A stretch of DNA of 64,000 nt from Candidatus Thorarchaeota archaeon (GTDB taxonomy: Archaea > Asgardarchaeota > Thorarchaeia > Thorarchaeales > Thorarchaeaceae). Position 1 is the first letter of the stretch; each line of letters starts with the position of its first letter. Below are positions 1 through 64,000 of the stretch, in pieces. The stretch is taken from assembly GCA_021498125.1 (NCBI GenBank), contig JAIZWL010000001.1, positions 509,434 through 573,433 of the forward strand, read 5' to 3'. The notes under the pieces are model-generated. The model was not told where the DNA came from. It ran no database searches and was given only the letters and a program-made list of their open reading frames with translations. Made by a program: the position numbers and the translations under genes.

Positions 1-1
1 C

Positions 2-526
2 CCTGCTGAGAGTGCTGCTGGCCGTCTTGCCAAAAAGGACTGGAAGGCCTATCCCGGTATCCGAAAGTACCTCAAGGGCTCTGGCCCCACTGAGGTCTAC
101 TATACTAACTCTACGACCCTTGACGTTGCAGCCGCAATCCCGCTTAGTGAACGGATCAAGAAGGAGGGTATGTTCCATCCATACCTTGACGGCGGTGCTC
201 TCACCCACATCTATCTCGGTGAGGCTAACCCCGATCCCGACGCCATATGGGCCCTCACTAAGATGATCGCTACCCGTACTCTCAACAGCTACTGGGCCTT
301 TACCAAGGACATCCTCTCCTGCCCCAAGTGCTTCTATCAGGCAGGTATCGATTGGCGTAGCACTTCCCTCTCTTCCATCGCCGATCTCGAGAATATCCAG
401 TGCCCCCGCTGCGGCTATGTCGGGTGTGACGTGTTTAGCAGGATCACCGGTTACGTCCAAAGTCTCTCGTCATGGAATAGTTCGAAGCGGAAGGAATTTA
501 TCGATCGGCACAGGTACACGATCTGA
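2..526 (+). CDS. nrdD: Anaerobic ribonucleoside-triphosphate reductase, C-terminal part (cut by window edge)
   Basis: This is the 3' end of a class III ribonucleotide reductase, which makes deoxyribonucleotides under anoxic conditions with a glycyl radical. The frame is open from base 2, so the gene starts before the window; 174 residues are visible. Near the end is the glycyl-radical loop RITGY, with the radical glycine encoded at 449-451, followed by a conserved SSWN...K.KEF.DRHRY tail typical of NrdD. Upstream are a YYTNST strand and two CxxC pairs (CPKC and CPRC), the zinc site expected close to the radical loop. Nothing looks broken. The activase nrdG is not in view. The family call is firm; the N-terminal part cannot be judged. 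Confidence 0.95.
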   Translation, partial: PAESAAGRLAKKDWKAYPGIRKYLKGSGPTEVYYTNSTTLDVAAAIPLSERIKKEGMFHPYLDGGALTHIYLGEANPDPDAIWALTKMIATRTLNSYWAFTKDILSCPKCFYQAGIDWRSTSLSSIADLENIQCPRCGYVGCDVFSRITGYVQSLSSWNSSKRKEFIDRHRYTI

Positions 527-603
527 GGGACTCATTTAGAGTTCCTCTTCTATTTTCTCTAAGGGATATGGATAGTTGATAGATCCCTGCCCCCAGACAT
601 GGA

Positions 604-2316
604 CTACTCCTCCAGTGTCGGGAATCCCCATGCCCACATCTTCCCACTCTCCCACCATGACCAGTGAATATTGTAAGCGGGGACTACAAGATCATCATCG
701 AACACTACGTTGAAAGAGGTCTCATCAAAGACCATTCTGTACGCGATCCGTCCTAGGTCTGGTCGGTTTTCAATTGGTGGATAATGCAAACATCTTCGAA
801 AGACTGTGTACGATGGTCCTTGGTAGCGCAGAATTGTATCTGTAGATTTTTCCAAGTTGTCGTCGTTTGATCCTTCGGCCTCCTCGATCAATTCTCGTGC
901 TGCATGGAGTAGATGGCCTAGTTTCCAAATCCCTTGAGGTCTGGTCTCATGAGTAATGGCTGCTCTACAGGCTGGGCAATCACAGATCTCTACAGTCGGA
1001 TTATGTGCGACCTGCGAAAGCGGTGTGGTTCTGTAGTCTGGAAGACGGCTTCTCTTCTCTTTCTTTGCGGACTTTTTGTGCCAAAATCGTGGTGGTGTGT
1101 TCACCATGTCGAGATGAGTCGCATGAGGAATGTATGTCACGTGTTTTGTGGGGATGTATTTACGAGGAGCGTGCAATGGCCATGGTCCATAGACAAACAC
1201 ATGTTTCGCGCCCGCATCGAGTACCGTTCTGATTGCTAAGGGGAGGCCTCTAAAGTCCTCATGAGCAATGGTATTCATAGCATCAAGGGCCACGGTCGTG
1301 AATCCCATCTGTGTTAATTTTTGGGCGAACCATTTAAGCTGATGAGTATCCGCACCTGGGACGAATGGTATCAGTCCTGGCCAGTCAAACCAGTGGAATT
1401 CATCAAGGCCATCATCGTCATTCTCAAACGGGCTCCAGAGAACTCTCTTCTCTTCTTGCCATTCGACAAAGGGGATTTTTGCACGAATTCCAATTTTTGC
1501 GCTTCCATCTGAAAAGAGCGTATCTTCATCTGCCCCAAAGAGATCTTCCCGATGGGAGTACAAGTATGCAGCGAGACTGGAGAGCATTCTAATTCCTAGA
1601 TTCCAGTGCCATGCAGGTGGCCAGTCAATATAACTTGGATAACCGTGGCTCATTATCCATAGTTTTGGAGCATCATCTTGGTCATCAACCATGAGTGATG
1701 TATAAAACGAGGCTAAGCGATCAAGGTGGGCAAGCATTGCCGTGGTTGGCGGAGTCTGGATTGCTACATAATCGGGGAGACGATCCACGAGAATCATGTA
1801 CTTGACTCTGTTCTTTTGACCATTGATGAAGTCCCTCCATGTATCCTCATTATATACGCCGGGCTCTCGGGTCCATGGTGCACCTTCCGCCTTATCAAAT
1901 AAGTTTCCCGTCATATCCCATGCAACAAAGTCCCATCGGTCGATATTCCAATCTCCCTCTTCTGGTCGAACGATGAGTCTTGCGGAGGTCTCAGTTATAT
2001 CCGATACTTCGGGAATAAATAATGGCCACTTGGGCTCGGGTGGTTGTTCATTGGTTCTGTTCAAAAAATACTGATACTCTTGGACGAACTTGTCAAGCAT
2101 TCTTGGCTCGATCTCTTTGAACTTCGTAGGTGGTGGTCGATTGATAATGGGACACGATTTGTCAATTCGTTTTGACTTACAAAAAAGGCATTTTGCCTGT
2201 GAACGATCGACAGCGCCCCTAGCTGTCCGAACGTAAACACACGAGTCGCCTAGACATCCAGCACATAATTCTTGATACACGCATTTCGAGCATGATCTCT
2301 CTATGGGGCATGCCAT
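604..2316 (-). CDS. Cysteine-rich protein with a TGT-like zinc motif (570 aa, function unknown)
   Basis: The N-terminus carries a dense set of cysteines in residues 3-55 (C-x5-C-x2-C-x5-C-x2-C-x4-C, then CLFC and a further Cys), suggesting zinc or an iron-sulphur cluster. Near residues 445-450 there is CDCPAC, followed by histidines at about 468 and 471. That spacing resembles the Cys-x-Cys-x2-Cys...His zinc site of tRNA-guanine transglycosylases and their DNA-modifying relatives such as DpdA. The stretch before it (about 320-410) alternates strands and helices as a TIM barrel would. I therefore suspect a divergent TGT-fold protein, but I cannot identify catalytic aspartates with certainty. 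It converges with nrdD and has its own upstream region. The start is ATG; no strong ribosome site was seen. Confidence 0.75.
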   Translation of the reverse strand: MACPIERSCSKCVYQELCAGCLGDSCVYVRTARGAVDRSQAKCLFCKSKRIDKSCPIINRPPPTKFKEIEPRMLDKFVQEYQYFLNRTNEQPPEPKWPLFIPEVSDITETSARLIVRPEEGDWNIDRWDFVAWDMTGNLFDKAEGAPWTREPGVYNEDTWRDFINGQKNRVKYMILVDRLPDYVAIQTPPTTAMLAHLDRLASFYTSLMVDDQDDAPKLWIMSHGYPSYIDWPPAWHWNLGIRMLSSLAAYLYSHREDLFGADEDTLFSDGSAKIGIRAKIPFVEWQEEKRVLWSPFENDDDGLDEFHWFDWPGLIPFVPGADTHQLKWFAQKLTQMGFTTVALDAMNTIAHEDFRGLPLAIRTVLDAGAKHVFVYGPWPLHAPRKYIPTKHVTYIPHATHLDMVNTPPRFWHKKSAKKEKRSRLPDYRTTPLSQVAHNPTVEICDCPACRAAITHETRPQGIWKLGHLLHAARELIEEAEGSNDDNLEKSTDTILRYQGPSYTVFRRCLHYPPIENRPDLGRIAYRMVFDETSFNVVFDDDLVVPAYNIHWSWWESGKMWAWGFPTLEE

Positions 2317-2780
2317 ATCGATTCAACCTTCCCCCTGTATGACGTACAAGGATGGTGTTTCTTTGTGCAGTCCGCCCAGAAAAGAGTTTGGCATCCCCAA
2401 GGAACCATCTTAGACAAATTACTATTCGCGTATCTTATAAGATTCAACCTGATAGAGTTCTAATGGTTGCGCTCAATGTAAGTGATGAGGCGCGTGCCTT
2501 TGCACAAGACAACCAAATCGATATCATACAGGGGATACAAAATAATCCCACACGTTTATTGCGGCCCTTAGATGATTGACCGTCCACCGTTTTTCACGAT
2601 TCCGGAGACCTCTCTCTATGAGCGCATGACCGTGATTGGACATAGGCAGATCTCCCCTCTCTTCTGATTTCTCCAGTCGCAGACCACTCATCCAATTTGA
2701 GAAATTGGTACTCCCTCCTCTCACAGTTTTCTCACCATGATCTGGGCTGGCTTTCAGGAGCCGAAATTGCAGAGTGCGCC
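2317..2780. other. Intergenic stretch with a possible nuclease-like gene remnant
   Basis: There are 464 bases without a convincing complete gene. A palindromic AT-rich box TCTTATAAGA lies near 2433-2443 and could serve as a TATA element for the minus-strand gene ending at 604, but it sits more than 100 bp from the start codon. The plus-strand fragment at 2405-2576 is listed separately. A 66-codon minus-strand frame at 2524-2724 has no ribosome site and unnatural composition, and I do not call it. Confidence 0.4.
2405..2576 (+). pseudogene. Possible C-terminal remnant of a restriction-endonuclease-like protein
   Basis: The plus-strand translation contains VSDEARAFAQDNQIDIIQG. This resembles the last helix and strand of Mrr/RecB-type nuclease domains, where a pattern such as vs.eAr.fA...gI.li.g closes the fold. 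No upstream catalytic core, ribosome site or good start is visible, so if real this is a decayed 3' end. The match is short and could be chance. Confidence 0.25.
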
Positions 2781-3635
2781 TTACAATGATTGGGCCTCTA
2801 TGATCCTCTTGAGGAACTCTTCTTGTCGCTTTCGGATGTAGTCCGGTGGAACACTAAAGTCGGCTGGAGCCTCATAGCCCTTCATATCGTCAAGTGAGAC
2901 GTGCATGTCCACATCTTCCTCGATGATCTCTTCTGGGTCTGGAGGTCTAAATCTGAAGAGGTACAGCCCCGCACCAATCGTCTTTTCTTCAATTATTGTA
3001 TATTTTGTATGGTATCGGATATGTATCTCACGCTTTCTTGGGGCGACATCTATGATCCGATCCAGATAGATGTAGTCCAGTGAGGAGACCCACGGTTTTC
3101 TCTCCCAGTCGTCATAACAGATCCTAAAGCTGCGACCCATAAAACCGCTGAAGAAGCCTACAGAGATGAGCCGGCGGTTGGTGATGATCAATGCGCCCTT
3201 CCTCGCCGAATTGGAGCGTATTCCCAGACGGCCTCGATCGTAGTAGAGCGGGGTCTCTCCTTCCTCGAACACTCCCGCCTCCGCGAGTATTGAGGCGACA
3301 ATCTCAAAGGGGTGCGGGCGGTCTGCTCTTGTGTGCCAGTAATCGATAGTCAGTGAGGTGTCCATGTTGAATTCTGCTGCCGAGGCTCCGCCATTTGCAA
3401 TGATCGCAGCGAGATCCAGCACTATCCGTCCATTATCGTTATTCAGGATAGCAACCGCTCGTTGCCGCAGTATGCGGTCCTGATCGGGTGAGAGAGGACG
3501 GTCTTCGTGGGCGCTCTCCTCACGGAGCTTGCCGATAGCAATTCGGAGCTCAACATAGTCTAACACATCAGGTGACGTATGTTCAATGGCATCGAGTGTT
3601 GTCATCACGCGCTGAAAGAACGTTTCTGCACTCAT
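2781..3635 (-). CDS. Protein with helical N-terminus and C-terminal PH-like domain
   Basis: This is a soluble protein of 284 residues. Residues 1-105 are mostly helical. From about 135 the sequence runs LYYDRGRLGIRSNSARKG then LIITNRRLISVGFF, the pattern of bacterial or archaeal PH-like/GRAM domains, which bind membranes or partners. Further strands follow, including REIHIRYH and a final acidic, helical tail. I place the start at ATG 3635 because AAGGAG at 3642-3647 (complement) lies six bases ahead; upstream ATGs at 3650 and 3653 lack such a site. The gene stands alone between two long intergenic stretches. The function is unknown. Confidence 0.75.
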   Translation of the reverse strand: MSAETFFQRVMTTLDAIEHTSPDVLDYVELRIAIGKLREESAHEDRPLSPDQDRILRQRAVAILNNDNGRIVLDLAAIIANGGASAAEFNMDTSLTIDYWHTRADRPHPFEIVASILAEAGVFEEGETPLYYDRGRLGIRSNSARKGALIITNRRLISVGFFSGFMGRSFRICYDDWERKPWVSSLDYIYLDRIIDVAPRKREIHIRYHTKYTIIEEKTIGAGLYLFRFRPPDPEEIIEEDVDMHVSLDDMKGYEAPADFSVPPDYIRKRQEEFLKRIIEAQSL

Positions 3636-4050
3636 TGTGGACTCCTTCATCATGATCTGAACTTCTTTGAGGTCTCATTATATCCGTTCTATCTTTTCAA
3701 CGTCCAATAAGGACATCTCCGTAGACTGGAACGCAAGAGTGTATTTTCATGCTTGTATATAGAATCGTGCAGAAGAGCCTCCTGCAATTGATCCTATACC
3801 GTAGTCAATGGCCTCTACTTCGGCCTTCTTTAAAAAGGAATCGTGAAATATTGACGTTCTGCTGCAACTCTGTACTCTTGATTGTATTTCTGTACTCTTA
3901 ATCGTATATTAGAGATGTGACCATTTCTCATGACGGGATCTCGGATAATCCGGCTCATGAGCAAGGGCACGAGCAAATGATTCAACTGTTCTACCTATAT
4001 GTTAAAGTGTCTGAGTTTATCTATTTAGAATCCAAAGGGGCCATATTGAT
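3636..4050. other. Intergenic region with divergent promoters
   Basis: About 415 bases separate the PH-like gene (minus) from the adenylyltransferase gene (plus). It holds a 20-bp tandem repeat (3870-3909) and an AT-rich box TATATGTTAAAG near 3995-4006. That box could drive the plus-strand gene, with a start near 4028. No coding frame with natural composition was seen. Confidence 0.4.
3870..3909. repeat. Two tandem copies of a 20-bp sequence
   Basis: Copy one is at 3870-3889 and copy two at 3890-3909. Both begin CTGTACTCTT and differ at three positions. The pair sits about 140 bp upstream of the adenylyltransferase start and about 240 bp upstream of the PH-like gene, so it could be a regulator binding site. 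Chance duplication is also possible. Confidence 0.5.
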
Positions 4051-4962
4051 TTGACCGATACACCTGAATCCTATAATCAATTGGTAAAGAAACTCGCCAC
4101 TTGGGCAAGAGCAATTCCGGATATTCGTGCTGTCATTATTGTTGGTTCCAGAGCACGAATTGATCATCCGGCCGATGAATGGGCCGATTTGGATGTTCTG
4201 CTCATAACGACTGACCCACAACGCTATATTGCAAGTTCTGAGTGGCTCGGTACTTTTGGAAGGCCATTACTGACGTTTCTGGAGCCTACAGCAGTGGAAG
4301 CTGAAATGGAACGCCGCGTGCTCTTTGACAATATGCTCGATGTGGACTTCTCTATTATTCCGATGGTCAAATTCAGAATGCGAGTACAGCAGCTCCTGAA
4401 TGGTGAGATGGCACTGGAGATGGCCGATCAGATCGTGGGAGTGTTTCGCCGTGGCTTTCGTGTACTTCTTGACAATGATGGTATAGCAGATCAGCTGAAC
4501 ACTGTTCTCTCTACCTTCGAGTCACCACTTCTGCCCTCGTCCCTGCCAACAGAAGAAGAATTCTTCAATGTCATTAACGACTTTCTGTATCATGCTGTCT
4601 ATACGGCAAAACATCTGTTCCGTGGGGAATTATGGTGGAGTATAACTAGTCTAAATTGCTATATGCAACGGCTGATGTGTCGTATGATCGAATGGCACGC
4701 TAAGACTCTCTATGGAGAAGATCATGAAACATGGTTTCGTGGACGTTTCTTGGAAGAGTGGGCGCATCCTAACGCTTCCCGTGGGCTGATGAATACTTTC
4801 GCGTCCTACAGTAAAGATGGTATAAGAGATGCGCTCTTTGCGATAGTGGACACATTTCATTCTCTAGCTATGGAGATTGCATCACATCTAAAGTATCCTT
4901 ATTCTCCCGAAATCAAGAACACCATCACGAGTTGGATGTATTCGATGTTTGCCAAAGGATAA
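4051..4962 (+). CDS. Aminoglycoside 6-adenylyltransferase-like nucleotidyltransferase
   Basis: The 303 residues match the usual length of the ANT(6)/AadE family, which transfers AMP to the 6-hydroxyl of streptomycin-type aminoglycosides in bacteria. The nucleotidyltransferase signature is present at residues 30-52: VGSRAR, then WADLDVLLI, giving the metal-binding aspartates. A following VDFSIIP segment supplies the third acidic position. The C-terminal half is helical, as in the family. The start is TTG 4051 after AAGGGG. Archaeal members are not known to give antibiotic resistance, because the drug target is poorly sensitive, so the natural substrate is open. The gene is single, and horizontal transfer from bacteria is plausible. 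Confidence 0.85.
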   Translation: MTDTPESYNQLVKKLATWARAIPDIRAVIIVGSRARIDHPADEWADLDVLLITTDPQRYIASSEWLGTFGRPLLTFLEPTAVEAEMERRVLFDNMLDVDFSIIPMVKFRMRVQQLLNGEMALEMADQIVGVFRRGFRVLLDNDGIADQLNTVLSTFESPLLPSSLPTEEEFFNVINDFLYHAVYTAKHLFRGELWWSITSLNCYMQRLMCRMIEWHAKTLYGEDHETWFRGRFLEEWAHPNASRGLMNTFASYSKDGIRDALFAIVDTFHSLAMEIASHLKYPYSPEIKNTITSWMYSMFAKG

Positions 4963-5111
4963 TATCTCTGTCAGGCCATCATTGATATTGTTCGCACCAA
5001 TTAAATGCTCGCCGTTGATTGTTTGTCCCGCTTCTGTCAGGATTGCTCTCACTATGCTTTAAGTGATGTTTTTAACAATTATCTGCACCTGTTAAACTGT
5101 GTAGTCTTAAG

Positions 5112-5501
5112 GTGGAGACAGACCGTGGCGGACCCGAAAAAACAGACAACACCACTGCGCGTAGTGAACAGCCCCGGGCAACCAATTCGCCTGCTCCGGA
5201 CTGGATCTTGAATATGCCCTCTGCTATGCAGGTCAAGTTCATCCAAGGACTGGCCGATGGTGGCGGGATGGTTTCTTTTGATGAGCGTGTGGTCGTGATC
5301 AAGACCCAGGCGGGGCCGGAACTTATCAGTGCAGTCTTGGACAAGTTGGGTATCCAATCGGCAGTCCGTGGCGGCAAAGTCGTCATTGATCGGCCTAGTG
5401 CTATTATCCTTGCGGCACAGCTCCCGCTCTTTTTTATGGCGCAGGAGAAACAGGCAGACCTTGCAAGGCTGGCAGAGTCGCTCCAGACTAATAATCCGTG
5501 A
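5112..5501 (+). CDS. Solo LAGLIDADG half-domain related to the nearby homing endonucleases
   Basis: This is a 129-residue protein starting at GTG 5112. After a low-complexity polar lead of about 28 residues it aligns with the second LAGLIDADG domain of the endonuclease at 9982-11106: KFIQGLADGGG corresponds to KFIQGLADGDG. The aspartate that normally binds metal at the end of the motif is replaced by glycine. The first LAGLIDADG domain and the C-terminal helical region are absent. It may be a decayed endonuclease, or a DNA-binding protein derived from one. An AT-rich box near 5068-5078 would put transcription start close to 5100, so it may be expressed. It lies on the opposite strand to its two relatives. 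Confidence 0.6.
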   Translation: METDRGGPEKTDNTTARSEQPRATNSPAPDWILNMPSAMQVKFIQGLADGGGMVSFDERVVVIKTQAGPELISAVLDKLGIQSAVRGGKVVIDRPSAIILAAQLPLFFMAQEKQADLARLAESLQTNNP

Positions 5502-5820
5502 GTTCTATTTTAACTTATATGTGGGGACAGGTGAGCACTATACGTTCTGAAACTGCTGAGTAGGCAGTCTATCCGATGACGTTCCAGTCCGACCTTGTAA
5601 GCTGAGGGCCGCAAGGACCTTATCGACCGTTCGAATCGTCTGTCATTGCAATGAACCACGAAGAGATCACAGGGCGCAAAAGAGGGGAATCATCTGATAG
5701 TGTGTTGGGCTGCTCAAGTACGCTGGTCTTATGATGGCTGGTCCAAGTCTTGAAGGAGTTTAAATATGGTGGACAGGTAGCAAGGGGAGGAAGTATCGTT
5801 GGCTGAGAGAAGGTGACCTG
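5502..5820. other. Intergenic stretch ahead of the first LRR gene
   Basis: No gene is seen in these 319 bases. The last 80 bases (from about 5738) are repeated almost exactly ahead of the second LRR gene and include the TATA box listed separately. A segment around 5560-5600 has GATGA and CTGA boxes but not the full arrangement of a C/D guide RNA. Confidence 0.4.
5759..5767 (+). promoter_or_regulatory. TATA box for first LRR gene
   Basis: TTTAAATAT is preceded by a purine-rich GAAGGAG block that could be the TFB recognition element. Transcription would start near 5790, giving a leader of about 30 nt before ATG 5821. The same element with the same flanks occurs at 8339-8347. Confidence 0.65.
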
Positions 5821-7461
5821 ATGGTGGCCAAGACTGATAGACTGGTGTACGTGAAGTATGTGCTGAAGAACGGGGAAACGCGGCGTATAGGTCTTGATCC
5901 GGACCGGGAGATCGAGCCGATTGGGGGGATTCCTCCAGCAGGGGCCAGGATCTCACTTTGGAGAGAGGGAATGGTGGCCATCGACCTGAGTCCGGTGGAG
6001 GCCCTTCCGAATCTCACGCACGTCTACATTGCAGAAAACAAGCTGGAACAGATCGACCTGACCCCACTGGCGCAGTGTCCGAACCTCTACGAGTTCTCTC
6101 TCGAGGGGAACAAACTGACAGAGGTGGACCTGACCCCACTGGCCTCGTGCAAGGCCCTGAAGCTACTCGACCTGTCCGATAACAAGTTACGGCACTTGGA
6201 CCTGACGCCACTGGCGCAATGTACGGCCCTAAAGATGCTCAACCTGTCCGTCAACCAGTTCAAGGAGTTAGACCTGACCCCACTGGCACAGTGCCGGAGT
6301 CTGAAGGAACTCAAGATTGCAGGGACCACATTAAAGCACTTGGACCTGACCCCACTGGCACAGTGCCAGAACCTTGAGTATCTCGACCTGTCCGTCAACC
6401 AGTTCAAGGAGTTAGACCTGACGCCACTGGCACAATGTCCCAACCTGCATCGAGTGCGACTTATAGACAATCCCCTTGAGGAGATCGACCTGAGTCCACT
6501 GGGTGCCAGTACCAGCCTCCAGGTCATTAATCTAGGGATGTGTAAGCTACGACATGTCGATCTCGCCCCACTGGCCACATGTCCGACCCTCGAGAGTGTT
6601 ATCCTGTATGAGAACCAACTGGAGGCCCTCGACCTGAGTGCCCTCCCCGAGTTCCCCCGGCTCGACTCCTTGCCCTTGGGATTCAATCCCTTTAAAGAGC
6701 TGGACCTCTCGCCCTTGGCCCGTTGCCCTCACCTCTCCTACGTAAACCTCAAGGACACAGGACTGAAGAGCATCGACCTGAGCATCTTTGCGGACAAGCA
6801 AGACCTCTCATGGCTTCTCCTAGACTCCAACGAGTTGACGGAGATCGACCTCACGCCACTGGCCTCGTGCAAGGCCTTGGAGAAACTTTCCCTGTCAAAG
6901 AATGAGTTGACGGAGATCGACCTCACGCCGCTGGCGCAGTGTCCGACCCTGAAAGAACTTGACCTATCAAAGAACGAGGTGACGGAGGTGGACCTGAGTC
7001 CGCTCGCCTCGTGTACTAATTTAGCACAGCTGAGTCTGTTCGCCAATCCGCTTACCCACATCAATCTGAGTCCACTGGCGAACTGTCCCCATCTCATGCA
7101 TCTGGCCATTGGGGGAACGCCCTTGGAACACATTGACCTGACCCCATTAGCCCAGTGCCACGAGTTAAAGGGCCTCTATCTCATCGGGAACAAGCTGAGG
7201 AGCATCGACCTCTCACCGTTGGCTATGTGTCCAAATTTGGGGAACCTCCAGCTCTATGCTAACAAGTTTGAAGAGGTGGACATTACCCCACTCTTTCAGT
7301 GCAAGCACCTTGAGAGAATTCGCATTGACGAATACGTGCGAGTGGTAGCGGATGCCCGGTATCGAAAGGGGGGCTGGCCGCCGTTTCTTAGAGGATTCCG
7401 AGGGACGAAGCTTCGTGCCCACCTCGAGTGGCGCACTATGCAGGCGTCACCCCAGTCATAG
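5821..7461 (+). CDS. Leucine-rich repeat protein with 19 repeats of about 23 residues
   Basis: The protein has 546 residues. A strand-rich N-terminus of about 45 residues is followed by 19 copies of a regular LRR whose core reads L-x-x-L-D-L-T/S-P-L-A-x-C. The period is close to 23, and the cysteine and proline positions are strongly conserved. A short conserved C-terminal cap contains GGWPPFLRGFRG. There is no signal peptide or membrane segment, so a cytoplasmic binding scaffold is likely, with unknown partner. The start is ATG 5821. Its paralogue at 8410-9969 has one repeat fewer. Several internal repeats are almost identical at the DNA level, which favours slippage and gene conversion. Confidence 0.9.
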   Translation: MVAKTDRLVYVKYVLKNGETRRIGLDPDREIEPIGGIPPAGARISLWREGMVAIDLSPVEALPNLTHVYIAENKLEQIDLTPLAQCPNLYEFSLEGNKLTEVDLTPLASCKALKLLDLSDNKLRHLDLTPLAQCTALKMLNLSVNQFKELDLTPLAQCRSLKELKIAGTTLKHLDLTPLAQCQNLEYLDLSVNQFKELDLTPLAQCPNLHRVRLIDNPLEEIDLSPLGASTSLQVINLGMCKLRHVDLAPLATCPTLESVILYENQLEALDLSALPEFPRLDSLPLGFNPFKELDLSPLARCPHLSYVNLKDTGLKSIDLSIFADKQDLSWLLLDSNELTEIDLTPLASCKALEKLSLSKNELTEIDLTPLAQCPTLKELDLSKNEVTEVDLSPLASCTNLAQLSLFANPLTHINLSPLANCPHLMHLAIGGTPLEHIDLTPLAQCHELKGLYLIGNKLRSIDLSPLAMCPNLGNLQLYANKFEEVDITPLFQCKHLERIRIDEYVRVVADARYRKGGWPPFLRGFRGTKLRAHLEWRTMQASPQS

Positions 7462-7473
7462 ACTTAATTGCAG

Positions 7474-8269
7474 TTAGTCCTCGTCATTCCTCTCTTTATT
7501 CATGATACCTTTCTCACGCTCGATGTCCGCCTCTTGCGGTTCCCAGATATACCCCAGTCGCTCCTTAGAAACGTCCCGAACTGTTCGACTGACCATTTTC
7601 TGGGACCAGTGTCGCTGCTGCGCCTCTTCTAAGACCTCTCGCAGGAGTTCTATGCGCGCTTCTCGCATCCTCCTCAGTTTATGGATGAGGCCGGTCGGCG
7701 ACCGATACCAGCCCGTACCCCGATTCTCTTTGCAAGTCGCTGCATAGATCGCATTGTTGGTCGTTTCAATCGACCACTCCCAAGTGATCGCCTCAGATAA
7801 GACTTCGAGTTCCTCTCGTGTGTACCTCTTCTTCTCAGGAGGCGGAGGCTTTTTCAACCACTCGACCAGCAAGGCGAGTTTCTCGCGTTTCGCGGTTGTA
7901 CCCCAAAAGAAGGGCAGTTGTTCAGCAGCCACGATCTGGTCATTTCCACGAACAGTCACATTAAGACCGTAGACCTTTGCATTTAGATTCACCTTGGCAA
8001 GAATGCGCTGGATGAAGTCCGGGTTGGCGAGGGAGGTGATCGTACAGTGTGCGTTCTTGAGAGAGACGCTGCCGTCGCCATCGGCGAGGCCCTGGACGAA
8101 CCTGATCATCCATTCTTTGGGTGCATCAAAGAGCCACTCTGCGTCGATGGGGATGTATGTCTTGGTCTGCGGCCGCCGTTTCTGGCCGTCGGTCATGCCG
8201 AACTTCACATCGGAACCTGTCATAGGCAGGCCGAAGAGGACGTGCTCGATTCACACGGCGAGAGAGGTG
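7474..8269 (-). pseudogene. Broken LAGLIDADG homing endonuclease (copy 1)
   Basis: The readable frame 7474-8223 (249 aa) matches the second LAGLIDADG domain and C-terminal region of the copy at 9982-11106, including GLADGDGSVS and the helical tail with EAQQRHWS. Upstream homology continues to about 8269 but is interrupted by a TGA at 8251-8253, where the intact copy encodes Trp118 (TGG). Beyond that, the first LAGLIDADG domain is lost. ATG 8223 could still yield a truncated product with one acidic motif. It converges on the first LRR gene with a gap of only 12 bp, as copy 2 does on the second. Confidence 0.8.
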
Positions 8270-8338
8270 TGACGAGTCTGAGTACAGTTGTGTTGGTCTA
8301 ATACGTGGTCTTGGTGGTCTGTCCAAGTCTTGAAGGAG

Positions 8339-8347
8339 TTTAAATAT
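8339..8347 (+). promoter_or_regulatory. TATA box for second LRR gene
   Basis: TTTAAATAT in the same context as 5759-5767, about 63 bp ahead of ATG 8410. The preceding 20 bases are identical to those before the first box. Confidence 0.65.
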
Positions 8348-8409
8348 GTACGACAGGTATCAAGGGGAGGAAGTATCGTTGGCTGAAAGACAGAGGAGTT
8401 GGCCGGTCG

Positions 8410-9969
8410 ATGGATGAAGAAGTTGTATACGTGCCGTATGTGACGACGAAGGGCGAGAACAGACAGTTAGAGGTCAGGGTGCGCAGCGAGATCGGAATGA
8501 TCGGTGGTTATGGGCCTGTGGGGAGTGAGTTGCGACTGGACGAAGAGAAAGCGGTGTCCGTGGACCTGAGTCCGCTCGTGGCGGTAGAGAACCTGACCCA
8601 CGCTTTTCTGAATGGGAACCACCTGAAGGAGGTGGACCTGGCCCCCCTTGCCCACTGTAAGCATCTGATGAGGCTCGACCTGTCCGAGAACAAGTTAACG
8701 GAGGTAGACCTGACCCCACTGGCACAATGCAAGAGCCTGCAAAAGCTCGACCTGTCCGAGAACAAGTTCACACGCCTCGACCTGACCCCACTGGCACAGT
8801 GCCAGAGTCTGAAGGAACTCAAGATCGCAGTGACCAAGTTAAAGCACTTGGACCTGACCCCACTGGCCCACTGTCAGAGCCTTGAACGCCTCTACCTCTA
8901 CGCCAATCAGTTTACGGAGCTCGACCTGACCCCACTGGCACAGTGCCCAAACCTGCAGCGACTGGCACTTGGGGGCAATCCCTTTGAGGAGCTCGACCTG
9001 AGTCCCCTGGGTACCAGCACCAGCCTCAACGATCTTGACCTAGGCCTGTGCAAGCTGCGACACATCGACCTCGCGCCCTTGGCCACGTGTCCGAACCTTG
9101 AGACCATTGCCCTGTACGACAACCAACTGGAAGACCTCGACCTGAGTGCGTTGCCCGAGTTCCCAAAGATCTCGACCCTGCTCCTGATGTCAAATCCCTT
9201 TAAGGGGCTGGATCTCTCGCCCTTGGCCCATTGCCCTCACCTCTATCACGTGAACCTCTGGGGAACGGGCCTGAAGAGCATTGATCTGAGCATCTTTGCA
9301 GACAAGCCGGACTTCACGCTGCTCCACCTTGGCAACAACGAGTTGATGGAGATCGACTTGCGCCCCCTCGCCTCGTGCAAGGCCCTGAAGAGGATCGATC
9401 TGTCGGGAAACGAACTGAATACAATTGATCTCTCCCCGCTGGCGCAGTGTCCAAACCTGAAATACCTGAAATTATCGTCCAACGAATTGGACACCATAGA
9501 CCTGAGTCCGCTCGCGTCATGTTCGACTCTGACAGACCTCTACCTTCATTCAAATCCACTTTCCGACCTAGACCTGAGTCCATTGGCGAATTGTCCACAT
9601 CTTACATATCTTGCAATTGCAGAAACTCCCTTAAAACAAATAGATTTGAGCCCCCTATCACGGTGCCATGAACTTAAGGGACTATATCTTACAAGTAATC
9701 GGCTGGCAAGTATTGACCTCACACCATTGGTCATGTGTTCAAATTTGGAGAACATCCAGCTCTATAATAATGAACTTGAAGAGTTGGACATCACACCGCT
9801 TATGCAATGTAGGCACCTAGTAAAACTTCGTATTGATGAAGACACTCGGGTGGTGGCGGATGAACGGTATCGAAAGGGCGGTTGGCCGCCTTTTCTCAGA
9901 GGGTTTCGAGGAAAAAAGATCCGTGCCCAACTTGAATGGCGCAGCATACAGTCAGTGACCACGCCATAG
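8410..9969 (+). CDS. Leucine-rich repeat protein with 18 repeats (paralogue)
   Basis: This 519-residue paralogue of the protein at 5821-7461 has the same N-terminal strands (YVPYVTTKGE), 18 LRRs with the L-D-L-S/T-P-L-A-x-C core, and the same C-terminal cap GGWPPFLRGFRG. It carries no export signal. Codon use changes within the gene. Up to about 9530 it is GC-rich and nearly matches the first copy. From about 9540 to 9830 it uses AT-richer codons, although the protein stays equally similar. That points to gene conversion of the front part, or to a mosaic origin. The partner is unknown. Confidence 0.9.
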   Translation: MDEEVVYVPYVTTKGENRQLEVRVRSEIGMIGGYGPVGSELRLDEEKAVSVDLSPLVAVENLTHAFLNGNHLKEVDLAPLAHCKHLMRLDLSENKLTEVDLTPLAQCKSLQKLDLSENKFTRLDLTPLAQCQSLKELKIAVTKLKHLDLTPLAHCQSLERLYLYANQFTELDLTPLAQCPNLQRLALGGNPFEELDLSPLGTSTSLNDLDLGLCKLRHIDLAPLATCPNLETIALYDNQLEDLDLSALPEFPKISTLLLMSNPFKGLDLSPLAHCPHLYHVNLWGTGLKSIDLSIFADKPDFTLLHLGNNELMEIDLRPLASCKALKRIDLSGNELNTIDLSPLAQCPNLKYLKLSSNELDTIDLSPLASCSTLTDLYLHSNPLSDLDLSPLANCPHLTYLAIAETPLKQIDLSPLSRCHELKGLYLTSNRLASIDLTPLVMCSNLENIQLYNNELEELDITPLMQCRHLVKLRIDEDTRVVADERYRKGGWPPFLRGFRGKKIRAQLEWRSIQSVTTP

Positions 9970-9981
9970 AGTAAATTGTAG

Positions 9982-11106
9982 TTAGTCCGGGTCATTGCTC
10001 TCTTCTGTCATGAAACGTATCTCACGTTCGATGTCATTTTCTCGGGGTTTCCAGATATAACCAAGTCGCGCCTTGGAGCAAGTCCGAACTGCTCGAATGA
10101 CCATTTTGGTGGACCAATGCCTCTGCTGCGCTTCTTTTAAGACCTCTCGTAGGAGATCTGAACGTGCTCGTCTCATCTTGCTCATTTTTCGGATAAGGCC
10201 TCGCGGTGCGCGATACCAGCCCTCACCATTGTGTTTTTGGGAAGTCACCTCATAGATCGTGTTGTTGATCTTCTCAATCGGCCAGCCCATGTCAATCGCT
10301 TCAGATAAGACCTCGAGTTCGGCTGGGGTATACCACTTTTGAGGCGGGGGTTTCTTCAACCACTCGACCAGCATGGTGAGTTTCTCGCGTTTCGCAGTTG
10401 TGCCCCAGAAGAAGGGGATGGTTGAGGCCTTGATAACATCCTCGTTCCCACTGGTGACGATGTAGATTCCATGTACTCTGGCCTTCACGCCCAGCCGTGC
10501 AAGAACATGCTGGATGAGGTCTTGATTGGCTAGGGAAGTGATCGTGCAGCGTGTGTTCTCAAGAGAAACGCTACCATCGCCATCGGCGAGGCCTTGGATA
10601 AACTTATCCACCCATGTATCAGGAAGGTCAAAGAGCCACTCTGCGTCGATGGGGATGTACGTCTTCGTCTGCGGCCGCCGTTTCTGTTCGTCGGTCAGGC
10701 CGAACTTCACGTCAGCACTGGTCATAGGCAGGCCGAAGAGGACGTGCTCGATCCACACGGCGAGAGAGGTGGAGGTACTACTCCATACATGTGGTGGGTC
10801 GTGGTCGGGATCATATGAGGAATCCTCTAGTCTGTAGGAACACGAGAGGCCGAACTGGGCGAGGAAGAGGCGATAGAGTTCACCAAGTTGGAGTCCCCAC
10901 GAATACGCGGAGGAGGCCTTGAACTTCAAGGATGCAGAATACGGGCGGGAGTGCTCGATGGTTCCGTCTGAGAGGATGAGCCCGAGGAGGTACATGAAGG
11001 CCTCTGTCCTGTCCATGTGTGCGAGGCGCTCTCCATCTCTGAAGCGCTGCTTGAATTTCTCTATGAGGTGGTCGTAGTCCTTGGTCGGAGTGAGTTGCTC
11101 CAGCAC
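9982..11106 (-). CDS. LAGLIDADG homing endonuclease (copy 2, near intact)
   Basis: This is a 374-residue protein with two LAGLIDADG motifs: LGLILSDGT around residues 41-49 and FIQGLADGDGSV around 169-180, with acidic residues D47 and D175/D177 at the expected active-site positions. Such monomeric two-motif enzymes cut long DNA targets and spread as free-standing or intron/intein genes. Here the gene is free-standing and convergent with the LRR gene. GTG 11106 is the only usable start, but the frame stays open upstream to a TAG at 11185-11187 and encodes a plausible helical sequence (HQKYQDRYISVPKTIRSKDY). The natural N-terminus may therefore have been lost to a stop or a one-base shift. Confidence 0.85.
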   Translation of the reverse strand: MLEQLTPTKDYDHLIEKFKQRFRDGERLAHMDRTEAFMYLLGLILSDGTIEHSRPYSASLKFKASSAYSWGLQLGELYRLFLAQFGLSCSYRLEDSSYDPDHDPPHVWSSTSTSLAVWIEHVLFGLPMTSADVKFGLTDEQKRRPQTKTYIPIDAEWLFDLPDTWVDKFIQGLADGDGSVSLENTRCTITSLANQDLIQHVLARLGVKARVHGIYIVTSGNEDVIKASTIPFFWGTTAKREKLTMLVEWLKKPPPQKWYTPAELEVLSEAIDMGWPIEKINNTIYEVTSQKHNGEGWYRAPRGLIRKMSKMRRARSDLLREVLKEAQQRHWSTKMVIRAVRTCSKARLGYIWKPRENDIEREIRFMTEESNDPD

Positions 11107-11372
11107 GTGAAGGAGATAGTCTTTGGAGCGGATCGTCTTGGGAACGGAGATGTATCGATCCTGATACTTCTGGTGCTTGATCTTCTACTGTGGGAATTAC
11201 AATGATACTCACAACGTACGGACCTGACTACTAGAGCGAGAGCACACACGCAAAGGATGTTACTTGAAAAATTTTAAAAAGAAGAGGGGGGATGGACCCG
11301 CTCGCCCGCAAGCAAGCAAGCAGGCCCATCGTATGTGTACGTGGAGGAGGGGAGGGAGGGATTTGGGGGACA
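11107..11372. other. Intergenic: pyrimidine-rich end of dppC transcript and endonuclease leader
   Basis: On the minus strand, the dppC stop is followed by C/T-rich sequence ending in CTTCTTTTTAAAATTTTT (about 11263-11285). That is a likely archaeal poly-U terminator, and its TTTTTAAAAT core could also act as a TATA box for the endonuclease gene. A short CAAG repeat lies near 11310-11322. The minus-strand frame 10880-11212 is out of phase with the endonuclease and looks like a shadow. Confidence 0.45.
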
Positions 11373-12968
11373 TTACCTCTCTCTCAGCCTTGGGTTCAGC
11401 ACTTGATCAAGCGTGTGACCAACAAATGTGAACGCCAGCGAGAGCGCTGTGATCATCATTCCCGGGAACACGACAACCCACCAGGCTCCGTTACTGAAGC
11501 CTCCTGACGAACGTGCATCTGCCAGCATTCGGCCCCAGCTCGGTTGGCTCGGGTCCGTCAACCCTAGGAAGGACAGCCCTGCCTCACTCAGGATCGCGCC
11601 TACTACTCCCAACGTAATATTTGCAAATAAAATTGGGGTCACGTTGGGCAAGATATGACGAAATATTATATAAGTATCACTGGCGCCGATTGCCCGAGCC
11701 GACTCGACATATGCTTTATTCTTCTCCGCGAGAACCTGAGATCGGATGAGCCGTGCGGTGCCGGTCCACCCGAGGATCGCGATGACGACGATGATATTTT
11801 GAATTGTCGGCCCGAGGAAGGCTGCAAGAACCATCATCAATGGTAAACCAGGAATGACTAGCAAGAAGTCAACGACGCGCATGAGAATCTCATCGGTCTT
11901 ACCGCCGAAGTACCCAGCCACCATGCCGACGATGACACCGACGGCGGTAGAGAGCGCGGTAGCGACGAGGCCGATGATGAGGGAGATGCGGGAACCGTAG
12001 ACGAGTTGGGACCAAGCGTCACCGCCCTTATCAGTTGTGCCGAGGACACCGAAGTAGTCGCCGTAGGCATAGAGTTGTTCCCAGTAGAAGCGAGTGGAGA
12101 CCGAACCGTTATAGGAATCGTAAGCGAAGTAGAAGTTACGAGTGGGAGCGAGGCCGATGGCGAGGGTGAGTTGATCTTTAGGATCTTCTTGGCCTGTGGC
12201 ATTTTTGACCATACCGCCCCAGCCGTCTAAGATATCAAAGAAGTTGAGGTCGATGTTACGGGACTGGATGACCTCTGTATAGGGTGGAGAAGATTTGTAG
12301 ATATTACGCCAGTTACCGGAGGAGTCTATGAGCCAAGCATAGACTTTGAACATGAGGCCGCCCTCATCATGGGAGGCGAAGTCACCGGTAAGAGTGGCTG
12401 AGAAATTGAAGGTGACGATGACGTCATTGGGGATTCGATCGTAGGACCATTTGAAAGTCTGGGTGTAGTAGATGAACTGGTCACAGTCAGGCATTTCGCT
12501 CTGGCCAGGCCAGGGGAGATGGAAATCGGGTCGGTCCCCGGCATGATGATCCCATGTGAGTTCGATATAATTTTTATCGTTCGCGCCGGTGGCGATATGA
12601 TGAGTGCCAGAGAATGACGAGGCGTTCCCATAAGTAGCCGGACCATAGGTCGTGATCTGGTTGGTATGCAGATCATCACTGGGGGAATACATGGTGTTGA
12701 GATATGGATCGGGGAGATACTGAGCATTGTGGACATACCCAGGGTCAAAGACGCTCGTCCATCCAGGAGCGAGGAATGGCGGTGCAATCTTAGCGCTCGG
12801 GGAAGGGTCGTGAGTGGCAAGGATAGGAGCCGTCACGGCCATACCAAAGAAGAGGAAGATAATAAAAACACCGAGGATGCCAATTTTGTGTCTTTTGAAT
12901 TCTCTCCAGAAGCCAGTTATACTTACGTACCAGTTTGAGTCTTTCCAAGTGCCTTTCTTGTCTGACAA
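11373..12968 (-). CDS. dppC: Peptide/oligopeptide ABC transporter permease (DppC/OppC family)
   Basis: This is an inner permease subunit, 531 residues. TM1 lies at about residues 30-50. The conserved permease core begins near 325 (GSRISLIIGL), with the EAA-type coupling loop reading ESARAIGAS and the family signature SEAGLSFLGL. Between them is an unusually long extracytoplasmic insertion of about 270 residues, rich in Tyr/Trp and polar residues; ordinary DppC proteins are near 300 residues in total. I choose TTG 12968 because GGAGGT at 12976-12981 (complement) lies seven bases ahead, while a TTG at 12998 has none. The ATPases dppD/dppF lie 3 kb away on the plus strand; DppB and the binding protein are not in the window. 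Confidence 0.9.
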   Translation of the reverse strand: MSDKKGTWKDSNWYVSITGFWREFKRHKIGILGVFIIFLFFGMAVTAPILATHDPSPSAKIAPPFLAPGWTSVFDPGYVHNAQYLPDPYLNTMYSPSDDLHTNQITTYGPATYGNASSFSGTHHIATGANDKNYIELTWDHHAGDRPDFHLPWPGQSEMPDCDQFIYYTQTFKWSYDRIPNDVIVTFNFSATLTGDFASHDEGGLMFKVYAWLIDSSGNWRNIYKSSPPYTEVIQSRNIDLNFFDILDGWGGMVKNATGQEDPKDQLTLAIGLAPTRNFYFAYDSYNGSVSTRFYWEQLYAYGDYFGVLGTTDKGGDAWSQLVYGSRISLIIGLVATALSTAVGVIVGMVAGYFGGKTDEILMRVVDFLLVIPGLPLMMVLAAFLGPTIQNIIVVIAILGWTGTARLIRSQVLAEKNKAYVESARAIGASDTYIIFRHILPNVTPILFANITLGVVGAILSEAGLSFLGLTDPSQPSWGRMLADARSSGGFSNGAWWVVVFPGMMITALSLAFTFVGHTLDQVLNPRLRER

Positions 12969-13026
12969 GGCTTGACCTCCTTGTTGAGGGAACGACAATC
13001 CAGAGACGAAGTCGCTCCAAATGACT

Positions 13027-13035
13027 GATTATAAC
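13027..13035 (-). promoter_or_regulatory. Probable TATA box for dppC
   Basis: GTTATAATC on the minus strand. A start about 25 bp downstream (near 13004) would leave a leader of roughly 36 nt to TTG 12968, consistent with the chosen start. Confidence 0.4.
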
Positions 13036-13036
13036 T

Positions 13037-13623
13037 AAAGAAGCTGCTGGGGATTCCCCTAAAAAGCAGTTCGGTTTGAGTACGTCAACACAATTTTAAC
13101 AGTACCGACGCTTCGAAATATCGTGCATCGATTTTTTGATTGCTTCGAGATGCGTGCAGTGAGCCTGTAGAGGAACCGTGACGCTCCGCAATGCGATTCA
13201 ATACCCCAGAGTGATATGGCATACTGCGACTTTTAGAAGGTGCAGCCTCGAAAAGGCGTGCACAGCGATCCGCGTTAGGGATTCTCACGACTTGTTTCTC
13301 GGCCTCTTGTTCTTCTGAGTGCTGGGTGTTGCGTACTCGAGTGAGATTACTGACCAACTTGCATACGTAACAGTCCCACATAAAATAAAAAAAGCCACTT
13401 ACCAAGAGCCGACATAGAGCCGACATGTCCGCAGTCACGAGTGCCGTCCTCTTGCATTTCGGGGGCGGACCTTCGCGGAAGAACATTCGCAAGACCGGCA
13501 ACGGTCCGTCGATTCTCGGGCCATCGTTTGCGATCCTTTGTTCTCCCTTAATCCGTTCGGGGACCGTGTAGCATTATGACTTCAGTGTACTACTATATCT
13601 CATGGATGTTGAGGTTGGCAAAT
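13037..13623. other. Gene-free stretch between dppC and an acidic membrane protein
   Basis: About 590 bases. The minus-strand frame 13085-13501 (138 codons) has unnatural composition and no ribosome site, and I do not accept it. A direct repeat AGAGCCGACAT occurs twice near 13407-13429. On the minus strand a T-rich run (13381-13397) follows it and may terminate the gene ending at 13624. I see no RNA gene. Confidence 0.4.
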
Positions 13624-14073
13624 CTACTCGTCCCCGATCTCCTCTTCAAAGGGATCCGGATACTCATCATCATCATCATCATCATCATCATCGAGAGCAT
13701 CCCGAGCAGTTGCAGGACCTGTCGCGGGTGTTTCCTGTGCCTCAGCTGCACGTCTTGCCTCACGAGCTTTGATGATGTCCTTAGTACGCTTGGAGGCGGC
13801 CCAGAGATCGGCAAAGACCATCCCGACGAGAAAGATGGACAGGACACCGGCCATCGAGATCACGGCTCCAAAAAAGCCAGTGGAGAGGTATGGATGAAGT
13901 AACATGAGGACATAGCCCAAAACGAGCAAGAGGATCGGAATCAAGAGGATACGCTTGCGGGGTTCGTTACGAGTCTTTGGAAATGCGCGGACCGACATTG
14001 TGATGACCGGGTCATTAACGGGTAGGGGTGCTTTTACCATTTTCGAACAGCGCGGCTTTTCAGCCGGTTGCAC
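13624..14073 (-). CDS. Small membrane protein with poly-aspartate tail
   Basis: There are up to 149 residues with two adjacent hydrophobic segments (about 43-61 and 67-88), suggesting a helical hairpin in the membrane. A charged helix and an acidic end containing nine consecutive aspartates follow. The aspartate run is encoded by a GAT microsatellite (13664-13692 on the plus strand reads as TCA repeats), so its length may vary between strains. The start is uncertain: GTG 14073, ATG 14040 and ATG 13998 are all in frame and none has a good ribosome site. No family was recognised. Confidence 0.6.
   Translation of the reverse strand: MQPAEKPRCSKMVKAPLPVNDPVITMSVRAFPKTRNEPRKRILLIPILLLVLGYVLMLLHPYLSTGFFGAVISMAGVLSIFLVGMVFADLWAASKRTKDIIKAREARRAAEAQETPATGPATARDALDDDDDDDDDEYPDPFEEEIGDE
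13664..13692. repeat. TCA/TGA trinucleotide microsatellite inside a gene
   Basis: Nearly ten perfect TCA units. On the minus strand they encode the poly-aspartate run of the membrane protein ending at 13624. Being in frame, unit changes would lengthen or shorten the acidic tail without breaking the gene. Confidence 0.85.
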
Positions 14074-14327
14074 ATTCCACCGTCCGCGACCACAACAGAT
14101 GGTCCGGGCACAGGACTATGTCGTGTTCCTCCTAACTAGGCTGAGATTGAGCATGGGCAAGTATGAGTACGACCAAGATGTTCTCTAAATTTGCTCATCG
14201 GGCTCACAAGTACAGGCTCGGGGATCACGCAACATGAATGAGGTCCAAGAACGGCATCATGCAGTTCTCGGAGAAACGACTTACTGTTGAATGAGCGGTT
14301 GTCTGAACGACTACGATCCACGCAGGC
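14074..14327. other. Intergenic, nothing specific
   Basis: About 250 bases between two minus-strand genes. A GGAGG at 14126-14132 (complement) is not followed by an in-frame start for the downstream gene. No RNA or repeat was seen. Confidence 0.3.
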
Positions 14328-15611
14328 TCATTGGCTCTGCTCAGTGGCAGACACTTGTGATTCCATGATTTCATCATCGATAGTTGTTCTGAGTCCCCGC
14401 AGGGGATACATTCCCACCAGCATAACTAATGCTGTCAAGATGAACATCAGAGGTATCACATAGACAAATGGGGAGTTGATGTTCTCAGGATCCGACAGAA
14501 TCGGGACGCTCACACTGATTCCGCCTGATACAAACGCATACTGCATCATTTCGATAGGCTTGGGCTCTTCCTCAATCGTTCTCTGTTTGTATACCATGAC
14601 AATTATACCGAGAGCGATCGCAACACCAAATGCTTCGTACATAGGTGTGATTGACTCTTGAATTTGTTGAGACGCTACCAGACTTGCTAGTGCAGTGATG
14701 AGAATCCCACTCATCCACAGGAACAGATAGGTGTGGCCATATTCGTCCAGTCGTTCCTCAATTGATCCCTGAAGTGGCTTGTGTAAGCGTTCTTGAATCT
14801 CCACTCTCCAGAGAAATCCCGGTACGAGGAGGGGAACCACGGTGCCGAGGCTGAAGGTCGCAACAGGGAGTCGTTTCTCTATAGCCTGCAAAATGTAATT
14901 GATGTCCGTTTCATACGCCAGTCGCTCATTGGAGAGCGAGAGTCGAATGAAGTCCCAAGTCCCATGTGATGTGGCATTGATTGTCATTCCCTGTAGCACA
15001 CCATTCTGCTTATCCCACGCAAAGTAACATTCCAGAACACCCAGTTCTGATGAGTTGATGGGAATTGTGATGGTCATGTCGCCCCACCACTCGTTCTTGA
15101 GCGCAACACCTGTGGTCTGATTCAATATGCTGTTGATATCGTCCCAATATCCGGCAGGGAGAAAGAATGGTAGGCTTGAGTTACGAAGCACCCACTCATT
15201 GCCATATTGCTGTTCAACTGCAACTGTTCCCCTGAGCTGCAATATGTCTTCAGTGATGGCCGTGATGTTTACAGTCGAAGGAGTGTCTGTGGGGCGAACT
15301 CTAAACTCTGCGGAGTTCATGATGTCATAGTCGTTGAGGATCTTGGTGACGATCGTATCTCCTGCATGTAGTTCCCTGGTCACAGAGTACTGGACCTCGT
15401 CGTATTGCCTGATCAACCACCCGTGATTGTTAGGAATTGGCGGAAGACTCAGCAGTATGCCAAAGCTGACCGCTGAGATCGCAATCATTGCAAAAGTGAT
15501 TGCTATTTTTGACCCCCTATTCAAGTAAATCCCTAGATAGGTGTAACTGCAAGTGAGCTTATAATTATTGTCAGATTTTCTTGACTGGACGTGGTCAAGA
15601 GTTAGAGGCAC
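14328..15611 (-). CDS. Multi-pass membrane protein with large extracytoplasmic domain
   Basis: 427 residues from GTG 15611. One membrane segment lies near residues 35-55. An extracytoplasmic domain of about 200 residues follows, with several N-x-S/T sites and a strand-rich pattern. Four or five further membrane segments occur between about 245 and 405, with a short cytoplasmic tail. It is probably an envelope protein of the archaeal cell. I recognise no family. It is the last gene before a 400-bp control region for dppD-dppF, which lie on the other strand. The start is uncertain because no ribosome site is visible. Confidence 0.65.
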   Translation of the reverse strand: MPLTLDHVQSRKSDNNYKLTCSYTYLGIYLNRGSKIAITFAMIAISAVSFGILLSLPPIPNNHGWLIRQYDEVQYSVTRELHAGDTIVTKILNDYDIMNSAEFRVRPTDTPSTVNITAITEDILQLRGTVAVEQQYGNEWVLRNSSLPFFLPAGYWDDINSILNQTTGVALKNEWWGDMTITIPINSSELGVLECYFAWDKQNGVLQGMTINATSHGTWDFIRLSLSNERLAYETDINYILQAIEKRLPVATFSLGTVVPLLVPGFLWRVEIQERLHKPLQGSIEERLDEYGHTYLFLWMSGILITALASLVASQQIQESITPMYEAFGVAIALGIIVMVYKQRTIEEEPKPIEMMQYAFVSGGISVSVPILSDPENINSPFVYVIPLMFILTALVMLVGMYPLRGLRTTIDDEIMESQVSATEQSQ

Positions 15612-15937
15612 GAGTTAGTCACTTGAAACCGAGCTAAGAATGATGCCCGGCAGTATCGATCCGATAGAGTCCACGTTCAAGTGGGCTATCACATTCATGG
15701 TCTGATGAAAATTGTTCGCTGCCGTTCTGTGGACATTTGTATTGTTTCTAATCCCTGACTTCAAAGGAGCCGTTGACAGGAACTGCATTTCTTGACTATG
15801 CGGACGGTTTGTTGTGATTAGTATACTGATGAGCCTGAAGGTGTGTCCCATACGATGATCGTACAAAAAAGCCTGCTCTTTTTGGTGTCGAAACGCGAAA
15901 GTTAGTATATTGCACAGTCATCTTCGTGGAACGGAAC

Positions 15938-15945
15938 ATATTTAA
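15938..15945 (+). promoter_or_regulatory. TATA box for dppD-dppF
   Basis: ATATTTAA, with transcription expected near 15968, leaving a leader of about 50 nt before ATG 16020. An inverted repeat begins at its last base. Confidence 0.55.
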
Positions 15946-15977
15946 CCCAACTCAGAAGTTCTCCCTACAAGTTGGGT
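15945..15977. promoter_or_regulatory. Inverted repeat, possible operator for dppD-dppF
   Basis: ACCCAACT at 15945-15952 and AGTTGGGT at 15970-15977 form a perfect 8-bp inverted repeat with a 17-bp spacer. It covers the space between TATA box and expected transcription start. A dimeric repressor bound here would block polymerase. It could instead form a hairpin in the leader. Confidence 0.45.
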
Positions 15978-16019
15978 GAACATAGATAACACACCCGTTA
16001 CAGAGCTCCGGCGGAGATT

Positions 16020-17015
16020 ATGAAGATGCCTTTGCTCGATATTAGAAATCTACGCATGTACTATGCCACAAAACGTGGTCTTGTGAAGGCTGTGGACAAC
16101 GTCTCGTTGCAGTTAGAACCTGGCGAGTCCATAGGTCTGGCAGGTGAGTCGGGCTGCGGGAAATCCTCTCTTGCATACTCGATCATGCAGCTCCTTCCGC
16201 CGGCTGCGAATGTTGTTGGCGGTAACGTTTACTTCAAGGGAGAAGACCTGCTGCGAAAGACTCCTCGAGAGATGCGCGACATCCGATGGAAGAATGTTGC
16301 AATCGTCTTTCAGGGCGCAATGAACGCACTGAATCCAGTGTTTGAGATTGGGGAACAGATTGCAGAAGCAATTCTGATGCATGAGAATGTGACTGAAGAA
16401 GAAGCCCTCGATCGAGTTGCCAAGCTCTTTGAGATGGTCGGTCTTGATCCCGGACGTATCCATAACTATCCTCACGAGTTCTCAGGAGGAATGCGACAGC
16501 GTGCCATGATCGCAATGGCTCTTGCCTGTAATCCGGACCTTGTCATTGCAGACGAACCAACCACGGCCCTTGACGTCACCATTCAGGCCCAGATCCTGAA
16601 ACTCATGCAGAAGTTGCAGAAGGATCTTGGACTGAGCCTGATTCTGATCACTCACGACTTGAGCGTCATCGCCGAGACGTGTGATAAGGTTGCAGTCATG
16701 TACGCAGGCCGTATTGCAGAGTTGGCTGATGTTGTGTCTGTATTCAAAGACCCAATCCATCCCTATGCAACTGGCCTTGTCGGTGCAATCCCAAGCATGG
16801 TGAAAGCAGAGAAAAAGAAGCTGACTTCGATTCCAGGGTCGCCTCCGGATCTTATCGATCCACCAACAGGATGCAGATTCCATCCGCGGTGCCCATACGC
16901 TGAAGAGATTTGTTCGAGAGAAGAACCTCTGGCTGAGGAGATTGAGCCCGGTAGATTTGTGGCATGTCACTTTGCACACAAGCTCAAGGGACAGCTTAAG
17001 GTAGACTTGGAGTGA
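16020..17015 (+). CDS. dppD: Oligopeptide ABC transporter ATP-binding protein DppD/OppD
   Basis: This is a cytoplasmic ATPase that powers peptide uptake, 331 residues. Walker A is GESGCGKSS (near 42-50), the ABC signature is FSGGMRQR, and Walker B ends in [11 protein letters not shown], followed by the H-loop ITHDL. The C-terminal oligopeptide-specific extension carries the conserved [10 protein letters not shown]...C cysteines, a likely iron-sulphur or zinc site in this family. Length is typical. The start is ATG 16020 with a GGAG-type site. dppF follows after 6 bp, so the two form one operon. The partner permeases are only partly represented in the window. Confidence 0.93.
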
Positions 17016-17021
17016 TGAAGA

Positions 17022-18077
17022 ATGGCAATTCAAGAGAGTAGATATCTTTCATATGCCAAGGAAGTTCAAGAAGGCGAGACCCTGATTTCAGTACGGAATC
17101 TTCGAAAATGGTTCCCTGTGAATACTGGGTTCCTGTCCTCACTCCTGTATAAGCAGGAATTGTACGTCAAGGCAGTCGATGGTGTCACGTTTGACATCAA
17201 GAAGGGCGAGATTCTCGTCCTTGCAGGTGAGAGTGGTTGTGGAAAGACCACGACCGGACGATGTGTTCTGTACTTGGAGCCTCCATCTGATGGTGAAGTC
17301 CTCTATGCAGGAATTAACCTTGGCGAGCTTGACAGAAATGAGATGAAGGAACTGCGCAAGCGGATGCAGATCACCTTCCAAGACCCATACGAGTCGCTCA
17401 ATCCAAAACAGAGCATATTCAGTATTGTTTCGGAGCCGCTCACGGTACACAAGCTCCCACTCACCCCGAGTGAACGCAGGGAACGTGTATTGGAGGCTCT
17501 TGAGAGTGTATCACTGACCCCTGCTGAGGACTACATTGACAGGTACCCACACGAACTCTCTGGTGGTCAGCGACAGCGTATCTCCATTGCACGTGCATTG
17601 ATCTTGCACCCCGAGTTCATGGTTGCAGATGAACCAGTGTCAATGTTGGATGTGTCAATCCGCGCAGAGATCCTCAACCTGCTTCTGAAGCTCCGAGAGG
17701 ACCTCGGACTCACATATCTCTTCATTACTCACGACCTTGCAGTTGCAACATACATTGCCGACAGAATCGGTATCATGTATCTTGGTAAGATTATGGAGAT
17801 CGGTCCAGCTCACGACGTTGCTTTCAATCCTCAGCACCCATACACACGAGCTCTCATCTCTGCGGTCCCATCTGGTGACCCAACGATCAAGAGGCGTGTG
17901 GAGTCGCTGAAAGGTGAGCCACCCAGTCCAATTAACGTACCGTCCGGATGCAGATTCCATCCGCGATGCCCGTACGCTCAGGATATCTGTGCAAAAGAGA
18001 TTCCTGAGGAGAGAGATATGGGTAATGGCCACTTTGTCGCCTGTCACTTTGCAGGCGAGTTCGAAAGCGAGCTATAA
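17022..18077 (+). CDS. dppF: Oligopeptide ABC transporter ATP-binding protein DppF/OppF
   Basis: This is the second ATPase of the peptide transporter, 351 residues, and it pairs with the DppD-like protein. It shows Walker [10 protein letters not shown], signature LSGGQRQR, Walker B MVADEPVSMLD and H-loop ITHDL. The C-terminal extension has the same [10 protein letters not shown]...C pattern as its neighbour. An insertion near residues 25-45 (VNTGFLSSLLYKQE) precedes the nucleotide-binding core, as is common in OppF proteins. The start is ATG 17022, overlapped by a GGAG site in the end of dppD. A hairpin terminator follows the stop. Confidence 0.93.
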   Translation: MAIQESRYLSYAKEVQEGETLISVRNLRKWFPVNTGFLSSLLYKQELYVKAVDGVTFDIKKGEILVLAGESGCGKTTTGRCVLYLEPPSDGEVLYAGINLGELDRNEMKELRKRMQITFQDPYESLNPKQSIFSIVSEPLTVHKLPLTPSERRERVLEALESVSLTPAEDYIDRYPHELSGGQRQRISIARALILHPEFMVADEPVSMLDVSIRAEILNLLLKLREDLGLTYLFITHDLAVATYIADRIGIMYLGKIMEIGPAHDVAFNPQHPYTRALISAVPSGDPTIKRRVESLKGEPPSPINVPSGCRFHPRCPYAQDICAKEIPEERDMGNGHFVACHFAGEFESEL

Positions 18078-18093
18078 ACAATATTTACTACAT

Positions 18094-18130
18094 CGGGCGG
18101 TTTGTACAACCGTCCGTTGGGCTCTTTTTT
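18094..18130 (+). terminator. Hairpin and U-tract after dppF
   Basis: A 9-bp stem (18094-18102 with 18108-18116, one G-U pair) with a 5-base loop is followed by a T6 run at 18125-18130. It lies 17 bp after the dppF stop and ahead of the next gene, so it probably ends the dppDF transcript. Confidence 0.7.
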
Positions 18131-18150
18131 ATTCTTCTAAGGTGTTCAAA

Positions 18151-18579
18151 ATGAGCGAGAGGCCGCGAATTCTTCGAGCAATCAAAAAATGTCTCTCGGA
18201 TGCCTATACGCATTTCCAAGAAACCATGGACCTTCTAGATGAGATTGGGAGAGGTTCGGTAGGGGCCGGAATGGCACCCCTTATCGGTGGTTATGGGATG
18301 AGCGATCCCACAAGCAATTATCGAAAGGCGGTTGTCACTCTTGACAAGGCCGAAAAGGCACTCCGGCCGCTCACGAAACGTGTCAGAGACGGGCGCGTGA
18401 ATGAGTCCCATTTTGCATCCAAGGATGCGATGGTCTTGCTTCAAGATCTCACAGAGTTCGACTATCAATTACTGTTTGATATGCTGGCGCAACGAAGAGG
18501 GCGCGAATCAGTATGGTACCGGCTCAAAGAGCTGAGCGAAAAAGCGAAAGATATCTTTGATATGGTTGCCAAAGAATGA
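18151..18579 (+). CDS. Small helical protein of unknown function
   Basis: 142 residues starting at ATG 18151, shortly after the terminator. Composition is that of a soluble four-helix protein, with a glycine-rich loop (GAGMAPLIGGYGM) between the first two helices. A longer frame from 17914 overlaps dppF and its front part has no natural composition, so I reject it. No family was recognised. The next gene begins 73 bp downstream. Confidence 0.65.
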   Translation: MSERPRILRAIKKCLSDAYTHFQETMDLLDEIGRGSVGAGMAPLIGGYGMSDPTSNYRKAVVTLDKAEKALRPLTKRVRDGRVNESHFASKDAMVLLQDLTEFDYQLLFDMLAQRRGRESVWYRLKELSEKAKDIFDMVAKE

Positions 18580-18652
18580 TTAGCACATCCGCCCAGCAAA
18601 GGTAATTAAAACGATAGCATCTCTGTATAGATGTTAATCTCCGGAGTGTAAC

Positions 18653-19306
18653 GTGTTAATGGAGGACTTTGCCAAAGAACTGCAGAGCGTAAATGCTATT
18701 GTAGTTCGCCTGATGAATACGGTAAACTCATGTATTCAGCACATCGATGAACTTGCTTCTCAAAAAGAGAGCGACCAGTTCGATATTGTAGGTTCGGTAC
18801 GAGAGGGATCTCTAAGCGGGATCATTTATCTTCCCAGTGGCGAAGGGGCAGATGATCCTCTTGGAATAACTGTAAAGTTCATTGTTAAAAGAAACAAGAC
18901 TCCATCCATCCTCTTTGGAAATGCCACTATTGAGGACTCATCACTTGCAAGAAGAGCTGTCCACGTTATCACTGCCCGCCTGAAGACAGAGAAGACCGGT
19001 TCATTTGTTATTGTACTGACCTGGGACGTTCTTATTCCCCCTCTCGAAAAGGCCCGGGCTGTTATTCTTGGGCGACGTTATTTTTATGATCCCACAAGCA
19101 TCGTATCAACACTAGTGGCGAGGCTCTCAAAGAAGGGTATCATGATTGAGACCGACGAACATCAATATGGTGGTAGTAGTATCACCTATAATTTATGCCA
19201 TGAACTTGAACAGAGTGATGTGGCTGTTTGTGAGATTACCGTGTCTGAGAGTTTTGCTAAGGATAAGAAGAAAGTTGCATCATTGATAGAAGCGCTCTAT
19301 GATTGA
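18653..19306 (+). CDS. Unknown protein preceding the ligase-like fusion
   Basis: 217 residues, starting at GTG 18653 with GGAG six bases ahead; ATG 18659 is the alternative. Residues 1-40 are helical, then an alternating strand/helix domain follows (DIVGSVREGSLSG..., HVITARLKT, FVIVLTWDVLIPP). It has no membrane segment. Its stop is 11 bp from the start of the 1145-residue ligase-like protein, so the two are very probably co-transcribed and may work together. I do not recognise a family. Confidence 0.7.
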   Translation: MLMEDFAKELQSVNAIVVRLMNTVNSCIQHIDELASQKESDQFDIVGSVREGSLSGIIYLPSGEGADDPLGITVKFIVKRNKTPSILFGNATIEDSSLARRAVHVITARLKTEKTGSFVIVLTWDVLIPPLEKARAVILGRRYFYDPTSIVSTLVARLSKKGIMIETDEHQYGGSSITYNLCHELEQSDVAVCEITVSESFAKDKKKVASLIEALYD

Positions 19307-19317
19307 GATGATATCTC

Positions 19318-22300
19318 ATGGAACGAGAACCCTCTTCTGACGAACTCCATCTGCCCTTTCCACACGGTGTAGAGATCGAGCTACAGATATTGAAGCGCGA
19401 TGGGTCATGGATTCGTGGTGAGGAAGTCCTTGAACTGTTTGAGAAGATCGTGTCAAGTGCAAAGGATAACTTGGAGCGAAGAATCCGGTCCTCGGATATT
19501 GCCTCTGTGCGGCGCAAATACAAATACTCTACTCGTACCGAGGAGGGCGAACGTGGTTCGCGGATTGTGGCAAGCTACGAAGACCCTTCAGGGGTGGCTC
19601 ATGAATACACTCTACTTGGTCATGACCCAAATGTCACTTCGCTCACATGGATACTAGAGGTTGCAACCCCGCCATGCACTACCGCTGAGGAACTCGCATG
19701 GTGGATTCAGACGCTCATTGCCATCTCATACGAGTCGATCCCAAAGGACTCGAAGACCATTCTTATTTCTACAGGTCTCAATCCGACGCAGGAATATCTC
19801 AAGAATCTCTCTTTTGGAGAGCATCATCATATCTTGGGACCAGATGTGGACGAGGCAACCAAACTTGGCGTCTACAACATGATCCGTAATTTTATTCCGC
19901 ATCTCATTGCTCTCTCAGTAAATTCCCCATTTGAGAACAAGATGCCTACAAGTGAGGTTTCTGTTGACGAACACGGCCGACTTCGAGCACCCCGATGTAA
20001 GAGGTCTATTCGCCTGTCGAAAAATACGACGCAGCTCGGGCCGACTAGCGAGTTTGAGTTCATACCCTATCTACGATCCGCAGATGAGGAATATTTTGCC
20101 AGACAGGTGAACCGATCTTACGCCCGAATGGTTGACCTCTATCCCTTTACGGATTACAAGACGATTGAATTACGGATATTTGATACACAGCTCTCGGTCC
20201 CGCGGAGAGTAGGCATTGCGCTTCTCTTACAGGCATTGGCCTTGAAGGCAAAAAAGATGGTCTCCAAGGGGGAGAACATCCCCGATATGGGAGCAAAGGC
20301 TCTGGCAGCCAATAGGGAGTCTGCGGTCTCTGCTGGTCTATGGGCACCGTTCAGACCAGGGGTCGGTTCCGAAAACCCGACCTTTACGCAGGCCTATAAT
20401 TATCGAGTCAGAGATGATGGGACCATAGACACCAAAAAGAAGAATCGCTTCATGAGCGACGCAGTTGTGTCCATGCTATACTTGATCCGCGAAGAGCTTG
20501 AAGATCTCGGGCTTATCGAGAATCCGTTCATGCAGGCTCTCTTTGTGTCCATATTTGGAAGCGAGTTCGTGAAGCCACGGACCACTGGGGCCGAATTCCA
20601 ATTGGAGGTATATGCAAAGTCCGACCTGAATATGGTCGTGTTGCTTCGTAATCTTGCTGAGATTACACGTTCGTGTTGTACGAATTGGTTATATGACCCG
20701 TTAGAGGGCACCCCGAACTTGCCTACTTGGTTATGTTGGTGGAAGGGATTAGAACCTGAGATCATCCCAAGTTCTGACTATACGATTGCTGGTGATGACG
20801 CCTCATTTACGATTCTGCTTCGCAATACTACAAGACAGGACATGATGAATCTCACTCTGACCTACACCATAGAGAGCTCTGATAGAGCGATCATTGAGCA
20901 TAATATCACCCCGATAACAAAAGTTGCAGCAGGCGAGGTACGTGAGGAACGCATCACATTCCAGACATCAAAAGGTGTGTCCGCGTATAATATTATAGTA
21001 CAGATTGGAATTGCGGGTAGAGAGATCAATCTCACAAGTACCTTGAATACGTACTGGACAAGAGCGACAATTCATTCAGAAGCAACGACGCAATTTGCAG
21101 ATGGGAAGACCCCTGTCCTGTTCACCAGTGAGATCGAGACCAACTACCCCTCACCTCAGAGTTTTACCTGTCAGATAGCTGTTATTGCCCCACGAAAGGA
21201 GGCGATCTTGGCCGAGACCTCTACTCAAGTTTCAATTGATCGCTCTGAACCATTGATCCTCTCTCACACCGACCTCACTCCGCTTGTCATTTCCGCTGAT
21301 GCCTCAGACCGTGTTGAACGATGTGTCTTACGACTTGTTCTCGTGGATCCAGAGGGGCGTGAACATACACGTACGGTCTCCAAACCGTTCTATGTGGGCT
21401 TTATGGCAAGACGCCCTGTCCTCCGATTGCGGACGGATGCCAAAAAATCGCATCATCCTGGGGATGTAATCCATGGAGAAGTGGCACTAGACATCAGGGG
21501 TGGCATGAAGATTCAGAATCCCCGACTGGTTGTATCTTTTAAGGGGGACACAGGTGATTCCACCAAAATTGGAGAATTCGATGAGCATGATCTCCTATCA
21601 CACTCTGTACGATTCAGGTGGCGCGTCCCCGCATTACTGTCAGTCGGGTCGAGAGGGCTAGTTGGACGAATCCATGTGGCATTGATTGAGGACGATGAAG
21701 TTAGAGCCGAGATCGAGTCCGAACCCTTTGAAGTATATGAGACCGGAGTCACTGTCGTCATTGGCTCGATGCGACTTCCAGAGAGCCTTGATATTGGCGC
21801 AAAACTCAAGGGTTGGTTGAGAATTCGTAGGAACACGGAAGAAGGTAAAGATGCGACTCTGCGATTGCGGATAGAGTATCCTGAGGGCGGAGCATACACT
21901 TTGCTGGTGCAACGGGTCAAACCCTTACGCAACATCACCGTTGAGATTGGTCCTCTGGAGATTCCCTTCCCCTCAGGCCGCGACGCTCCCACGAGTGGAC
22001 TGATCACGGCCGAGCTGATCTACGACGGCGCCGTTGTAGACTCCAAGACACACACAATTACCTTTGCAGAATCGAAGAGGAGGCTTCCGGTTGCAATTAG
22101 CATAACGGGTGTCCCCCCCTTCGTCATGCCTGATGATTTCATTGAGGGTGCGGTCGAAATAGCCAATGAATCTGAAGTTCCACTGCAAGCGAATGTCACA
22201 ATCCAATTCGAATCCGTAGTTGGGAACGAGGTGATTCTCTCAAGAGGTCTCTCATTGGAGAGGGGTCGATCACGATTACTCCCTGCACAATTTCGAATCC

Positions 22301-22755
22301 CTCTGACTAGCGAGATGAGTACCGCATTTCTCTCGGTCAGTATAGATTCTCCAACGGGCCGAATCGTAGAACGGAAGAAGATTAAGATCAAGGCAATTGC
22401 TCAACCGTTATTTTCAGTGATCGTGTCTATACGCGACGAGCTTGGGCGTGAGATTCCCGGACTTGTTCCTCGTGCGTCACGTCTTGAGATACTGGCTGAT
22501 GTGCAGAGCTACAGAGCAGGGATTGAGAATATCACCTTACACCTTCAGATCATGAAGAAGAAACAGATTATTGAAAAGTTTGAGATCCCCATCGATTTCT
22601 CAACTGCGCCTCATCAGGTTGTACGGGCTCAATGGACAACACCTGCTGTCGAGATGGTCACGGGCTTCTATCTGGAGACAGCACTCTCTCATAACGGGCG
22701 TCCTATCCCTCCAAGAGCCATAGAGAGCTCGCGACGACAGATTACCGTCTACTAA
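19318..22755 (+). CDS. Glutamate-cysteine-ligase-like enzyme fused to tandem beta-sandwich (arrestin-like) domains
   Basis: 1145 residues. Residues 1-345 carry the marks of the GCS2/YbdK carboxylate-amine ligase family, which uses ATP to join a carboxylate to an amine. These include GVEIEL (17-22), LEVATPP (113-119), SFGEHHHILGP (165-175), VNSPFENKMPT (201-211), TIELRIFDTQ (282-291) and ANRESAVSAGLW (331-342). From about 485 to the end the sequence is strand-rich and resembles several consecutive Ig- or arrestin-like sandwiches; one near 700 has HHPGDVIHGEVAL, reminiscent of arrestin N-domains. YbdK-type enzymes are normally about 370-400 residues. There is no signal peptide, so it is probably cytoplasmic. 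The substrate is unknown. Confidence 0.8.
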   Translation: MEREPSSDELHLPFPHGVEIELQILKRDGSWIRGEEVLELFEKIVSSAKDNLERRIRSSDIASVRRKYKYSTRTEEGERGSRIVASYEDPSGVAHEYTLLGHDPNVTSLTWILEVATPPCTTAEELAWWIQTLIAISYESIPKDSKTILISTGLNPTQEYLKNLSFGEHHHILGPDVDEATKLGVYNMIRNFIPHLIALSVNSPFENKMPTSEVSVDEHGRLRAPRCKRSIRLSKNTTQLGPTSEFEFIPYLRSADEEYFARQVNRSYARMVDLYPFTDYKTIELRIFDTQLSVPRRVGIALLLQALALKAKKMVSKGENIPDMGAKALAANRESAVSAGLWAPFRPGVGSENPTFTQAYNYRVRDDGTIDTKKKNRFMSDAVVSMLYLIREELEDLGLIENPFMQALFVSIFGSEFVKPRTTGAEFQLEVYAKSDLNMVVLLRNLAEITRSCCTNWLYDPLEGTPNLPTWLCWWKGLEPEIIPSSDYTIAGDDASFTILLRNTTRQDMMNLTLTYTIESSDRAIIEHNITPITKVAAGEVREERITFQTSKGVSAYNIIVQIGIAGREINLTSTLNTYWTRATIHSEATTQFADGKTPVLFTSEIETNYPSPQSFTCQIAVIAPRKEAILAETSTQVSIDRSEPLILSHTDLTPLVISADASDRVERCVLRLVLVDPEGREHTRTVSKPFYVGFMARRPVLRLRTDAKKSHHPGDVIHGEVALDIRGGMKIQNPRLVVSFKGDTGDSTKIGEFDEHDLLSHSVRFRWRVPALLSVGSRGLVGRIHVALIEDDEVRAEIESEPFEVYETGVTVVIGSMRLPESLDIGAKLKGWLRIRRNTEEGKDATLRLRIEYPEGGAYTLLVQRVKPLRNITVEIGPLEIPFPSGRDAPTSGLITAELIYDGAVVDSKTHTITFAESKRRLPVAISITGVPPFVMPDDFIEGAVEIANESEVPLQANVTIQFESVVGNEVILSRGLSLERGRSRLLPAQFRIPLTSEMSTAFLSVSIDSPTGRIVERKKIKIKAIAQPLFSVIVSIRDELGREIPGLVPRASRLEILADVQSYRAGIENITLHLQIMKKKQIIEKFEIPIDFSTAPHQVVRAQWTTPAVEMVTGFYLETALSHNGRPIPPRAIESSRRQITVY

Positions 22756-22820
22756 CGGCTTATTTGACCGATTTTGACAAGTCGAAGTCATCATCGGCAA
22801 TTGCTGAATCCACTGGCAAA

Positions 22821-22829
22821 GGTATAAAT
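22821..22829 (+). promoter_or_regulatory. TATA box for DUF92 membrane protein
   Basis: GGTATAAAT, placing transcription near 22848, ahead of both candidate starts (ATG 22876 and ATG 22951). Confidence 0.45.
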
Positions 22830-22875
22830 GGAGCGGCACGGGTCTGACTAGATAATTTGAGAGAACTACTATCAA

Positions 22876-23880
22876 ATGATATATGCTCATAGAATACTTC
22901 CTTGGGCAATCCGCCCTGAGGAAAGCGACAGCAAGGACGTGATACATACTATGTGGGAATTCCTGACAAACTCCGTGGTCTCCGGACTAATCGTAATGGG
23001 CCTTCTTGGCTCATTAAGCTACCGACTTCATTTTGTGGACATTTCAGGACTGATCAGCGCATTTGTAGTCGGTTTTACGGTCTGGTACACTGGGGGAATT
23101 GCTGCATTTACGGTCTTACTGTTCTTCTTTCTCAGCTCAGGGCTGGCAACGAAATACAAATACAAAGCAAAGCTCAAGAAGAATGTCGCTCAGGAGGCCA
23201 AGGGGAAGCGCTCTTGGAAAAATGTGTTTGGTAGCGGTATCATCCCTATGTTCTTCTCAATTGGAATTTTTGCTACTGAGAAGCTGGCATCTATTGGTAT
23301 TGTTGATGCCTCATTATCATTCTGGATGTTTGGTGGTTTCATTGGATCCGTTGCGACAACAAGTGCTGATACTCTCGCCAGTGAGATCGGCGTCTTCAGT
23401 AAACGAAAGCCACGCTTGATAACAAATCTACGTAGAAAAGTTCCTGCTGGTACGATTGGTGCGGTCTCTCTCTTGGGTGAGGGCGTGGCGATCTTTGCTG
23501 GTGTGGCTATTGGAATAATCGTCCTCTTGTTTGCACTATTTGCTCCTGCACTTGTTCCTGTGACCTCAAACGAGCAGATCTTACTTATCATGCCGCTCGC
23601 AATTCTTACGGGATTTATTGGTTGCAATATGGATAGTCTTCTCGGAGCAGTTGCACAGAATAGATACATCTGCGAGATCTGTGGTGCCATCACGGACAAG
23701 GAATATCATTGCGATTATGAGACCAAGTACGTGGGCGGGTTCAAGAGGTTTACGAACGCACATGTCAACTTTGGATCGTCAGGTATCGGTGCCACCCTCG
23801 GAGTAGTTCTTGGTGCAGGGCTCTTTGTGTGGATTCTTGGTGCGCTCTTTGTCTGGGTGCTTGCTTCTTCTAGTAACTAG
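22876..23880 (+). CDS. DUF92/TMEM19-family integral membrane protein
   Basis: Up to 334 residues with about seven membrane segments. The family core is clear: SADTLASEIGVFSKRKPRLI followed by VPAGTIGAVSLLGEG. The plant member VTE6 is a phytyl-phosphate kinase, so a prenyl- or isoprenoid-phosphate kinase role is conceivable, but archaeal members are uncharacterised. Between two membrane segments there is a small loop with CEIC...HC, a possible metal site. ATG 22951 (MWEFLTN) gives a more usual N-terminus; ATG 22876 adds 25 polar residues. It is a single-gene unit with its own TATA box. Confidence 0.8.
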   Translation: MIYAHRILPWAIRPEESDSKDVIHTMWEFLTNSVVSGLIVMGLLGSLSYRLHFVDISGLISAFVVGFTVWYTGGIAAFTVLLFFFLSSGLATKYKYKAKLKKNVAQEAKGKRSWKNVFGSGIIPMFFSIGIFATEKLASIGIVDASLSFWMFGGFIGSVATTSADTLASEIGVFSKRKPRLITNLRRKVPAGTIGAVSLLGEGVAIFAGVAIGIIVLLFALFAPALVPVTSNEQILLIMPLAILTGFIGCNMDSLLGAVAQNRYICEICGAITDKEYHCDYETKYVGGFKRFTNAHVNFGSSGIGATLGVVLGAGLFVWILGALFVWVLASSSN

Positions 23881-23991
23881 TGTTGCCACACGCAGATGAG
23901 ATGATCTTGGTCAATTTTGATGTAGAGGGTCACGTTGGATGTGGCACGTATGCAGAGCGATATGTAATGGTTTCATGGCATAGTCAACAAG

Positions 23992-24000
23992 ATTTAAAAA
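23992..24000 (+). promoter_or_regulatory. TATA box for first ECF-S-like gene
   Basis: ATTTAAAAA, with expected transcription start near 24022. This lies beyond ATG 24010, which supports ATG 24040 as the true start of the next gene. Confidence 0.5.
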
Positions 24001-24039
24001 GAAAATAAGATGCCACGCCACCAACGCGAGCGTGCAATA

Positions 24040-24840
24040 ATGGCTCTAAGAATGAATTCTGTGGCATATCGGACCGCTTTGGTTGGACTATTTGCGGCGT
24101 TTCATGTTGTAGTTACCGTCATGCCCTTCTCAGTGGCGCTTGGAACTCAAGCCAGTATCTCTATGGGTATCGTATCTGCCCCGATTATAGGATTTCTTCT
24201 TGGTCCGTATTTAGGAACCGTTGCAGTCTTGATTGGAGCATTCCTCGGAATCACCTTGAATCCTACTGTTGCAGTGATGGGCCCCTTGACTCCCATTGCC
24301 ACCTCAATGGGTGCCTTCGCAGCAGGAGCGCTTTCGACTGGCAGAGAAAAGTTTGTGCTTCCCGTATTCATAGTCGGCATGCTCATGTACATTGCCAGTC
24401 CTATTGGGTTGGCATCTCTTGGCTTTCTCTGGTTGCATGTCATAACACTTGCGCTACTTGTCATCTATTCTGTACCAAGTATTTCAACAAAGGCCCGTAC
24501 CGCAATCGAGACGCCGGATAGTTTTCTCCAGCAAGTAGGGGCCATAGGACTTGTGGCATTTATGGCTACAATGACGAATCATATTATTGGATCCTCAATT
24601 GCAGCATTTTACTTTGTATACATTGGTGGGTCCCCCGCGGGCCCGATGGCTGGTATCTTTTTGATAATCGCCTTTGTTTATCCGATAGAACGGGCAGTGG
24701 CCACTATACTCATCACACTGGTCACGACTTCTGTGTTGAAGGCAGTTCAATCGGGAAATCTGTTCAAGATCACCGAACAGACCAGTACGGAGAACACACA
24801 ATTTCAAGTGCTCGACCTTGAACCATATCCGGGAGCTTAA
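24040..24840 (+). CDS. ECF-transporter S-component-like membrane protein (paralogue 1)
   Basis: 266 residues with about six membrane segments. The N-terminal part (ALVGLFAAFHVVVTVMP, then LGPYLGTVAVLIGAFLG) resembles the substrate-binding S components of energy-coupling-factor vitamin transporters, which need a shared T component and ATPases supplied elsewhere. I chose ATG 24040 rather than 24010 because the paralogue downstream begins at the same position (MSLQM against MALRM) and because of the TATA position. The two paralogues are 46 bp apart in the same direction and probably form an operon. The ligand is unknown. Confidence 0.65.
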   Translation: MALRMNSVAYRTALVGLFAAFHVVVTVMPFSVALGTQASISMGIVSAPIIGFLLGPYLGTVAVLIGAFLGITLNPTVAVMGPLTPIATSMGAFAAGALSTGREKFVLPVFIVGMLMYIASPIGLASLGFLWLHVITLALLVIYSVPSISTKARTAIETPDSFLQQVGAIGLVAFMATMTNHIIGSSIAAFYFVYIGGSPAGPMAGIFLIIAFVYPIERAVATILITLVTTSVLKAVQSGNLFKITEQTSTENTQFQVLDLEPYPGA

Positions 24841-24886
24841 AATATTGTAGTGCTGGATAAGAGGCAAACCATCCGAGTGAGTTACA

Positions 24887-25645
24887 GTGTCTTTACAAAT
24901 GCGATCTGCAACTGAGAAATGGTCTTTCATCGGAATATTCGCAGCAATTCAAGTCGTCGCTACGATCATGCCATATTCCGTGGCTATCGGAGCTGAAGGC
25001 ACTATCTCCATAGGCCTCATTACTGCACCTCTGATCGGAATTTTGCTTGGGCCATATGCTGGAACTATTGCAGTCGGAATCGGTTCGCTCCTTGGTATCT
25101 GGGTTTCTCCTCTCTCAGGCATCATGGGCATTTTCACCCCGTTAGCGACTATATCTGGCGCATTCGTTGCTGGGGCTATACGAAGTGGAAAGGGCCTGTA
25201 CGTTCCTCTGATATACTTTGCAGGAGTAATTGGGTTTCTGTTTAGCCCAATCGGTTCGCTTGCGTATTCTTATCTCTGGCTCCACATTGTGACCCTGTAT
25301 CTCTTGATTCTTCTAGTATCACCAACAGTTACAGATTTCTTTAAGACAACCTTTGACAAGGCTGAGGACTCGTATAGGTTGGTCATTGCTGTAGCTTTCA
25401 CCTGTTTCTTTGCAGTGATGACGGATCATATTGTGGGTTCTACTATAGCTGCCTTTTATTTTAATATTGTGTACAACATGGCACCTAACGTACTTGCATC
25501 TATATTCATAGGAGTTGCATTAGTATATCCAATTGAGCGAATTATTGCTACAGTGATTCTGACATTTGTTGTTATTGGAGTCTTAAAGGCCATTCAGCAA
25601 TTCGTATCGTTGGATCGAACTGGTGTTCATGAATTAGAATCGTGA
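24887..25645 (+). CDS. ECF-transporter S-component-like membrane protein (paralogue 2)
   Basis: 252 residues from GTG 24887. It aligns throughout with the preceding gene: FIGIFAAIQVVATIMPYSVA, LLGPYAGTIAVGIGSLLG, a SPIGS loop, and VALVYPIERIIATVI near the end. It has about six membrane segments. The pair looks like a tandem duplication that has diverged, perhaps for two ligands. No ECF ATPase or T component lies in the window. It could also be a different small transporter family; the S-component call rests on overall pattern only. Confidence 0.65.
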   Translation: MSLQMRSATEKWSFIGIFAAIQVVATIMPYSVAIGAEGTISIGLITAPLIGILLGPYAGTIAVGIGSLLGIWVSPLSGIMGIFTPLATISGAFVAGAIRSGKGLYVPLIYFAGVIGFLFSPIGSLAYSYLWLHIVTLYLLILLVSPTVTDFFKTTFDKAEDSYRLVIAVAFTCFFAVMTDHIVGSTIAAFYFNIVYNMAPNVLASIFIGVALVYPIERIIATVILTFVVIGVLKAIQQFVSLDRTGVHELES

Positions 25646-25761
25646 ATCATAGCAAGTCTTCATCTTTGGTAAGTAGATTCGTGGTAAGGCTGGAGGGAAT
25701 CATCGCATCTAGGCTGGTATTTTCAAATACCGTATTGATGGTCAAAGTTCTCAACCACTCG

Positions 25762-25770
25762 TATTTTTAA
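25762..25770 (+). promoter_or_regulatory. TATA box for short SPFH gene
   Basis: TATTTTTAA, about 100 bp before ATG 25867; transcription would start near 25792. Confidence 0.35.
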
Positions 25771-25866
25771 GATTAGCCTGATAGACAAGTAATGTTGAAA
25801 TGAAACATGATAGATTTCGCGTGTTATACCAGTGTTGGTATTTAGATCAAAAGAGGTAGTGGAACG

Positions 25867-26391
25867 ATGCTGATAGGTGAAGATGTTCTTATATTATTAC
25901 TTTTCTTAATCTTGGCAATACTGTTCTTGCTGTTTCTGGCAAGTAGTATCAGAGTGTTAGGTCTGCGGGAGCGCGCTGTTATATTGCGTTTCGGAAAATT
26001 CTTGGGAATCAAGGGACCGGGTGTCATCTGGATCATGCCCCTCTTGGACAAGGTCGCCATGAAGGTTTCACTTCAACAACAGACATACACGCTCAAAATG
26101 GACGATCTTCTAACACGAGATAATGTTTCAATTGTTCTCGCTGCTCGGGTGGACTACATGATCACTGATGTTGAAACGATGTTCAAGAGCAACACCGAAT
26201 GTCCGGCCATCATAGAGGTCACAGCTCAGACTACGCTCAGAGAGGCAATAGGGACGTTTACGCTTGATGAGCTTCGTTCTGATGGCGATGACATTACAAA
26301 ACGTCTACAAGACTTAATGAATCTGAAGACCGAACAGGTTGGTATCACGGTCTCATCGATCGAGCTGGAAGATCTCCAAGTCTTATCCTAA
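25867..26391 (+). CDS. Short SPFH/stomatin-like protein without the C-terminal coiled coil
   Basis: 174 residues: one N-terminal membrane helix (about 8-30), then the SPFH domain. It is very similar to the full-length protein at 26535 (RAVILRFGKFLGIKGPG; VIWIMPLLDKVAMKVSL). The sequence stops at SSIELEDLQVLS, exactly where the longer paralogue continues with EIRDVVIPTQLQDAM and its coiled coil. It therefore lacks the part that drives stomatin oligomerisation. It is either a truncated duplicate or a modulator of the neighbour. The start is ATG 25867. The frame is clean and codon use normal, so I keep it as a gene. Confidence 0.75.
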   Translation: MLIGEDVLILLLFLILAILFLLFLASSIRVLGLRERAVILRFGKFLGIKGPGVIWIMPLLDKVAMKVSLQQQTYTLKMDDLLTRDNVSIVLAARVDYMITDVETMFKSNTECPAIIEVTAQTTLREAIGTFTLDELRSDGDDITKRLQDLMNLKTEQVGITVSSIELEDLQVLS

Positions 26392-26449
26392 AATGGCCGT
26401 TCCACTTAATTTTCTCCACCAAAATCGGTTTGAGAGTTTATGCCTAAAG

Positions 26450-26457
26450 TTAATATA
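26450..26457 (+). promoter_or_regulatory. TATA box for stomatin-NfeD operon
   Basis: TTAATATA, transcription expected near 26478. A 7-bp inverted repeat with an AAAA loop (26480-26497, AGAACGG/CCGTTCT) lies at that point and would form a hairpin at the very 5' end of the mRNA or serve as an operator. Confidence 0.5.
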
Positions 26458-26534
26458 CCTTTGCGACATAATAATAAGTAGAACGGAAAACCGTTCTTAC
26501 GTTGAATCATTGATTTAACGTTAAGAGGAGTAAA

Positions 26535-27377
26535 GTGGAATTGCAAACAGGTTTAGAACCAGTACTATTATCGTTCCTAATCGCAATGGTGGCAGTGTTC
26601 TTGCTGATGATCATTGCAAGTGGAATCAAAGTCTTGCGAGAATGGGAGCGCGTAGCCATACTACGGCTTGGGAAATTCAGAACCATCAAGGGACCAGGTA
26701 TCATCTGGATCATGCCCCTCTTGGATAAAGTCGCAATGAAGGTTTCGCTTCGACTGCAGACATACGCCTTCAAGACTGAGAGATCGCTCACAAAGGACAA
26801 CGTGCCTGTTGTAGTCGATGCTGTGATGTATTTCAAGGTCATAGATGTTGAGAAGGCTATTCTGAGTGTTGAGAGATACACAGTCGCAGTTGAGCTTGCA
26901 GCTCAGACCACGCTCAGAGAAACAACAGGAAAAGTCACCCTCGATGAACTCCTTTCTGAACGTGATAAAATTGCGATGCATCTGCAAGAACTCATTGATG
27001 AGAAGACCGAGCACTGGGGTGTGAAGGTTTCAGCAGTTGAGATTCGTGATGTTGTCATTCCAACTCAACTTCAGGATGCAATGAGCAGGGAGGCACAGGC
27101 CGAACGTGAACGTCGTGCACGCATTACCCTTGCACAGGCCGAGCTCGAGGCCTCACAGGCAATGCTGCAGGCCGCCCGAAGCTATGAGGAGTCATCAATT
27201 GGTCTCACTCTGCGAACTTGGAACATCATGCAAGAGATCTCCAAGAATGCAAGCCTGATCATTATGGTACCTACAAATATTCCTCAGGTTGGAACGACAG
27301 TGGGTACGGCGGCAGCCCTGAGTGCAGGAATCAGTGGCTCCAAGACCACAAGCAATCGAGGATCTAACACATCATAA
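26535..27377 (+). CDS. Stomatin/SPFH membrane protein (slipin type)
   Basis: 280 residues. One N-terminal membrane helix (about 10-33) anchors an SPFH domain facing the cytoplasm, followed by an Ala/Glu/Arg-rich coiled coil (EAQAERERRARITLAQAELE) and a Gly/Ser tail. Stomatin homologues form large membrane ring assemblies, and in archaea they are commonly paired with NfeD, as here: the NfeD-like gene starts 29 bp downstream. The start is GTG 26535 with GAGGAG just upstream. Length is typical. The hydrophobic C-terminal peptide cut by the partner protease in Pyrococcus may correspond to IIMVPTNIPQVG. Confidence 0.92.
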   Translation: MELQTGLEPVLLSFLIAMVAVFLLMIIASGIKVLREWERVAILRLGKFRTIKGPGIIWIMPLLDKVAMKVSLRLQTYAFKTERSLTKDNVPVVVDAVMYFKVIDVEKAILSVERYTVAVELAAQTTLRETTGKVTLDELLSERDKIAMHLQELIDEKTEHWGVKVSAVEIRDVVIPTQLQDAMSREAQAERERRARITLAQAELEASQAMLQAARSYEESSIGLTLRTWNIMQEISKNASLIIMVPTNIPQVGTTVGTAAALSAGISGSKTTSNRGSNTS

Positions 27378-27406
27378 CAGAATCATGGGCGGGAGTGGAA
27401 TAGGGA

Positions 27407-28114
27407 ATGGATGCATGGATTAAGATATGCGTTGTGCTACTGATGCTGTCAATGCTCAGCTGGGTGATTGGAATAGTGATATTCGATCCATTTGTGGGTC
27501 TTATTCTACTCGCTGTGGTATTGACATTGTTAGTATTAACAGTCGAACCAGCAACCGGGAAGGCCATGGCTCAAGTGGTCATTCCCCTAATAATTGTACT
27601 ATTCATGTTTCAGGTATACATGAATGGCCTACAGTTCAATGGATGGATGCTCCTCGCTACTGCGGCCATGCTGTTCTTGATGCTGGCCATGTTCACAGGT
27701 GGTGGCGGAGTCATGCATGGAGGTTTTATTGATGCCAAGATGGCTATCAAGCTGTTTCCGATCTATGGCCTCGCAATCATTGTGTCAGCGATTTTGGATC
27801 CCACCCACAGAACGACGGTCTATATCATGGCGGGAACCGTTTTGGGTCTGATGGCCGTCTACATGGTCTTTCTCCGCAACTATGATGAGTGGCCTGAATA
27901 TGAATATAACAAGGCCCGGAATCTCATAGCACTTACTGATATCAACCCTCGTGGAAAGGTGAAAGCGGGTGCTGAGATCTGGTGGGCACGGACAGTTGGT
28001 CCTCCAATCCGTGAGGGGGAGAAAGTTCGACTTGTTGCACTAAGTGGTATCACTATGATTGTGACCCGCGACGAGAAGATCGGTGTTTCCTCTCTCCGTG
28101 AGGAGGCACAGTAG
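27407..28114 (+). CDS. NfeD-like membrane protein
   Basis: 235 residues with several membrane segments in the first 150 residues, then a C-terminal OB-fold: GKVKAGAEIWWART...I.EGEKVRLVALSGITMIV. This is the NfeD soluble-domain pattern (G.v...GE.w.A......i..G..V.Vv...G..L.V). NfeD proteins partner with stomatins; short forms lack the ClpP-like serine protease, as here. It belongs to the operon with the stomatin gene. A hairpin terminator follows. Confidence 0.85.
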   Translation: MDAWIKICVVLLMLSMLSWVIGIVIFDPFVGLILLAVVLTLLVLTVEPATGKAMAQVVIPLIIVLFMFQVYMNGLQFNGWMLLATAAMLFLMLAMFTGGGGVMHGGFIDAKMAIKLFPIYGLAIIVSAILDPTHRTTVYIMAGTVLGLMAVYMVFLRNYDEWPEYEYNKARNLIALTDINPRGKVKAGAEIWWARTVGPPIREGEKVRLVALSGITMIVTRDEKIGVSSLREEAQ

Positions 28115-28151
28115 GCACAACCACACCAAGCTGATACTACGTTCAGCCTCT

Positions 28152-28190
28152 GCGGATCATGTTATTTGATCCGCTCTCTCTTTCTTTTTT
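28152..28190 (+). terminator. Hairpin terminator after NfeD gene
   Basis: A perfect 8-bp stem (28152-28159 GCGGATCA with 28167-28174 TGATCCGC), 7-base loop, then a T-rich run to 28190. It overlaps the last codons of the convergent CPBP gene, so the stem also shapes that protein's C-terminus. Confidence 0.7.
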
Positions 28191-28998
28191 CACTTCTACT
28201 GGCCACAAGAGGTACTACCACATAGACCAGCGACAGAGCAAATAGAAAGCCAACGACCGTTGTCACACCCCATTCGATCTGAAATATCTCTGGCAAGAAC
28301 ACACTATCTCGTGGATAGACGGGGAAGATCACATATGCAAGAATATTCCACATAAAGTGGAATCCAAGTGGGACCCATAGTCGTCTTCCGGAGACATAGT
28401 ACGAGAACGAGAGTACAACGCCTCCCAGAAATATGTTGAGCGTGAAGAGAATGACCAGATGAAGTGGAATCACTCCTAGAGGGGTCCACCAGCCAAAGTG
28501 TAGAAGCGAGAATATCAGAGAGCTACCGAGGATTGCGTGATTTCTCCCCCAGATTCGCTCCATACGGGTCAGCAGATATCCTCGATACGTGAGTTCCTCG
28601 ACAAATGCAACAAGCGATGTGATGATTATCTCATTTGTGATTAGGTCTCCCGTGATCTCCGAGGGCGGTCGTAATTGGCCGCCAAAGACCAATGCAAATA
28701 GGATCACTACAATGGCCCCTGCTGTGCCTAGAAGTCCTCCGATGAGTAATTGATTGATCGTCTTAGAGTCAGTCTTGAGACCAAGCGTGGAGATCGACTT
28801 GCCGCCATCCCATTCAAGAAACGCAACAACTGTGACGTACATTAGAAATATGGTTGCAAAGAACGAAACTGTAGCAACGAGCCCGTAGAGTTCCATTGGG
28901 GCTGCTCTTGGTAAGAGATCGGAGAACTCGAGATAGATGAGCATCAGTGTCATAAAGAGAATGATACGTAGTCTGTCTTCCCATATGGCAGCGGTCAT
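28162..28998 (-). CDS. CPBP-family intramembrane metalloprotease
   Basis: 278 residues with about seven to eight membrane segments. The catalytic motifs of the CAAX-protease/bacteriocin-processing family are present: EELTYRG (E134, E135, R139), FSLLHFG (H167) and HFMWN (H214, N218). The yeast member Rce1 trims prenylated proteins; archaeal substrates are unknown. I chose ATG 28998 because a TATA-like TTTAGGTA near 29028-29035 (complement) would start transcription only a few bases upstream, as in leaderless archaeal mRNAs. A TTG at 29007 is the alternative. Confidence 0.85.
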   Translation of the reverse strand: MTAAIWEDRLRIILFMTLMLIYLEFSDLLPRAAPMELYGLVATVSFFATIFLMYVTVVAFLEWDGGKSISTLGLKTDSKTINQLLIGGLLGTAGAIVVILFALVFGGQLRPPSEITGDLITNEIIITSLVAFVEELTYRGYLLTRMERIWGRNHAILGSSLIFSLLHFGWWTPLGVIPLHLVILFTLNIFLGGVVLSFSYYVSGRRLWVPLGFHFMWNILAYVIFPVYPRDSVFLPEIFQIEWGVTTVVGFLFALSLVYVVVPLVASRSEKRKRERIK

Positions 28999-29098
28999 AA
29001 TTCTCAAAAAAGTTGGAGCGCGAAGCTACCTAAATCTGTACCTAATCGCAAGAGATACGTATCAAAATATTTCCTGGGCGATACATAAAGCCAACTGA

Positions 29099-29106
29099 TT
29101 TAAGTA
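29099..29106 (+). promoter_or_regulatory. TATA box for HEAT-repeat gene
   Basis: TTTAAGTA, transcription expected near 29130, giving a very short leader before ATG 29142. Confidence 0.4.
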
Positions 29107-29141
29107 TTATACTGTATCTGCTATAATCAGCACGTCTGGAG

Positions 29142-30413
29142 ATGAGTTTCAGACAGCCCAATTTAGTTGGAGAGAGACGGTCCGTGTCGGAAACAAGACG
29201 CCTACTACTGGAGTTCGAAACTGAGCTTCTCAGTAGTCTTGCGAAAAAAGACAAGAGAGTGAGAGAGGAGCTTATTCGTGCATTCTCAGATGCATCGGAG
29301 ATCGTTAGGGAACGCGCTCTTATCGCGTCAATCGATTTGAACGACCCGACTATAGTTGATGACATCGCTAAGGCACTATCGGATAATGAAGTCGATGTGA
29401 GAATTGCCGCAGCACAGGCTCTAGCATGGTATCACCAGCCTAGAACGGTTCCTGCTCTATTAGCAGGTCTTAAGGACTCTAATACATGGGTTCGTTCTCA
29501 TTGTGCTGTGGGGCTCTCCAAGCTCATGAATGGGCCAATCTGGGCCCGTCTTAAAGAGGATGTGATTAACAAGTTCATTGCATCATTTCCAGATATGACC
29601 AATGATGAGATTACATTGTTCATGACCGATTTGGGAATTCATCCTGATGCAATCCAGCAATATTTGCAATGGCGGAAGAAGGACTTTGATGTGGAGATTG
29701 ATTTCTCTGTTGTTGCAGAGATGGAGAGCGGTCCGATTATTCTGATGGGCGAGGGAGCAGAAGCAGAGACCGCAGTTCTCTCAACACATAGTGGGCTAGC
29801 ACTCTCACCAGAAGTTGAGACTATTCTTTCTGAATTACCACGTGATATGCGAGAAAAGCTTCCCCCTGAAGATTTGAAACGCCTGACCCCCGAGACCGCG
29901 CGCGAGCTGGTGGACTCGCTCATTGGCCCGACGCCATCAGAAAAACCGAAGAAAAAGGTCAAGGTACGAAAAGTCAAACGTGTGCGTAGAGTAAAGAAAG
30001 AACCATCTAAAGACGAACTGCTAGCCAAGTTGCCTCCTGAGGTGAAGGCTTCTGTCTCGGAGGATACACTTGCTATGTTGAGTGTTGAAGAACTTGAAGC
30101 ACTGCTGTCCACCTCCGTTGAGACTGAGGAGGAAGTTGTAGTCGAACCTGAAACGAAAAGGACCCGGCGTAAGGCGTCCTCTAAAGCGAAGAAGAAGGAA
30201 TCACGTAAGACTACAGCGACCACGGAAGTTGAGAAGATTCCCGAAGATGAGACGGAACGTAAGAAGATGCTTGAGCAAAAGTACGGTAAGGCAAAGGCCG
30301 AACTTCTGTCCATTCTTCCTCCCGATATGCTAGAGGGGATACCCCCAGAGCAGATCGATGAGATGGATATTGATACGCTTAAGGATCTCACACGTGCGTT
30401 AGAATCGCACTGA
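29142..30413 (+). CDS. HEAT-repeat protein with basic linkers and three helical C-terminal repeats
   Basis: 423 residues. Residues 20-150 are HEAT-type helical pairs (VRERALIAS..., VRIAAAQALAWY, VRSHCAVGLSKLM). From about 225 a helical motif of roughly 33 residues occurs three times, each with L-P-P/R and a spaced leucine pattern: ILSELPRDMREKLPPEDL (about 225), LLAKLPPEVKASVSEDTL (about 293), LLSILPPDMLEGIPPEQI (about 385). Between them are Lys/Arg-rich stretches such as KPKKKVKVRKVKRVRRVKK, suited to nucleic acid or acidic partners. No catalytic domain is present, so it is probably a scaffold. It converges with the vWA gene and may belong to the same functional cluster. Confidence 0.75.
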   Translation: MSFRQPNLVGERRSVSETRRLLLEFETELLSSLAKKDKRVREELIRAFSDASEIVRERALIASIDLNDPTIVDDIAKALSDNEVDVRIAAAQALAWYHQPRTVPALLAGLKDSNTWVRSHCAVGLSKLMNGPIWARLKEDVINKFIASFPDMTNDEITLFMTDLGIHPDAIQQYLQWRKKDFDVEIDFSVVAEMESGPIILMGEGAEAETAVLSTHSGLALSPEVETILSELPRDMREKLPPEDLKRLTPETARELVDSLIGPTPSEKPKKKVKVRKVKRVRRVKKEPSKDELLAKLPPEVKASVSEDTLAMLSVEELEALLSTSVETEEEVVVEPETKRTRRKASSKAKKKESRKTTATTEVEKIPEDETERKKMLEQKYGKAKAELLSILPPDMLEGIPPEQIDEMDIDTLKDLTRALESH

Positions 30414-30427
30414 TCCACTTGCCCTCT

Positions 30428-31720
30428 CTATGATTGTCGGCCTCGTACGATCACAGCAAACTCTCCGGCGAGACGACCATACCATTCGAGAAGATCACGC
30501 ATATTGTCCACATGGCGATAGGTGCCATTGCCATACTGAGCTATTGCCACCATCAGTTCCTCATCGATCTCTGCACGGTTGCCAAGACCGATGCAATAAA
30601 TGACAAGGCGATTCCTATCAGTGAAGCGTTCCTTGAGTATCTTAAGCGGTGGCGGGCCGGCTGTGGGAATTCCATCGGTCAACATGATGATCATTGTTGG
30701 CTTAGAATGATCCCCAAATGCCTCAAGCACTTGGCTCGCCCGTTCTAGAGCGGTACCCATGTCTGTCAGTGTTCCGCCCTCTTCTACTTTATCGACGACG
30801 TGAGTACTGATCATCTGGATGCCAAGTGCCTTGTCCGCGCCTGTACATTCAACGAAGGGACGGACCTCACCGGTTTCGGAATTGATGAAGGTCATCTCGT
30901 TAACCTCCTTCTCGAAAGTGATCACTGCTACTTTCTCACCATAGCCACGCCCGACTTTTTCAGCTAGATAGAGAAGGACTGCCATTGCAGCCGCTTCTGC
31001 CCTGCTGACATTTGACCCCTCTTTGAACCGGTTAAGGAAGGAATGCACCTCGGGATTATCGCCCGCGAGATCCTTGAGGCCTTCACGTGCATGTGCAATA
31101 TCACGGACAGGTACATCGCTGGTCTTCATAGAACCTGAGGTATCAATGAGAAGGATCGCATTAAACGGGGAGGGAATTCCTATCGTCTTGAATTGATAGC
31201 CAGTGCGTTCTCTTAGTGCCTCAAAAGCGACCTTTGCAAAACTCTTCTCCGAGAGGGGAGGTCGCGTGTTCATGATTTCGACCTTAACACCAAGTTCGGG
31301 CCAATTGAAGGACATTCCCGGATAGACCAAGCGACCATCAATCATCTTTTCAAGGGAGTCCACATTGGCCACTGCTCGCGCCACGAGATCGTCAGTATTT
31401 GCATCTTCACTGAGCGGGCGAAGACCAAATTCAACAAATTCGAGGGCAATCATTGGTTCGTCATACAATGAGACCTCTACAATATCACCCTCCATCAGCA
31501 GTGATGCATCCAAGACCAGCGAGTCAATCATGATCTGATTCTTTGTGACATCCTTGCTCTTGCGTATCTCTGCGGCGCCCCAAAAAGCGCTCTCCGGATG
31601 TTCGAAGAGAACAATCGAGCCAAGATCCGCATTGAGAGACTCGGCGGTCTTCGGGTGCAGATGGGCAAATCCTCTGAGGTCTCCGCCGTCTATAATTTCA
31701 AGAGTGATCTTCTTTGTGAT
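30428..31720 (-). CDS. vWA-domain protein with N-terminal beta-barrel (Cdc48-N-like) domain; non-canonical start
   Basis: About 430 residues. The vWA domain has an intact metal site: DTSGSM near residue 193, the threonine in GGTLTDMG, and LTDG. The first ATG in frame is 31531, but the frame is open to a TAA at 31739-31741, and the extra 63 codons encode a strand-rich sequence (RGFAHLHPKTAESLN, then ESAFWGAAE). These align with the middle of the 873-residue protein at 33406. A strong GGGAGG at 31729-31734 (complement) stands eight bases before an ATC codon, so initiation probably uses ATC (or GTC/CTG) there. The barrel resembles the double-psi fold of Cdc48 N-domains. It is second in an operon after the amidohydrolase. 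Confidence 0.8.
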   Translation of the reverse strand: MTKKITLEIIDGGDLRGFAHLHPKTAESLNADLGSIVLFEHPESAFWGAAEIRKSKDVTKNQIMIDSLVLDASLLMEGDIVEVSLYDEPMIALEFVEFGLRPLSEDANTDDLVARAVANVDSLEKMIDGRLVYPGMSFNWPELGVKVEIMNTRPPLSEKSFAKVAFEALRERTGYQFKTIGIPSPFNAILLIDTSGSMKTSDVPVRDIAHAREGLKDLAGDNPEVHSFLNRFKEGSNVSRAEAAAMAVLLYLAEKVGRGYGEKVAVITFEKEVNEMTFINSETGEVRPFVECTGADKALGIQMISTHVVDKVEEGGTLTDMGTALERASQVLEAFGDHSKPTMIIMLTDGIPTAGPPPLKILKERFTDRNRLVIYCIGLGNRAEIDEELMVAIAQYGNGTYRHVDNMRDLLEWYGRLAGEFAVIVRGRQS

Positions 31721-31787
31721 GACCAGTGCCTCCCTGTCTTACTATGTAGTTCATTCTCCGTAATGGGATATAAACAATCACATGGTA

Positions 31788-33281
31788 TTATGATGATAAC
31801 GCGTGCTCAAGCGCATTGCACAGTAATTCATCAGTCTCAAACATCTGGCTCTTTCGGTTCAGTTCTGTCATCAAATGCCGATTGGCGCCAAGATGATTTG
31901 ATTCCAGTGTCCTGATTCCCTCATTTCCCGAGAAGGGTATCACTGCACAGCTATAGAGGTTTCCCGGCTGCGGCTGTATCCAGACATGAATTTGATTTCC
32001 CTCCCGTGATTTGAGCGAGAAAATGCAGGAATCGGTTTCAATGCCATTACGCCCTCCCTGTGCCACAGTCTTGACAGATGGCCATGTTCCGACTGGTGGA
32101 ATCATGTAGTCGAGAGAGGTTAATGACCAATTCTCCTCACTGGCACGCTTGATGACCTTTTGAACTATACAGCACAAGAGTTTGCTCTGAGGATTGGAGG
32201 TTATGAAGTGCTTCATCTGTTGTGACTTGCCACCCTCCGCATGATAGGGTCGTCGCACAAGTGAGAGTGCGTTGCCTGCGAGTATTTTCTGAATGTCTGA
32301 GGTCGTTCCGGGAAAGTCACGAGATAGTAGAAAGAGTATGAATTCTGCAGCCTGAACTGAGAGAAACGAATAATCTGTACCGAAGAGAAGTTTGCTTGAC
32401 CACGATGTGGTCGGATCATGAATGAGATTCGGCGCCTTTTTGAACAGAAGTGGAATGTCTCTGTCATGGAGCGATGAGGTCTCACCAAACACTAGTGGGT
32501 CCGATATGGTCTGATATAGAGTTCCTGAGGCTGGGCTCATGCCGCAGTGGCCGACTATCACTCGTGGTGGTCTCTCACCATCATCACGGATATGTTCTAC
32601 AAGATCGGTGATGCGTTCAATGGTCTTCGCATTTCGTGCATCAAAGAGAACTGGAATGTCTAGACTTCCCGCGGTCGACACCACTTCGATCACTGGAGGA
32701 CTGTCCATTCGGTCAATAAAGAGCTGGGCAAGCGGGTGGAGTTTTAATCCTCTGAGACCTAACTGCAATATTGCTCGCCGGAGTTCTTTGACTGCAAGAT
32801 CCGAGGCCGCATTGACCGCATCCATTGGGTCAATCCGCGCGAAACCAATGACCCGTGCTGAGTGTGGGGCCTGAGTGGTCCAGCTTGCGATGCGATCATT
32901 TGAGATACGGAAGCTAGCATTCTTGGGGAATCCCGACTTGCAGTAATCATCCGTATATGGAAATGCGATTGTTCTGTCAACGAGCCACCCTATGCTATTG
33001 CGTTTCCATTGATCTCTGCTCTCGAAGACAAGCCTTGCAGCATCGGTTGGTACCACCTCAATTGGTTCGAAGAGAAGTTCATCACGCTCACGCATGGACT
33101 GAGCCATTTTTTGGAGTTCTACCCATAACATGGAATAGAACTCGTAAGCGGAAGACGGCATATTACGATGGGTCTTTTCCTTGCCCATATGGTGATGGCC
33201 ATCCACAATGTAGAACTGTAAGAGATCCCCCTTTTGCAATCCCTGTTCAGGAATATCTTCCGTGGCTCGGACAACTAACAT
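31788..33281 (-). CDS. Amidohydrolase-family metal-dependent hydrolase with extra C-terminal domain
   Basis: 497 residues. Residues 1-335 form an amidohydrolase-2-type TIM barrel: GHHHMG gives the HxH pair (H29, H31), RGLKLHP has H182, VGHCG has H245 and GTDYSF has D303, the full set for metal binding and catalysis. The remaining 160 residues form a domain I cannot name. Family members hydrolyse or decarboxylate small ring compounds; nothing here identifies the substrate. It is the first gene of a two-gene operon with the vWA protein. The divergent 873-residue protein begins with the same MLVV sequence and carries a degenerate copy of this whole protein. Confidence 0.85.
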   Translation of the reverse strand: MLVVRATEDIPEQGLQKGDLLQFYIVDGHHHMGKEKTHRNMPSSAYEFYSMLWVELQKMAQSMRERDELLFEPIEVVPTDAARLVFESRDQWKRNSIGWLVDRTIAFPYTDDYCKSGFPKNASFRISNDRIASWTTQAPHSARVIGFARIDPMDAVNAASDLAVKELRRAILQLGLRGLKLHPLAQLFIDRMDSPPVIEVVSTAGSLDIPVLFDARNAKTIERITDLVEHIRDDGERPPRVIVGHCGMSPASGTLYQTISDPLVFGETSSLHDRDIPLLFKKAPNLIHDPTTSWSSKLLFGTDYSFLSVQAAEFILFLLSRDFPGTTSDIQKILAGNALSLVRRPYHAEGGKSQQMKHFITSNPQSKLLCCIVQKVIKRASEENWSLTSLDYMIPPVGTWPSVKTVAQGGRNGIETDSCIFSLKSREGNQIHVWIQPQPGNLYSCAVIPFSGNEGIRTLESNHLGANRHLMTELNRKSQMFETDELLCNALEHALSS

Positions 33282-33405
33282 AGGACTATACCCTCACCTT
33301 AACAATGGTACTCCCATAATAAACAATTGTCTGATGCTGGCATAGACCAGCAGTAGGCATATATCTGTTTGAATATTTCTCCAAGTATAGTGGAGGATAA
33401 CACGG
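33282..33405. promoter_or_regulatory. Divergent promoter region between the amidohydrolase operon and its fused paralogue
   Basis: Only 124 bp separate two divergent starts. AT-rich sequence (CATATATCTGTTTGAATATT, near 33357-33376) could serve one or both directions. GGAGG at 33391-33395 is the ribosome site for ATG 33406. Joint control of both units is likely. Confidence 0.45.
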
Positions 33406-36027
33406 ATGTTGGTTGTTGAAGACACGGAGAGCAATGAGATTCTGCGCTTCGTCGTTGTGGATGCATCCGTACGACTTGGAGAGGTCAAGGTTGGCACGCA
33501 AGTAAAACGTTTTGATCCGGAGAGGGTCTTGTCCTTTTTTGGAACAGTGGAACAGCATCTGATGGATCTTGCAGGAAAGTATCCCGAGTCATACCGGTAT
33601 CTTCCAAGAAAGACCTATGAGTATCTGAAACCACCACCGGTCATAGGAGAAGTATATCGCAGTTCCTCAACGGAACCCCGATGGTTGGTTGACTTTTTCA
33701 TTACCAAGCCTCTGATCCAAGTGGGGCATGTTGTTCTGCCCAAGGTCCAACAGATCGCAAACACTCGGCTGACGAGGAAGTGGGCACTCGAATCATTCTA
33801 TGCGCCCCGGCTCTATTTCACTCAGGACCTGAGAGATGAAAAATCCGACATGAACGGGTGGCTTTGCGTACTACGGGCGAAGGATCTTCCAAGCGTATTT
33901 AGAGGGCCTAACAGAAATGATGTGTTAGAGCATATCAAGTATCAAGTGCCAATTATAATTGAGATGGAACAAAAGGATGATCTTGAGACCCTTCTTGATT
34001 GGCTGGTCTTTGTGAAGAAACTCAAGTTGACCTCGCCCCGCTTGATCTTTGTGGTCCGATCCTACAATGAGTGGGGTGATGATATTGCCAAGTTACTTGA
34101 GATCCCCCGAACAATGATAATGACCTCCGGAGCCACTGTTGTTCATCTCTCGACTCTTATCAAGACGTTGCGCGAAAAATTTGGGGATGAGTGGTCCCGG
34201 AAGCTTGTATTTGCAAGTTCATATCCTGAGACCCAGATCGGGGATAGCCTTGTTGAGATCTTGAGTTTTCTGTTGAGCCGAACCGTAAGCGCAACTCCGA
34301 CCGATCTACATAGAATTCTTGGTGGAAACCTATTAGGTCTGTTACCACCGTATCCCAAGTTTATCAAATTCATTCAGTCCAAACTAGTGATCACTGCTGA
34401 GGGTTCCCTTGGGCATAGTAGTGTTAAGGGGTTAGCACGATTTCTTGAGGTTCTGATGAAGCGAACCGACATAGAGGTCATCTCGGCGGATTATTTGGTC
34501 ACCACAAATGGAGAAGTTGACACCAATAGTATGGTGATCACTCTTCTCGATGGCCCGGAAGGCCCAGCCCGTTGCTTGGCGCTCTGGATGAAGCGTGATG
34601 GTACTCTGACCGTTTCGGGATGGCATTCTAAACTGGCGGATCCCTTACAGATACGGAACAGTGAGCTCTTTACAACGCTTATGCAGAATGCTGCAAGTTC
34701 TGGGGATATTGTCTTGGACTCACCCCGGCATTTCGACCAATTTGGTAACTTTCTCATTAAATGCCTCAAGCTCCGCGATGGAAAGGACATACTCTCCGCA
34801 CTGCACTACAGAGTCACGATTGGTGCAGCGGAAGATGGAACCGTTCAGCTCTCTCCACGAGACATGAAGACACTGGATGTCGGAGAGAAGGACTATGTGA
34901 TCGTGCTACATGCAGAGAGCCGTAGGTGGTGGGGTGCTGTAGTTGAGGAGCAGAAGGATAGTGCTGAGCATACGGTCAAGATCTCCGAGCAGGATGCTGT
35001 TCTCTTTGGTATCCATGAGAATGAGTCTGTGGACGTTGTGCGATATGACTCGTTCATTCAAGAGATCGATGAGGCCGTGTTCTCATATCAGACATTTTGC
35101 GAGAGTGTGACTGCCGAGGATAATCAATATCTGTATCTGCATGGTTCGGAGGCCCGTGACCAGCTTAAGAATAGGCTTCTTGGACTTGGCACTTCGGTGT
35201 TCATGGAGTTACCCGATGATCAGGTCTCTCTGACACTGGTTGAGTCCGATCCGCCTCTTATGGAGGGACAACTTGGTCAGATAAATGGGACAGAGGTCAA
35301 GTACGTTCCAAAGATGATGCTCCACGACATGAATCTGGTCATCTGTATATCCCTTGATGCAGGAATGGACACGACCGATGTGAGCATCAAGACTCTGTAC
35401 ACTATACGACGGCGCCTTGAACCACTGACGAAAATTGTTCCCGATGTTGAAGCGTTCCTCTCTACTATTGATACAAAGATCACTCGTTCCGAAGCGGCCG
35501 CATTGATCGGACTGCTGATCATAAACGAGATTCTTCTGAATAGAGGCGAGGGCAAACTGGGAGTGGTCACTGTGACGGACTTTGCCGAGAAGTTCTCGAT
35601 TCAGAAAGGGGACACTCCGCAGTACTATGCAGAATTCTCGGAGGATCTCTTATCGCCTCAGGTGGTCGAGGCGATTGTCTATTCGATTCTGGACTCGATG
35701 AGAGCATCATCGACAAGGACTGAGATGAGTGATGCATATCGAGCTGTCGCCGAGCTGTTGGAGGACTTTGGAGACGACCTTCCCACACTTGTTATCATGA
35801 TTGGCGACTCTGTCAGTGATCCCGATGAGGATTCCGATCCCTTCCTCACATCTATTGCATCGCATTCCAGATACAGATTAGAATTCCTTGCTCTTGGGAC
35901 CGAGTTCGATGAAGCCCTTGCAGAGCGACTGTTTAGACCGATAAAAGGCAAGGTCACACGGATCGAATCATTTAGAGCCTATGATATAGACTCGAAACTG
36001 CTAGATGCGATCCACGATCTGTGCTGA
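33406..36027 (+). CDS. Fusion of degenerate amidohydrolase, beta-barrel and vWA domains (873 aa)
   Basis: Residues 1-460 align along their length with the amidohydrolase on the other strand, for example KLVFASSYPE...LSFLLSR against KLLFGTDYSF...LFLLSR. Every catalytic position is changed: HxH becomes SVR in VVDASVRLG, GHCG becomes TSGA, and GTD becomes ASS. Residues 462-560 align with the barrel of the vWA protein (ESRRWWGAVVE), and about 640-870 with its vWA domain. There DTSGSM has become LDAGMD near residue 650, so the metal site is lost. The frame is uninterrupted and long, so this is a maintained, catalytically dead fusion. It may be a scaffold or inhibitor binding the two active proteins. 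Confidence 0.85.
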   Translation: MLVVEDTESNEILRFVVVDASVRLGEVKVGTQVKRFDPERVLSFFGTVEQHLMDLAGKYPESYRYLPRKTYEYLKPPPVIGEVYRSSSTEPRWLVDFFITKPLIQVGHVVLPKVQQIANTRLTRKWALESFYAPRLYFTQDLRDEKSDMNGWLCVLRAKDLPSVFRGPNRNDVLEHIKYQVPIIIEMEQKDDLETLLDWLVFVKKLKLTSPRLIFVVRSYNEWGDDIAKLLEIPRTMIMTSGATVVHLSTLIKTLREKFGDEWSRKLVFASSYPETQIGDSLVEILSFLLSRTVSATPTDLHRILGGNLLGLLPPYPKFIKFIQSKLVITAEGSLGHSSVKGLARFLEVLMKRTDIEVISADYLVTTNGEVDTNSMVITLLDGPEGPARCLALWMKRDGTLTVSGWHSKLADPLQIRNSELFTTLMQNAASSGDIVLDSPRHFDQFGNFLIKCLKLRDGKDILSALHYRVTIGAAEDGTVQLSPRDMKTLDVGEKDYVIVLHAESRRWWGAVVEEQKDSAEHTVKISEQDAVLFGIHENESVDVVRYDSFIQEIDEAVFSYQTFCESVTAEDNQYLYLHGSEARDQLKNRLLGLGTSVFMELPDDQVSLTLVESDPPLMEGQLGQINGTEVKYVPKMMLHDMNLVICISLDAGMDTTDVSIKTLYTIRRRLEPLTKIVPDVEAFLSTIDTKITRSEAAALIGLLIINEILLNRGEGKLGVVTVTDFAEKFSIQKGDTPQYYAEFSEDLLSPQVVEAIVYSILDSMRASSTRTEMSDAYRAVAELLEDFGDDLPTLVIMIGDSVSDPDEDSDPFLTSIASHSRYRLEFLALGTEFDEALAERLFRPIKGKVTRIESFRAYDIDSKLLDAIHDLC

Positions 36028-36037
36028 TGTCTTTCAT

Positions 36038-36301
36038 CTAATACTTGCGAAGTGCTGCGACTCGGCGCTCAAGTTCTGTTATTGCTTGTTCTAGATCAAC
36101 TATCATCTCAAGGGTCTTTGAGACTGGCGAACTGTCTGAAGACGATTGATCTGATGAATCACTTGCAGAAGCTGCTGAGAGTTGTTGTTCAAGCTGTTCT
36201 AATCGCAACTTGAGCTCATCTGATTTTTCGGTCAATAGTTGTATCTGGCCTATGATATAGTGAAGTGTTTTGATTCGTTCGATATGACGCTCTTCCGACA
36301 T
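36038..36301 (-). CDS. Small coiled-coil protein
   Basis: 87 residues: two heptad-rich helices (about 8-42 and 62-85) flank a serine/aspartate-rich linker, giving a hairpin-like coiled coil. The start is ATG 36301, with GGGGGAG just upstream in the nine bases after the preceding stop. It is the third gene of the operon with the vWA-winged-helix protein. The preceding protein also ends in coiled coil, so the two may pair. Confidence 0.75.
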   Translation of the reverse strand: MSEERHIERIKTLHYIIGQIQLLTEKSDELKLRLEQLEQQLSAASASDSSDQSSSDSSPVSKTLEMIVDLEQAITELERRVAALRKY

Positions 36302-36310
36302 GGCTCCCCC

Positions 36311-37456
36311 TCACTCTCTTTGATCAATGATTGCTTTCATACTCTCCTCCAGTCTGTCAAGTCGTTCCGCAATCTCTTCCAACCGTGTGACTAGACTGCG
36401 TATCTTCTGGGTTGTCTCTTTATCTGCTGGTGCTCCGATTGCCGAGGGTTTTGTACCCTTGGCTGCTTGTTCCTCCAGTCTGCTTATCCTCTTTTCAAAA
36501 TCGAGTAGACTCTTCTGTAGCCCTTTCACATCTGCCTGTTCTAGTTTCTCCTCTAATTTAGTGAGGACTGTCAGTATCTTGTTACTGTCATCAGCTGGCT
36601 GAGACGCTCTTGGCTCTTTGGAGGGCGGTGCTTGACTTTTGATATCAGTCCAGAGTGGACTTAGATACTTGTGCACAAGTTGAGACAGGGACGGTGGTCT
36701 CTGGACCGCAAAGCTGGCTAATGATCGTGGGGCATCCCATAGTGCGATCTGGGCAGTGTCGGTGCCTATTGCGACACAGGTCCCCAGTCCCTCTTGTATT
36801 TTCTTAAATAATTTTAACTGTGCGATCCAACGAGAGAATATGCGTGAAAATGGTACTAGTGATGAGAGATCCCCTTTGGCAAGAGGCACAGTGTCGTCTT
36901 CGGTCTGTCCCTCCGCCTTTGCTACTACAGTTCCTGTTTCGGAGGGTTTCTTTGGTATTTTGACTGCCACAGCACACTCTAGCCTGCCATCAATCGCGTC
37001 GGAACGCATCTGCTCTATATAATCCAGACTTGGCTCCTCCCCAGGAAGAGTGAACTCACGTTCACCGAAATGTTGTGACGCGAGGCGAACGATGTCCGCC
37101 AGTGTCTGAGTGCGAGACCACCATATAATATCAAGTGCGTTTTCAGGATCAGTGATGTCTACTAGCGCGACGAACTTTTCTGTTGCAATTCCTGGAGGAC
37201 CGAGGATTACTAGGAACCCTTTCCGCATTGCTATTGCATTAAGATCCACTGCTAATCGCGCAGCTCTGTCCCCGGGAATCAAGTAATGATTATGTAGCTC
37301 TTTGTCAGTCAGATTTGGTGAGACCATCTTGTGGGTGATACCCTGTTCGATCCATCCAGATTTGAGTTCGCCCGGAACAAATCGGGAGATGATGAATCCG
37401 GAAATAGCCCCACTATTGTGAAGTGCTGTGAGTTCCTTGACAAGAGCCTCTGTCAT
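36311..37456 (-). CDS. Unknown protein with C-terminal coiled coil
   Basis: About 381 residues. The first 120 residues have an alternating strand/helix pattern (SGAISGFIISRF, FLVILGPPG, KFVALVDITD) that could be a longin- or roadblock-like fold, but I cannot confirm it. A middle part of mixed structure follows, then Pro/Ser-rich linkers and two coiled coils after about residue 290. I prefer ATG 37456, with GGTGAGG upstream, over GTG 37468. It lies nine bases before the coiled-coil gene and 21 bases after the vWA gene. Confidence 0.7.
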   Translation of the reverse strand: MTEALVKELTALHNSGAISGFIISRFVPGELKSGWIEQGITHKMVSPNLTDKELHNHYLIPGDRAARLAVDLNAIAMRKGFLVILGPPGIATEKFVALVDITDPENALDIIWWSRTQTLADIVRLASQHFGEREFTLPGEEPSLDYIEQMRSDAIDGRLECAVAVKIPKKPSETGTVVAKAEGQTEDDTVPLAKGDLSSLVPFSRIFSRWIAQLKLFKKIQEGLGTCVAIGTDTAQIALWDAPRSLASFAVQRPPSLSQLVHKYLSPLWTDIKSQAPPSKEPRASQPADDSNKILTVLTKLEEKLEQADVKGLQKSLLDFEKRISRLEEQAAKGTKPSAIGAPADKETTQKIRSLVTRLEEIAERLDRLEESMKAIIDQRE

Positions 37457-37477
37457 TTCAAGCCTCACCTCGAATCA

Positions 37478-38617
37478 TTAGTACAGCCTAGTCTTGTACA
37501 CTTTACTGGTCAGAGATTGGGAACCATAAAAGACCTCTACACGAATGCTTGCCTTACCTGTCTCAAATGCCATAGGCACGAGTGTGAGTTCAATCTCCTG
37601 ATCAGACCGCGGACCGATGTCATGTGGCTCATTGATGATCTCAGATATTCCGTCCTCGGAGATCAAGGAGGCCACGACCCGAACACAGATCACCGACGGA
37701 CTGGGATTCCTGACGTGAATGTTATATTTAATGGGTTTGCCACCAATAATCGCATCTGGGATCTTGCCGAGTTGTACTTCAATACCCATTTGAGATGCTG
37801 AGAGTGGCCGGCCCCGTGGCCAGCGAGGAATACGTTCTAGTTCAAGAAGGCGTGACAAAGAAGTCCGTAGCTGTCTTACTTCAAGTCCCAGTTCAGAAGA
37901 GGCCTCTCCCAGATCAAAGACGCCATCATGAGTCGCATAGTATGACAGCACCTTGCGGTCCGCTTCTATGAGATCGCTCACGCCCTCAAGTATCTGTAGG
38001 ATCGCCTCTGGTAGCTTGTTTCGGTCTTCGAGCGGGAAATATTGTCCTCCTTCGACTGCCTCTGCGATCATCTTGAAGGAGCGCTCCACAATCTCATTGC
38101 ATCCTACAACGAAAACAAAGACTGTTGATCCAAATTGCTTTCTCAGTTCGAGGACCTCTTGTTTTGGGTCATACCCTGCAGGGCAGCCTTGTGGCCAGTA
38201 GTCATCGTCAAGATGGTTGTAGTCCGTTCCGTGTGGAGGCGCATCCCCAACAAGAAGCAGTACTTTGTAAGCGTCAGCCGACCATGAGAGTTTTGTTCGT
38301 GCGTCATGGAGACCGTCAGCAACAGCCTCGGGGGCATCTCCGCCCTCAGAGGGCCTGAGTGACGAGATGGCCTTGTGGACTTTCTTTATGTTGTCCGTAA
38401 AATCGAAGATCTTTGTCACGTATGTATAATCTTGTGGTGGGTGGTCCCGGTATGATACAACAGCGAATCTGATGCTGATGTCCGTCGTCCGTTTAGTTAT
38501 TCGCTTTACAATATCGAATAGACTATCCTTGACTGCACGGATATCGTCACGCATCGAGCCAGTTGTGTCAACGACGAAGGCCACGTCAATCTTTGAGATG
38601 GAACTCACTCCGCTCAC
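37478..38617 (-). CDS. vWA protein with winged-helix and Ig-like domains
   Basis: 379 residues. Residues 8-225 are a vWA domain with metal-site motif DTTGSMRDD, a conserved EGGDAPEAVADGL loop carrying the second site, and VGDAPPHG. Residues about 232-280 look like a winged helix (VLSYYATHDGVFDLGEASSE, then RQLRTSLSRLLE). Residues 285-379 are a single Ig-like beta sandwich. The combination suggests a metal-dependent adhesion module that recruits partners, perhaps near DNA. The start is GTG 38617, with GTG 38608 possible. It heads a three-gene operon convergent with the 873-residue fusion. Confidence 0.85.
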   Translation of the reverse strand: MSGVSSISKIDVAFVVDTTGSMRDDIRAVKDSLFDIVKRITKRTTDISIRFAVVSYRDHPPQDYTYVTKIFDFTDNIKKVHKAISSLRPSEGGDAPEAVADGLHDARTKLSWSADAYKVLLLVGDAPPHGTDYNHLDDDYWPQGCPAGYDPKQEVLELRKQFGSTVFVFVVGCNEIVERSFKMIAEAVEGGQYFPLEDRNKLPEAILQILEGVSDLIEADRKVLSYYATHDGVFDLGEASSELGLEVRQLRTSLSRLLELERIPRWPRGRPLSASQMGIEVQLGKIPDAIIGGKPIKYNIHVRNPSPSVICVRVVASLISEDGISEIINEPHDIGPRSDQEIELTLVPMAFETGKASIRVEVFYGSQSLTSKVYKTRLY

Positions 38618-38737
38618 TCCGCAATTGTGTCAGAAAGACACTCGTCATTGGTAGTATTATGCCTTGCGTACATCTATACTAGCGAACATTTTTAGTCATG
38701 AGCACGCTCTTTGTATGAATACTGGACTGTGTGTGCT

Positions 38738-39118
38738 ATGCGTGAGAGCGAGATCGCCATTGAATTCGAGTTTGATGATGGGCTTGTACTAAAAGGTGTT
38801 ATAGATCGTGTCCATGCGCCACTTATTGTGGACGACATCAAGACAATGCTGCCACTGGAAGGACGGACTGCATTGTTGCGGGATGAGATGAAGATCACTC
38901 TGGACATCTCGCGTGGGAACCAGAAGCCAGTACGTGATGTGAAACGTGGTGATATTGCATATATGCCGCTTGGGGATTCTCTCTGTATCTATCTCAAGGA
39001 TATGCACACATTTAGTCCCGTGAATGTCATAGGTAAAATCACCACTGATGAAGAGCGATTATCTCAGCTCAAACAAGTTAGACGAGGCAGTAAGGTTCAG
39101 ATCAGGCTCTCCACATGA
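38738..39118 (+). CDS. Cyclophilin-like fold protein (TM1367/DUF369 type)
   Basis: About 126 residues, all beta-rich, with the family pattern GDIAYMPLGDSLCIYL followed by SPVNVIGKI. Proteins of this family have a cyclophilin-like barrel without proven isomerase activity. I start at ATG 38738 (MRESEIAIEF); TTG 38711 would add nine residues with no clear support. It is convergent with the E2F/DP-like gene, only eight bases apart. Confidence 0.8.
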   Translation: MRESEIAIEFEFDDGLVLKGVIDRVHAPLIVDDIKTMLPLEGRTALLRDEMKITLDISRGNQKPVRDVKRGDIAYMPLGDSLCIYLKDMHTFSPVNVIGKITTDEERLSQLKQVRRGSKVQIRLST

Positions 39119-39126
39119 ACTCGGCT

Positions 39127-39690
39127 CTATAGCCGTTGAAAGCTCTTTAGGAGTAGTTTGGTCTCATCCTTTTTTACCTCAGTGGGATCCGCGGTCATTC
39201 CCGGCTCATAGGTCTCAATTATTACCTCAAGCCCTGAGTCTGTCACACTCTTGATGCCCTTTGTAGAGAGTGCACGTATAGTTAGCATTGTTGTATTGAA
39301 TTCTGTCTTTGAGGCGGCTTCGATGAGTTGTGTCTCGGATCGGGTCTTTGTCTTTGCAATGCGTAATTGCTCTTTGAGTTCAGCTACCTGAACTTGGAGC
39401 TTGTTACGAGTATCGATCACATCATCAAGTGTCGCCTTCATAGACTCATATTCCTTCTTTGGAACAAAGTCCGCCATCTTGTCAATCCATGTCACTGTGG
39501 TGCCATCAAATCTACGAGTTGTCTTTATGAAACCCATTGCTTTTAGTACAGCAATGACATCATAGACTCTCCTCTTTGGGGTTTCAAGTCTTGTAGCTAT
39601 TTCATCACTACGGATTCCCTCTTCGCCACACTCTTTGAGCAATTCCACTGTATCTCTGGCGAGTTCGACGAGTTTCCGTTTAGACGTCAC
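39127..39690 (-). CDS. E2F/DP-like winged-helix transcription regulator
   Basis: 187 residues. Residues 8-70 form a winged helix whose recognition segment reads PKRRVYDVIAVLKAMGFI (38-55), matching the RRxYDxxNVLxAxxxI core that contacts DNA in eukaryotic E2F and DP proteins. It is closed by a TTVTWID strand like their IQWxG. Residues 76-115 are a coiled coil, and the last 70 residues are strand-rich. The order of winged helix, coiled coil and small beta domain is that of E2F/DP proteins. Other archaeal winged helices lack the RRVYD motif as far as I know. The start is GTG 39690 after GGGGTG. It is divergent from the cDPG synthetase-like gene. Confidence 0.75.
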   Translation of the reverse strand: MTSKRKLVELARDTVELLKECGEEGIRSDEIATRLETPKRRVYDVIAVLKAMGFIKTTRRFDGTTVTWIDKMADFVPKKEYESMKATLDDVIDTRNKLQVQVAELKEQLRIAKTKTRSETQLIEAASKTEFNTTMLTIRALSTKGIKSVTDSGLEVIIETYEPGMTADPTEVKKDETKLLLKSFQRL

Positions 39691-39778
39691 AATTGCACCC
39701 CGGTAGATAGCGATGCATAGTATTCTGTAGGTAATACACTTTGAGGTCGAGTAGAAGATAAGTCTTTGTATTATGTCG

Positions 39779-39805
39779 TCGATTTTTCGTAATTTCGATT
39801 TTTCG
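39779..39805. promoter_or_regulatory. Two TCGATTTTTCG direct repeats in the E2F-like/cDPGS divergent region
   Basis: Identical 11-bp copies at 39779-39789 and 39795-39805, one every 16 bp. They lie 89 bp from the regulator start and 100 bp from the cDPG synthetase-like start. The position suits an operator read by the neighbouring regulator. TTTTTCG loosely recalls the T-rich start of the E2F site, but the GC core is missing. Confidence 0.4.
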
Positions 39806-39905
39806 ATACTTATCTGACACGATAAAATGAAGATACCAATAATTTCTTAACACGCCACTAAACGCCGTCAGCACGTACCAATTTTGAGGAACGGCGGCGA
39901 CAAAC

Positions 39906-41237
39906 ATGTCACGTAAAAAAGTAATTATCATGGGTGCTGCTGGCCGCGATTTTCATAACTTCAATGTCTTCTTCAGAGATAACGAGGACTATGAGGTTGT
40001 GGCCTTCACGGCAGAGCAGATTCCGGGAATTGAAGATCGAATATATCCTCCCGAACTCTCGGGCAGACTGTATCCCGATGGGATCAAGATCTACCCCGAG
40101 GAGAAGTTGCCTGAACTGGTCGAGAAATTCAAACCCGAACAATGTGTTCTTGCATATTCCGACCTCCCCTATTCGACAGTAGGCCACAAGATAGCATGGG
40201 TGAATTCACTGGGGCCGGATATGCGACTCATGGGCCCAGAAACAACCATGATTAAGAGTAAAAAGCCCGTTCTTGCAGTCTGTGCTATTCGGACAGGTTG
40301 TGGAAAGAGCCAGACCTCCCGTAGAGTCAATAAGATTCTCATTGATCTTGGTCTCAAGCCTGTCAACATCAGACACCCGATGCCTTACGATCCTGATCTG
40401 ACCACACAGATAGCTCAGCGCTATGAGACCCTAGAAGATATGGACAAGTATAGATGTACGATTGAAGAGCGCGAAGAATACGAGCCCATGATCAATATGG
40501 GTGTGATCTTGTACGCCGGTGTCGATTACGGAAAGATCTTGGAACAGGCCGAGCAAGAGGCAGATGTCATTACGTGGGATGGCGGAAACAACGACTTCCC
40601 ATTCTACAAGCCCGACCTGCTCATCACCATCGTTGATCCTCACAGGCCCGGTCATGAGGTCTCGTACTACCCAGGTGAAACCAACCTGCGGATGGCAGAT
40701 GTAGTTGTCATCAACAAGGTCGAGACCGCAGATTACGAGAATATCGAAGAGGTCCGTAAGAACATTCAGAAAGTTAATCCTCACGCAATAGTGATCGATG
40801 CAGCATCTCCAGTGCGAGTTGAAGACATGGACATCATCAAGGGCAAGCGTGTTCTTGTTGTCGAAGACGGTCCAACTGTGACCCACGGTGAGATGCCTTA
40901 TGGTGCAGGTTACATTGCTGCTCGTAAGGCAGGTGCAACTATTGTTGATCCCCGCCCCTACGCTGTAGGCAGCATCGAGAAGACCTTCGCAAAATACACG
41001 CACCTCCATGATGTTCTCCCAGCAATGGGTTACGGTGCAGAACAGATGAAGGAACTCGAAAAGACCATCAACAAGGCCGATGTGGACGCAGTTGTCATTG
41101 GGACTCCCATTGATCTGGGCCGGATCATCAAGATCAACAAGCCCGCCACAAGAGTTCGTTATGACCTTCAAGAGATTGGGAAGCCCGACCTTGAGGATGT
41201 CATCCGCGAGTTCGCTGAGAAACATGGTCTTTTGTGA
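39906..41237 (+). CDS. Cyclic 2,3-diphosphoglycerate synthetase family protein
   Basis: 443 residues, the usual length for this archaeal family, which ligates 2,3-diphosphoglycerate intramolecularly with ATP to make the thermolyte cDPG. An N-terminal Rossmann-like half (KKVIIMGAAGRDFHNFN) is followed by a P-loop-type segment CAIRTGCGKSQTSR near 122-135. The GTPase-like WDGGNNDFPF and VVINKVE motifs follow. Homologues occur in many mesophilic archaea, where cDPG is not always found, so the exact product is open. The start is ATG 39906. A strong hairpin terminator follows the stop. Confidence 0.88.
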   Translation: MSRKKVIIMGAAGRDFHNFNVFFRDNEDYEVVAFTAEQIPGIEDRIYPPELSGRLYPDGIKIYPEEKLPELVEKFKPEQCVLAYSDLPYSTVGHKIAWVNSLGPDMRLMGPETTMIKSKKPVLAVCAIRTGCGKSQTSRRVNKILIDLGLKPVNIRHPMPYDPDLTTQIAQRYETLEDMDKYRCTIEEREEYEPMINMGVILYAGVDYGKILEQAEQEADVITWDGGNNDFPFYKPDLLITIVDPHRPGHEVSYYPGETNLRMADVVVINKVETADYENIEEVRKNIQKVNPHAIVIDAASPVRVEDMDIIKGKRVLVVEDGPTVTHGEMPYGAGYIAARKAGATIVDPRPYAVGSIEKTFAKYTHLHDVLPAMGYGAEQMKELEKTINKADVDAVVIGTPIDLGRIIKINKPATRVRYDLQEIGKPDLEDVIREFAEKHGLL

Positions 41238-41254
41238 TCTGCTACTATTTATTG

Positions 41255-41290
41255 AACGAGGCATTTCCGCCTCGTTTCTTGTCTTTTTTT
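41255..41290 (+). terminator. Hairpin and U-tract after cDPGS-like gene
   Basis: An 8-bp perfect stem (41255-41262 AACGAGGC with 41269-41276 GCCTCGTT), 6-base loop, and a T7 run at 41284-41290. Confidence 0.8.
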
Positions 41291-41513
41291 GCAATGTTTG
41301 GCGACAGTATACCGTTATCAGACCGATTGCCGATTTGATGCCTATTCAAACCACCTTGATTTTGAAAATTGGAAACGATTTTATGGCACAACTGTTTCCT
41401 AACTGGTCATGGGGAAACAGAATCTAAGAAATCATGTTCTAGCATGGTGAGAGGCCGAATTCAAGATATTAGAGCGAAGTATTCCGGTTAGTGTTACCGA
41501 AGAGATTACTACG

Positions 41514-42665
41514 ATGATTGGTCCCCGTAGGTCAGGTAAGACTTTTTTCATGTATCAGATTACAGAATCACTTGAAGCCGAATTCGGTAAAGAGAACATG
41601 GTCTATGTGGACTTTGAGGATCCGTTGGTCCGTGTTTCTTATTCCGACTTCATACGTGTACTTGACGAGTTGATTCCCGATCGAGATGTTCTCTTACTTG
41701 ATGAGATTCAGTCTATAGAAGACTGGGCATCGTGGTTGAGAGGGTTTCATAACTGGCGAAAATATCATATATTTGTGAGTGGCTCCAGTTCAAAGCTGTT
41801 AGATCGTGAGATTGTGACTTCACTACGCGGGAGGAGTATATCTCGGATTGTCTTTCCGTTCAGTTTTAGAGAGATCTTCAAATATGAGGATCTATCAGGA
41901 CGAAAGGCCAATGCACTTTTGAATAGATATCTTGAGTGGGGTGGTTTCCCGCGTGTCTATCTCTCCACTGATAAATCCGAGCTTCTCAGTGCCTATAATG
42001 ACACGATTTTCTTTAGGGATGTAGTAGAGCGTTTTAATGTTCGTGACATTCAGAGTGCACGTATTTTCAGAGACCAGTTGATGCGTAACCTTGCACAACC
42101 GTTTTCGATATCAAAGACTACAAAGTTTCTCAAGAGTATTGGTATTTCTAAGAGTAAAAAGACTCTTAGCGAGTTGCTCGACTATTTTGAGGATGCCTTT
42201 TTGATTTTCTCTGTCCCACGGTTCTCGCGGTCTTCACGAGGAGTCACGCAGATGCCAAAGAAGGTCTATCCTGTAGATGTGGGACTCTTTCAACCATACT
42301 TTTCATTCTCCGAATCAATTACTCGTAGATTTGAGGCCGTTGCTGCAATCGAACTCCACAAAGAATCCCTACGTCACGGAACAGAGTTATTCTATTGGCA
42401 GTCCCATGAGGGGTATGAAGTCGATTTTGTGATTCGTGGCCGAAGGGGAATTGAACAGATGATACAGGTATGTTACAATATAGAAGACGAGAAGACACGA
42501 ATGCGTGAAGAACGATCTCTTCTCAAGGCATCACGTGCCTTTGATTGCAAGAGATTGCTTGTTATCACATGGGATGTCGAGGATAAAGTCGAACATGATG
42601 GCGCAATAATTAATTATATCCCTATGAGCAAGTGGTTACTTGGGCATGCGAATAGTGACCACTGA
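41514..42665 (+). CDS. Archaeal P-loop ATPase with C-terminal nuclease-like domain (AAA_14/DUF4143 type)
   Basis: 383 residues as read from ATG 41514. Walker A GPRRSGKT lies at residues 3-10, too close to the N-terminus for the family. Walker B is VLLLDEIQ, a winged-helix segment follows, and the C-terminal domain contains EVDFVIRG, the acidic core of the associated PD-(D/E)xK-like fold. Upstream, the same frame continues as ILERSIPVSVTEEITT back to a TGA without a start, while ATG 41444 in the next frame encodes MVRGRIQD. Joining the two gives a normal family N-terminus, so a one-base frameshift near 41467 is likely, real or an assembly error. Such genes often move between archaea. Confidence 0.8.
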   Translation: MIGPRRSGKTFFMYQITESLEAEFGKENMVYVDFEDPLVRVSYSDFIRVLDELIPDRDVLLLDEIQSIEDWASWLRGFHNWRKYHIFVSGSSSKLLDREIVTSLRGRSISRIVFPFSFREIFKYEDLSGRKANALLNRYLEWGGFPRVYLSTDKSELLSAYNDTIFFRDVVERFNVRDIQSARIFRDQLMRNLAQPFSISKTTKFLKSIGISKSKKTLSELLDYFEDAFLIFSVPRFSRSSRGVTQMPKKVYPVDVGLFQPYFSFSESITRRFEAVAAIELHKESLRHGTELFYWQSHEGYEVDFVIRGRRGIEQMIQVCYNIEDEKTRMREERSLLKASRAFDCKRLLVITWDVEDKVEHDGAIINYIPMSKWLLGHANSDH

Positions 42666-42845
42666 GCCTTTTTTGATTCGGTTCATGATCTTTCCGTATG
42701 CCTCCGATTATGATGATGATAATAATTGACTTGATCGTTGTATGTCTTAGATGAACTCTTGGTTGAATATTTCCAAGAAAGCCTATAAGTGACGACTCAC
42801 CAATTGCTGTCATCATCATGCCTCGCATCGGACACGTGATTGAAC

Positions 42846-44510
42846 ATGGAACTATTTCCTATATTGGTAGATGGAGATGAAGTGGATACTGGCAAATACA
42901 TCATATTTCCAGATATGGATAAGGTGATAGTGGAACCAGGACTAGCCATATCTCTTCAACTTAGAGGAGCATCTTTCAGTCAGAAAGCCATCTTTTCAAG
43001 AGCACCAGGTCTTATTCCTCAAAGCACGCCTGAGATGAGATACCTCAAGGACTATCGTAAGGCCCACGGAGTTCCTAAATATTCACGCGACGAGCTAGAT
43101 GAGATATCTTACGCCCGAGTAGCACTTGCTCGTGAAGAGGACATCCGTCGGGCAATTCACTCTGGTGCGCGGGATCATCAGAAGCTCTTCAACCCCTTTA
43201 GAGTAAAAGACATGGGTGTGAGTCTTGACGATCGTGTCGATGCGCTCTATCATGCAGGGCTGGCGGTCAAGGACCGATTCAAGGAAGTTCAAGAAATCTC
43301 GATACGCGAGGGTGTTCCCATCAAGACCTTTGAGTGGACCTGGTCCATGTTTACCGAATATCTTGAACGTGAGACCTTCGAACTATGGGGCAAGGCTCTA
43401 GATGTTGTTGAGACCCCGGGAAGGGATGGGGGTAAGAATTATCGTTTCAGAGAACCCTACGGTGTGACCTGTCTGTTCACGCCCTATAACTCTCCCTTGG
43501 CGCTTGGAATCCTCAGTATCACCTCTTCAATACTTGCTGGCAATGCGACTATTCTGAAACCACCTAGCAAAGTACCTCTCTCCACCATCCTCTTAGGCCG
43601 TATCTTTGTGGAGTCATTTGTTGGCAACGGTCTGCCTTTGGGTATGCTCCAAGTACTCACTGGAGGCGGGAAACAGATGATGAGCCGATTTATGAATGAT
43701 CCACTTGTCCGCGCTCTAGTCTGGTATGGTGACAGCAATACTGGTGTACATCTCTGGTCTCAATCAGTGATGCACCGAATACAGATGGCACCGGAACTCG
43801 CAGGCAGTGATGCGTGTCTTGTATGGGGTCGAGATGTGGATCTTGAGTTTGCAGCAAAAATGATTGTGAAGGGGCGATACCTTGGCAGTGGGCAGGCCTG
43901 TCTTGCCGTTAAGCGACTGCTCGTGCAGAAGGAATTACATGATGATCTAGTCGCCCTACTAGTAGAAGAGGCTAACAGGCTTCAGGTTGGTCGGCCCTCA
44001 GACCCAGCAACCGATCTTCCACCATTAGGGATCACTGCTCTATATCTTCTTGTGGATCAGATGGACGACGCACTGGCAAAAGGGGCACATGTCAAGATTG
44101 GTGGGTATCGTTGTGATTTCCAAGGAGACCCCGATCCGGCAGGACTCTTCTACAAGCCAACTGTTCTGACTGAAGTGACTCCAGATATGCGAATCATGAC
44201 CGAAGAGGTCTTTGCACCAGCCTTACCAGTGATGGCGGTCGATAGTGTTGAAGAGGCGATCTCAATCGCTAATCGATCTCGCTATGGCCTGAGATCATCA
44301 ATCTTCACAGATGATGTCAATGCTAGGCGCACATGGGTGAAAGAGATAGAGGCCGGGGGAGTCATAATCGGCACAGACCATCTCTATTTCGATCCGTATA
44401 TGCCACATCTTGGAGGCTATAAGGACTCTGGAGTAATAGGCGCAAAGTACTTCCCTGAGATGTTGACCAGAATGAAGTATGTTCATGTGGGGCCTAGTGT
44501 GGAGTTCTGA
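42846..44510 (+). CDS. Aldehyde dehydrogenase family protein
   Basis: About 554 residues, an NAD(P)-dependent oxidation enzyme. Catalytic elements are all visible: PYNSPLALG with the oxyanion asparagine, LKPPSKVPLS for the cofactor, PELAGSDACLV with the general base Glu, and GSGQACLAVKR with the nucleophilic cysteine. EEVFAPALPVM closes the active site. It carries an N-terminal extension of about 100 residues compared with typical members. Substrate not assignable. ATG 42846 is preferred over TTG 42840; no clear ribosome site, and a TATA-like CCTATAAGT at 42782-42790 fits a leader of about 30 nt. The methyltransferase gene follows two bases after the stop. Confidence 0.9.
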   Translation: MELFPILVDGDEVDTGKYIIFPDMDKVIVEPGLAISLQLRGASFSQKAIFSRAPGLIPQSTPEMRYLKDYRKAHGVPKYSRDELDEISYARVALAREEDIRRAIHSGARDHQKLFNPFRVKDMGVSLDDRVDALYHAGLAVKDRFKEVQEISIREGVPIKTFEWTWSMFTEYLERETFELWGKALDVVETPGRDGGKNYRFREPYGVTCLFTPYNSPLALGILSITSSILAGNATILKPPSKVPLSTILLGRIFVESFVGNGLPLGMLQVLTGGGKQMMSRFMNDPLVRALVWYGDSNTGVHLWSQSVMHRIQMAPELAGSDACLVWGRDVDLEFAAKMIVKGRYLGSGQACLAVKRLLVQKELHDDLVALLVEEANRLQVGRPSDPATDLPPLGITALYLLVDQMDDALAKGAHVKIGGYRCDFQGDPDPAGLFYKPTVLTEVTPDMRIMTEEVFAPALPVMAVDSVEEAISIANRSRYGLRSSIFTDDVNARRTWVKEIEAGGVIIGTDHLYFDPYMPHLGGYKDSGVIGAKYFPEMLTRMKYVHVGPSVEF

Positions 44511-44512
44511 AA

Positions 44513-45874
44513 ATGAACGACAGCGGGGCGGAACCAGATCGGACTACACTGCTCAAAATAATAAAATCTGAAGCACGTAAGAAATCAGTCGAGTTGCTCT
44601 GTGAGTTTGCCACGCGACCCACATCCATGCATGCTATCTTGAGGCAATACCTTGCTGAGGAGAAGCCTACAGTTGACCTATTCATGATGGTGCAGGCTCT
44701 CACCATGAGCACTATCAGGTTTCTTAACACCATCGACTTTCTCATATCGCGGAGCAAATTACAGGCGCATTTCAAGAGTCTGCCCGACCCCGAAAAGAAT
44801 GCCTTACGACTGGCGGTCTATGAGGGGCGATGGCTAAGAACACCAATTGCTATACTTGAAGACCAGTATCTTGCAAAATATGATCACCTCCGCAGAGCAC
44901 TTAGACGCGCAATTGGGATGGATCTTGCAAGAGCAGTTTCCTCACTAGAAGATCCCGAGCGTTTGGGGATTGAGTTTTCCCATCCATCCTTTCTTGTCAA
45001 GACATTCATTGACAAGCTTGGGAGAGATGATGCCATCCAGCTTATGCAAGTCAATCTTCAACCGCGTCCATATTACATTCGTCCAAATCTACTGAAATGT
45101 AACGAGTCTGAAATGGTGGAGGCACTACATGAGGCCAATATCAAGGTTGAATCAGACCCTGAAGTGACTGGTATCTATAAGGTGATTGAGGGAGCAGACC
45201 GCATCATCAGGTCCTCATTATTTCGTAAGGGCAATGTGCTTGTACAGGACAAGGCCAGTGTGTTGACAGTCAGATCGTTAGATGCACGGCCGGGCGATAC
45301 AGTATGGGATGCCTGTGCAGCCCCCGGAATGAAGACCCAACTCCTCTGGGAGTCCATGCACAAACAGGGCCACTTGGCCGCCTCCGATATTCATCTTGGC
45401 AGATTAAAAATGGCGGCCGATCGAATCGGAGCACTCGGCTGTAGTGAGGTCTCATGGATACTTGCAGATGCTTCAACTGTTCCTGTACGTAATGCTGACA
45501 AGATCCTCATCGATGCACCATGTACTTCAACAGGAATTCTACGAAGTCGTCCCTCCTTCAAGTGGAAACTAAACAAGAGGTATCTCATGAGTATCATGTC
45601 AATACAGCATAAGATTCTGGAGGGGATTATGTCTGTCTATGTGAATAGACCCAGCACTGAAATTGTCTATGCAACATGCTCTCTCTTGCCTCATGAGGGC
45701 GAGGACCAAATCGATTCCATGCTGAGCCGGTATGATGTGGAGTTTCTTGAGATTCCAATTCCCAATGCGAGCCACGGTTACCCCGAATATACGTGTACAG
45801 ATAAGGTCCGACGATTGTTCCCACATATTCACAATACAAGTGGCTTTTTTATTGCGAAGTTTCGTATTGTGTGA
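44513..45874 (+). CDS. RNA (cytosine-5) methyltransferase, RsmB/Nop2 family
   Basis: 453 residues. A helical N-terminal domain like NusB (about 10-150) precedes a PUA-like linker and the methyltransferase core. Key motifs are DACAAPGMKT for S-adenosylmethionine, DAPCTSTGILR with the releasing cysteine, and YATCSLLPHEGE with the catalytic cysteine. It methylates C5 of a cytosine in rRNA or tRNA; the exact target cannot be read from sequence. The NusB-like front is characteristic of RsmB. It is co-transcribed with the aldehyde dehydrogenase gene (2-bp gap). Confidence 0.92.
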   Translation: MNDSGAEPDRTTLLKIIKSEARKKSVELLCEFATRPTSMHAILRQYLAEEKPTVDLFMMVQALTMSTIRFLNTIDFLISRSKLQAHFKSLPDPEKNALRLAVYEGRWLRTPIAILEDQYLAKYDHLRRALRRAIGMDLARAVSSLEDPERLGIEFSHPSFLVKTFIDKLGRDDAIQLMQVNLQPRPYYIRPNLLKCNESEMVEALHEANIKVESDPEVTGIYKVIEGADRIIRSSLFRKGNVLVQDKASVLTVRSLDARPGDTVWDACAAPGMKTQLLWESMHKQGHLAASDIHLGRLKMAADRIGALGCSEVSWILADASTVPVRNADKILIDAPCTSTGILRSRPSFKWKLNKRYLMSIMSIQHKILEGIMSVYVNRPSTEIVYATCSLLPHEGEDQIDSMLSRYDVEFLEIPIPNASHGYPEYTCTDKVRRLFPHIHNTSGFFIAKFRIV

Positions 45875-45876
45875 CC

Positions 45877-46821
45877 TCACCGTCCACCGGATACTCGTCG
45901 ATAGATCGAGTCCATTACCCTACGCGCAAATTCCTGATCATCTTTGAAGGCGAACGGAATCGAATAATACTCCTTGCGTGCCTTTTCGATGGTCTCTATA
46001 TCTCGGCTCACATATGCTCGAAACAATAGTTTGGTCCACTTGAAACATGGGTCTTGATTGAACTTGTCAGAGAATCCGGAGGACTCCGCAACCTGAGTCA
46101 GATATTTGATTCCGTCCTTTGGTCTTCCCAGCATCAGATCTGCAAGTGCACCCATACATGCAAAGACAATCGCATTCTTTGCCAATCCTGATTTGATATA
46201 GGTCTCGGCGCCCTCCTTGTATTCCTTCGATTTCTTTGCATAGAGTTGACGACCATCAACTATCGTGATATCCCGCAGTTGTTCCTCATGCTCGACCTTT
46301 TTCAGCCCTCCGCCACTCAGAAGGGTCGCCTTGAGTTCCGCCTGCATGCTTCGCATATTATCTTTCATGACCAATTTGTTTGCAGTCGTGATCATATTCC
46401 GTCCTGCCTTGAGGAGCGACTCGCGGACAGATGAATTCTGTAAGGTGGGATCCGAATTGGCTATTCCGCTCTCATAGACGGCGCGACAATATCGATAGAT
46501 CTCATAGGCACGATTAATGAGTCCGAGATCGACCAGAAAGTTGAGGCCAGAGATCGCAGTGAGAATGGCATTATCGGTCTCGCCAAGATTTTCGAACTGG
46601 GTTGCGGCCTCAATAAGCCATAGGACTGCATCCGAACTCTGTTGAGACATCATCTCTTGGCCCTTGGCAAGGGAGGTGTATGCGTCTATGCACATTACCG
46701 ATCTGTCAAAGTCCGAACATTTCATGGCCACCTCGCCCTTGGAAATGACCTGATTTCGTAGGCCACAGGTGTAGCGACCCTTATCACTACGAAGCCAAGA
46801 GCAATATTCTGATGATTCCAC
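45877..46821 (-). CDS. Alpha-helical solenoid protein with N-terminal cysteines
   Basis: 314 residues from GTG 46821 with GAGAGGTG upstream. Residues 7-44 contain four cysteines (C7, C19, C35 and C44), a possible metal site. The rest is a run of amphipathic helices typical of TPR or SNAP-like solenoids (LIEAATQFENLGETDNAILTA), implying protein binding. No catalytic residues were recognised. It is convergent with the methyltransferase gene, with three bases between the stops. Confidence 0.7.
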   Translation of the reverse strand: MESSEYCSWLRSDKGRYTCGLRNQVISKGEVAMKCSDFDRSVMCIDAYTSLAKGQEMMSQQSSDAVLWLIEAATQFENLGETDNAILTAISGLNFLVDLGLINRAYEIYRYCRAVYESGIANSDPTLQNSSVRESLLKAGRNMITTANKLVMKDNMRSMQAELKATLLSGGGLKKVEHEEQLRDITIVDGRQLYAKKSKEYKEGAETYIKSGLAKNAIVFACMGALADLMLGRPKDGIKYLTQVAESSGFSDKFNQDPCFKWTKLLFRAYVSRDIETIEKARKEYYSIPFAFKDDQEFARRVMDSIYRRVSGGR

Positions 46822-46933
46822 TGTGCCTTTGCACCTCTCGGTAGGTCTTTATCTTGAGCGTTAAAAAATCCATTCACGGCGTATCATAACTCTTAACTGG
46901 ATATGTAACTTGGGCCTTGAGGAGGTATGCCTC

Positions 46934-47326
46934 GTGATAGACGGTGATGACGAACTGGAACGAATCCGTAAGAAGAAGATGGAGCAACTGATCGCTCGTG
47001 AGAAGCGGCTGCGCGAACAGCAAGAGCGTCAGCAAAAGACCACTACTGAACGATTGGGCCTCCTGAAGCGGTTTTTGGCTCCTGATGCTGCAAGTTACTT
47101 GGACGCTCTCAGAAAAAATGAGCCTGTCATTGCGAAGCGTGTTGAGGATGTGATCCTTTATCTCATAGTCTATCGCGGTATTCGTCAGATGTTCAGTCAA
47201 TTGGATGTTCGGTACGTCGAGCGCCAAGTAAAGGGTGAAGGTCCACGCATTAAGATTCAGCGTGATGGTGAGACCTCCGATTTTAGTGACTATGTCCGCG
47301 AGGCCATTCATAAGAAAGATGAATGA
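46934..47326 (+). CDS. PDCD5/TFAR19-family DNA-binding protein
   Basis: 130 residues, conserved in archaea and eukaryotes. It has the family start DDELERIRKKKMEQL, a charged helix, then a three-helix core (LKRFLAPDAASYLDALR...VAKRVEDVILYL) and a basic C-terminal stretch. Archaeal members bind DNA; the human one is linked to apoptosis and the chaperonin. The true start is GTG 46934: GGAGGT at 46921-46926 lies seven bases upstream, whereas a TTG at 46910 has no site. Central spacing is slightly unusual for the family but the call is good. Confidence 0.85.
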   Translation: MIDGDDELERIRKKKMEQLIAREKRLREQQERQQKTTTERLGLLKRFLAPDAASYLDALRKNEPVIAKRVEDVILYLIVYRGIRQMFSQLDVRYVERQVKGEGPRIKIQRDGETSDFSDYVREAIHKKDE

Positions 47327-47345
47327 ATGATTAGACCGATCTCGC

Positions 47346-48263
47346 TCATTTCATGGCTTGAGCTCGAGATTTCCATTGGCGGATCTTGTATTGCAGATCT
47401 TGGATGTCGCCCGGCTTTGAATTCCATGCATTGGCCGTCCGGCGCATCTCAAAGATGAGTGCACCGCCTCGTGCCAGTTTCTGTTCCAATATGTCCACAG
47501 CGGTCTCAAGAGCCTTGGCAATATTCTCATGGCCCTCGGTACGTTCCACTATCTGATCCAGATCATCAAATATGGTGTCCGGTGAAGCGCGTTGCCACTG
47601 CTCGATAGGAATCTGAGCCTCACGATACTTTTTGGCTGGGATGACCACATTATTCGGACCGAGCTCCACTTCGTCTTCGACTTGCAGTTTATCTATTATT
47701 GATTTAATCTCCGCTACGCTTGTAGCCAACATAGCTGCAAGATCTTCAATGGTCACCTTGCGCTTTTGTAAGACAATGCCAAGGATTCGGTATCGCGTAT
47801 CACCATGAGCCAACAGGGCTTTTCTCAACCCTTCGATGGCCTGTTCTTTTCCCGTGATTGCATCCATCGATGCAGCAGAGAGTTTGGCCAGGTCCTCTTT
47901 GAGCTGGCGGACTTGGGCTTGAGCAAGATCCAGTTGGTGCTGGGTTTCTCCTGACTGGGGTAGACCTGATACCACGGGGGCTCCTGTGGTTGGTTGGTCG
48001 GATCGCATATCGCGGACCTCTTGCCCCATTGCACGAAGCGCACCCTGAGCCTTCTGGAGTTCAGTCTTTAATTGCTGAATCTCAGAGTCCTTCTCTTTCA
48101 CACTCTGCTCAAGGGTCTGTAGTTGCTGATTCAGCTGAGATGCCCGTCGGACACTACCGCTAAGTTGGGCTTGCATGGTCTCTAAGCGTTGATTGAGAGC
48201 TGCAATTTGCATGGTCTTTTCTCTTAGCCGTGTGTTAATATCGTCGGACATATCAATTCCCAT
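47346..48263 (-). CDS. Coiled-coil and winged-helix protein
   Basis: 305 residues (ATG 48263, or 48251 which gives MSDDINTR). Residues 10-95 and 110-150 are long coiled coils. Residues about 157-215 form a winged helix (ILGIVLQKRKVTIEDLAAML). The remaining part is helical. It is probably a DNA-associated or structural protein. The TatD gene starts 64 bp away on the other strand, so they share a promoter region. Confidence 0.7.
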   Translation of the reverse strand: MGIDMSDDINTRLREKTMQIAALNQRLETMQAQLSGSVRRASQLNQQLQTLEQSVKEKDSEIQQLKTELQKAQGALRAMGQEVRDMRSDQPTTGAPVVSGLPQSGETQHQLDLAQAQVRQLKEDLAKLSAASMDAITGKEQAIEGLRKALLAHGDTRYRILGIVLQKRKVTIEDLAAMLATSVAEIKSIIDKLQVEDEVELGPNNVVIPAKKYREAQIPIEQWQRASPDTIFDDLDQIVERTEGHENIAKALETAVDILEQKLARGGALIFEMRRTANAWNSKPGDIQDLQYKIRQWKSRAQAMK

Positions 48264-48327
48264 TCTTTGTCAGACGGTGACGGATAAAAAGGAAATGTGT
48301 ATTGCCTCAAAGGGAAGTGTTTCTGTT

Positions 48328-49080
48328 ATGCGCTTATTCGATGCCCATACTCATCTTGACATGAAACATTACCAGCATGACTTGGACAAGGTGATCAAAC
48401 GGGCACAGGATGCTGGTGTGGAGGGCATGGTGACCTGCTCTATTGGCCCCGGTTCCTTTAGACGAACACTAGGGATTGTGGAAAAATACAAGGGCCTCGT
48501 CTTTCATACTGCTGGAACCTCCGTGTCACAATTGACCAGAAAAGAGGCTGATGAGATCATTGCACTCTCTCGCAAGTATGCTGACCAAATAGTTGCAGTT
48601 GGTGAGGTGGGACTTGACTATTACTGGATAAAAGATCCTGCTGGTCGTAAGGCGCAGGAGCCGCTCTTTATTGATTTTATTAGGTTGGCAGAAGAGCTGA
48701 ATCTGCCAATTGTCATCCATTCACGTAAGGCTGAGGCTGAGGCCACTGACATACTTGAACGGGAATTCAATGGTCCTGTGCTTATGCATTGTTTTGATGG
48801 TCCTCCGCGTGTCGCTCAGCGTGTGGCCGACAATGGCTGGTTCATTACACTTCCAGCCAATTTTGGACGCTATAGAAACCGGAGGCGCGCCGCCGAGATC
48901 ATGCCCCTTGAACAGATCTTACTTGAAACCGATGGTCCCTATCTATCTCCTACGGATCAACGAAACGAGCCTGCAAATGTTAGATATGGCTGTGAAACCC
49001 TTGCGGAGATTAAAGAGGTTGATCCCGAAGTTGTCGGGACGACTACGACCTCCAATGCGCGTGAATTCTATCGCCTCTGA
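48328..49080 (+). CDS. tatD: TatD-family metal-dependent deoxyribonuclease
   Basis: 250 residues. All metal ligands are present: FDAHTHLD at the N-terminus, GEVGLDY, IHSRKAE, MHCFDG and ETDGPYL. TatD enzymes trim DNA 3' ends and may serve in repair. The frame extends back to 48193, but that part overlaps the divergent gene. ATG 48328 (MRLFDAHTHLD) matches the family start, with AAGGGAAG upstream. Confidence 0.92.
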   Translation: MRLFDAHTHLDMKHYQHDLDKVIKRAQDAGVEGMVTCSIGPGSFRRTLGIVEKYKGLVFHTAGTSVSQLTRKEADEIIALSRKYADQIVAVGEVGLDYYWIKDPAGRKAQEPLFIDFIRLAEELNLPIVIHSRKAEAEATDILEREFNGPVLMHCFDGPPRVAQRVADNGWFITLPANFGRYRNRRRAAEIMPLEQILLETDGPYLSPTDQRNEPANVRYGCETLAEIKEVDPEVVGTTTTSNAREFYRL

Positions 49081-49153
49081 AAACTTGTTCAATGCCTGAC
49101 CGACATGGCCATATACAAAGAAGACTAAATACTATAGTGGACTGTGAAAAGGT

Positions 49154-49942
49154 GTGTATACTCGGAAATTCATAGACATAACAGCAGAACTCAAGCATCC
49201 TGTTGCTGTTGTGGGGCTACCCGGAATTGCAAATGTAGGGCGCATCTCAGTTGAAACGCTTATAGAGGTACTAAATGCAGAACCGGTCATGCAGTTTTTC
49301 TGTAGCGATTTCCCACCGCAGGTGATGGTCCATGACGGAATCACGAAGATGCCAAAATCATCACTCTATCTCTATCGATCAGCCCCAGATGAGCCGCATG
49401 ATGTGTTCTTTCTCACAGCAGACTATCAACCGGGAAATAGTCGTGGTGTCTTCGAGTATGCCGACTTTATCGTTCGAGAATTTGCCACTTATGGTGTGGA
49501 AGAGGTCATTGCACTTGCAGCCTACGAGCAAGACTATGCGGCTTACTTCGACCAATTCCCGGCCGAGCCACGTGTCTTTGTCTCAGCAAGTGATCAACAG
49601 CTCCTTGACGCATTATCGCTCATCTCAGGGGTTGTGAGTATGAAGCAGGGCGTCATCAATGGCGCTAATGGAATCATTCCGACCTGGGCCGCCACAATGT
49701 ATGATATGAAGGGTGCCTGTCTTCTAGGCGAGACCATCGGTATTCTCAAGATGGATTATCGCGCAGCCAGAATGGCCATCGCCGTCTTTGGGGATCTGGT
49801 GGGCCTCAAGACACCTCTTGATGCACTTGATGAACAGGCTGAACAAGTAGTTGAATTTCTTGGATGGGCCAAGGACGAGATGGAACAGCAGGGTAAGCAA
49901 ATGCAGGACGAGGAGACTCGACCTGACCGTTATATCGGATGA
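49154..49942 (+). CDS. PAC2-family protein (proteasome assembly chaperone-like)
   Basis: 262 residues. The PAC2 fold is recognised by VAVVGLPGIANVGR near 18-31, the HDVFFLTADYQPG strand and a NGANGIIPTWAATMYDMKG segment that fits the conserved substrate-like pocket. Eukaryotic PAC2 helps assemble proteasome rings; archaeal relatives are widespread but mostly untested. The start is GTG 49154. The C-terminal 40 residues are acidic and helical. It stands alone. Confidence 0.85.
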   Translation: MYTRKFIDITAELKHPVAVVGLPGIANVGRISVETLIEVLNAEPVMQFFCSDFPPQVMVHDGITKMPKSSLYLYRSAPDEPHDVFFLTADYQPGNSRGVFEYADFIVREFATYGVEEVIALAAYEQDYAAYFDQFPAEPRVFVSASDQQLLDALSLISGVVSMKQGVINGANGIIPTWAATMYDMKGACLLGETIGILKMDYRAARMAIAVFGDLVGLKTPLDALDEQAEQVVEFLGWAKDEMEQQGKQMQDEETRPDRYIG

Positions 49943-49947
49943 TATTG

Positions 49948-50139
49948 TTATTCAACAAGTTCGGGGCGAAGAATATCAGTTATCAATGCTTGGCTGTCCA
50001 GATTAATATAGAAATAATGATCATTATGTTTGACCTTTACTGTAAAGGGAAATCGCTTGGCACTGATTAGCACATTGGGCGGTACATTTAGTACGGTCTT
50101 TTTGCCACAGACTGGGCATTTTGCGTATCTTTTAAACAT
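49948..50139 (-). CDS. Very small zinc-ribbon-like protein
   Basis: 63 residues with one CPVCGKK knuckle near the start, then a strand-rich segment (FPFTVKVKHNDHYFYINLD). Only one CxxC pair is present, so the second half of a metal site would come from a partner or from the two histidines in KHNDH. It is 35 bp downstream of the 135-residue gene on the same strand, so probably in the same operon. No family was recognised. Confidence 0.6.
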   Translation of the reverse strand: MFKRYAKCPVCGKKTVLNVPPNVLISAKRFPFTVKVKHNDHYFYINLDSQALITDILRPELVE

Positions 50140-50174
50140 CTATTCCACCTTTATCAGATTATAAAATTCTCTGA

Positions 50175-50582
50175 TCATTTTGTAACTAATTTTGTATCTT
50201 CGCTCACTAGTAGAGTGGCACGGTATTGTTCGGGGCTTTGTAAGGCTTCCGTAAATAAGTTAATGATATCTGCTGCATCCATGTCGTATATTGTTGAAGA
50301 GTTTGTACCAATAATTCGTAGATTCTCGTAGACTCCAAACTCTGCCAGAATCTTAAACTCACTGTTGTTATGCTGTGCCTGAAGGATAAAGTGTTTTGCA
50401 AAATCTTTGAATTCGTTCTTTGGCCCCCTGAGGCTTGCCTGAATATGTATAGTTCTGCCTTTTTGAAGGAGTTCATCAAGAAGATACGCACGAATGACTT
50501 GGTTGCCGACCTTCCGACGGATATCACTAAATTCTTCAATGGTCCCATCGGCATTTTTCAGCTTCCATGTATGTGTACTCAA
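50175..50582 (-). CDS. Unknown small protein
   Basis: 135 residues from TTG 50582 with GGTGGT five bases upstream. It looks like one compact alpha/beta domain (WKLKNADGTIEEF, then HFILQAQHNNSEFKILAEFG). An AT-rich box TCTATATAATC (50613-50623, complement) would start transcription about 10 nt before the start codon. It lies upstream of the small zinc-knuckle protein. I do not recognise it. Confidence 0.6.
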   Translation of the reverse strand: MSTHTWKLKNADGTIEEFSDIRRKVGNQVIRAYLLDELLQKGRTIHIQASLRGPKNEFKDFAKHFILQAQHNNSEFKILAEFGVYENLRIIGTNSSTIYDMDAADIINLFTEALQSPEQYRATLLVSEDTKLVTK

Positions 50583-50714
50583 GTACTACCACCTATACTT
50601 TATACTTTGAAGCCGGATTATATAGAGATTATCTGCTCGTATTCTTGCGCGGAATACCTTTATTTGTTGGTGAGCATAACAATTCTCTGCCGATTATACG
50701 ATGGAGTGAGTCGA

Positions 50715-51431
50715 ATGTTACAAACAATCGATATGGCTATCCGCGAAGTTCACATTGGACTTTGGTTCCTTGTTGTGGGCTATTACTTCTTTCTGTTCCT
50801 GTTTCTCTTGTTCTTCCGTTGGCGAAACACCAAGAATCCATTCCAGCTAGCAATGGCTCTGTTCTTTTTGCTACTGGCCATTGGAAGATGTTTCTACTTT
50901 GTCGGTGATTTCTATGCGGATTCACGCTCACTATATGGTGGACTCCCCTCTCTTGGCGTCACTACATTACTACCTGATCTCACTCCATGGCTTAGTGCTG
51001 GTGCATTCTTTCAATGGATGGCCCTTGCAATTCTTTCGGCAACAGCAGGCTTCATGATTATCGGACGAAGATGGGGCGAGATTCTCTTTGCAACCCCCGC
51101 TGCGATAATTGCAGTCGTACTGGCAGTCTTTCCTCTGGACTCAGGTATGCGTGCGAATATTACCGGTAGTGCAGGAGCAATCTATGCATTATTCATCCCC
51201 TTATTGTTCTGGTATCTGGCATATCAGTCAGGCGGGCTTCTCCGAAGGTCAAACTTCATTCTTGGACTTGGCTTCTTTGTTCTCTTTGCGGGTAGAGCGG
51301 TTCACTCCGGTAGAGAAGTACTGGCAACTTTTGTCTTCGGGAGCTACACGATTCCCGGCATTCTCGCACCGGGCCTGATTGTGATAGGACTGATTCTTAT
51401 TGCTATAGGAAATGAATGGGGTCAGAAATAA
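50715..51431 (+). CDS. Seven-transmembrane protein of unknown function
   Basis: 238 residues with seven predicted membrane helices and very short loops; the first is GLWFLVVGYYFFLFLFLLFF. Layout recalls the 7TM sensor regions found in front of archaeal histidine kinases, but no kinase follows. I use ATG 50715 (GGAGTGAG upstream); the longer frame from 50370 overlaps a gene on the other strand. Confidence 0.7.
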   Translation: MLQTIDMAIREVHIGLWFLVVGYYFFLFLFLLFFRWRNTKNPFQLAMALFFLLLAIGRCFYFVGDFYADSRSLYGGLPSLGVTTLLPDLTPWLSAGAFFQWMALAILSATAGFMIIGRRWGEILFATPAAIIAVVLAVFPLDSGMRANITGSAGAIYALFIPLLFWYLAYQSGGLLRRSNFILGLGFFVLFAGRAVHSGREVLATFVFGSYTIPGILAPGLIVIGLILIAIGNEWGQK

Positions 51432-51442
51432 TTACATACATG

Positions 51443-51476
51443 TGGTAGAGGTGATTTGATCTCTACCATTCAATCT
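51443..51476 (+). terminator. Hairpin between convergent genes
   Basis: An 8-bp stem (51443-51450 with 51461-51468), 10-base loop, then T-rich sequence. It lies 12 bp after the 7TM gene stop and just before the stop of the convergent longin-like gene. Confidence 0.6.
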
Positions 51477-51479
51477 CTT

Positions 51480-52091
51480 TTAGCCGATCTCTTTCCATTC
51501 AAGCATTTTTAGATCTTCAAGAGTATGGAGTGCTTTTTGTACATCTTTGAGATGCTTTCCGAGCTGATCTGCAATTGCTCGTGTGGTGAGGCTCCCCTTA
51601 CACATCTTTGCAACATCGTACGTGTCTTGGTCCATCTGTCCAAGTCGAACAAGCATTGGTGAGACCTTGCCTTTTAGAAGCGGGACTATGATTTTCTTTT
51701 CTGAGGCCTTCCCGTTCTTGGTAATGTCGTCAAGGATCTTGCCAAATTTCTCAAATGGCTCCAGATTGCCATCCCAGTCCACAAGGACATCTTCGTACTC
51801 TTTTACAAAGGCATTATTCACATCCGCAAGAACGGCCATGGCTGCATTGGTGTCGTCCACTTTATCCACGATCGCTGCAACAATGACATTTTTTCTGAGT
51901 GAGAGGCAGATGTCAAAAGCTCCAAAGTCTATTACGTGAACACGATTCCCGGAACTCAGCTCTCGCCCGAATTGAATCAGGGCGGTCAAAAACCCGCTGA
52001 TGAGGTTCGGATCCATGTCGGCCTCGCCATATTTTCTGTCGAGAACACACAACCCACTGTCAGCAATGAGGATGTAGATGGCCTGAATCAA
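51480..52091 (-). CDS. Longin-like protein with C-terminal winged helix
   Basis: About 203 residues. From TTG 52091 the protein would begin MIQAIYILIADSGLCVLDRK, the usual beginning of longin/adaptin-small-chain-like domains. A long helix (GFLTALIQFGREL), strands HVIDFGAFDICLS and NVIVAAIVDK, and a closing helix pair up to about 125 follow. Residues 145-200 form a winged helix (GSLTTRAIADQLGKHLKDVQKAL). ATG 52136 would add 15 residues, but a TATA-like GATATAAAC near 52146-52154 (complement) puts the transcript start inside that extension. Longin domains act in vesicle traffic in eukaryotes and pair with GTPases in Asgard archaea. Confidence 0.7.
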   Translation of the reverse strand: MIQAIYILIADSGLCVLDRKYGEADMDPNLISGFLTALIQFGRELSSGNRVHVIDFGAFDICLSLRKNVIVAAIVDKVDDTNAAMAVLADVNNAFVKEYEDVLVDWDGNLEPFEKFGKILDDITKNGKASEKKIIVPLLKGKVSPMLVRLGQMDQDTYDVAKMCKGSLTTRAIADQLGKHLKDVQKALHTLEDLKMLEWKEIG

Positions 52092-52244
52092 ATCGAGATC
52101 GCTCCATTCAATACTTACGAATTCACTATGAATCATGTGTTTATATCAGTATTCGTGCTGTGGCCTTATTGATTTGTTTTTGGTTTTGTTGGCAAAATTA
52201 ACATTCCGGAGGGCTTTTTACCGATACTACTGGAGCATTCTACG

Positions 52245-52952
52245 GTGAACACGGTGGACACAGCAAAGGATGCCCGGGTTCTAATCGTAGAGGATGCACT
52301 TGCTCGCCTCACGGCTCTCATTCGCAATCGGCGACTGAAGATGCATCTGAACTATGGAAAGTTCAATGAGGTGTTAAAGACTCTTGAGGGGATCTTTTAC
52401 GAGATCAAGTACTCCTATGTAGAGGCACCACAACTGGCTGAACTTCCGGCTACAAAAAAGATCGTTCAGGCAGTTGTTGCTATGGGCGAAGGCTTTGAGA
52501 CCACCCTTACGTCAACTGGTCACAAACCTAAGACCGAGGGTGAGAGATTAGCAATTGCAGAGTTCCGCTATGCAATTCGTGCCATCACTGGGTTCCCACG
52601 AAGGCTCCAAAAATTCCCTGATGATGCCGGGTACGCCGTGGATCTACTAGCTGTCGAGATCAGTCAGACGAGTGCGGTGAAAGGCAGCGACAAACTCACC
52701 GAATGCCGATGCACCGACGGTTCACGAATCTGGACTATTGTGACCAATATTCAAGGTGTCAAAAAGGAGACGAAATTAGCTGCTGCTGTGCTTCCCCCGA
52801 CAGAATTCATGGGCGTGATTAGCGAGGCCATGTTCTTAGGGGGTGAGTCGTTGCCGGATGAAACATCTCTCGGTCTTATGGATGATATTCCTGAACGATC
52901 ACTTGCACAGGCACGTGGGCAGGTGCTCTCCTTGATCAAGAGGCTTGCGTAA
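52245..52952 (+). CDS. Protein with C-terminal EMAP/CsaA-like tRNA-binding OB fold
   Basis: 235 residues from GTG 52245. The N-terminal 120 residues are helical. Residues about 130-210 match the tRNA-binding OB domain found at the end of methionyl-tRNA synthetase and in CsaA: IWTIVTNIQGVKK, AAAVLPPTEFMGVISEAMFL. Archaea have stand-alone proteins of this type that probably bind tRNA. The MazG-like gene starts three bases after the stop, suggesting one operon. Confidence 0.75.
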   Translation: MNTVDTAKDARVLIVEDALARLTALIRNRRLKMHLNYGKFNEVLKTLEGIFYEIKYSYVEAPQLAELPATKKIVQAVVAMGEGFETTLTSTGHKPKTEGERLAIAEFRYAIRAITGFPRRLQKFPDDAGYAVDLLAVEISQTSAVKGSDKLTECRCTDGSRIWTIVTNIQGVKKETKLAAAVLPPTEFMGVISEAMFLGGESLPDETSLGLMDDIPERSLAQARGQVLSLIKRLA

Positions 52953-52954
52953 AA

Positions 52955-53293
52955 GTGGTAGAGCTAAAAGAACTTCAGAAGCGATTGAATGAGTTCGATG
53001 AGGCACGAGGCTGGAATTCATTTCCTGCGTCACAGGTCTTCACTCATCTGATCGAGGAACTTGGTGAGATTTCCCGTTTTATCACCATCGAGGAAGGCTA
53101 CAAAATAGTAGGAATTGGTCATGAGGCACCGAAAAAAGAATCACTGGGCCGAGAATTCGCTCAGGTCTTCTCATTATTTGTGCAGTTGGCCAATCACTTT
53201 GGCATCGATCTCGAAACCTGTATTCAAGAAGAACTGGAGATTATGGGGCGGCGATTTCCTGAGGATGAGTGGGCGAAGCGTCTAAAGAAGTGA
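52955..53293 (+). CDS. MazG-like nucleotide pyrophosphohydrolase
   Basis: 112 residues. It has the all-helical MazG core with RGWNSFPASQVFTHLIEELG carrying the EExxE metal ligands and a following REFAQVF helix with the second acidic residue. Family enzymes clean up non-canonical or excess NTPs. The start is GTG 52955 and overlaps the ribosome-site region at the end of the previous gene. Confidence 0.8.
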   Translation: MVELKELQKRLNEFDEARGWNSFPASQVFTHLIEELGEISRFITIEEGYKIVGIGHEAPKKESLGREFAQVFSLFVQLANHFGIDLETCIQEELEIMGRRFPEDEWAKRLKK

Positions 53294-53340
53294 ACTATGC
53301 CCCACCGCGAAACGACTGGACGGATGGCCGTGCAGTGATT

Positions 53341-53772
53341 CTATTGCAGTCGTCGTTGGGCATCAAGTGCCTTTTTGGCCATGTCCTCAAGATCCTTTGT
53401 TGCAGCAAGGAGGCCTAGTGCCTTATTTCGGACTACTGTAATGTTCTTCTCTTTGGCCCACTGAGCAAGACCTGTCACAAGAGGGCCAAGTGCAGTCCGT
53501 GCAGCCTCTACGGTTCCCACAGCCTTCCCTAAAAGCTCAAGAGCCTCTTTTGGTTTCATTCCTGATTCTGCGACTCTCATCCAAACCAGGGCATGAATCA
53601 TATACAGCGAGTCCAACATCAGTGTTGGTGACTTGGGATTATCCTGTACCTTCTTGATCAGTCTGTCCTGTCTGGTTTCAAAGACATCCTTGAAGAGGCC
53701 AAATGCCTTCTTCACATTTCCCTTATCCAGTTCGATTATTCCTTTCTGAAGCTTTTCATCGGTTTCGGACAT
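53341..53772 (-). CDS. Small helical (TPR-like) protein
   Basis: 143 residues, all-helical: two amphipathic helices like a single TPR (IIELDKGNVKKAFGLFKDVF), a middle hydrophobic pair, then a lysine-rich C-terminal helix. No motif identifies a function. It is convergent with the MazG-like gene, 47 bp apart. ATG 53772 is a reasonable start. Confidence 0.65.
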   Translation of the reverse strand: MSETDEKLQKGIIELDKGNVKKAFGLFKDVFETRQDRLIKKVQDNPKSPTLMLDSLYMIHALVWMRVAESGMKPKEALELLGKAVGTVEAARTALGPLVTGLAQWAKEKNITVVRNKALGLLAATKDLEDMAKKALDAQRRLQ

Positions 53773-54064
53773 CGCTGTATCCTCTCAGTTTATTGTCTGA
53801 TGCTCTGTTGAGTGTTCAAGATACTATTATGACTTTCTGCTCGTATCAATGTTCCTAAGTATGTGTATTATGTTTTTGAACATTGTTGATGCTAATCAGC
53901 CGGGAATCTAAAGCGAAACCTCTCTCTATGTACATCGGAATGACGTGGATCTGTATAGACTTGTTTCAGGGACGGTCCTCTACTTAATTTTCTGTGAGAG
54001 ATAATGTTTATTTCCTGCCATTCGCTTCAGATTATATCTGCGACTTGACACTGGAGGTATACAA

Positions 54065-55657
54065 TTGGTTAAGACTACATTCACGTTTGAGGAACTCAAG
54101 AGGATCTCTTATAGAGAGCTACGGGAACTTCAGGAACGCAAGTTTAAGGCGTTCATCCGATATCAGGTCTATCCGAACCATCCTTACTATAGACGGCTCT
54201 TCAAGGAAAATAACATTGATCCGTTCAATATCACAAAGATAGAGGACTGGGAGAAGTACCAAATCCCATTGGTTCGAAAGATCGACTACAAAGACCATCT
54301 CAAGGAGTTTGTACTGAATCCCTCAGAAGTGGATGGCAAAGAGAGGGACCCCGCAGAGATTGTCAAGAACCTACTGAACTATGCTCGTGCCGCAGGCAAG
54401 GCCGAGCTGTATAAATTTCTAAGAAATAATGGGGCCCGCGTAAAATTACATCTGGGTGCATCTGCGGCAATGGACAGAATTAGAGAACGTTTGACCTACA
54501 TGTATGCCCCGCTTCAGTTCTGGTTGAGTTCAGGTCGCGCCTCTGGGATGCCAGCACCTGTATTTCTCACGCGATATGATAATGATCTCTTGTACAAGAA
54601 TTGTGTCAAGGTCGGCCAGATGGCTGTTGATCCCTGGGCTGCTGAGGGATGGGAACTGGTGAGCATGAATCTCTTCCCCTATGCACCACATCTAGGATGG
54701 CATGCAGTTAACTTGGGTCTCAAACAGATGTCAAAATTCTATGTGGCCACAAGTGCTGGTGGGGCAATTCCCACGCCAAAACTTGTAGAGATTGCAAATC
54801 TCTTCAAAGCAAATGGCTTTGCAGGCATGCCCAGCTATCTCCGTAACAGGTTCATCCGTGCGATGAAGGAAGCAGACTATGAGGCTCCTGAGAAAGTCGT
54901 GGTTCTCTTGGCCGGAGAGAAGATCTACCCTCCAGTAGTAGATGATATGATCTCAACCCTCAAGTCCAAAGGTGCAAAGGAAGTCCGTGTTATTGGGGGA
55001 TATGCATCATCTGAGAGCAAGGTCTCGTTTGCCGTGCAGTGTGATTATAACGGACCTTATCATAATGTGAGTCCTCTTGTCCTCTCTTTCGAGTTCACCC
55101 GGCTCAATAAGGATGGAAGCTGGGAGTTTGTTGACGAGAACGAGCCGGGGCATGTTACTCTGTTCCATCTGGATGCGACAGGTACGGTCTTCGAAGGTTT
55201 TCTCTTGGGTGATGTTACCTCCCGTCATGAGAACGGAAAGTGCCCGATCTGTGGGATTGATGGTCCTCACTTTTGGGACATTGGCCGTCAAAATGATGCT
55301 GAGGCTCAAATTGAAATCATGGGACTCTCAGAGAAAAAGATCAAAGGTGCCACCGTCAATCTGACCGCTCTGAGAACGGATCTCCTTCGTTTCCCTGAGA
55401 TTGAGGAGATACAGATAGAGATTGCCAAGGAGGACATGAGCGATCCGTACAGTATGGATGTTCTCAACTTGTATGTTGCAACGCATTCATCAGTGAGACC
55501 CCCACATAACACACTCGTCACTGAGATACAGCGTCTGACAAAAGACTCGACAGAGATTACTCCACGAGTCTTTATGATGTCCTTTGAAGAACTTCTCGAG
55601 AAGGCGGGTGGTATGAAGTTCATGGAGATTGCAGATGTACGTCCAAAACCTGCATGA
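54065..55657 (+). CDS. PaaK-like adenylate-forming enzyme (phenylacetate-CoA ligase family)
   Basis: 530 residues. The start resembles PaaK enzymes, with a helix carrying YPNHPYYRRLFKENNI. The adenylation motifs are VIGGYASSES in place of the usual YG.TE, and LFHLDATGTVFEGFLLGDVT, with the hinge region and a C-terminal cap (LLRFPEIEEIQIEI). A CPICGIDGPH knuckle near 400 is also typical. It activates a carboxylic acid as AMP ester and may pass it to CoA; the acid is unknown. The start is TTG 54065 with GGAGGT six bases ahead. A 290-bp gene-free region precedes it. Confidence 0.82.
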   Translation: MVKTTFTFEELKRISYRELRELQERKFKAFIRYQVYPNHPYYRRLFKENNIDPFNITKIEDWEKYQIPLVRKIDYKDHLKEFVLNPSEVDGKERDPAEIVKNLLNYARAAGKAELYKFLRNNGARVKLHLGASAAMDRIRERLTYMYAPLQFWLSSGRASGMPAPVFLTRYDNDLLYKNCVKVGQMAVDPWAAEGWELVSMNLFPYAPHLGWHAVNLGLKQMSKFYVATSAGGAIPTPKLVEIANLFKANGFAGMPSYLRNRFIRAMKEADYEAPEKVVVLLAGEKIYPPVVDDMISTLKSKGAKEVRVIGGYASSESKVSFAVQCDYNGPYHNVSPLVLSFEFTRLNKDGSWEFVDENEPGHVTLFHLDATGTVFEGFLLGDVTSRHENGKCPICGIDGPHFWDIGRQNDAEAQIEIMGLSEKKIKGATVNLTALRTDLLRFPEIEEIQIEIAKEDMSDPYSMDVLNLYVATHSSVRPPHNTLVTEIQRLTKDSTEITPRVFMMSFEELLEKAGGMKFMEIADVRPKPA

Positions 55658-55727
55658 CAGATTACAAGTTTATGGCTTAAGCCAAAGAACAAATAAGGAT
55701 AATCTGATAGTACGAGGTCGATGCACT

Positions 55728-56663
55728 ATGGCGCTTGAAAACGAGCCTGACGGAATCACAACTGGTGAGGAACGTTTTGCAATCAGTGCTTATGATATTG
55801 CAAGTCGTACACTCACACTCTGGTTGCGTAGGATTTTGGAATATATCATAGTGGCGGGGGCAATCTTGCTCTTGTACCAAACGATCTCTCTGATTGTGAT
55901 AATGGTTGTTACGGGGTCTCTGCCCAACTTCATATCATTTAATGGAAATGTCTTGGATATAGTGAATCATTTGCTCACTCTAGTGTCTTCAGTGTCCGCC
56001 TATTCGGCAACTGTGGCTTTCTTCTCAATAGGCGGTTTGTTTGTTTCTGCTTTTGTCACAGGTGCAACCATTAAATTTGCATATTCCGATTATGGTACTC
56101 CCGGTAATGGTACTGTTAGAGAGAGTCTTTCATTTGCTACGAGCAGAATGTTCAAGCTGATTGGAATCGGTTTGCTCCGTGCCCTCATTACGGGTGCGTT
56201 CTTTGTTCCTCTTGTGTTTGTTATGTTCGCTATCGCGGCAATTCCCATGACCGATCCCTATGTGTGGATGGTCCAAGTTCAGCAGTATGTTTCGCTCCTC
56301 TTACTGAGTATAATAATACTATTTATTGGTGTCTATGTGATAATCCGTCTTACTCCTGCCATGGCAGTCGGTACGATTGAGGATCTAGGGGTTGTGGATT
56401 CTGTTAAACGCGCATATCGACTCAGCGGACGAAACTTCTGGCATATCTTGGGAGGTATGATTCTTGTGTGGCTAGGAGTTGCATTACTGAACTTGGTCAT
56501 TATGGCAATAGTGTCTCTGTTTGTGCCTAATTTCACATTGGCATCATCGATTGGAGGACTTGTTGGGGTTGCCTTGTTCTCTGCAATCGATATGATCTTT
56601 CAGACGGTCTTGTATCGCGATTTAGTTGCCAGAGCCAATGTGTTTGAGGAAACTTATTGGTGA
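55728..56663 (+). CDS. Multi-pass membrane protein (GPDPase-membrane-domain-like)
   Basis: 311 residues with about six membrane segments. A motif VDSVKRAYRLSGRNFWHILGG near residues 220-240 matches the amphipathic loop of the family that includes the membrane part of some glycerophosphodiester phosphodiesterases. No phosphodiesterase domain is present. I start at ATG 55728 with GAGGTCG upstream; the longer frame from 55629 overlaps the ligase gene. A strong terminator follows. Confidence 0.7.
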   Translation: MALENEPDGITTGEERFAISAYDIASRTLTLWLRRILEYIIVAGAILLLYQTISLIVIMVVTGSLPNFISFNGNVLDIVNHLLTLVSSVSAYSATVAFFSIGGLFVSAFVTGATIKFAYSDYGTPGNGTVRESLSFATSRMFKLIGIGLLRALITGAFFVPLVFVMFAIAAIPMTDPYVWMVQVQQYVSLLLLSIIILFIGVYVIIRLTPAMAVGTIEDLGVVDSVKRAYRLSGRNFWHILGGMILVWLGVALLNLVIMAIVSLFVPNFTLASSIGGLVGVALFSAIDMIFQTVLYRDLVARANVFEETYW

Positions 56664-56670
56664 TTGTTGA

Positions 56671-56706
56671 CGAGCCCTCTGATAGGGCTCGCTCTTTTCT
56701 TTTTTA
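56671..56706 (+). terminator. Hairpin and U-tract after membrane protein gene
   Basis: An 8-bp perfect stem (56671-56678 CGAGCCCT with 56684-56691 AGGGCTCG), 5-base loop and T-rich run to 56706, placed between two convergent genes. Confidence 0.8.
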
Positions 56707-56711
56707 GTTGG

Positions 56712-57206
56712 TTATTCGTCGTCCAAGATGCGTTCATACATCTGGACAAACATACCTTCATCTTGTTCGTACGGCTCGCCCCAAGGTCTGAATCCGAACT
56801 TGGCCATCAAGCGTTCACCTATTTTGCTTCCGACCAAGATATTGCAATAATTACGCCGTAATCCATGGGCACGTGCATATTCTGCAAACTGTAGATACAT
56901 TGCAGAAGCGAGACCTGAGGCTCGACAGGAGCGACTAACTGTCTGATGTTCTCCATAGAGACCCTTGTCTGTGATTATGGCCTTGTAGACCCCAACGATC
57001 TTACCCTCGAGACGGGCTCCAAAATAGTGATATCCCGAATGCATCTCCTCTATAATCTGTTCCGGAGTGTACATTCGCTTTTTTCTCCATGATGTGGGGT
57101 ATTCCTTCTGAAGCGGCCAGACCTCCTTGAACAGTTGTGAGATCTCCTCAGCATCCTCTTCTGTGAACTCTATGATCTTAATCTCTTCAGGTGCAAGCTC
57201 AGCCAT
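56712..57206 (-). CDS. GNAT-family N-acetyltransferase
   Basis: 164 residues with the GNAT order: N-terminal strand and helix pair (IIEFTEEDAEEISQLF), central strands FGARLEGKIVGVYKAII, the acetyl-CoA-binding region VSRSCRASGLASAM in place of the usual Q/RxxGxG/A, and a C-terminal IGERLMAKFGFRPWG. The substrate is unknown. It is last in the minus-strand run from 64 kb, 68 bp after the radical SAM gene, so co-transcription is possible. Confidence 0.85.
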   Translation of the reverse strand: MAELAPEEIKIIEFTEEDAEEISQLFKEVWPLQKEYPTSWRKKRMYTPEQIIEEMHSGYHYFGARLEGKIVGVYKAIITDKGLYGEHQTVSRSCRASGLASAMYLQFAEYARAHGLRRNYCNILVGSKIGERLMAKFGFRPWGEPYEQDEGMFVQMYERILDDE

Positions 57207-57274
57207 AGATCATCCCATCAGTTTTGTGTGGTTTATGTTTGATTTGCACGAACAAATAAACGCCGCTCTCAGGG

Positions 57275-58390
57275 CTATTGGTGTGTTTTGGCCCAGTCAA
57301 AGGCCTCTTGAATGGGCGTACAGCCACCACATTTGTGGCAACCAGCCACTGTCTTATCAGGATTCAGATCATTGTCGTAGAGAATTCGTCCTACATTTTT
57401 GTAAAATGCTATGGCGCCCTCCAAGTCGGACACATAGGGAGGTATGTAGTTTGCGAGTTGGCTTCCATATGCTGGCCTAAACGGAGTGACGACAGTCATT
57501 ATTCCCAATTCTGATAGCTCTTGGATAAATGATAATGTGGTTGCTTGATCTTCTCCTAGGCCATAGAGAAGAAAGGTGCTCACATTGCCTCGGTCAAAGT
57601 AATCAAGGGCTGTATCCCAAGCTTGGCGATAGAGGTTCAATGGACCGTACTCGTGTTTTCCGGGGCATACTCGTTTACGGACCTCATCATCGGCGCTCTC
57701 AATGTGGATCCCTACTGCATTTGCACCTGCAGTAGCAACATTCTCTATGTATCTCATTTCGGTTGGAGGTTCGAACTGCACCCCAATTGGAAGGTCCGAG
57801 ACCTCACGGATTTTTTTAATTATTCTGACGAGTCTATTTGTCCCGACATCGGGGGCGTCTGGAGTACCAGTCGTGATCAGGATGTTCTTGATGACCCCTT
57901 CCCGCTCAGCAGCCATGACCACTTCCGCCACTTGTTCTGGTTGCTTGTCTAAGATTGTGTCACCCGCGTTTAACGAGACTGGGATTGTGCAGAATTTACA
58001 CTGGCTTCCGTGGGCCCAATAGCGACAGGCCTGATACGCTGTCGTTGCAAGGGTCTCACTACCATGCAAGAGAGCTATCTTACGATACTCTATCCCATCC
58101 GCCGTCTTCATACCCAAAAACTTGGGTGTCGGCACTGCACGAAGCTCGACAGCCCCGTCGTATATCCATACTAGGGGATCCTCTGTCGGTTCCAATGTTG
58201 CAGAATGAAATACCTCTGCTTGTTTTCCGCTCCTGAGTGGTACTCCAACGGGACGCCCATTTGGAATGATGAAATATCGAGCACCCACTGGACCAGCGCC
58301 GCCTCGACGACCTTTGAGTTCCTTTTTGATCACGGTCGCACCCTGAGTGAGAAGCCGAATTTTCAGCCGAAGTAATTCTTCAGTGTTCAT
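57275..58390 (-). CDS. Radical SAM protein (resembles the MSMEG_0568 family)
   Basis: 371 residues. The cluster motif is C122-x8-C131-x2-C134 (CRYWAHGSQCKFC), a longer first spacing than the usual CxxxCxxC. Upstream, GRRGGAGPVGARYFIIPNGR resembles the conserved start of the MSMEG_0568-type radical SAM proteins found in nitrilase-linked clusters; I am moderately sure. The C-terminus has CHKCGGC, possibly an auxiliary cluster. It starts at ATG 58390, 28 bp after the preceding iron-sulphur protein gene, so it probably belongs to the same transcript. Confidence 0.75.
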   Translation of the reverse strand: MNTEELLRLKIRLLTQGATVIKKELKGRRGGAGPVGARYFIIPNGRPVGVPLRSGKQAEVFHSATLEPTEDPLVWIYDGAVELRAVPTPKFLGMKTADGIEYRKIALLHGSETLATTAYQACRYWAHGSQCKFCTIPVSLNAGDTILDKQPEQVAEVVMAAEREGVIKNILITTGTPDAPDVGTNRLVRIIKKIREVSDLPIGVQFEPPTEMRYIENVATAGANAVGIHIESADDEVRKRVCPGKHEYGPLNLYRQAWDTALDYFDRGNVSTFLLYGLGEDQATTLSFIQELSELGIMTVVTPFRPAYGSQLANYIPPYVSDLEGAIAFYKNVGRILYDNDLNPDKTVAGCHKCGGCTPIQEAFDWAKTHQ

Positions 58391-58418
58391 GATGCTCGGT
58401 CCCCTGTCACATTTTGGC

Positions 58419-59534
58419 TTAATCTATGCTCCTTTTGTGGCCATCTGCAAGCATCAGGTATTCGGGAAGATCAAGGACCTTGATCTGGTCCTGTGCCTGT
58501 GACTTTAGCATGTTCTTGCAAAATGGGCACGCTGTCACAAGATAGTCCGCGCCAGTACGAAGTGACTGCTCAATACGTTCACGGCCAATCTTTCGAGACT
58601 GTTCGGGAAACAGAGTCCTGAGACCTGCTCCATTACCACAACACATCGCATTCTCACGTGATCGCTCCATCTCTACTAATGGCGTTTCAGCGACCCGATC
58701 GATGACTCGTCGAGGTTCATCATAGATGCCACTGTGGCGCCCCAGATGGCAAGGGTCGTGGTATGTCACAGTTCCCTTGACCCCAGTGGGAAGGTCCTTC
58801 AGTTGAGAATCAAGAAATTGAGTGATATGGACAACGGGTTTGTTCAGAGTCAGTCCAAGCTCGGGATAGTCTTCTGTCAGTGTGCGATAACAACCCGGAC
58901 AGGTCACCATGATTGTTTCCGCATCCAATGCATTTAGCACTTCGACATTATGGTTTGCGGTTTCACGCGCCTCTTCCACAAAGCCTGTTCGTAAGAGCGG
59001 TGAACCGCAACACCACTCATCAGGAGTGATCGTGACGCTATACCCAAGTCGCTCAAGCAACTGGATGGTGCTCTCTGCAATCTCCTTTTCTCTATAAGCT
59101 GTAGTGCAACCAGTAAAGTAGATGACACGTTTCTCTCCTGTTCTGGTGGTCTTAAGCCACGAATTGCGATTGTTGTGATCCTCCCCATAGGGATTGTGAT
59201 GCTCATGAATGGATGTGGCAATCTCAGTCAGGCGTTCTGGGGCTCGGCCCTCTTCAACGATTCGCGCACGAACGATCTCAACAATTGACGCGATATCAAT
59301 ACCCGGTACGCACCACGTCAGGCAGGCACTGCACTCTAGGCACTGATAGAGCACTTCGATACCTCTTTCGTCAAGTGGCCGTACTCCTGTGAGGTCCTGA
59401 TGGATAAGGAGTGCCCGTCCGTGAGGCGTCGGGCTGTCAGATCTCCATGCGAAGAATGTGGGGCAGACATGCCGACACATCTTTGGGCAGGATGCGCACA
59501 TCCGCACCTGTTCTGCTATATTCTCAGGTTTCAT
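58419..59534 (-). CDS. Iron-sulphur oxidoreductase with CCG domains (GlpC/HdrD-like), second copy
   Basis: 371 residues. The N-terminus has two cysteine clusters for [4Fe-4S] centres: CASCPKMCRHVC (13-24) and CLECSACLTWC. Two CCG domains follow, with CCGSPLL and CCGNGAG, plus CPGCYR and CPFCKN. Such proteins take electrons from a flavoprotein and pass them to quinone or heterodisulphide-type acceptors. Its ATG overlaps the stop of the FAD oxidase gene (ATGA), so the two are translationally coupled and almost certainly one complex. A GGAGGTG lies upstream. Confidence 0.88.
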   Translation of the reverse strand: MKPENIAEQVRMCASCPKMCRHVCPTFFAWRSDSPTPHGRALLIHQDLTGVRPLDERGIEVLYQCLECSACLTWCVPGIDIASIVEIVRARIVEEGRAPERLTEIATSIHEHHNPYGEDHNNRNSWLKTTRTGEKRVIYFTGCTTAYREKEIAESTIQLLERLGYSVTITPDEWCCGSPLLRTGFVEEARETANHNVEVLNALDAETIMVTCPGCYRTLTEDYPELGLTLNKPVVHITQFLDSQLKDLPTGVKGTVTYHDPCHLGRHSGIYDEPRRVIDRVAETPLVEMERSRENAMCCGNGAGLRTLFPEQSRKIGRERIEQSLRTGADYLVTACPFCKNMLKSQAQDQIKVLDLPEYLMLADGHKRSID

Positions 59535-60964
59535 CGGTCACGCACCTCCAGACCAAGTTTGCCGGGATTCATGATTCCGTTCGGGTCGAGAACAGCCTTG
59601 ATCTTTCTGAGGACTTCCATTCCCGAACCGAGTTCATCTTCTGTATAGGTACTTCGACTAAGGCCTACTCCATGTTGGTGGCTCATGGTCCCACCCGCCG
59701 CGAGACACGCCTTGACCCCATCATCCCAGATTTTCTTGTAGGCTGCCCAAGACGAATCTGCCTCCTCCCTTGCAAGAAAGAAGATCATGTAGATACTTCC
59801 GCCATGTGGGTACATATGGGAGAAATGAGCCAAAATTATTGCATCATTTTCCTCCATTACCTGCTTCATCGAGTGATAGACCTGCTCAAGTTTATCGTAG
59901 GTGGCGACGACATCAATAGTATCTCCAATGGCATAGCCCGCCGTAGTGAACTTGGACGGATAGTACATATCATATCGATGTTCCCACCATCTTTTAGAGG
60001 GGCCCTCACCAAAGTCCTTTCCTCCATGTCCAAGACAGATCTCCGCTGCTACACGTTCGTCCAACTCAACCCGCTCAGGGCTGCCGTCAAAGGCTAGCAT
60101 CAGCATACAGTCACCATCATCCACCTCAAAATGAGTACTCACGCTCATTGCAGTGTCTTCGGGATCATAGAGTCTGACAACGGACGGTGTTACCCCCGCT
60201 CGGAAGATGTGCTGTATCGCTGTGAGACCTGTATGAACGTCCTTGAACGCAAAGCTGCGAAACTTGCGTGTTTCGGGCAGAGGAAAGAGCTTGAGTGTGG
60301 CCTCAGTGATCACGCACAAGGTTCCCTCAGAACCGATGAATAACTGTTTGAGATCCGGCCCCACAGAATGACGGGGGACCGCCTTGCACTCCACAATTGA
60401 ACCATTGGGAAGGACCACTTGGAGACCCAGTGTCATGTCCTCAATTTTGCCGTAGAGCGATGACATTGAGCCACCAGACCGAGTAGCGATGAATCCTCCC
60501 ACATTTGATGCACGTAAGGACGTGGGAGTATGTCCTGTTGTGTACCCGCGACGATTCACCGCCTCTTCAAGGTCGATTCCGACGACTCCAGCCTGCACTC
60601 TGACAGTCATCGATACATCATCGATCTCCAAAATCTTGTCCATTCGCTTCAGGTCGAGCTGGATGCCACCGTAGATTGGTAGTGTGCCTCCACAGGTACC
60701 AGCACCGCCTCCCACCGGGACCACGGGGATTCGCAGATTGTTTGCGATCTTCAGAATCTCTGCGACCTCTTCCGTTGTTGCAGGAAATGCGATGATATCC
60801 GCAAGAGGTAGGATTTCACCTGCTCGGATCTTGGCCTCACTGAGGGGCCATGCATCATGTGCGTTCAATACACGATCAGTAGTTGTCAGGGTCACATAAT
60901 CGGGACCCACAATGTCTTGGATCATAGATGCGGCCTTTGTGATTGTATCCTTATCAAGAACCAC
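59531..60964 (-). CDS. FAD-linked oxidase, GlcD/D-lactate dehydrogenase family
   Basis: 477 residues. The PCMH-type FAD-binding half has PVGGGAGTCGGTLPIYGGI and ATRSGGSMSSLYGKIEDM. The C-terminal half includes AHFSHMYPHGGSIYMI and QHGVGLSR, as in GlcD, lactate and alkyldihydroxyacetone-phosphate-synthase-like oxidases. It probably oxidises a 2-hydroxy acid. The start is GTG 60964 with GAGGTGA upstream, overlapping the end region of the preceding gene. It lies between two iron-sulphur protein genes, either of which could be its electron acceptor. Confidence 0.9.
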   Translation of the reverse strand: MVLDKDTITKAASMIQDIVGPDYVTLTTTDRVLNAHDAWPLSEAKIRAGEILPLADIIAFPATTEEVAEILKIANNLRIPVVPVGGGAGTCGGTLPIYGGIQLDLKRMDKILEIDDVSMTVRVQAGVVGIDLEEAVNRRGYTTGHTPTSLRASNVGGFIATRSGGSMSSLYGKIEDMTLGLQVVLPNGSIVECKAVPRHSVGPDLKQLFIGSEGTLCVITEATLKLFPLPETRKFRSFAFKDVHTGLTAIQHIFRAGVTPSVVRLYDPEDTAMSVSTHFEVDDGDCMLMLAFDGSPERVELDERVAAEICLGHGGKDFGEGPSKRWWEHRYDMYYPSKFTTAGYAIGDTIDVVATYDKLEQVYHSMKQVMEENDAIILAHFSHMYPHGGSIYMIFFLAREEADSSWAAYKKIWDDGVKACLAAGGTMSHQHGVGLSRSTYTEDELGSGMEVLRKIKAVLDPNGIMNPGKLGLEVRDR

Positions 60965-60968
60965 GAGA

Positions 60969-62207
60969 TCACCTCTTCAACCGAAGATGCTGTGCAAGAT
61001 ATACTGTGAAATCACTCACTTCTACTTCACTGTCCGCACGAAAGAGCGCATTTTCAATTTGGGCTGTGCATAAGGGACATGGGGCAACAAGATGTGTGGC
61101 ACCACTCTGCTTGATTCCACTCACATTCACCTGCGTGACTGCATTTGCCACATCCGGGGAATGATAGCCCACCATCCCTCCGCCACCACAGCACGAGTCT
61201 GCCACAGAGGATGAGACATATTCGGTTGGAAGAAGTGTGAGTATCTCACGTTCGTAGTCCTCCATCTGGCGAGAAGTATGGCGAATGAGATGGCAGGGAT
61301 TATGGAGTGTGACCTTTTGAGGCGCGGTCTCAGTAGAGGTCGCATCAATTGCTTTTCTGACGCGATCGATGCCAATGACCTCCACAAGGTACTCCATCAT
61401 ATGATAGACAGGGATGTTCCACTCTCTCTCCTCTGCCATCTGGCTCAGACTTGAGGTACACCCCGCACAGGTTGTCACTACGCTCTTGACACCCATTGCC
61501 TTTACCTTCTCTGTCAAAATATCTGCGAGGTGTTCAGCAGTGGCCGTGTCCCCAATTAATCGTGCTGGAAGACCGCAGCAACTCATCTCTTCAAGAAGCG
61601 TATAGTCCACTCCAAAGTGATCAAGAATTATTTTCCCCGCCTCACGCACTTCCTGAGCACGTTCCTCGGCTTGGCAACCGGGGTAAAAGAGGACTTCGGC
61701 GCCCTTGACAATACGATCTTCAATCAGGGGGAGTCCCAGCATCTCCAATCTCATGTCACGACTGTCGGCCTTGTCCTCAGGGTCTTCCCACGGCTCAAAG
61801 GCAAGATTATGGGTTGCGATGATCTTGCTGGTCTTCAACAGACTTTTTGGAACAAGATCGGGTCGTGTATTGAACAGCCTTGCTCGTACTATGTTCACGA
61901 CCTCTGGAATGTTGACATTCTTTGGACAGACCTCTCGACAGGTCCCACAGCCAGTGCAGAGATAGATCTTGTCAACGGTGGACCAAAACTCTGGTGGTGA
62001 ACGGCTCAGCTCAACAGCAATACTTCGGGGGCCACTGAAGCGATCTAGGCCAACTGCACGGACCACAGGGCAGTGATTGATGCATAGGCCACAGTTGATA
62101 CACTGTTCAACTGAGCGGATGACATCGAGCTCTGCCTTGGTGTATGGTACGATCCGTTCCTGTTTCAATGTGTTCTTGACAAATTCATATGCCTCTTCCT
62201 CGCTCAT
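60969..62207 (-). CDS. Iron-sulphur oxidoreductase with CCG domains (GlpC/HdrD-like), first copy
   Basis: 412 residues. Two classical [4Fe-4S] ferredoxin motifs, CINCGLCINHCP and CTGCGTCREVCP, precede two CCG domains (SCCGLPARLIG and SCCGGGGMVG) with CAGC and CPLC. I choose ATG 62207, with AGGAGGTG six bases ahead, over an earlier frame start at 62291 inside the glpB-like gene. ATG overlaps the glpB stop by four bases. By position it fills the role of GlpC, the membrane-anchor/electron-transfer subunit of anaerobic glycerol-3-phosphate dehydrogenase. Confidence 0.88.
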   Translation of the reverse strand: MSEEEAYEFVKNTLKQERIVPYTKAELDVIRSVEQCINCGLCINHCPVVRAVGLDRFSGPRSIAVELSRSPPEFWSTVDKIYLCTGCGTCREVCPKNVNIPEVVNIVRARLFNTRPDLVPKSLLKTSKIIATHNLAFEPWEDPEDKADSRDMRLEMLGLPLIEDRIVKGAEVLFYPGCQAEERAQEVREAGKIILDHFGVDYTLLEEMSCCGLPARLIGDTATAEHLADILTEKVKAMGVKSVVTTCAGCTSSLSQMAEEREWNIPVYHMMEYLVEVIGIDRVRKAIDATSTETAPQKVTLHNPCHLIRHTSRQMEDYEREILTLLPTEYVSSSVADSCCGGGGMVGYHSPDVANAVTQVNVSGIKQSGATHLVAPCPLCTAQIENALFRADSEVEVSDFTVYLAQHLRLKR

Positions 62208-63568
62208 GCTGACACCTCCTCTATGACCGATGTGCCCGCTGCATACCCTGTTGCCAGCGCCACACCGAGACCACTCTTCTCTACCGGCCAATTGTGCCCT
62301 GCAAGTACAGCTCCCGCACAGAAGAGGTTCGATGCATAGCGCTCACCACTAATTGTGATCGGTCTTAGGGTCTCATCACTTCCCACTCCGCAGCCGAAGA
62401 GTGGGTGTCCTTGCTCAGTGATCGACATGAGCCGAGTGAGGCGCTGTGGTCGTACATCCTCTGTTGGAATTCGTCGAGCATCAAAGACGGGCAGGTCGAA
62501 TATTGTCTCATGAAGCCCTCTCTCCGAGCCAGCAATACCCCCGCCGATGAACTTTCCTGATGATAGGATAAATGCTTGTGCCTTGATCTTGATCGAACGT
62601 TTTGGAGCTCTTGCAATGACTTCCTGTACCGAGCTATTAGTGTTCGTGGCCGAGACGACCTGATGACCTTTCAGAAGAGTTCCTCCCTGTTCGACAAATA
62701 TCCGTTCAAGTGCATTCTGTAAGCGTGTTCCCGGAACCGATGGGGGGAATCCCAAAAGCTCGATGATATCAGCTCTAAGTTCTTTTTCTAAGAGTGCCTT
62801 TGTTTCCAGAGGCTGATCGAGTCCAAGAACAGGTGGTATCGCAAGGTGAGTGGCGCCGCTCATCTCAATGTGTGGACTCAATTGAGTCATGAGACGATCT
62901 ATTCCTTGGTAACTGTCCAGAAATCTTGCCACCTCTATGGCTGAGAGATTCTGAGGGCCTCCCAAGTGACCCAGATCGACCGTGCAATTGGCGACACGAC
63001 GCGGGCCAGTTCCTTCGGTCTGGCGTTCTTCCAGATACGCCTTTGCTGCAAGCGCCGAATGAAAGTCGGGAAATCCTCGAATCCCCACAAATAGTAGAAC
63101 ATTATCGGGCTCTCTCGTGATTCCGCGAGGATCCATGGACTCCTGAAGAAGGGCTGTTGGTTTGGTAGTCCCAAGCATAGTTAGGGGCCAAAGGGTTTCT
63201 TTGAGGTTTCCAATGTATGGTATTGATGACCTGCTCATTTTTTGAAGGAACCAGTCCACTGATGCGCGAACCCGTTCCACCACTCTCTCCTCATTGATCA
63301 CTGGTTCTCCGTTCTTGACCCCTAAGAGGGAATAGGGATGTAATGGATAGAGTGCGGAGATACCGTATAGCCCTTCTAATGGAGATGATACAGCAGTACC
63401 CGCCTGAGGAAGATATCCAACTATGTCAATTGCCCCCGAAGAGTCTGCTGTGGCACCGTGGCCTCTGGTGACGATGATTGTCTTTAGACCCGCCTCGGCC
63501 GTGACCGACCCAGCGACCAGACCTGCCATGCCGCTCCCAATGATGAGCACATCTGCTGACAAGTCCAT
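62204..63568 (-). CDS. glpB: Anaerobic glycerol-3-phosphate dehydrogenase subunit B-like flavoprotein
   Basis: 454 residues. The FAD dinucleotide fold opens with DVLIIGSGMAGLVAG, then GATADSSGAIDIVGY as in GlpB. RRIPTEDVRPQRL and FCAGAVLAGHNWP near the C-terminus complete the family pattern. GlpB works with GlpA and GlpC to oxidise sn-glycerol 3-phosphate to dihydroxyacetone phosphate at the membrane. The start ATG 63568 immediately follows the glpA stop, with GGAGGCG upstream. Confidence 0.88.
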   Translation of the reverse strand: MDLSADVLIIGSGMAGLVAGSVTAEAGLKTIIVTRGHGATADSSGAIDIVGYLPQAGTAVSSPLEGLYGISALYPLHPYSLLGVKNGEPVINEERVVERVRASVDWFLQKMSRSSIPYIGNLKETLWPLTMLGTTKPTALLQESMDPRGITREPDNVLLFVGIRGFPDFHSALAAKAYLEERQTEGTGPRRVANCTVDLGHLGGPQNLSAIEVARFLDSYQGIDRLMTQLSPHIEMSGATHLAIPPVLGLDQPLETKALLEKELRADIIELLGFPPSVPGTRLQNALERIFVEQGGTLLKGHQVVSATNTNSSVQEVIARAPKRSIKIKAQAFILSSGKFIGGGIAGSERGLHETIFDLPVFDARRIPTEDVRPQRLTRLMSITEQGHPLFGCGVGSDETLRPITISGERYASNLFCAGAVLAGHNWPVEKSGLGVALATGYAAGTSVIEEVSA

Positions 63569-64000
63569 CTAGTTCGCCTCCTCCCAAGGTTGACGTTCGG
63601 TCTGAAGTCCTGCATGATCAAGATTGGCCACACATGCATAGATGCCCTGAGCAAGCTCTTCCTGAGCAAGCTGTTCTCCACGCATGGGAGGCCGCTTTCC
63701 CTTCCAGCGTTCTGCAAGGAACTGGATGATCTCCTCGTGGTATTGTTTCCCCTCAAGTCCTAACTCTTCGGCGAGGATCGCAGCAGCCTTGAAGGTGCAA
63801 AATGTCCCCTGACAGGGCCCTGTTCCTATCCTGAGCCGGCGCCTCAGGTCGTTCATCGTCTGAGGGAATTCATTTCGAATCGTATAGCGGATCTCTGCCT
63901 CAGTCACCGGTTCACAGGTGCATATGGTCGTTTTCCAGCTTGGCTGTTCACGAGTCAATTCTAGAATCTTTGTCACTTCGGTTCCACGACGAGTCCGCAT
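63569..64000 (-). CDS. glpA: Anaerobic glycerol-3-phosphate dehydrogenase subunit A, C-terminal part (cut by window edge)
   Basis: 143 residues visible; the gene continues beyond 64000. The segment is the BFD-like [2Fe-2S] domain at the end of GlpA: cysteines C27 and C29 in ICTCEPVTEAEI, and C63 and C68 in GTGPCQGTFC. The catalytic FAD domain is out of view. It is the first visible gene of the minus-strand operon. The ATG at the edge is coincidental, not a start. Confidence 0.88.
   Translation of the reverse strand: MRTRRGTEVTKILELTREQPSWKTTICTCEPVTEAEIRYTIRNEFPQTMNDLRRRLRIGTGPCQGTFCTFKAAAILAEELGLEGKQYHEEIIQFLAERWKGKRPPMRGEQLAQEELAQGIYACVANLDHAGLQTERQPWEEAN

Follow-up and report, generated by a model that had tools for sequence, protein, structure and literature searches.

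A conserved, catalytically dead amidohydrolase-vWA fusion protein encoded beside its active counterparts and a putative ligase module in Thorarchaeota

Why would an archaeon keep, head-to-head with the genes for an amidohydrolase (AH) and a vWA protein, a further gene whose product resembles both proteins joined in one chain and has lost the active sites of both? The locus that raises this question lies in a window of 64,000 nucleotides, by which we mean the whole stretch of Thorarchaeal DNA that was analysed (Table 1). The initial annotation, made from the sequence alone, regarded the fusion as a duplicate of its neighbours that serves as a scaffold or antagonist of the active pair. The divergent arrangement that it described for AH and the fusion is correct, including the spacing between them, as is the end that it gave for the vWA gene; the start of the latter has moved from 31720 to either GTG at 31723 or TTG at 31726. 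Within the intergenic region, the fusion is preceded by a Shine-Dalgarno-like GGAGG and AH by GGTGAGG. The ligase gene lies some 8 kb from that of the vWA protein and encodes a probable third partner, which the initial annotation missed.

Table 1. Features of the locus, in window positions.
Feature	Position	Strand	Description
GCS2/YbdK-like carboxylate-amine ligase	19318..22755	+	1145 aa; long C-terminal region
HEAT-repeat protein	29142..30413	+	flanking gene; retained where the block is lost
CDC48-N-like barrel + vWA protein	30428..31723	-	431 aa; MIDAS intact
Amidohydrolase (AH), Amidohydro_2	31788..33281	-	497 aa; every metal-ligand position present
Intergenic region between AH and fusion, divergent	33282..33405		124 bp
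Fusion protein	33406..36027	+	873 aa; AH-like half ~1-403, CDC48N-vWA-like half ~461-855
Coiled-coil protein	36311..37468	-	matches no known family; belongs to the co-lost block
Second vWA protein (VWA_4)	37478..38617	-	co-lost with AH and vWA

When single sequences were compared by BLASTP, the fusion aligned with the vWA protein over 343 columns (E 2e-19) and with AH over 197 columns (E 4e-4), the homology of the N-terminal half being weak at this level. Profile-profile comparison of family alignments (20 fusions, 17 AHs and 15 vWA proteins) gave E-values of 7e-20 against AH (probability 99.2) and 6e-24 against vWA (probability 99.6). The matches were collinear and near full length, and the likeness, which had been claimed initially, is therefore not due to chance. 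The domains of the fusion run from AH to vWA, as do the two genes on the minus strand. The fusion by itself has no match in Pfam or NCBIfam: it hits neither the Amidohydro_2 profile (PF04909), its kinship with AH being drawn by profile comparison only, nor any vWA profile. The metal-ligand positions (HxH, GLKLHP, GHCG and GTD) are lost in all 20 Thorarchaeal fusions and present in all 27 active AHs, which represent seven Asgard families, and the MIDAS (DxSGS, T, D) is likewise gone from the Thorarchaeal fusions, in agreement with the loss of both active sites noted at the outset. Around the former strand 8 barrel ligand, the family alignment contains a new, near-invariant motif, YPETQxGD, which suggests a retooled pocket. 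The AlphaFold2 model of the fusion is confident throughout (pLDDT 88.2, pTM 0.70).

The active AH matches PF04909 with 36 bits (cut-off 26.4; E 8e-9), and shares with the members of Amidohydro_2, such as the gamma-resorcylate and 5-carboxyvanillate decarboxylases and ACMSD, both the profile match and the HxH, KxH (or H), H and D motifs, with D27, H29, H31, K180, H182, H245 and D303 invariant across families. By sequence, the nearest solved structures are 3nur, 3s4t and 4inf (E 0.003-0.03). Compared with these enzymes, AH has ~150 additional C-terminal residues and its own partner genes, and an orthologue of known substrate is absent; the fusion differs from Amidohydro_2 in lacking every ligand position. 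In one genome assembled as a single contig (G024; locus L118, 8926-11595), only 73-74 residues of AH still match, and a fragment of the vWA C-terminus is found 1.5 Mb from this truncated AH (G024:C1 2070710), a split arrangement that is either a real rearrangement or a misassembly.

The second member of the pair consists of a CDC48/p97-N-like domain followed by a vWA domain. The latter matches VWA_2 with 38 bits (cut-off 27), and its MIDAS (DTSGS, T and TDG) is conserved among homologues. The CDC48_N sequence profile matches 16 of 28 relatives (best E-value 1e-9); for the window protein the E-value is 0.054, under the cut-off. In Foldseek searches its N-terminal ~185 residues aligned with the isolated p97 N-domain over 184-192 columns, with a TM-score to the target of 0.67-0.75 and an rmsd of ~4 A. 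The N-domain is thus shared with CDC48, p97 and VAT by structure, and in relatives also by sequence, but the AAA ATPase domains that follow it in those proteins are replaced by the vWA domain. The vWA proteins of some other Asgard families carry 300-600 additional N-terminal residues (L136 7480-9645, L137 6420-9458 and L138 369-3335), and those of L136 and L137 have a CDC48_N match at the extreme N-terminus.

The fusion is encoded, in stop-free frames, by 33 of the 37 genomes of the window's family, where it mostly stands head-to-head with AH followed by vWA. The neighbourhood check in related genomes showed that this divergent linkage is conserved across Thorarchaeota. Relative to the window copies, identity is 75-81% for the vWA protein, 42-69% for AH and 29-76% for the fusion. 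Fusions also occur in two further Asgard families (f4 and f11), away from AH-vWA pairs. In the tree of each half, the fusions group as a single clade, which branches outside every active AH in one (SH-aLRT 99) and outside every active vWA in the other (support 87, moderate), with long-branch warnings attached to both trees. The fusion was therefore not copied from the genes that now adjoin it, and the duplication proposed initially gives way to one ancient origin; recent duplication of the neighbours is ruled out by both domain trees. On this phylogenetic evidence, the fusion arose once, before the split of the three Asgard families, and is an old paralogue that predates the pair's local family. 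An f11 fusion retains HxH (as VDVHMHLG) and some f4 and f11 fusions keep the D..S part of the MIDAS (LVIDVSEIM), so the sites were lost stepwise.

The fusion is also under strong purifying selection rather than decaying, since dN/dS in close pairs with usable dS (0.22-1.5) was 0.06-0.18 overall and 0.05-0.21 per half. The initial observation of an intact frame is extended by these ratios and by the lack of stops in the family copies, and a decaying pseudogene is ruled out by dN/dS. A broader form of that idea, in which the fusion is a fading relic of an old paralogue, finds some footing in its faster evolution (terminal branches of ~0.2-2.0 vs 0.02-0.17 for active Thorarchaeal vWA proteins, the vWA half of the G012 fusion having the longest branch in the vWA tree); set against the dN/dS values, the family-wide intact frames and the confident predicted fold, it is extremely improbable and near refuted.

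Probable partners of the pair emerge from gene content. The window ligase matches the GCS2 profile with 21.4 bits (cut-off 21.0) and a YbdK-family model at E 8e-14, under that model's own cut-off. It shares with the GCS2/YbdK carboxylate-amine ligases this domain and the conserved GxExE motif (GIEVELQ, with E19 and E21 invariant), and differs from them in its long C-terminal extension and its Asgard partner genes. Profile comparison of the ligase family with the AH and vWA families revealed no relation. In other Asgard families the ligase adjoins AH, and often vWA too (L123, L126, L128, L133, L137, L141, L179 and L182). The genes for AH, vWA and the second vWA protein are jointly absent from five genomes that are 95-99% complete (G002, G012, G013, G015 and G023), in which the flanking genes are continuous on single contigs and the HEAT gene is retained. 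The ligase is also absent from four of the five, and divergent in the fifth. The five genomes come from four genera, and in two of these other members carry the block, so at least three and probably four separate losses have occurred. The strongest sign that AH, vWA, the second vWA protein and the ligase cooperate is this joint loss. Taken together with adjacency in many families and with the fusion itself, it indicates that AH and the vWA protein very probably work together. The divergent ligase, found in G002, is a 708-aa GCS2-type protein encoded near the fusion gene (L103 14-2140).

The fusion follows the block less closely. It is retained in three of the five genomes (G002, G012 and G015; 95-98% complete), directly adjoining the HEAT-repeat gene where it alone remains, and absent from two, and it is thus linked to the module and not strictly dependent on it. 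Most Asgard families with AH, vWA and the ligase have no fusion, which is therefore not essential to the module. A literature search for this gene combination found nothing relevant. The locus exposes an undescribed Asgard module of GCS2 ligase, amidohydrolase and CDC48N-vWA protein, whose partners are testable.

Pseudoenzymes can be retained as regulators. The fusion is similarly a catalytically dead paralogue of its neighbours kept by selection; it departs from such regulators in joining two partners with both sites dead in one chain, and its clade goes back further than the pair's local family. We see about an even chance that it is an ancient pseudoenzyme, acting as a non-catalytic structural or regulatory subunit linked to the ligase-AH-vWA module. 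Its history would begin in an ancestral Asgard archaeon, where paralogues of the active AH and CDC48N-vWA genes were joined into a single frame; the metal site and MIDAS would then have decayed stepwise with the fold maintained by selection. The GCS2-type ligase would constitute one functional module with the two active proteins, AH and vWA. This module most likely makes and hydrolyses, or otherwise processes, an amide-type bond, and the CDC48N-vWA protein would be its putative metal-dependent binding subunit. The fusion would most likely bind whatever partners or ligands the active pair binds, and its persistence in three genomes that lack the pair means that it must also have at least one partner outside the pair. 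A physical complex, a regulatory role and its direction, as well as the chemistry of the module, are what we would infer from this arrangement. In G002, G012 and G015 the fusion may have part of its role elsewhere, or may be a slow relic there.

The same three genomes bear on how far the fusion is tied to the pair at all. It is possible, if somewhat doubtful, that the fusion has neofunctionalised independently into a binding protein whose role is its own, for example as a ligand sensor with a retooled barrel pocket, and merely adjoins the pair. Its persistence there after the loss of AH, vWA and the second vWA protein, in two cases of the ligase as well, would fit such independence, as would the conservation of YPETQxGD at the former metal site and the separate location of the f4 and f11 fusions; the head-to-head linkage across Thorarchaeota and the loss of the fusion together with the block in genus g11 speak against it. 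The persistence also weakens the pure scaffold or antagonist role proposed initially. A built-in antagonist, dampening the system through competition for the partners or substrate of the active vWA protein or AH, would be consistent with the shared domain order, the dead sites and the divergent gene arrangement, but the fusion survives where its presumed targets are gone, which makes this role less likely; with no other support, we consider it very unlikely. Under the preferred reading as a module-linked pseudoenzyme, the locus would document a rare event: two probable partners merged into one chain, each active site disappeared, and selection has maintained the inactive product throughout a deep radiation of archaea.

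Asgard archaea are relatives of our own ancestors, and the vWA protein has a structural likeness to a eukaryotic protein, DEPDC5/Iml1, the scaffold of the nutrient-sensing complex GATOR1. When the whole vWA model was searched with Foldseek, DEPDC5 of GATOR1 took the first seven places among the PDB matches (425-483 columns, spanning both domains), with the yeast SEA complex also listed, and DEPDC5 ranked first for the fusion model. The overall TM-score of the vWA model to DEPDC5 is ~0.3 with an rmsd of ~11 A, barely above that for the p97 N-domain alone. The match to the NTD-SABA part of DEPDC5/Iml1 (GATOR1, SEACIT) lies in local structure and domain order, whereas the vWA protein ends after its vWA domain (431 aa), without SHEN, DEP and CTD, and has an intact MIDAS. 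A review likens the DEPDC5 NTD to NSF and SABA to Sec23 (PMC8534245). The IML1 profile (PF12257) gave nothing above cut-off in 224 Asgard genomes, weak matches occurring in control genomes too, and PDB sequence searches with vWA profiles returned vWA and VAT-N domains and no DEPDC5 among the matches listed. Literature searches for Asgard with DEPDC5 or Iml1 found nothing relevant, and the sole match for Asgard with GATOR1 concerned a Myxococcus GAP complex. The likeness, which comes from predicted models, is thus a lead without sequence support. That the Asgard CDC48N-vWA protein is a prokaryotic forerunner of the DEPDC5/Iml1 NTD-SABA core, one that sits within a ligase-amidohydrolase system and has a dead fused duplicate, is on the whole unlikely; the protein would nevertheless be a concrete candidate, on structural grounds, for the source of part of GATOR1.

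Judging by their motifs, dead vWA paralogues recur in Thorarchaeota. Most Thorarchaeota examined encode a vWA-like protein of ~380 aa between the coiled-coil and second vWA genes (L107 13773-14915, L110 13268-14437, L119 3595-4746 and others). It forms its own clade, its MIDAS is dead in nine of nine Thorarchaeal genomes, and it is absent from the window. Conserved next to the block is a winged-helix protein (window 39127-39690, minus strand) that matches the E2F/DP DNA-binding domain (E 7e-11). The window also encodes two neighbouring leucine-rich-repeat proteins of ~520-550 aa on the plus strand (5821-7461 and 8410-9969), with Pfam LRR_8 matches at E 1e-41 and 2e-43.

Follow-up and report, generated by a model that had tools for sequence, protein, structure and literature searches.

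An E2F/DP-type winged-helix protein encoded by a single gene in Thorarchaeota and other Asgard archaea

The window, a 64,000-nucleotide stretch of thorarchaeal DNA, encodes a protein whose DNA-binding domain is homologous to that of the E2F/DP transcription factors; the gene is single copy, relatives occur in many Asgard lineages, and a conserved element is present in the thorarchaeal promoters. E2F/DP is the switch that begins DNA replication in plants and animals. We consider it probable (roughly 70%) that the gene belongs, as a single-copy archaeal member drawn from pre-duplication stock, to the E2F/DP winged-helix superfamily, and that its product would dimerise with itself, bind a palindromic element and regulate its own promoter, dimerisation, element binding and the sign of regulation being the parts that we infer. 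The archaeal gene would share its ancestry with the stock whose duplication gave rise to E2F and DP in the eukaryotic lineage.

A review mentions briefly that E2F homologues have been reported in Asgard archaea (PMC7617429, with reference to Spang 2015 and Zaremba-Niedzwiedzka 2017), and these presumably belong to the same family as the thorarchaeal protein; a purely eukaryotic E2F, the general view that the earlier note relays, was therefore already an outdated picture, and the surprise is correspondingly lower. A literature search, mostly of papers outside subscription, returned no description of the architecture, tree, promoter element or synteny of an archaeal E2F-like protein. New here are the promoter element CGRAAAATCG and a conserved tail-to-tail Cyclophil_like neighbour, which offer concrete handles on the origin of the circuit. 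A single-copy archaeal relative with no detected pocket protein, together with a candidate operator, makes the origin of the E2F/DP circuit experimentally testable with respect to the ancestor's binding site, its homodimerisation and its targets before E2F and DP split.

The gene and its DNA-binding domain

The open reading frame named in the earlier note is real and occupies exactly the interval given in Table 1, on the minus strand, which that note had left out; its product includes ETPKRRVYDVIAVLKAMGFI. Directly 5' of the start codon stands GGGGTGCAATT, and GGGGTG before the start is common to most thorarchaeal orthologues. The source genome measures 3.11 Mb and is 98.2% complete, with the window on its contig C1; the protein falls in the same family group as its Thorarchaeota relatives, and the window is that of a Thorarchaeote.

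Table 1 Features of the E2F-like locus, in positions of the window.
Feature	Positions	Strand	Details
E2F/DP-type transcription factor gene	39127..39690	(-)	187 aa, GTG start
E2F_TDP winged-helix domain, residues 7-69	39484..39672	(-)	Pfam PF02319, 42.2 bits; AF2 winged helix
RRxYD recognition motif (RRVYD), residues 40-44	39559..39573	(-)	R40, R41, Y43 and D44 invariant in alignment A1
Coiled-coil helix (predicted), residues 78-119	39334..39459	(-)	AF2, pLDDT >90 over most of its length
Small beta module at the C-terminus (strands 137-168), followed by helix 176-186	39130..39282	(-)	AF2; beta module shared by almost every archaeal member aligned
Neighbouring Cyclophil_like (PF04126) gene, tail-to-tail arrangement conserved	38711..39118	(+)	54 bits; 8 bp from the stop codon of the E2F-like gene
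Promoter near-palindrome CGAAAAATCG, proximal copy (-99)	39780..39789	(-)	
Promoter near-palindrome CGAAAAATCG, distal copy (-115)	39796..39805	(-)	

The RRxYD and VLxAM pattern that the earlier note had likened to E2F and DP stands above chance. Pfam E2F_TDP (PF02319) matched the protein at 6.9e-11 and 42.2 bits, well over the cut-off of 25.7; RR.YD is kept in 71/71 relatives, and alignment A1 shows no variation at the wing tryptophan. This gene is the only PF02319 match in the source genome, and a search of 14 control genomes with the same profile gave zero matches. All 37 aligned archaeal relatives match E2F_TDP, and a PDB search with the profile of these 37 placed E2F8 (3.3e-12), E2F4 (1.6e-7) and DP2 (0.0072) on top, the best match outside E2F/DP reaching E 0.14, so that only E2F/DP was significant. 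The same note had seen a likeness to DP in particular, and the recognition helix (RRRVYD...VLxAM) is indeed very similar to that of DP1/DP2 (1cf7_B), but the archaeal profile is closer to E2F (hhalign probability 97.4, E 9.6e-12) than to DP (85.3, 5.9e-6), and the protein does not have the long insert that precedes RRxYD in DP. E2F and DP match each other at a probability of 91.2, so the archaeal family lies about as close to E2F as DP does, if not closer.

Convergence on RRxYD by an ordinary, TrmB-like archaeal winged-helix regulator, with the E2F match reflecting general wHTH similarity, is largely refuted and, in our judgement, hardly credible. The protein does share a winged helix and weak sequence similarity with TrmB (PF01978, 22.4 bits), and one phmmer match to the TrmB structure 3qph (0.0034) came ahead of E2F8 (0.0055); however, the TrmB score lies under its own cut-off (25.6), while that for E2F_TDP is far above its threshold, and the profile of the 37 relatives found E2F/DP alone at significance and no TrmB chains in the PDB. 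Within the source genome the best TrmB proteins score 58-85 bits against the TrmB profile, with the E2F-like gene twelfth at 23 bits, and the best TrmB paralogue carries SRIYD, lacking the RR of RRxYD. Fold comparison does not distinguish wHTH families: in a full-length search the matches were winged helices of a generic kind (Zalpha, MarR, RPC39), by which the family cannot be assigned, and the absence of E2F4 and DP2 among the matches listed is no counter-evidence. Taken with the tree below, in which the genome's own TrmB proteins fall outside the clade of archaeal and eukaryotic E2F/DP sequences, the Pfam scores, profile-profile comparison and PDB profile search place the DNA-binding domain with E2F/DP and not with TrmB or TFE. 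That the winged helix is a genuine E2F/DP relative is well supported, and we take the protein to be a true archaeal, single-gene transcription factor of the E2F/DP superfamily, for which equivalence to a full E2F beyond the DNA-binding domain is possible.

Compared with eukaryotic E2F1-6 (DNA-binding domain 1cf7_A), the archaeal protein shares the E2F_TDP winged helix, RRxYD, the wing tryptophan and, in the thorarchaeal lineage, a predicted coiled coil that follows, but it is much shorter, is encoded by a single gene and has no detected DP partner, pocket protein or, by sequence, marked box. The atypical E2F7/8 (4yo2) are known to function independently of DP and to have no CC-MB, and E2F8 is the best PDB match of the archaeal profile, although it has two winged helices per chain where the archaeal protein has one.

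Distribution, gene neighbourhood and origin

Matches to the family were present in 75/227 Asgard genomes and were single copy in 72 of the 75, the named carriers being Thor-, Hel-, Baldr-, Odin-, Sif-, Borr-, Sigyn-, Jord-, Frey- and Heimdallarchaeota and one Bathyarchaeote. The last of these, HyVt-197 (L103), has the top archaeal E2F_TDP score seen (50.3 bits) together with Asgard synteny, and no other among the 398 genomes of its phylum exceeds the E2F_TDP cut-off, which suggests transfer or a binning error. Divergent E2F_TDP proteins of two further groups, f3 (L010, L026) and f9 (L035, L041), carry another conserved C-terminal domain (hVxLhF...LSN...EM..RDVKR) and are possibly another Asgard E2F branch. 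No DP partner was found in the source genome (~98% complete), where the E2F_TDP gene is single, and a search for a pocket protein with the RB_B profile alone gave only matches below the cut-off; six control genomes gave similar ones, which are likely to be TFB cyclin folds.

The Cyclophil_like gene, single copy in the source genome, lies tail-to-tail with the E2F-like gene in 27/35 named loci from ten lineages, and at the bathyarchaeal locus the two genes are convergent with a 4-bp overlap. This neighbour was not found at the Heimdall, f3 and f9 loci.

Trees were built from 75 columns with seven wHTH proteins of the source genome as outgroup, and many of their forks lack resolution. Archaeal and eukaryotic E2F/DP sequences formed a joint clade apart from those seven proteins, TrmB included (support 96/89, with few eukaryotic rows), eukaryotic E2F and DP formed one group (91/82, or 94/89 in a tree with fewer outgroups), and monophyly of the archaeal side was not rejected (p-AU 0.55). 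The eukaryotic rows were partly entered by hand and compared with PDB chains, except for E2F1 of Drosophila, E2Fa of Arabidopsis, the winged helix of human E2F1 and the final residues of E2F8b. This topology, which singles out no Asgard lineage as the closest, fits one gene that predates the E2F/DP split. The patchy occurrence in 75/227 Asgard genomes might instead point to a gene passed from eukaryotes to Asgard archaea, a source we consider very unlikely because the eukaryotic rows form a single group, archaeal monophyly stands unrejected, and the distribution is both wide and divergent, with synteny kept in ten lineages.

Predicted coiled coil and C-terminal module

The earlier note had proposed that the E2F/DP domain order continues through a coiled coil into a small strand-rich end. 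As predicted secondary structure that order is present: behind the winged helix, the AF2 model (mean pLDDT 87.5) has a long helix, four short strands and a C-terminal helix, with residue ranges as in Table 1. Equivalence of these parts to the E2F CC-MB, in contrast, is tentative. Foldseek with residues 70-187 against the PDB ranked the E2F1 CC-MB (2aze_B) first, at a non-significant E of 0.77, and in a VIA comparison of the same residues the CC-MB of E2F1, E2F4 and E2F5 occupied rows 1, 3 and 4 and were the only chains aligned over 83-89 residues, helix and strands together, where other chains covered the helix only. A full E2F-type protein, in which winged helix and coiled coil lead into a divergent marked box and which dimerises as in E2F-DP and passed to eukaryotes as one unit, would account for these ranks, but we regard it as doubtful because the E value, the VIA scores (Z 4.1-4.4) and the rmsd of 8-10 A lie in the range of chance. 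By sequence, Pfam detected no marked box in the C-terminal part, and profile-profile comparison with CC-MB gave no signal above reversed controls. In E2F structures the opening strand of the marked box leads into a helix that the archaeal model lacks. The coiled coil itself varies by lineage: it is present in Thor, Hel, Baldr and Odin members and absent from those of Heimdall and Bathy, which have just 49-68 residues beyond the wing and still keep a short beta-type module. A common origin of the C-terminal part with the E2F CC-MB is possible on the modelled structure. For the reading that we prefer, a single-copy regulator of pre-duplication stock, the thorarchaeal protein would most likely form a homodimer through the helix that follows its winged helix.

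A candidate operator in the promoter

The near-palindrome CGRAAAATCG is strongly over-represented 5' of thorarchaeal E2F-like genes. It occurs exactly in 23 of 38 promoters (200 bp each) and in 33 when up to one mismatch is allowed, where simulation leads one to expect 0.1 and 1.7, and 200 other promoters from the same loci held 0 exact copies and 2 with at most one mismatch; we caution that the 38 promoters are orthologous, so that common ancestry prevents 33/38 from being read as 33 independent events. The main copy lies ~30-40 bp upstream of a TATA-like box, with a second copy often 16, 36 or 56 bp off. In the source genome the 10-mer occurs 20 times, against once for its reversed control, and two of the 20 are at the E2F-like gene.

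These patterns suggest that the protein probably controls its own promoter through CGRAAAATCG as a candidate element. The RRxYD recognition helix would most likely bind GC-containing palindromic sites, and regulation would most likely act at the copies upstream of the TATA-like box, the protein being the presumed partner of the element. Alternatively, CGRAAAATCG might be the site of a different factor or belong partly to the divergent CobW-like gene; as to the latter, at locus L080 the CobW-like gene is 1150 bp away and the element remains beside the E2F-like gene. A stricter 12-mer, TTCGRAAAATCG, occurred 0-2 times in each of six related genomes and never at their E2F genes, so no thorarchaeal regulon is visible by that measure.

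Outside Thorarchaeota, one Baldr promoter of the E2F-like gene carries TTTGGCGC, and in two Heimdall promoters of the gene (L097:5851-5862, L099:1539-1550) there is a classic E2F site, TTTGGCGGGAAA, which in one Heimdall genome is the sole exact copy of that 12-mer. Both resemble the E2F site TTTSSCGC, a likeness that was noticed post hoc and is statistically weak. Across 37 non-Thor upstream regions TTTSSCGC was seen 3 times against 0.6 expected, with a maximum of 4 in 300 simulations; the comparison, again made post hoc, bears only indirectly on binding to such sites and is no more than suggestive. Near matches to TTTGGCGGGAAA exceeded the reversed control two- to threefold in two Heimdall genomes and not in a third, and most of the 20 inspected lay inside genes; given this weak enrichment and intragenic placement, no Heimdall regulon is claimed.

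A bolder extension, which we think unlikely, is that Asgard archaea keep a living, single-gene, pre-duplication E2F/DP: a homodimer with an E2F-type CC-MB that autoregulates through E2F sites of the canonical type in Heimdall and Baldr archaea (TTTGGCGGGAAA, TTTGGCGC) and through CGRAAAATCG as a derived form in Thorarchaeota. The G1/S transcription circuit would then go back to a self-regulating archaeal switch older than pocket proteins.

Several further elements were observed around these sites. A second tandem pair of CGAAAAATCG, likewise with 16-bp spacing, is present at L143:1501-1526 (G000:C5:125341-125366), between a small 89-aa ORF and a membrane gene that we take, from its sequence, to be EMC3/DUF106-like. 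Adjoining this pair is TCTAGTAAA, which is also found in many promoters of E2F-like genes. Baldr and Odin promoters of the gene carry TTGGCGCC, and upstream of the CGRAAAATCG copies at thorarchaeal genes, for example at L051, L055 and L056, there is a further conserved element, TTTTACTAGA.
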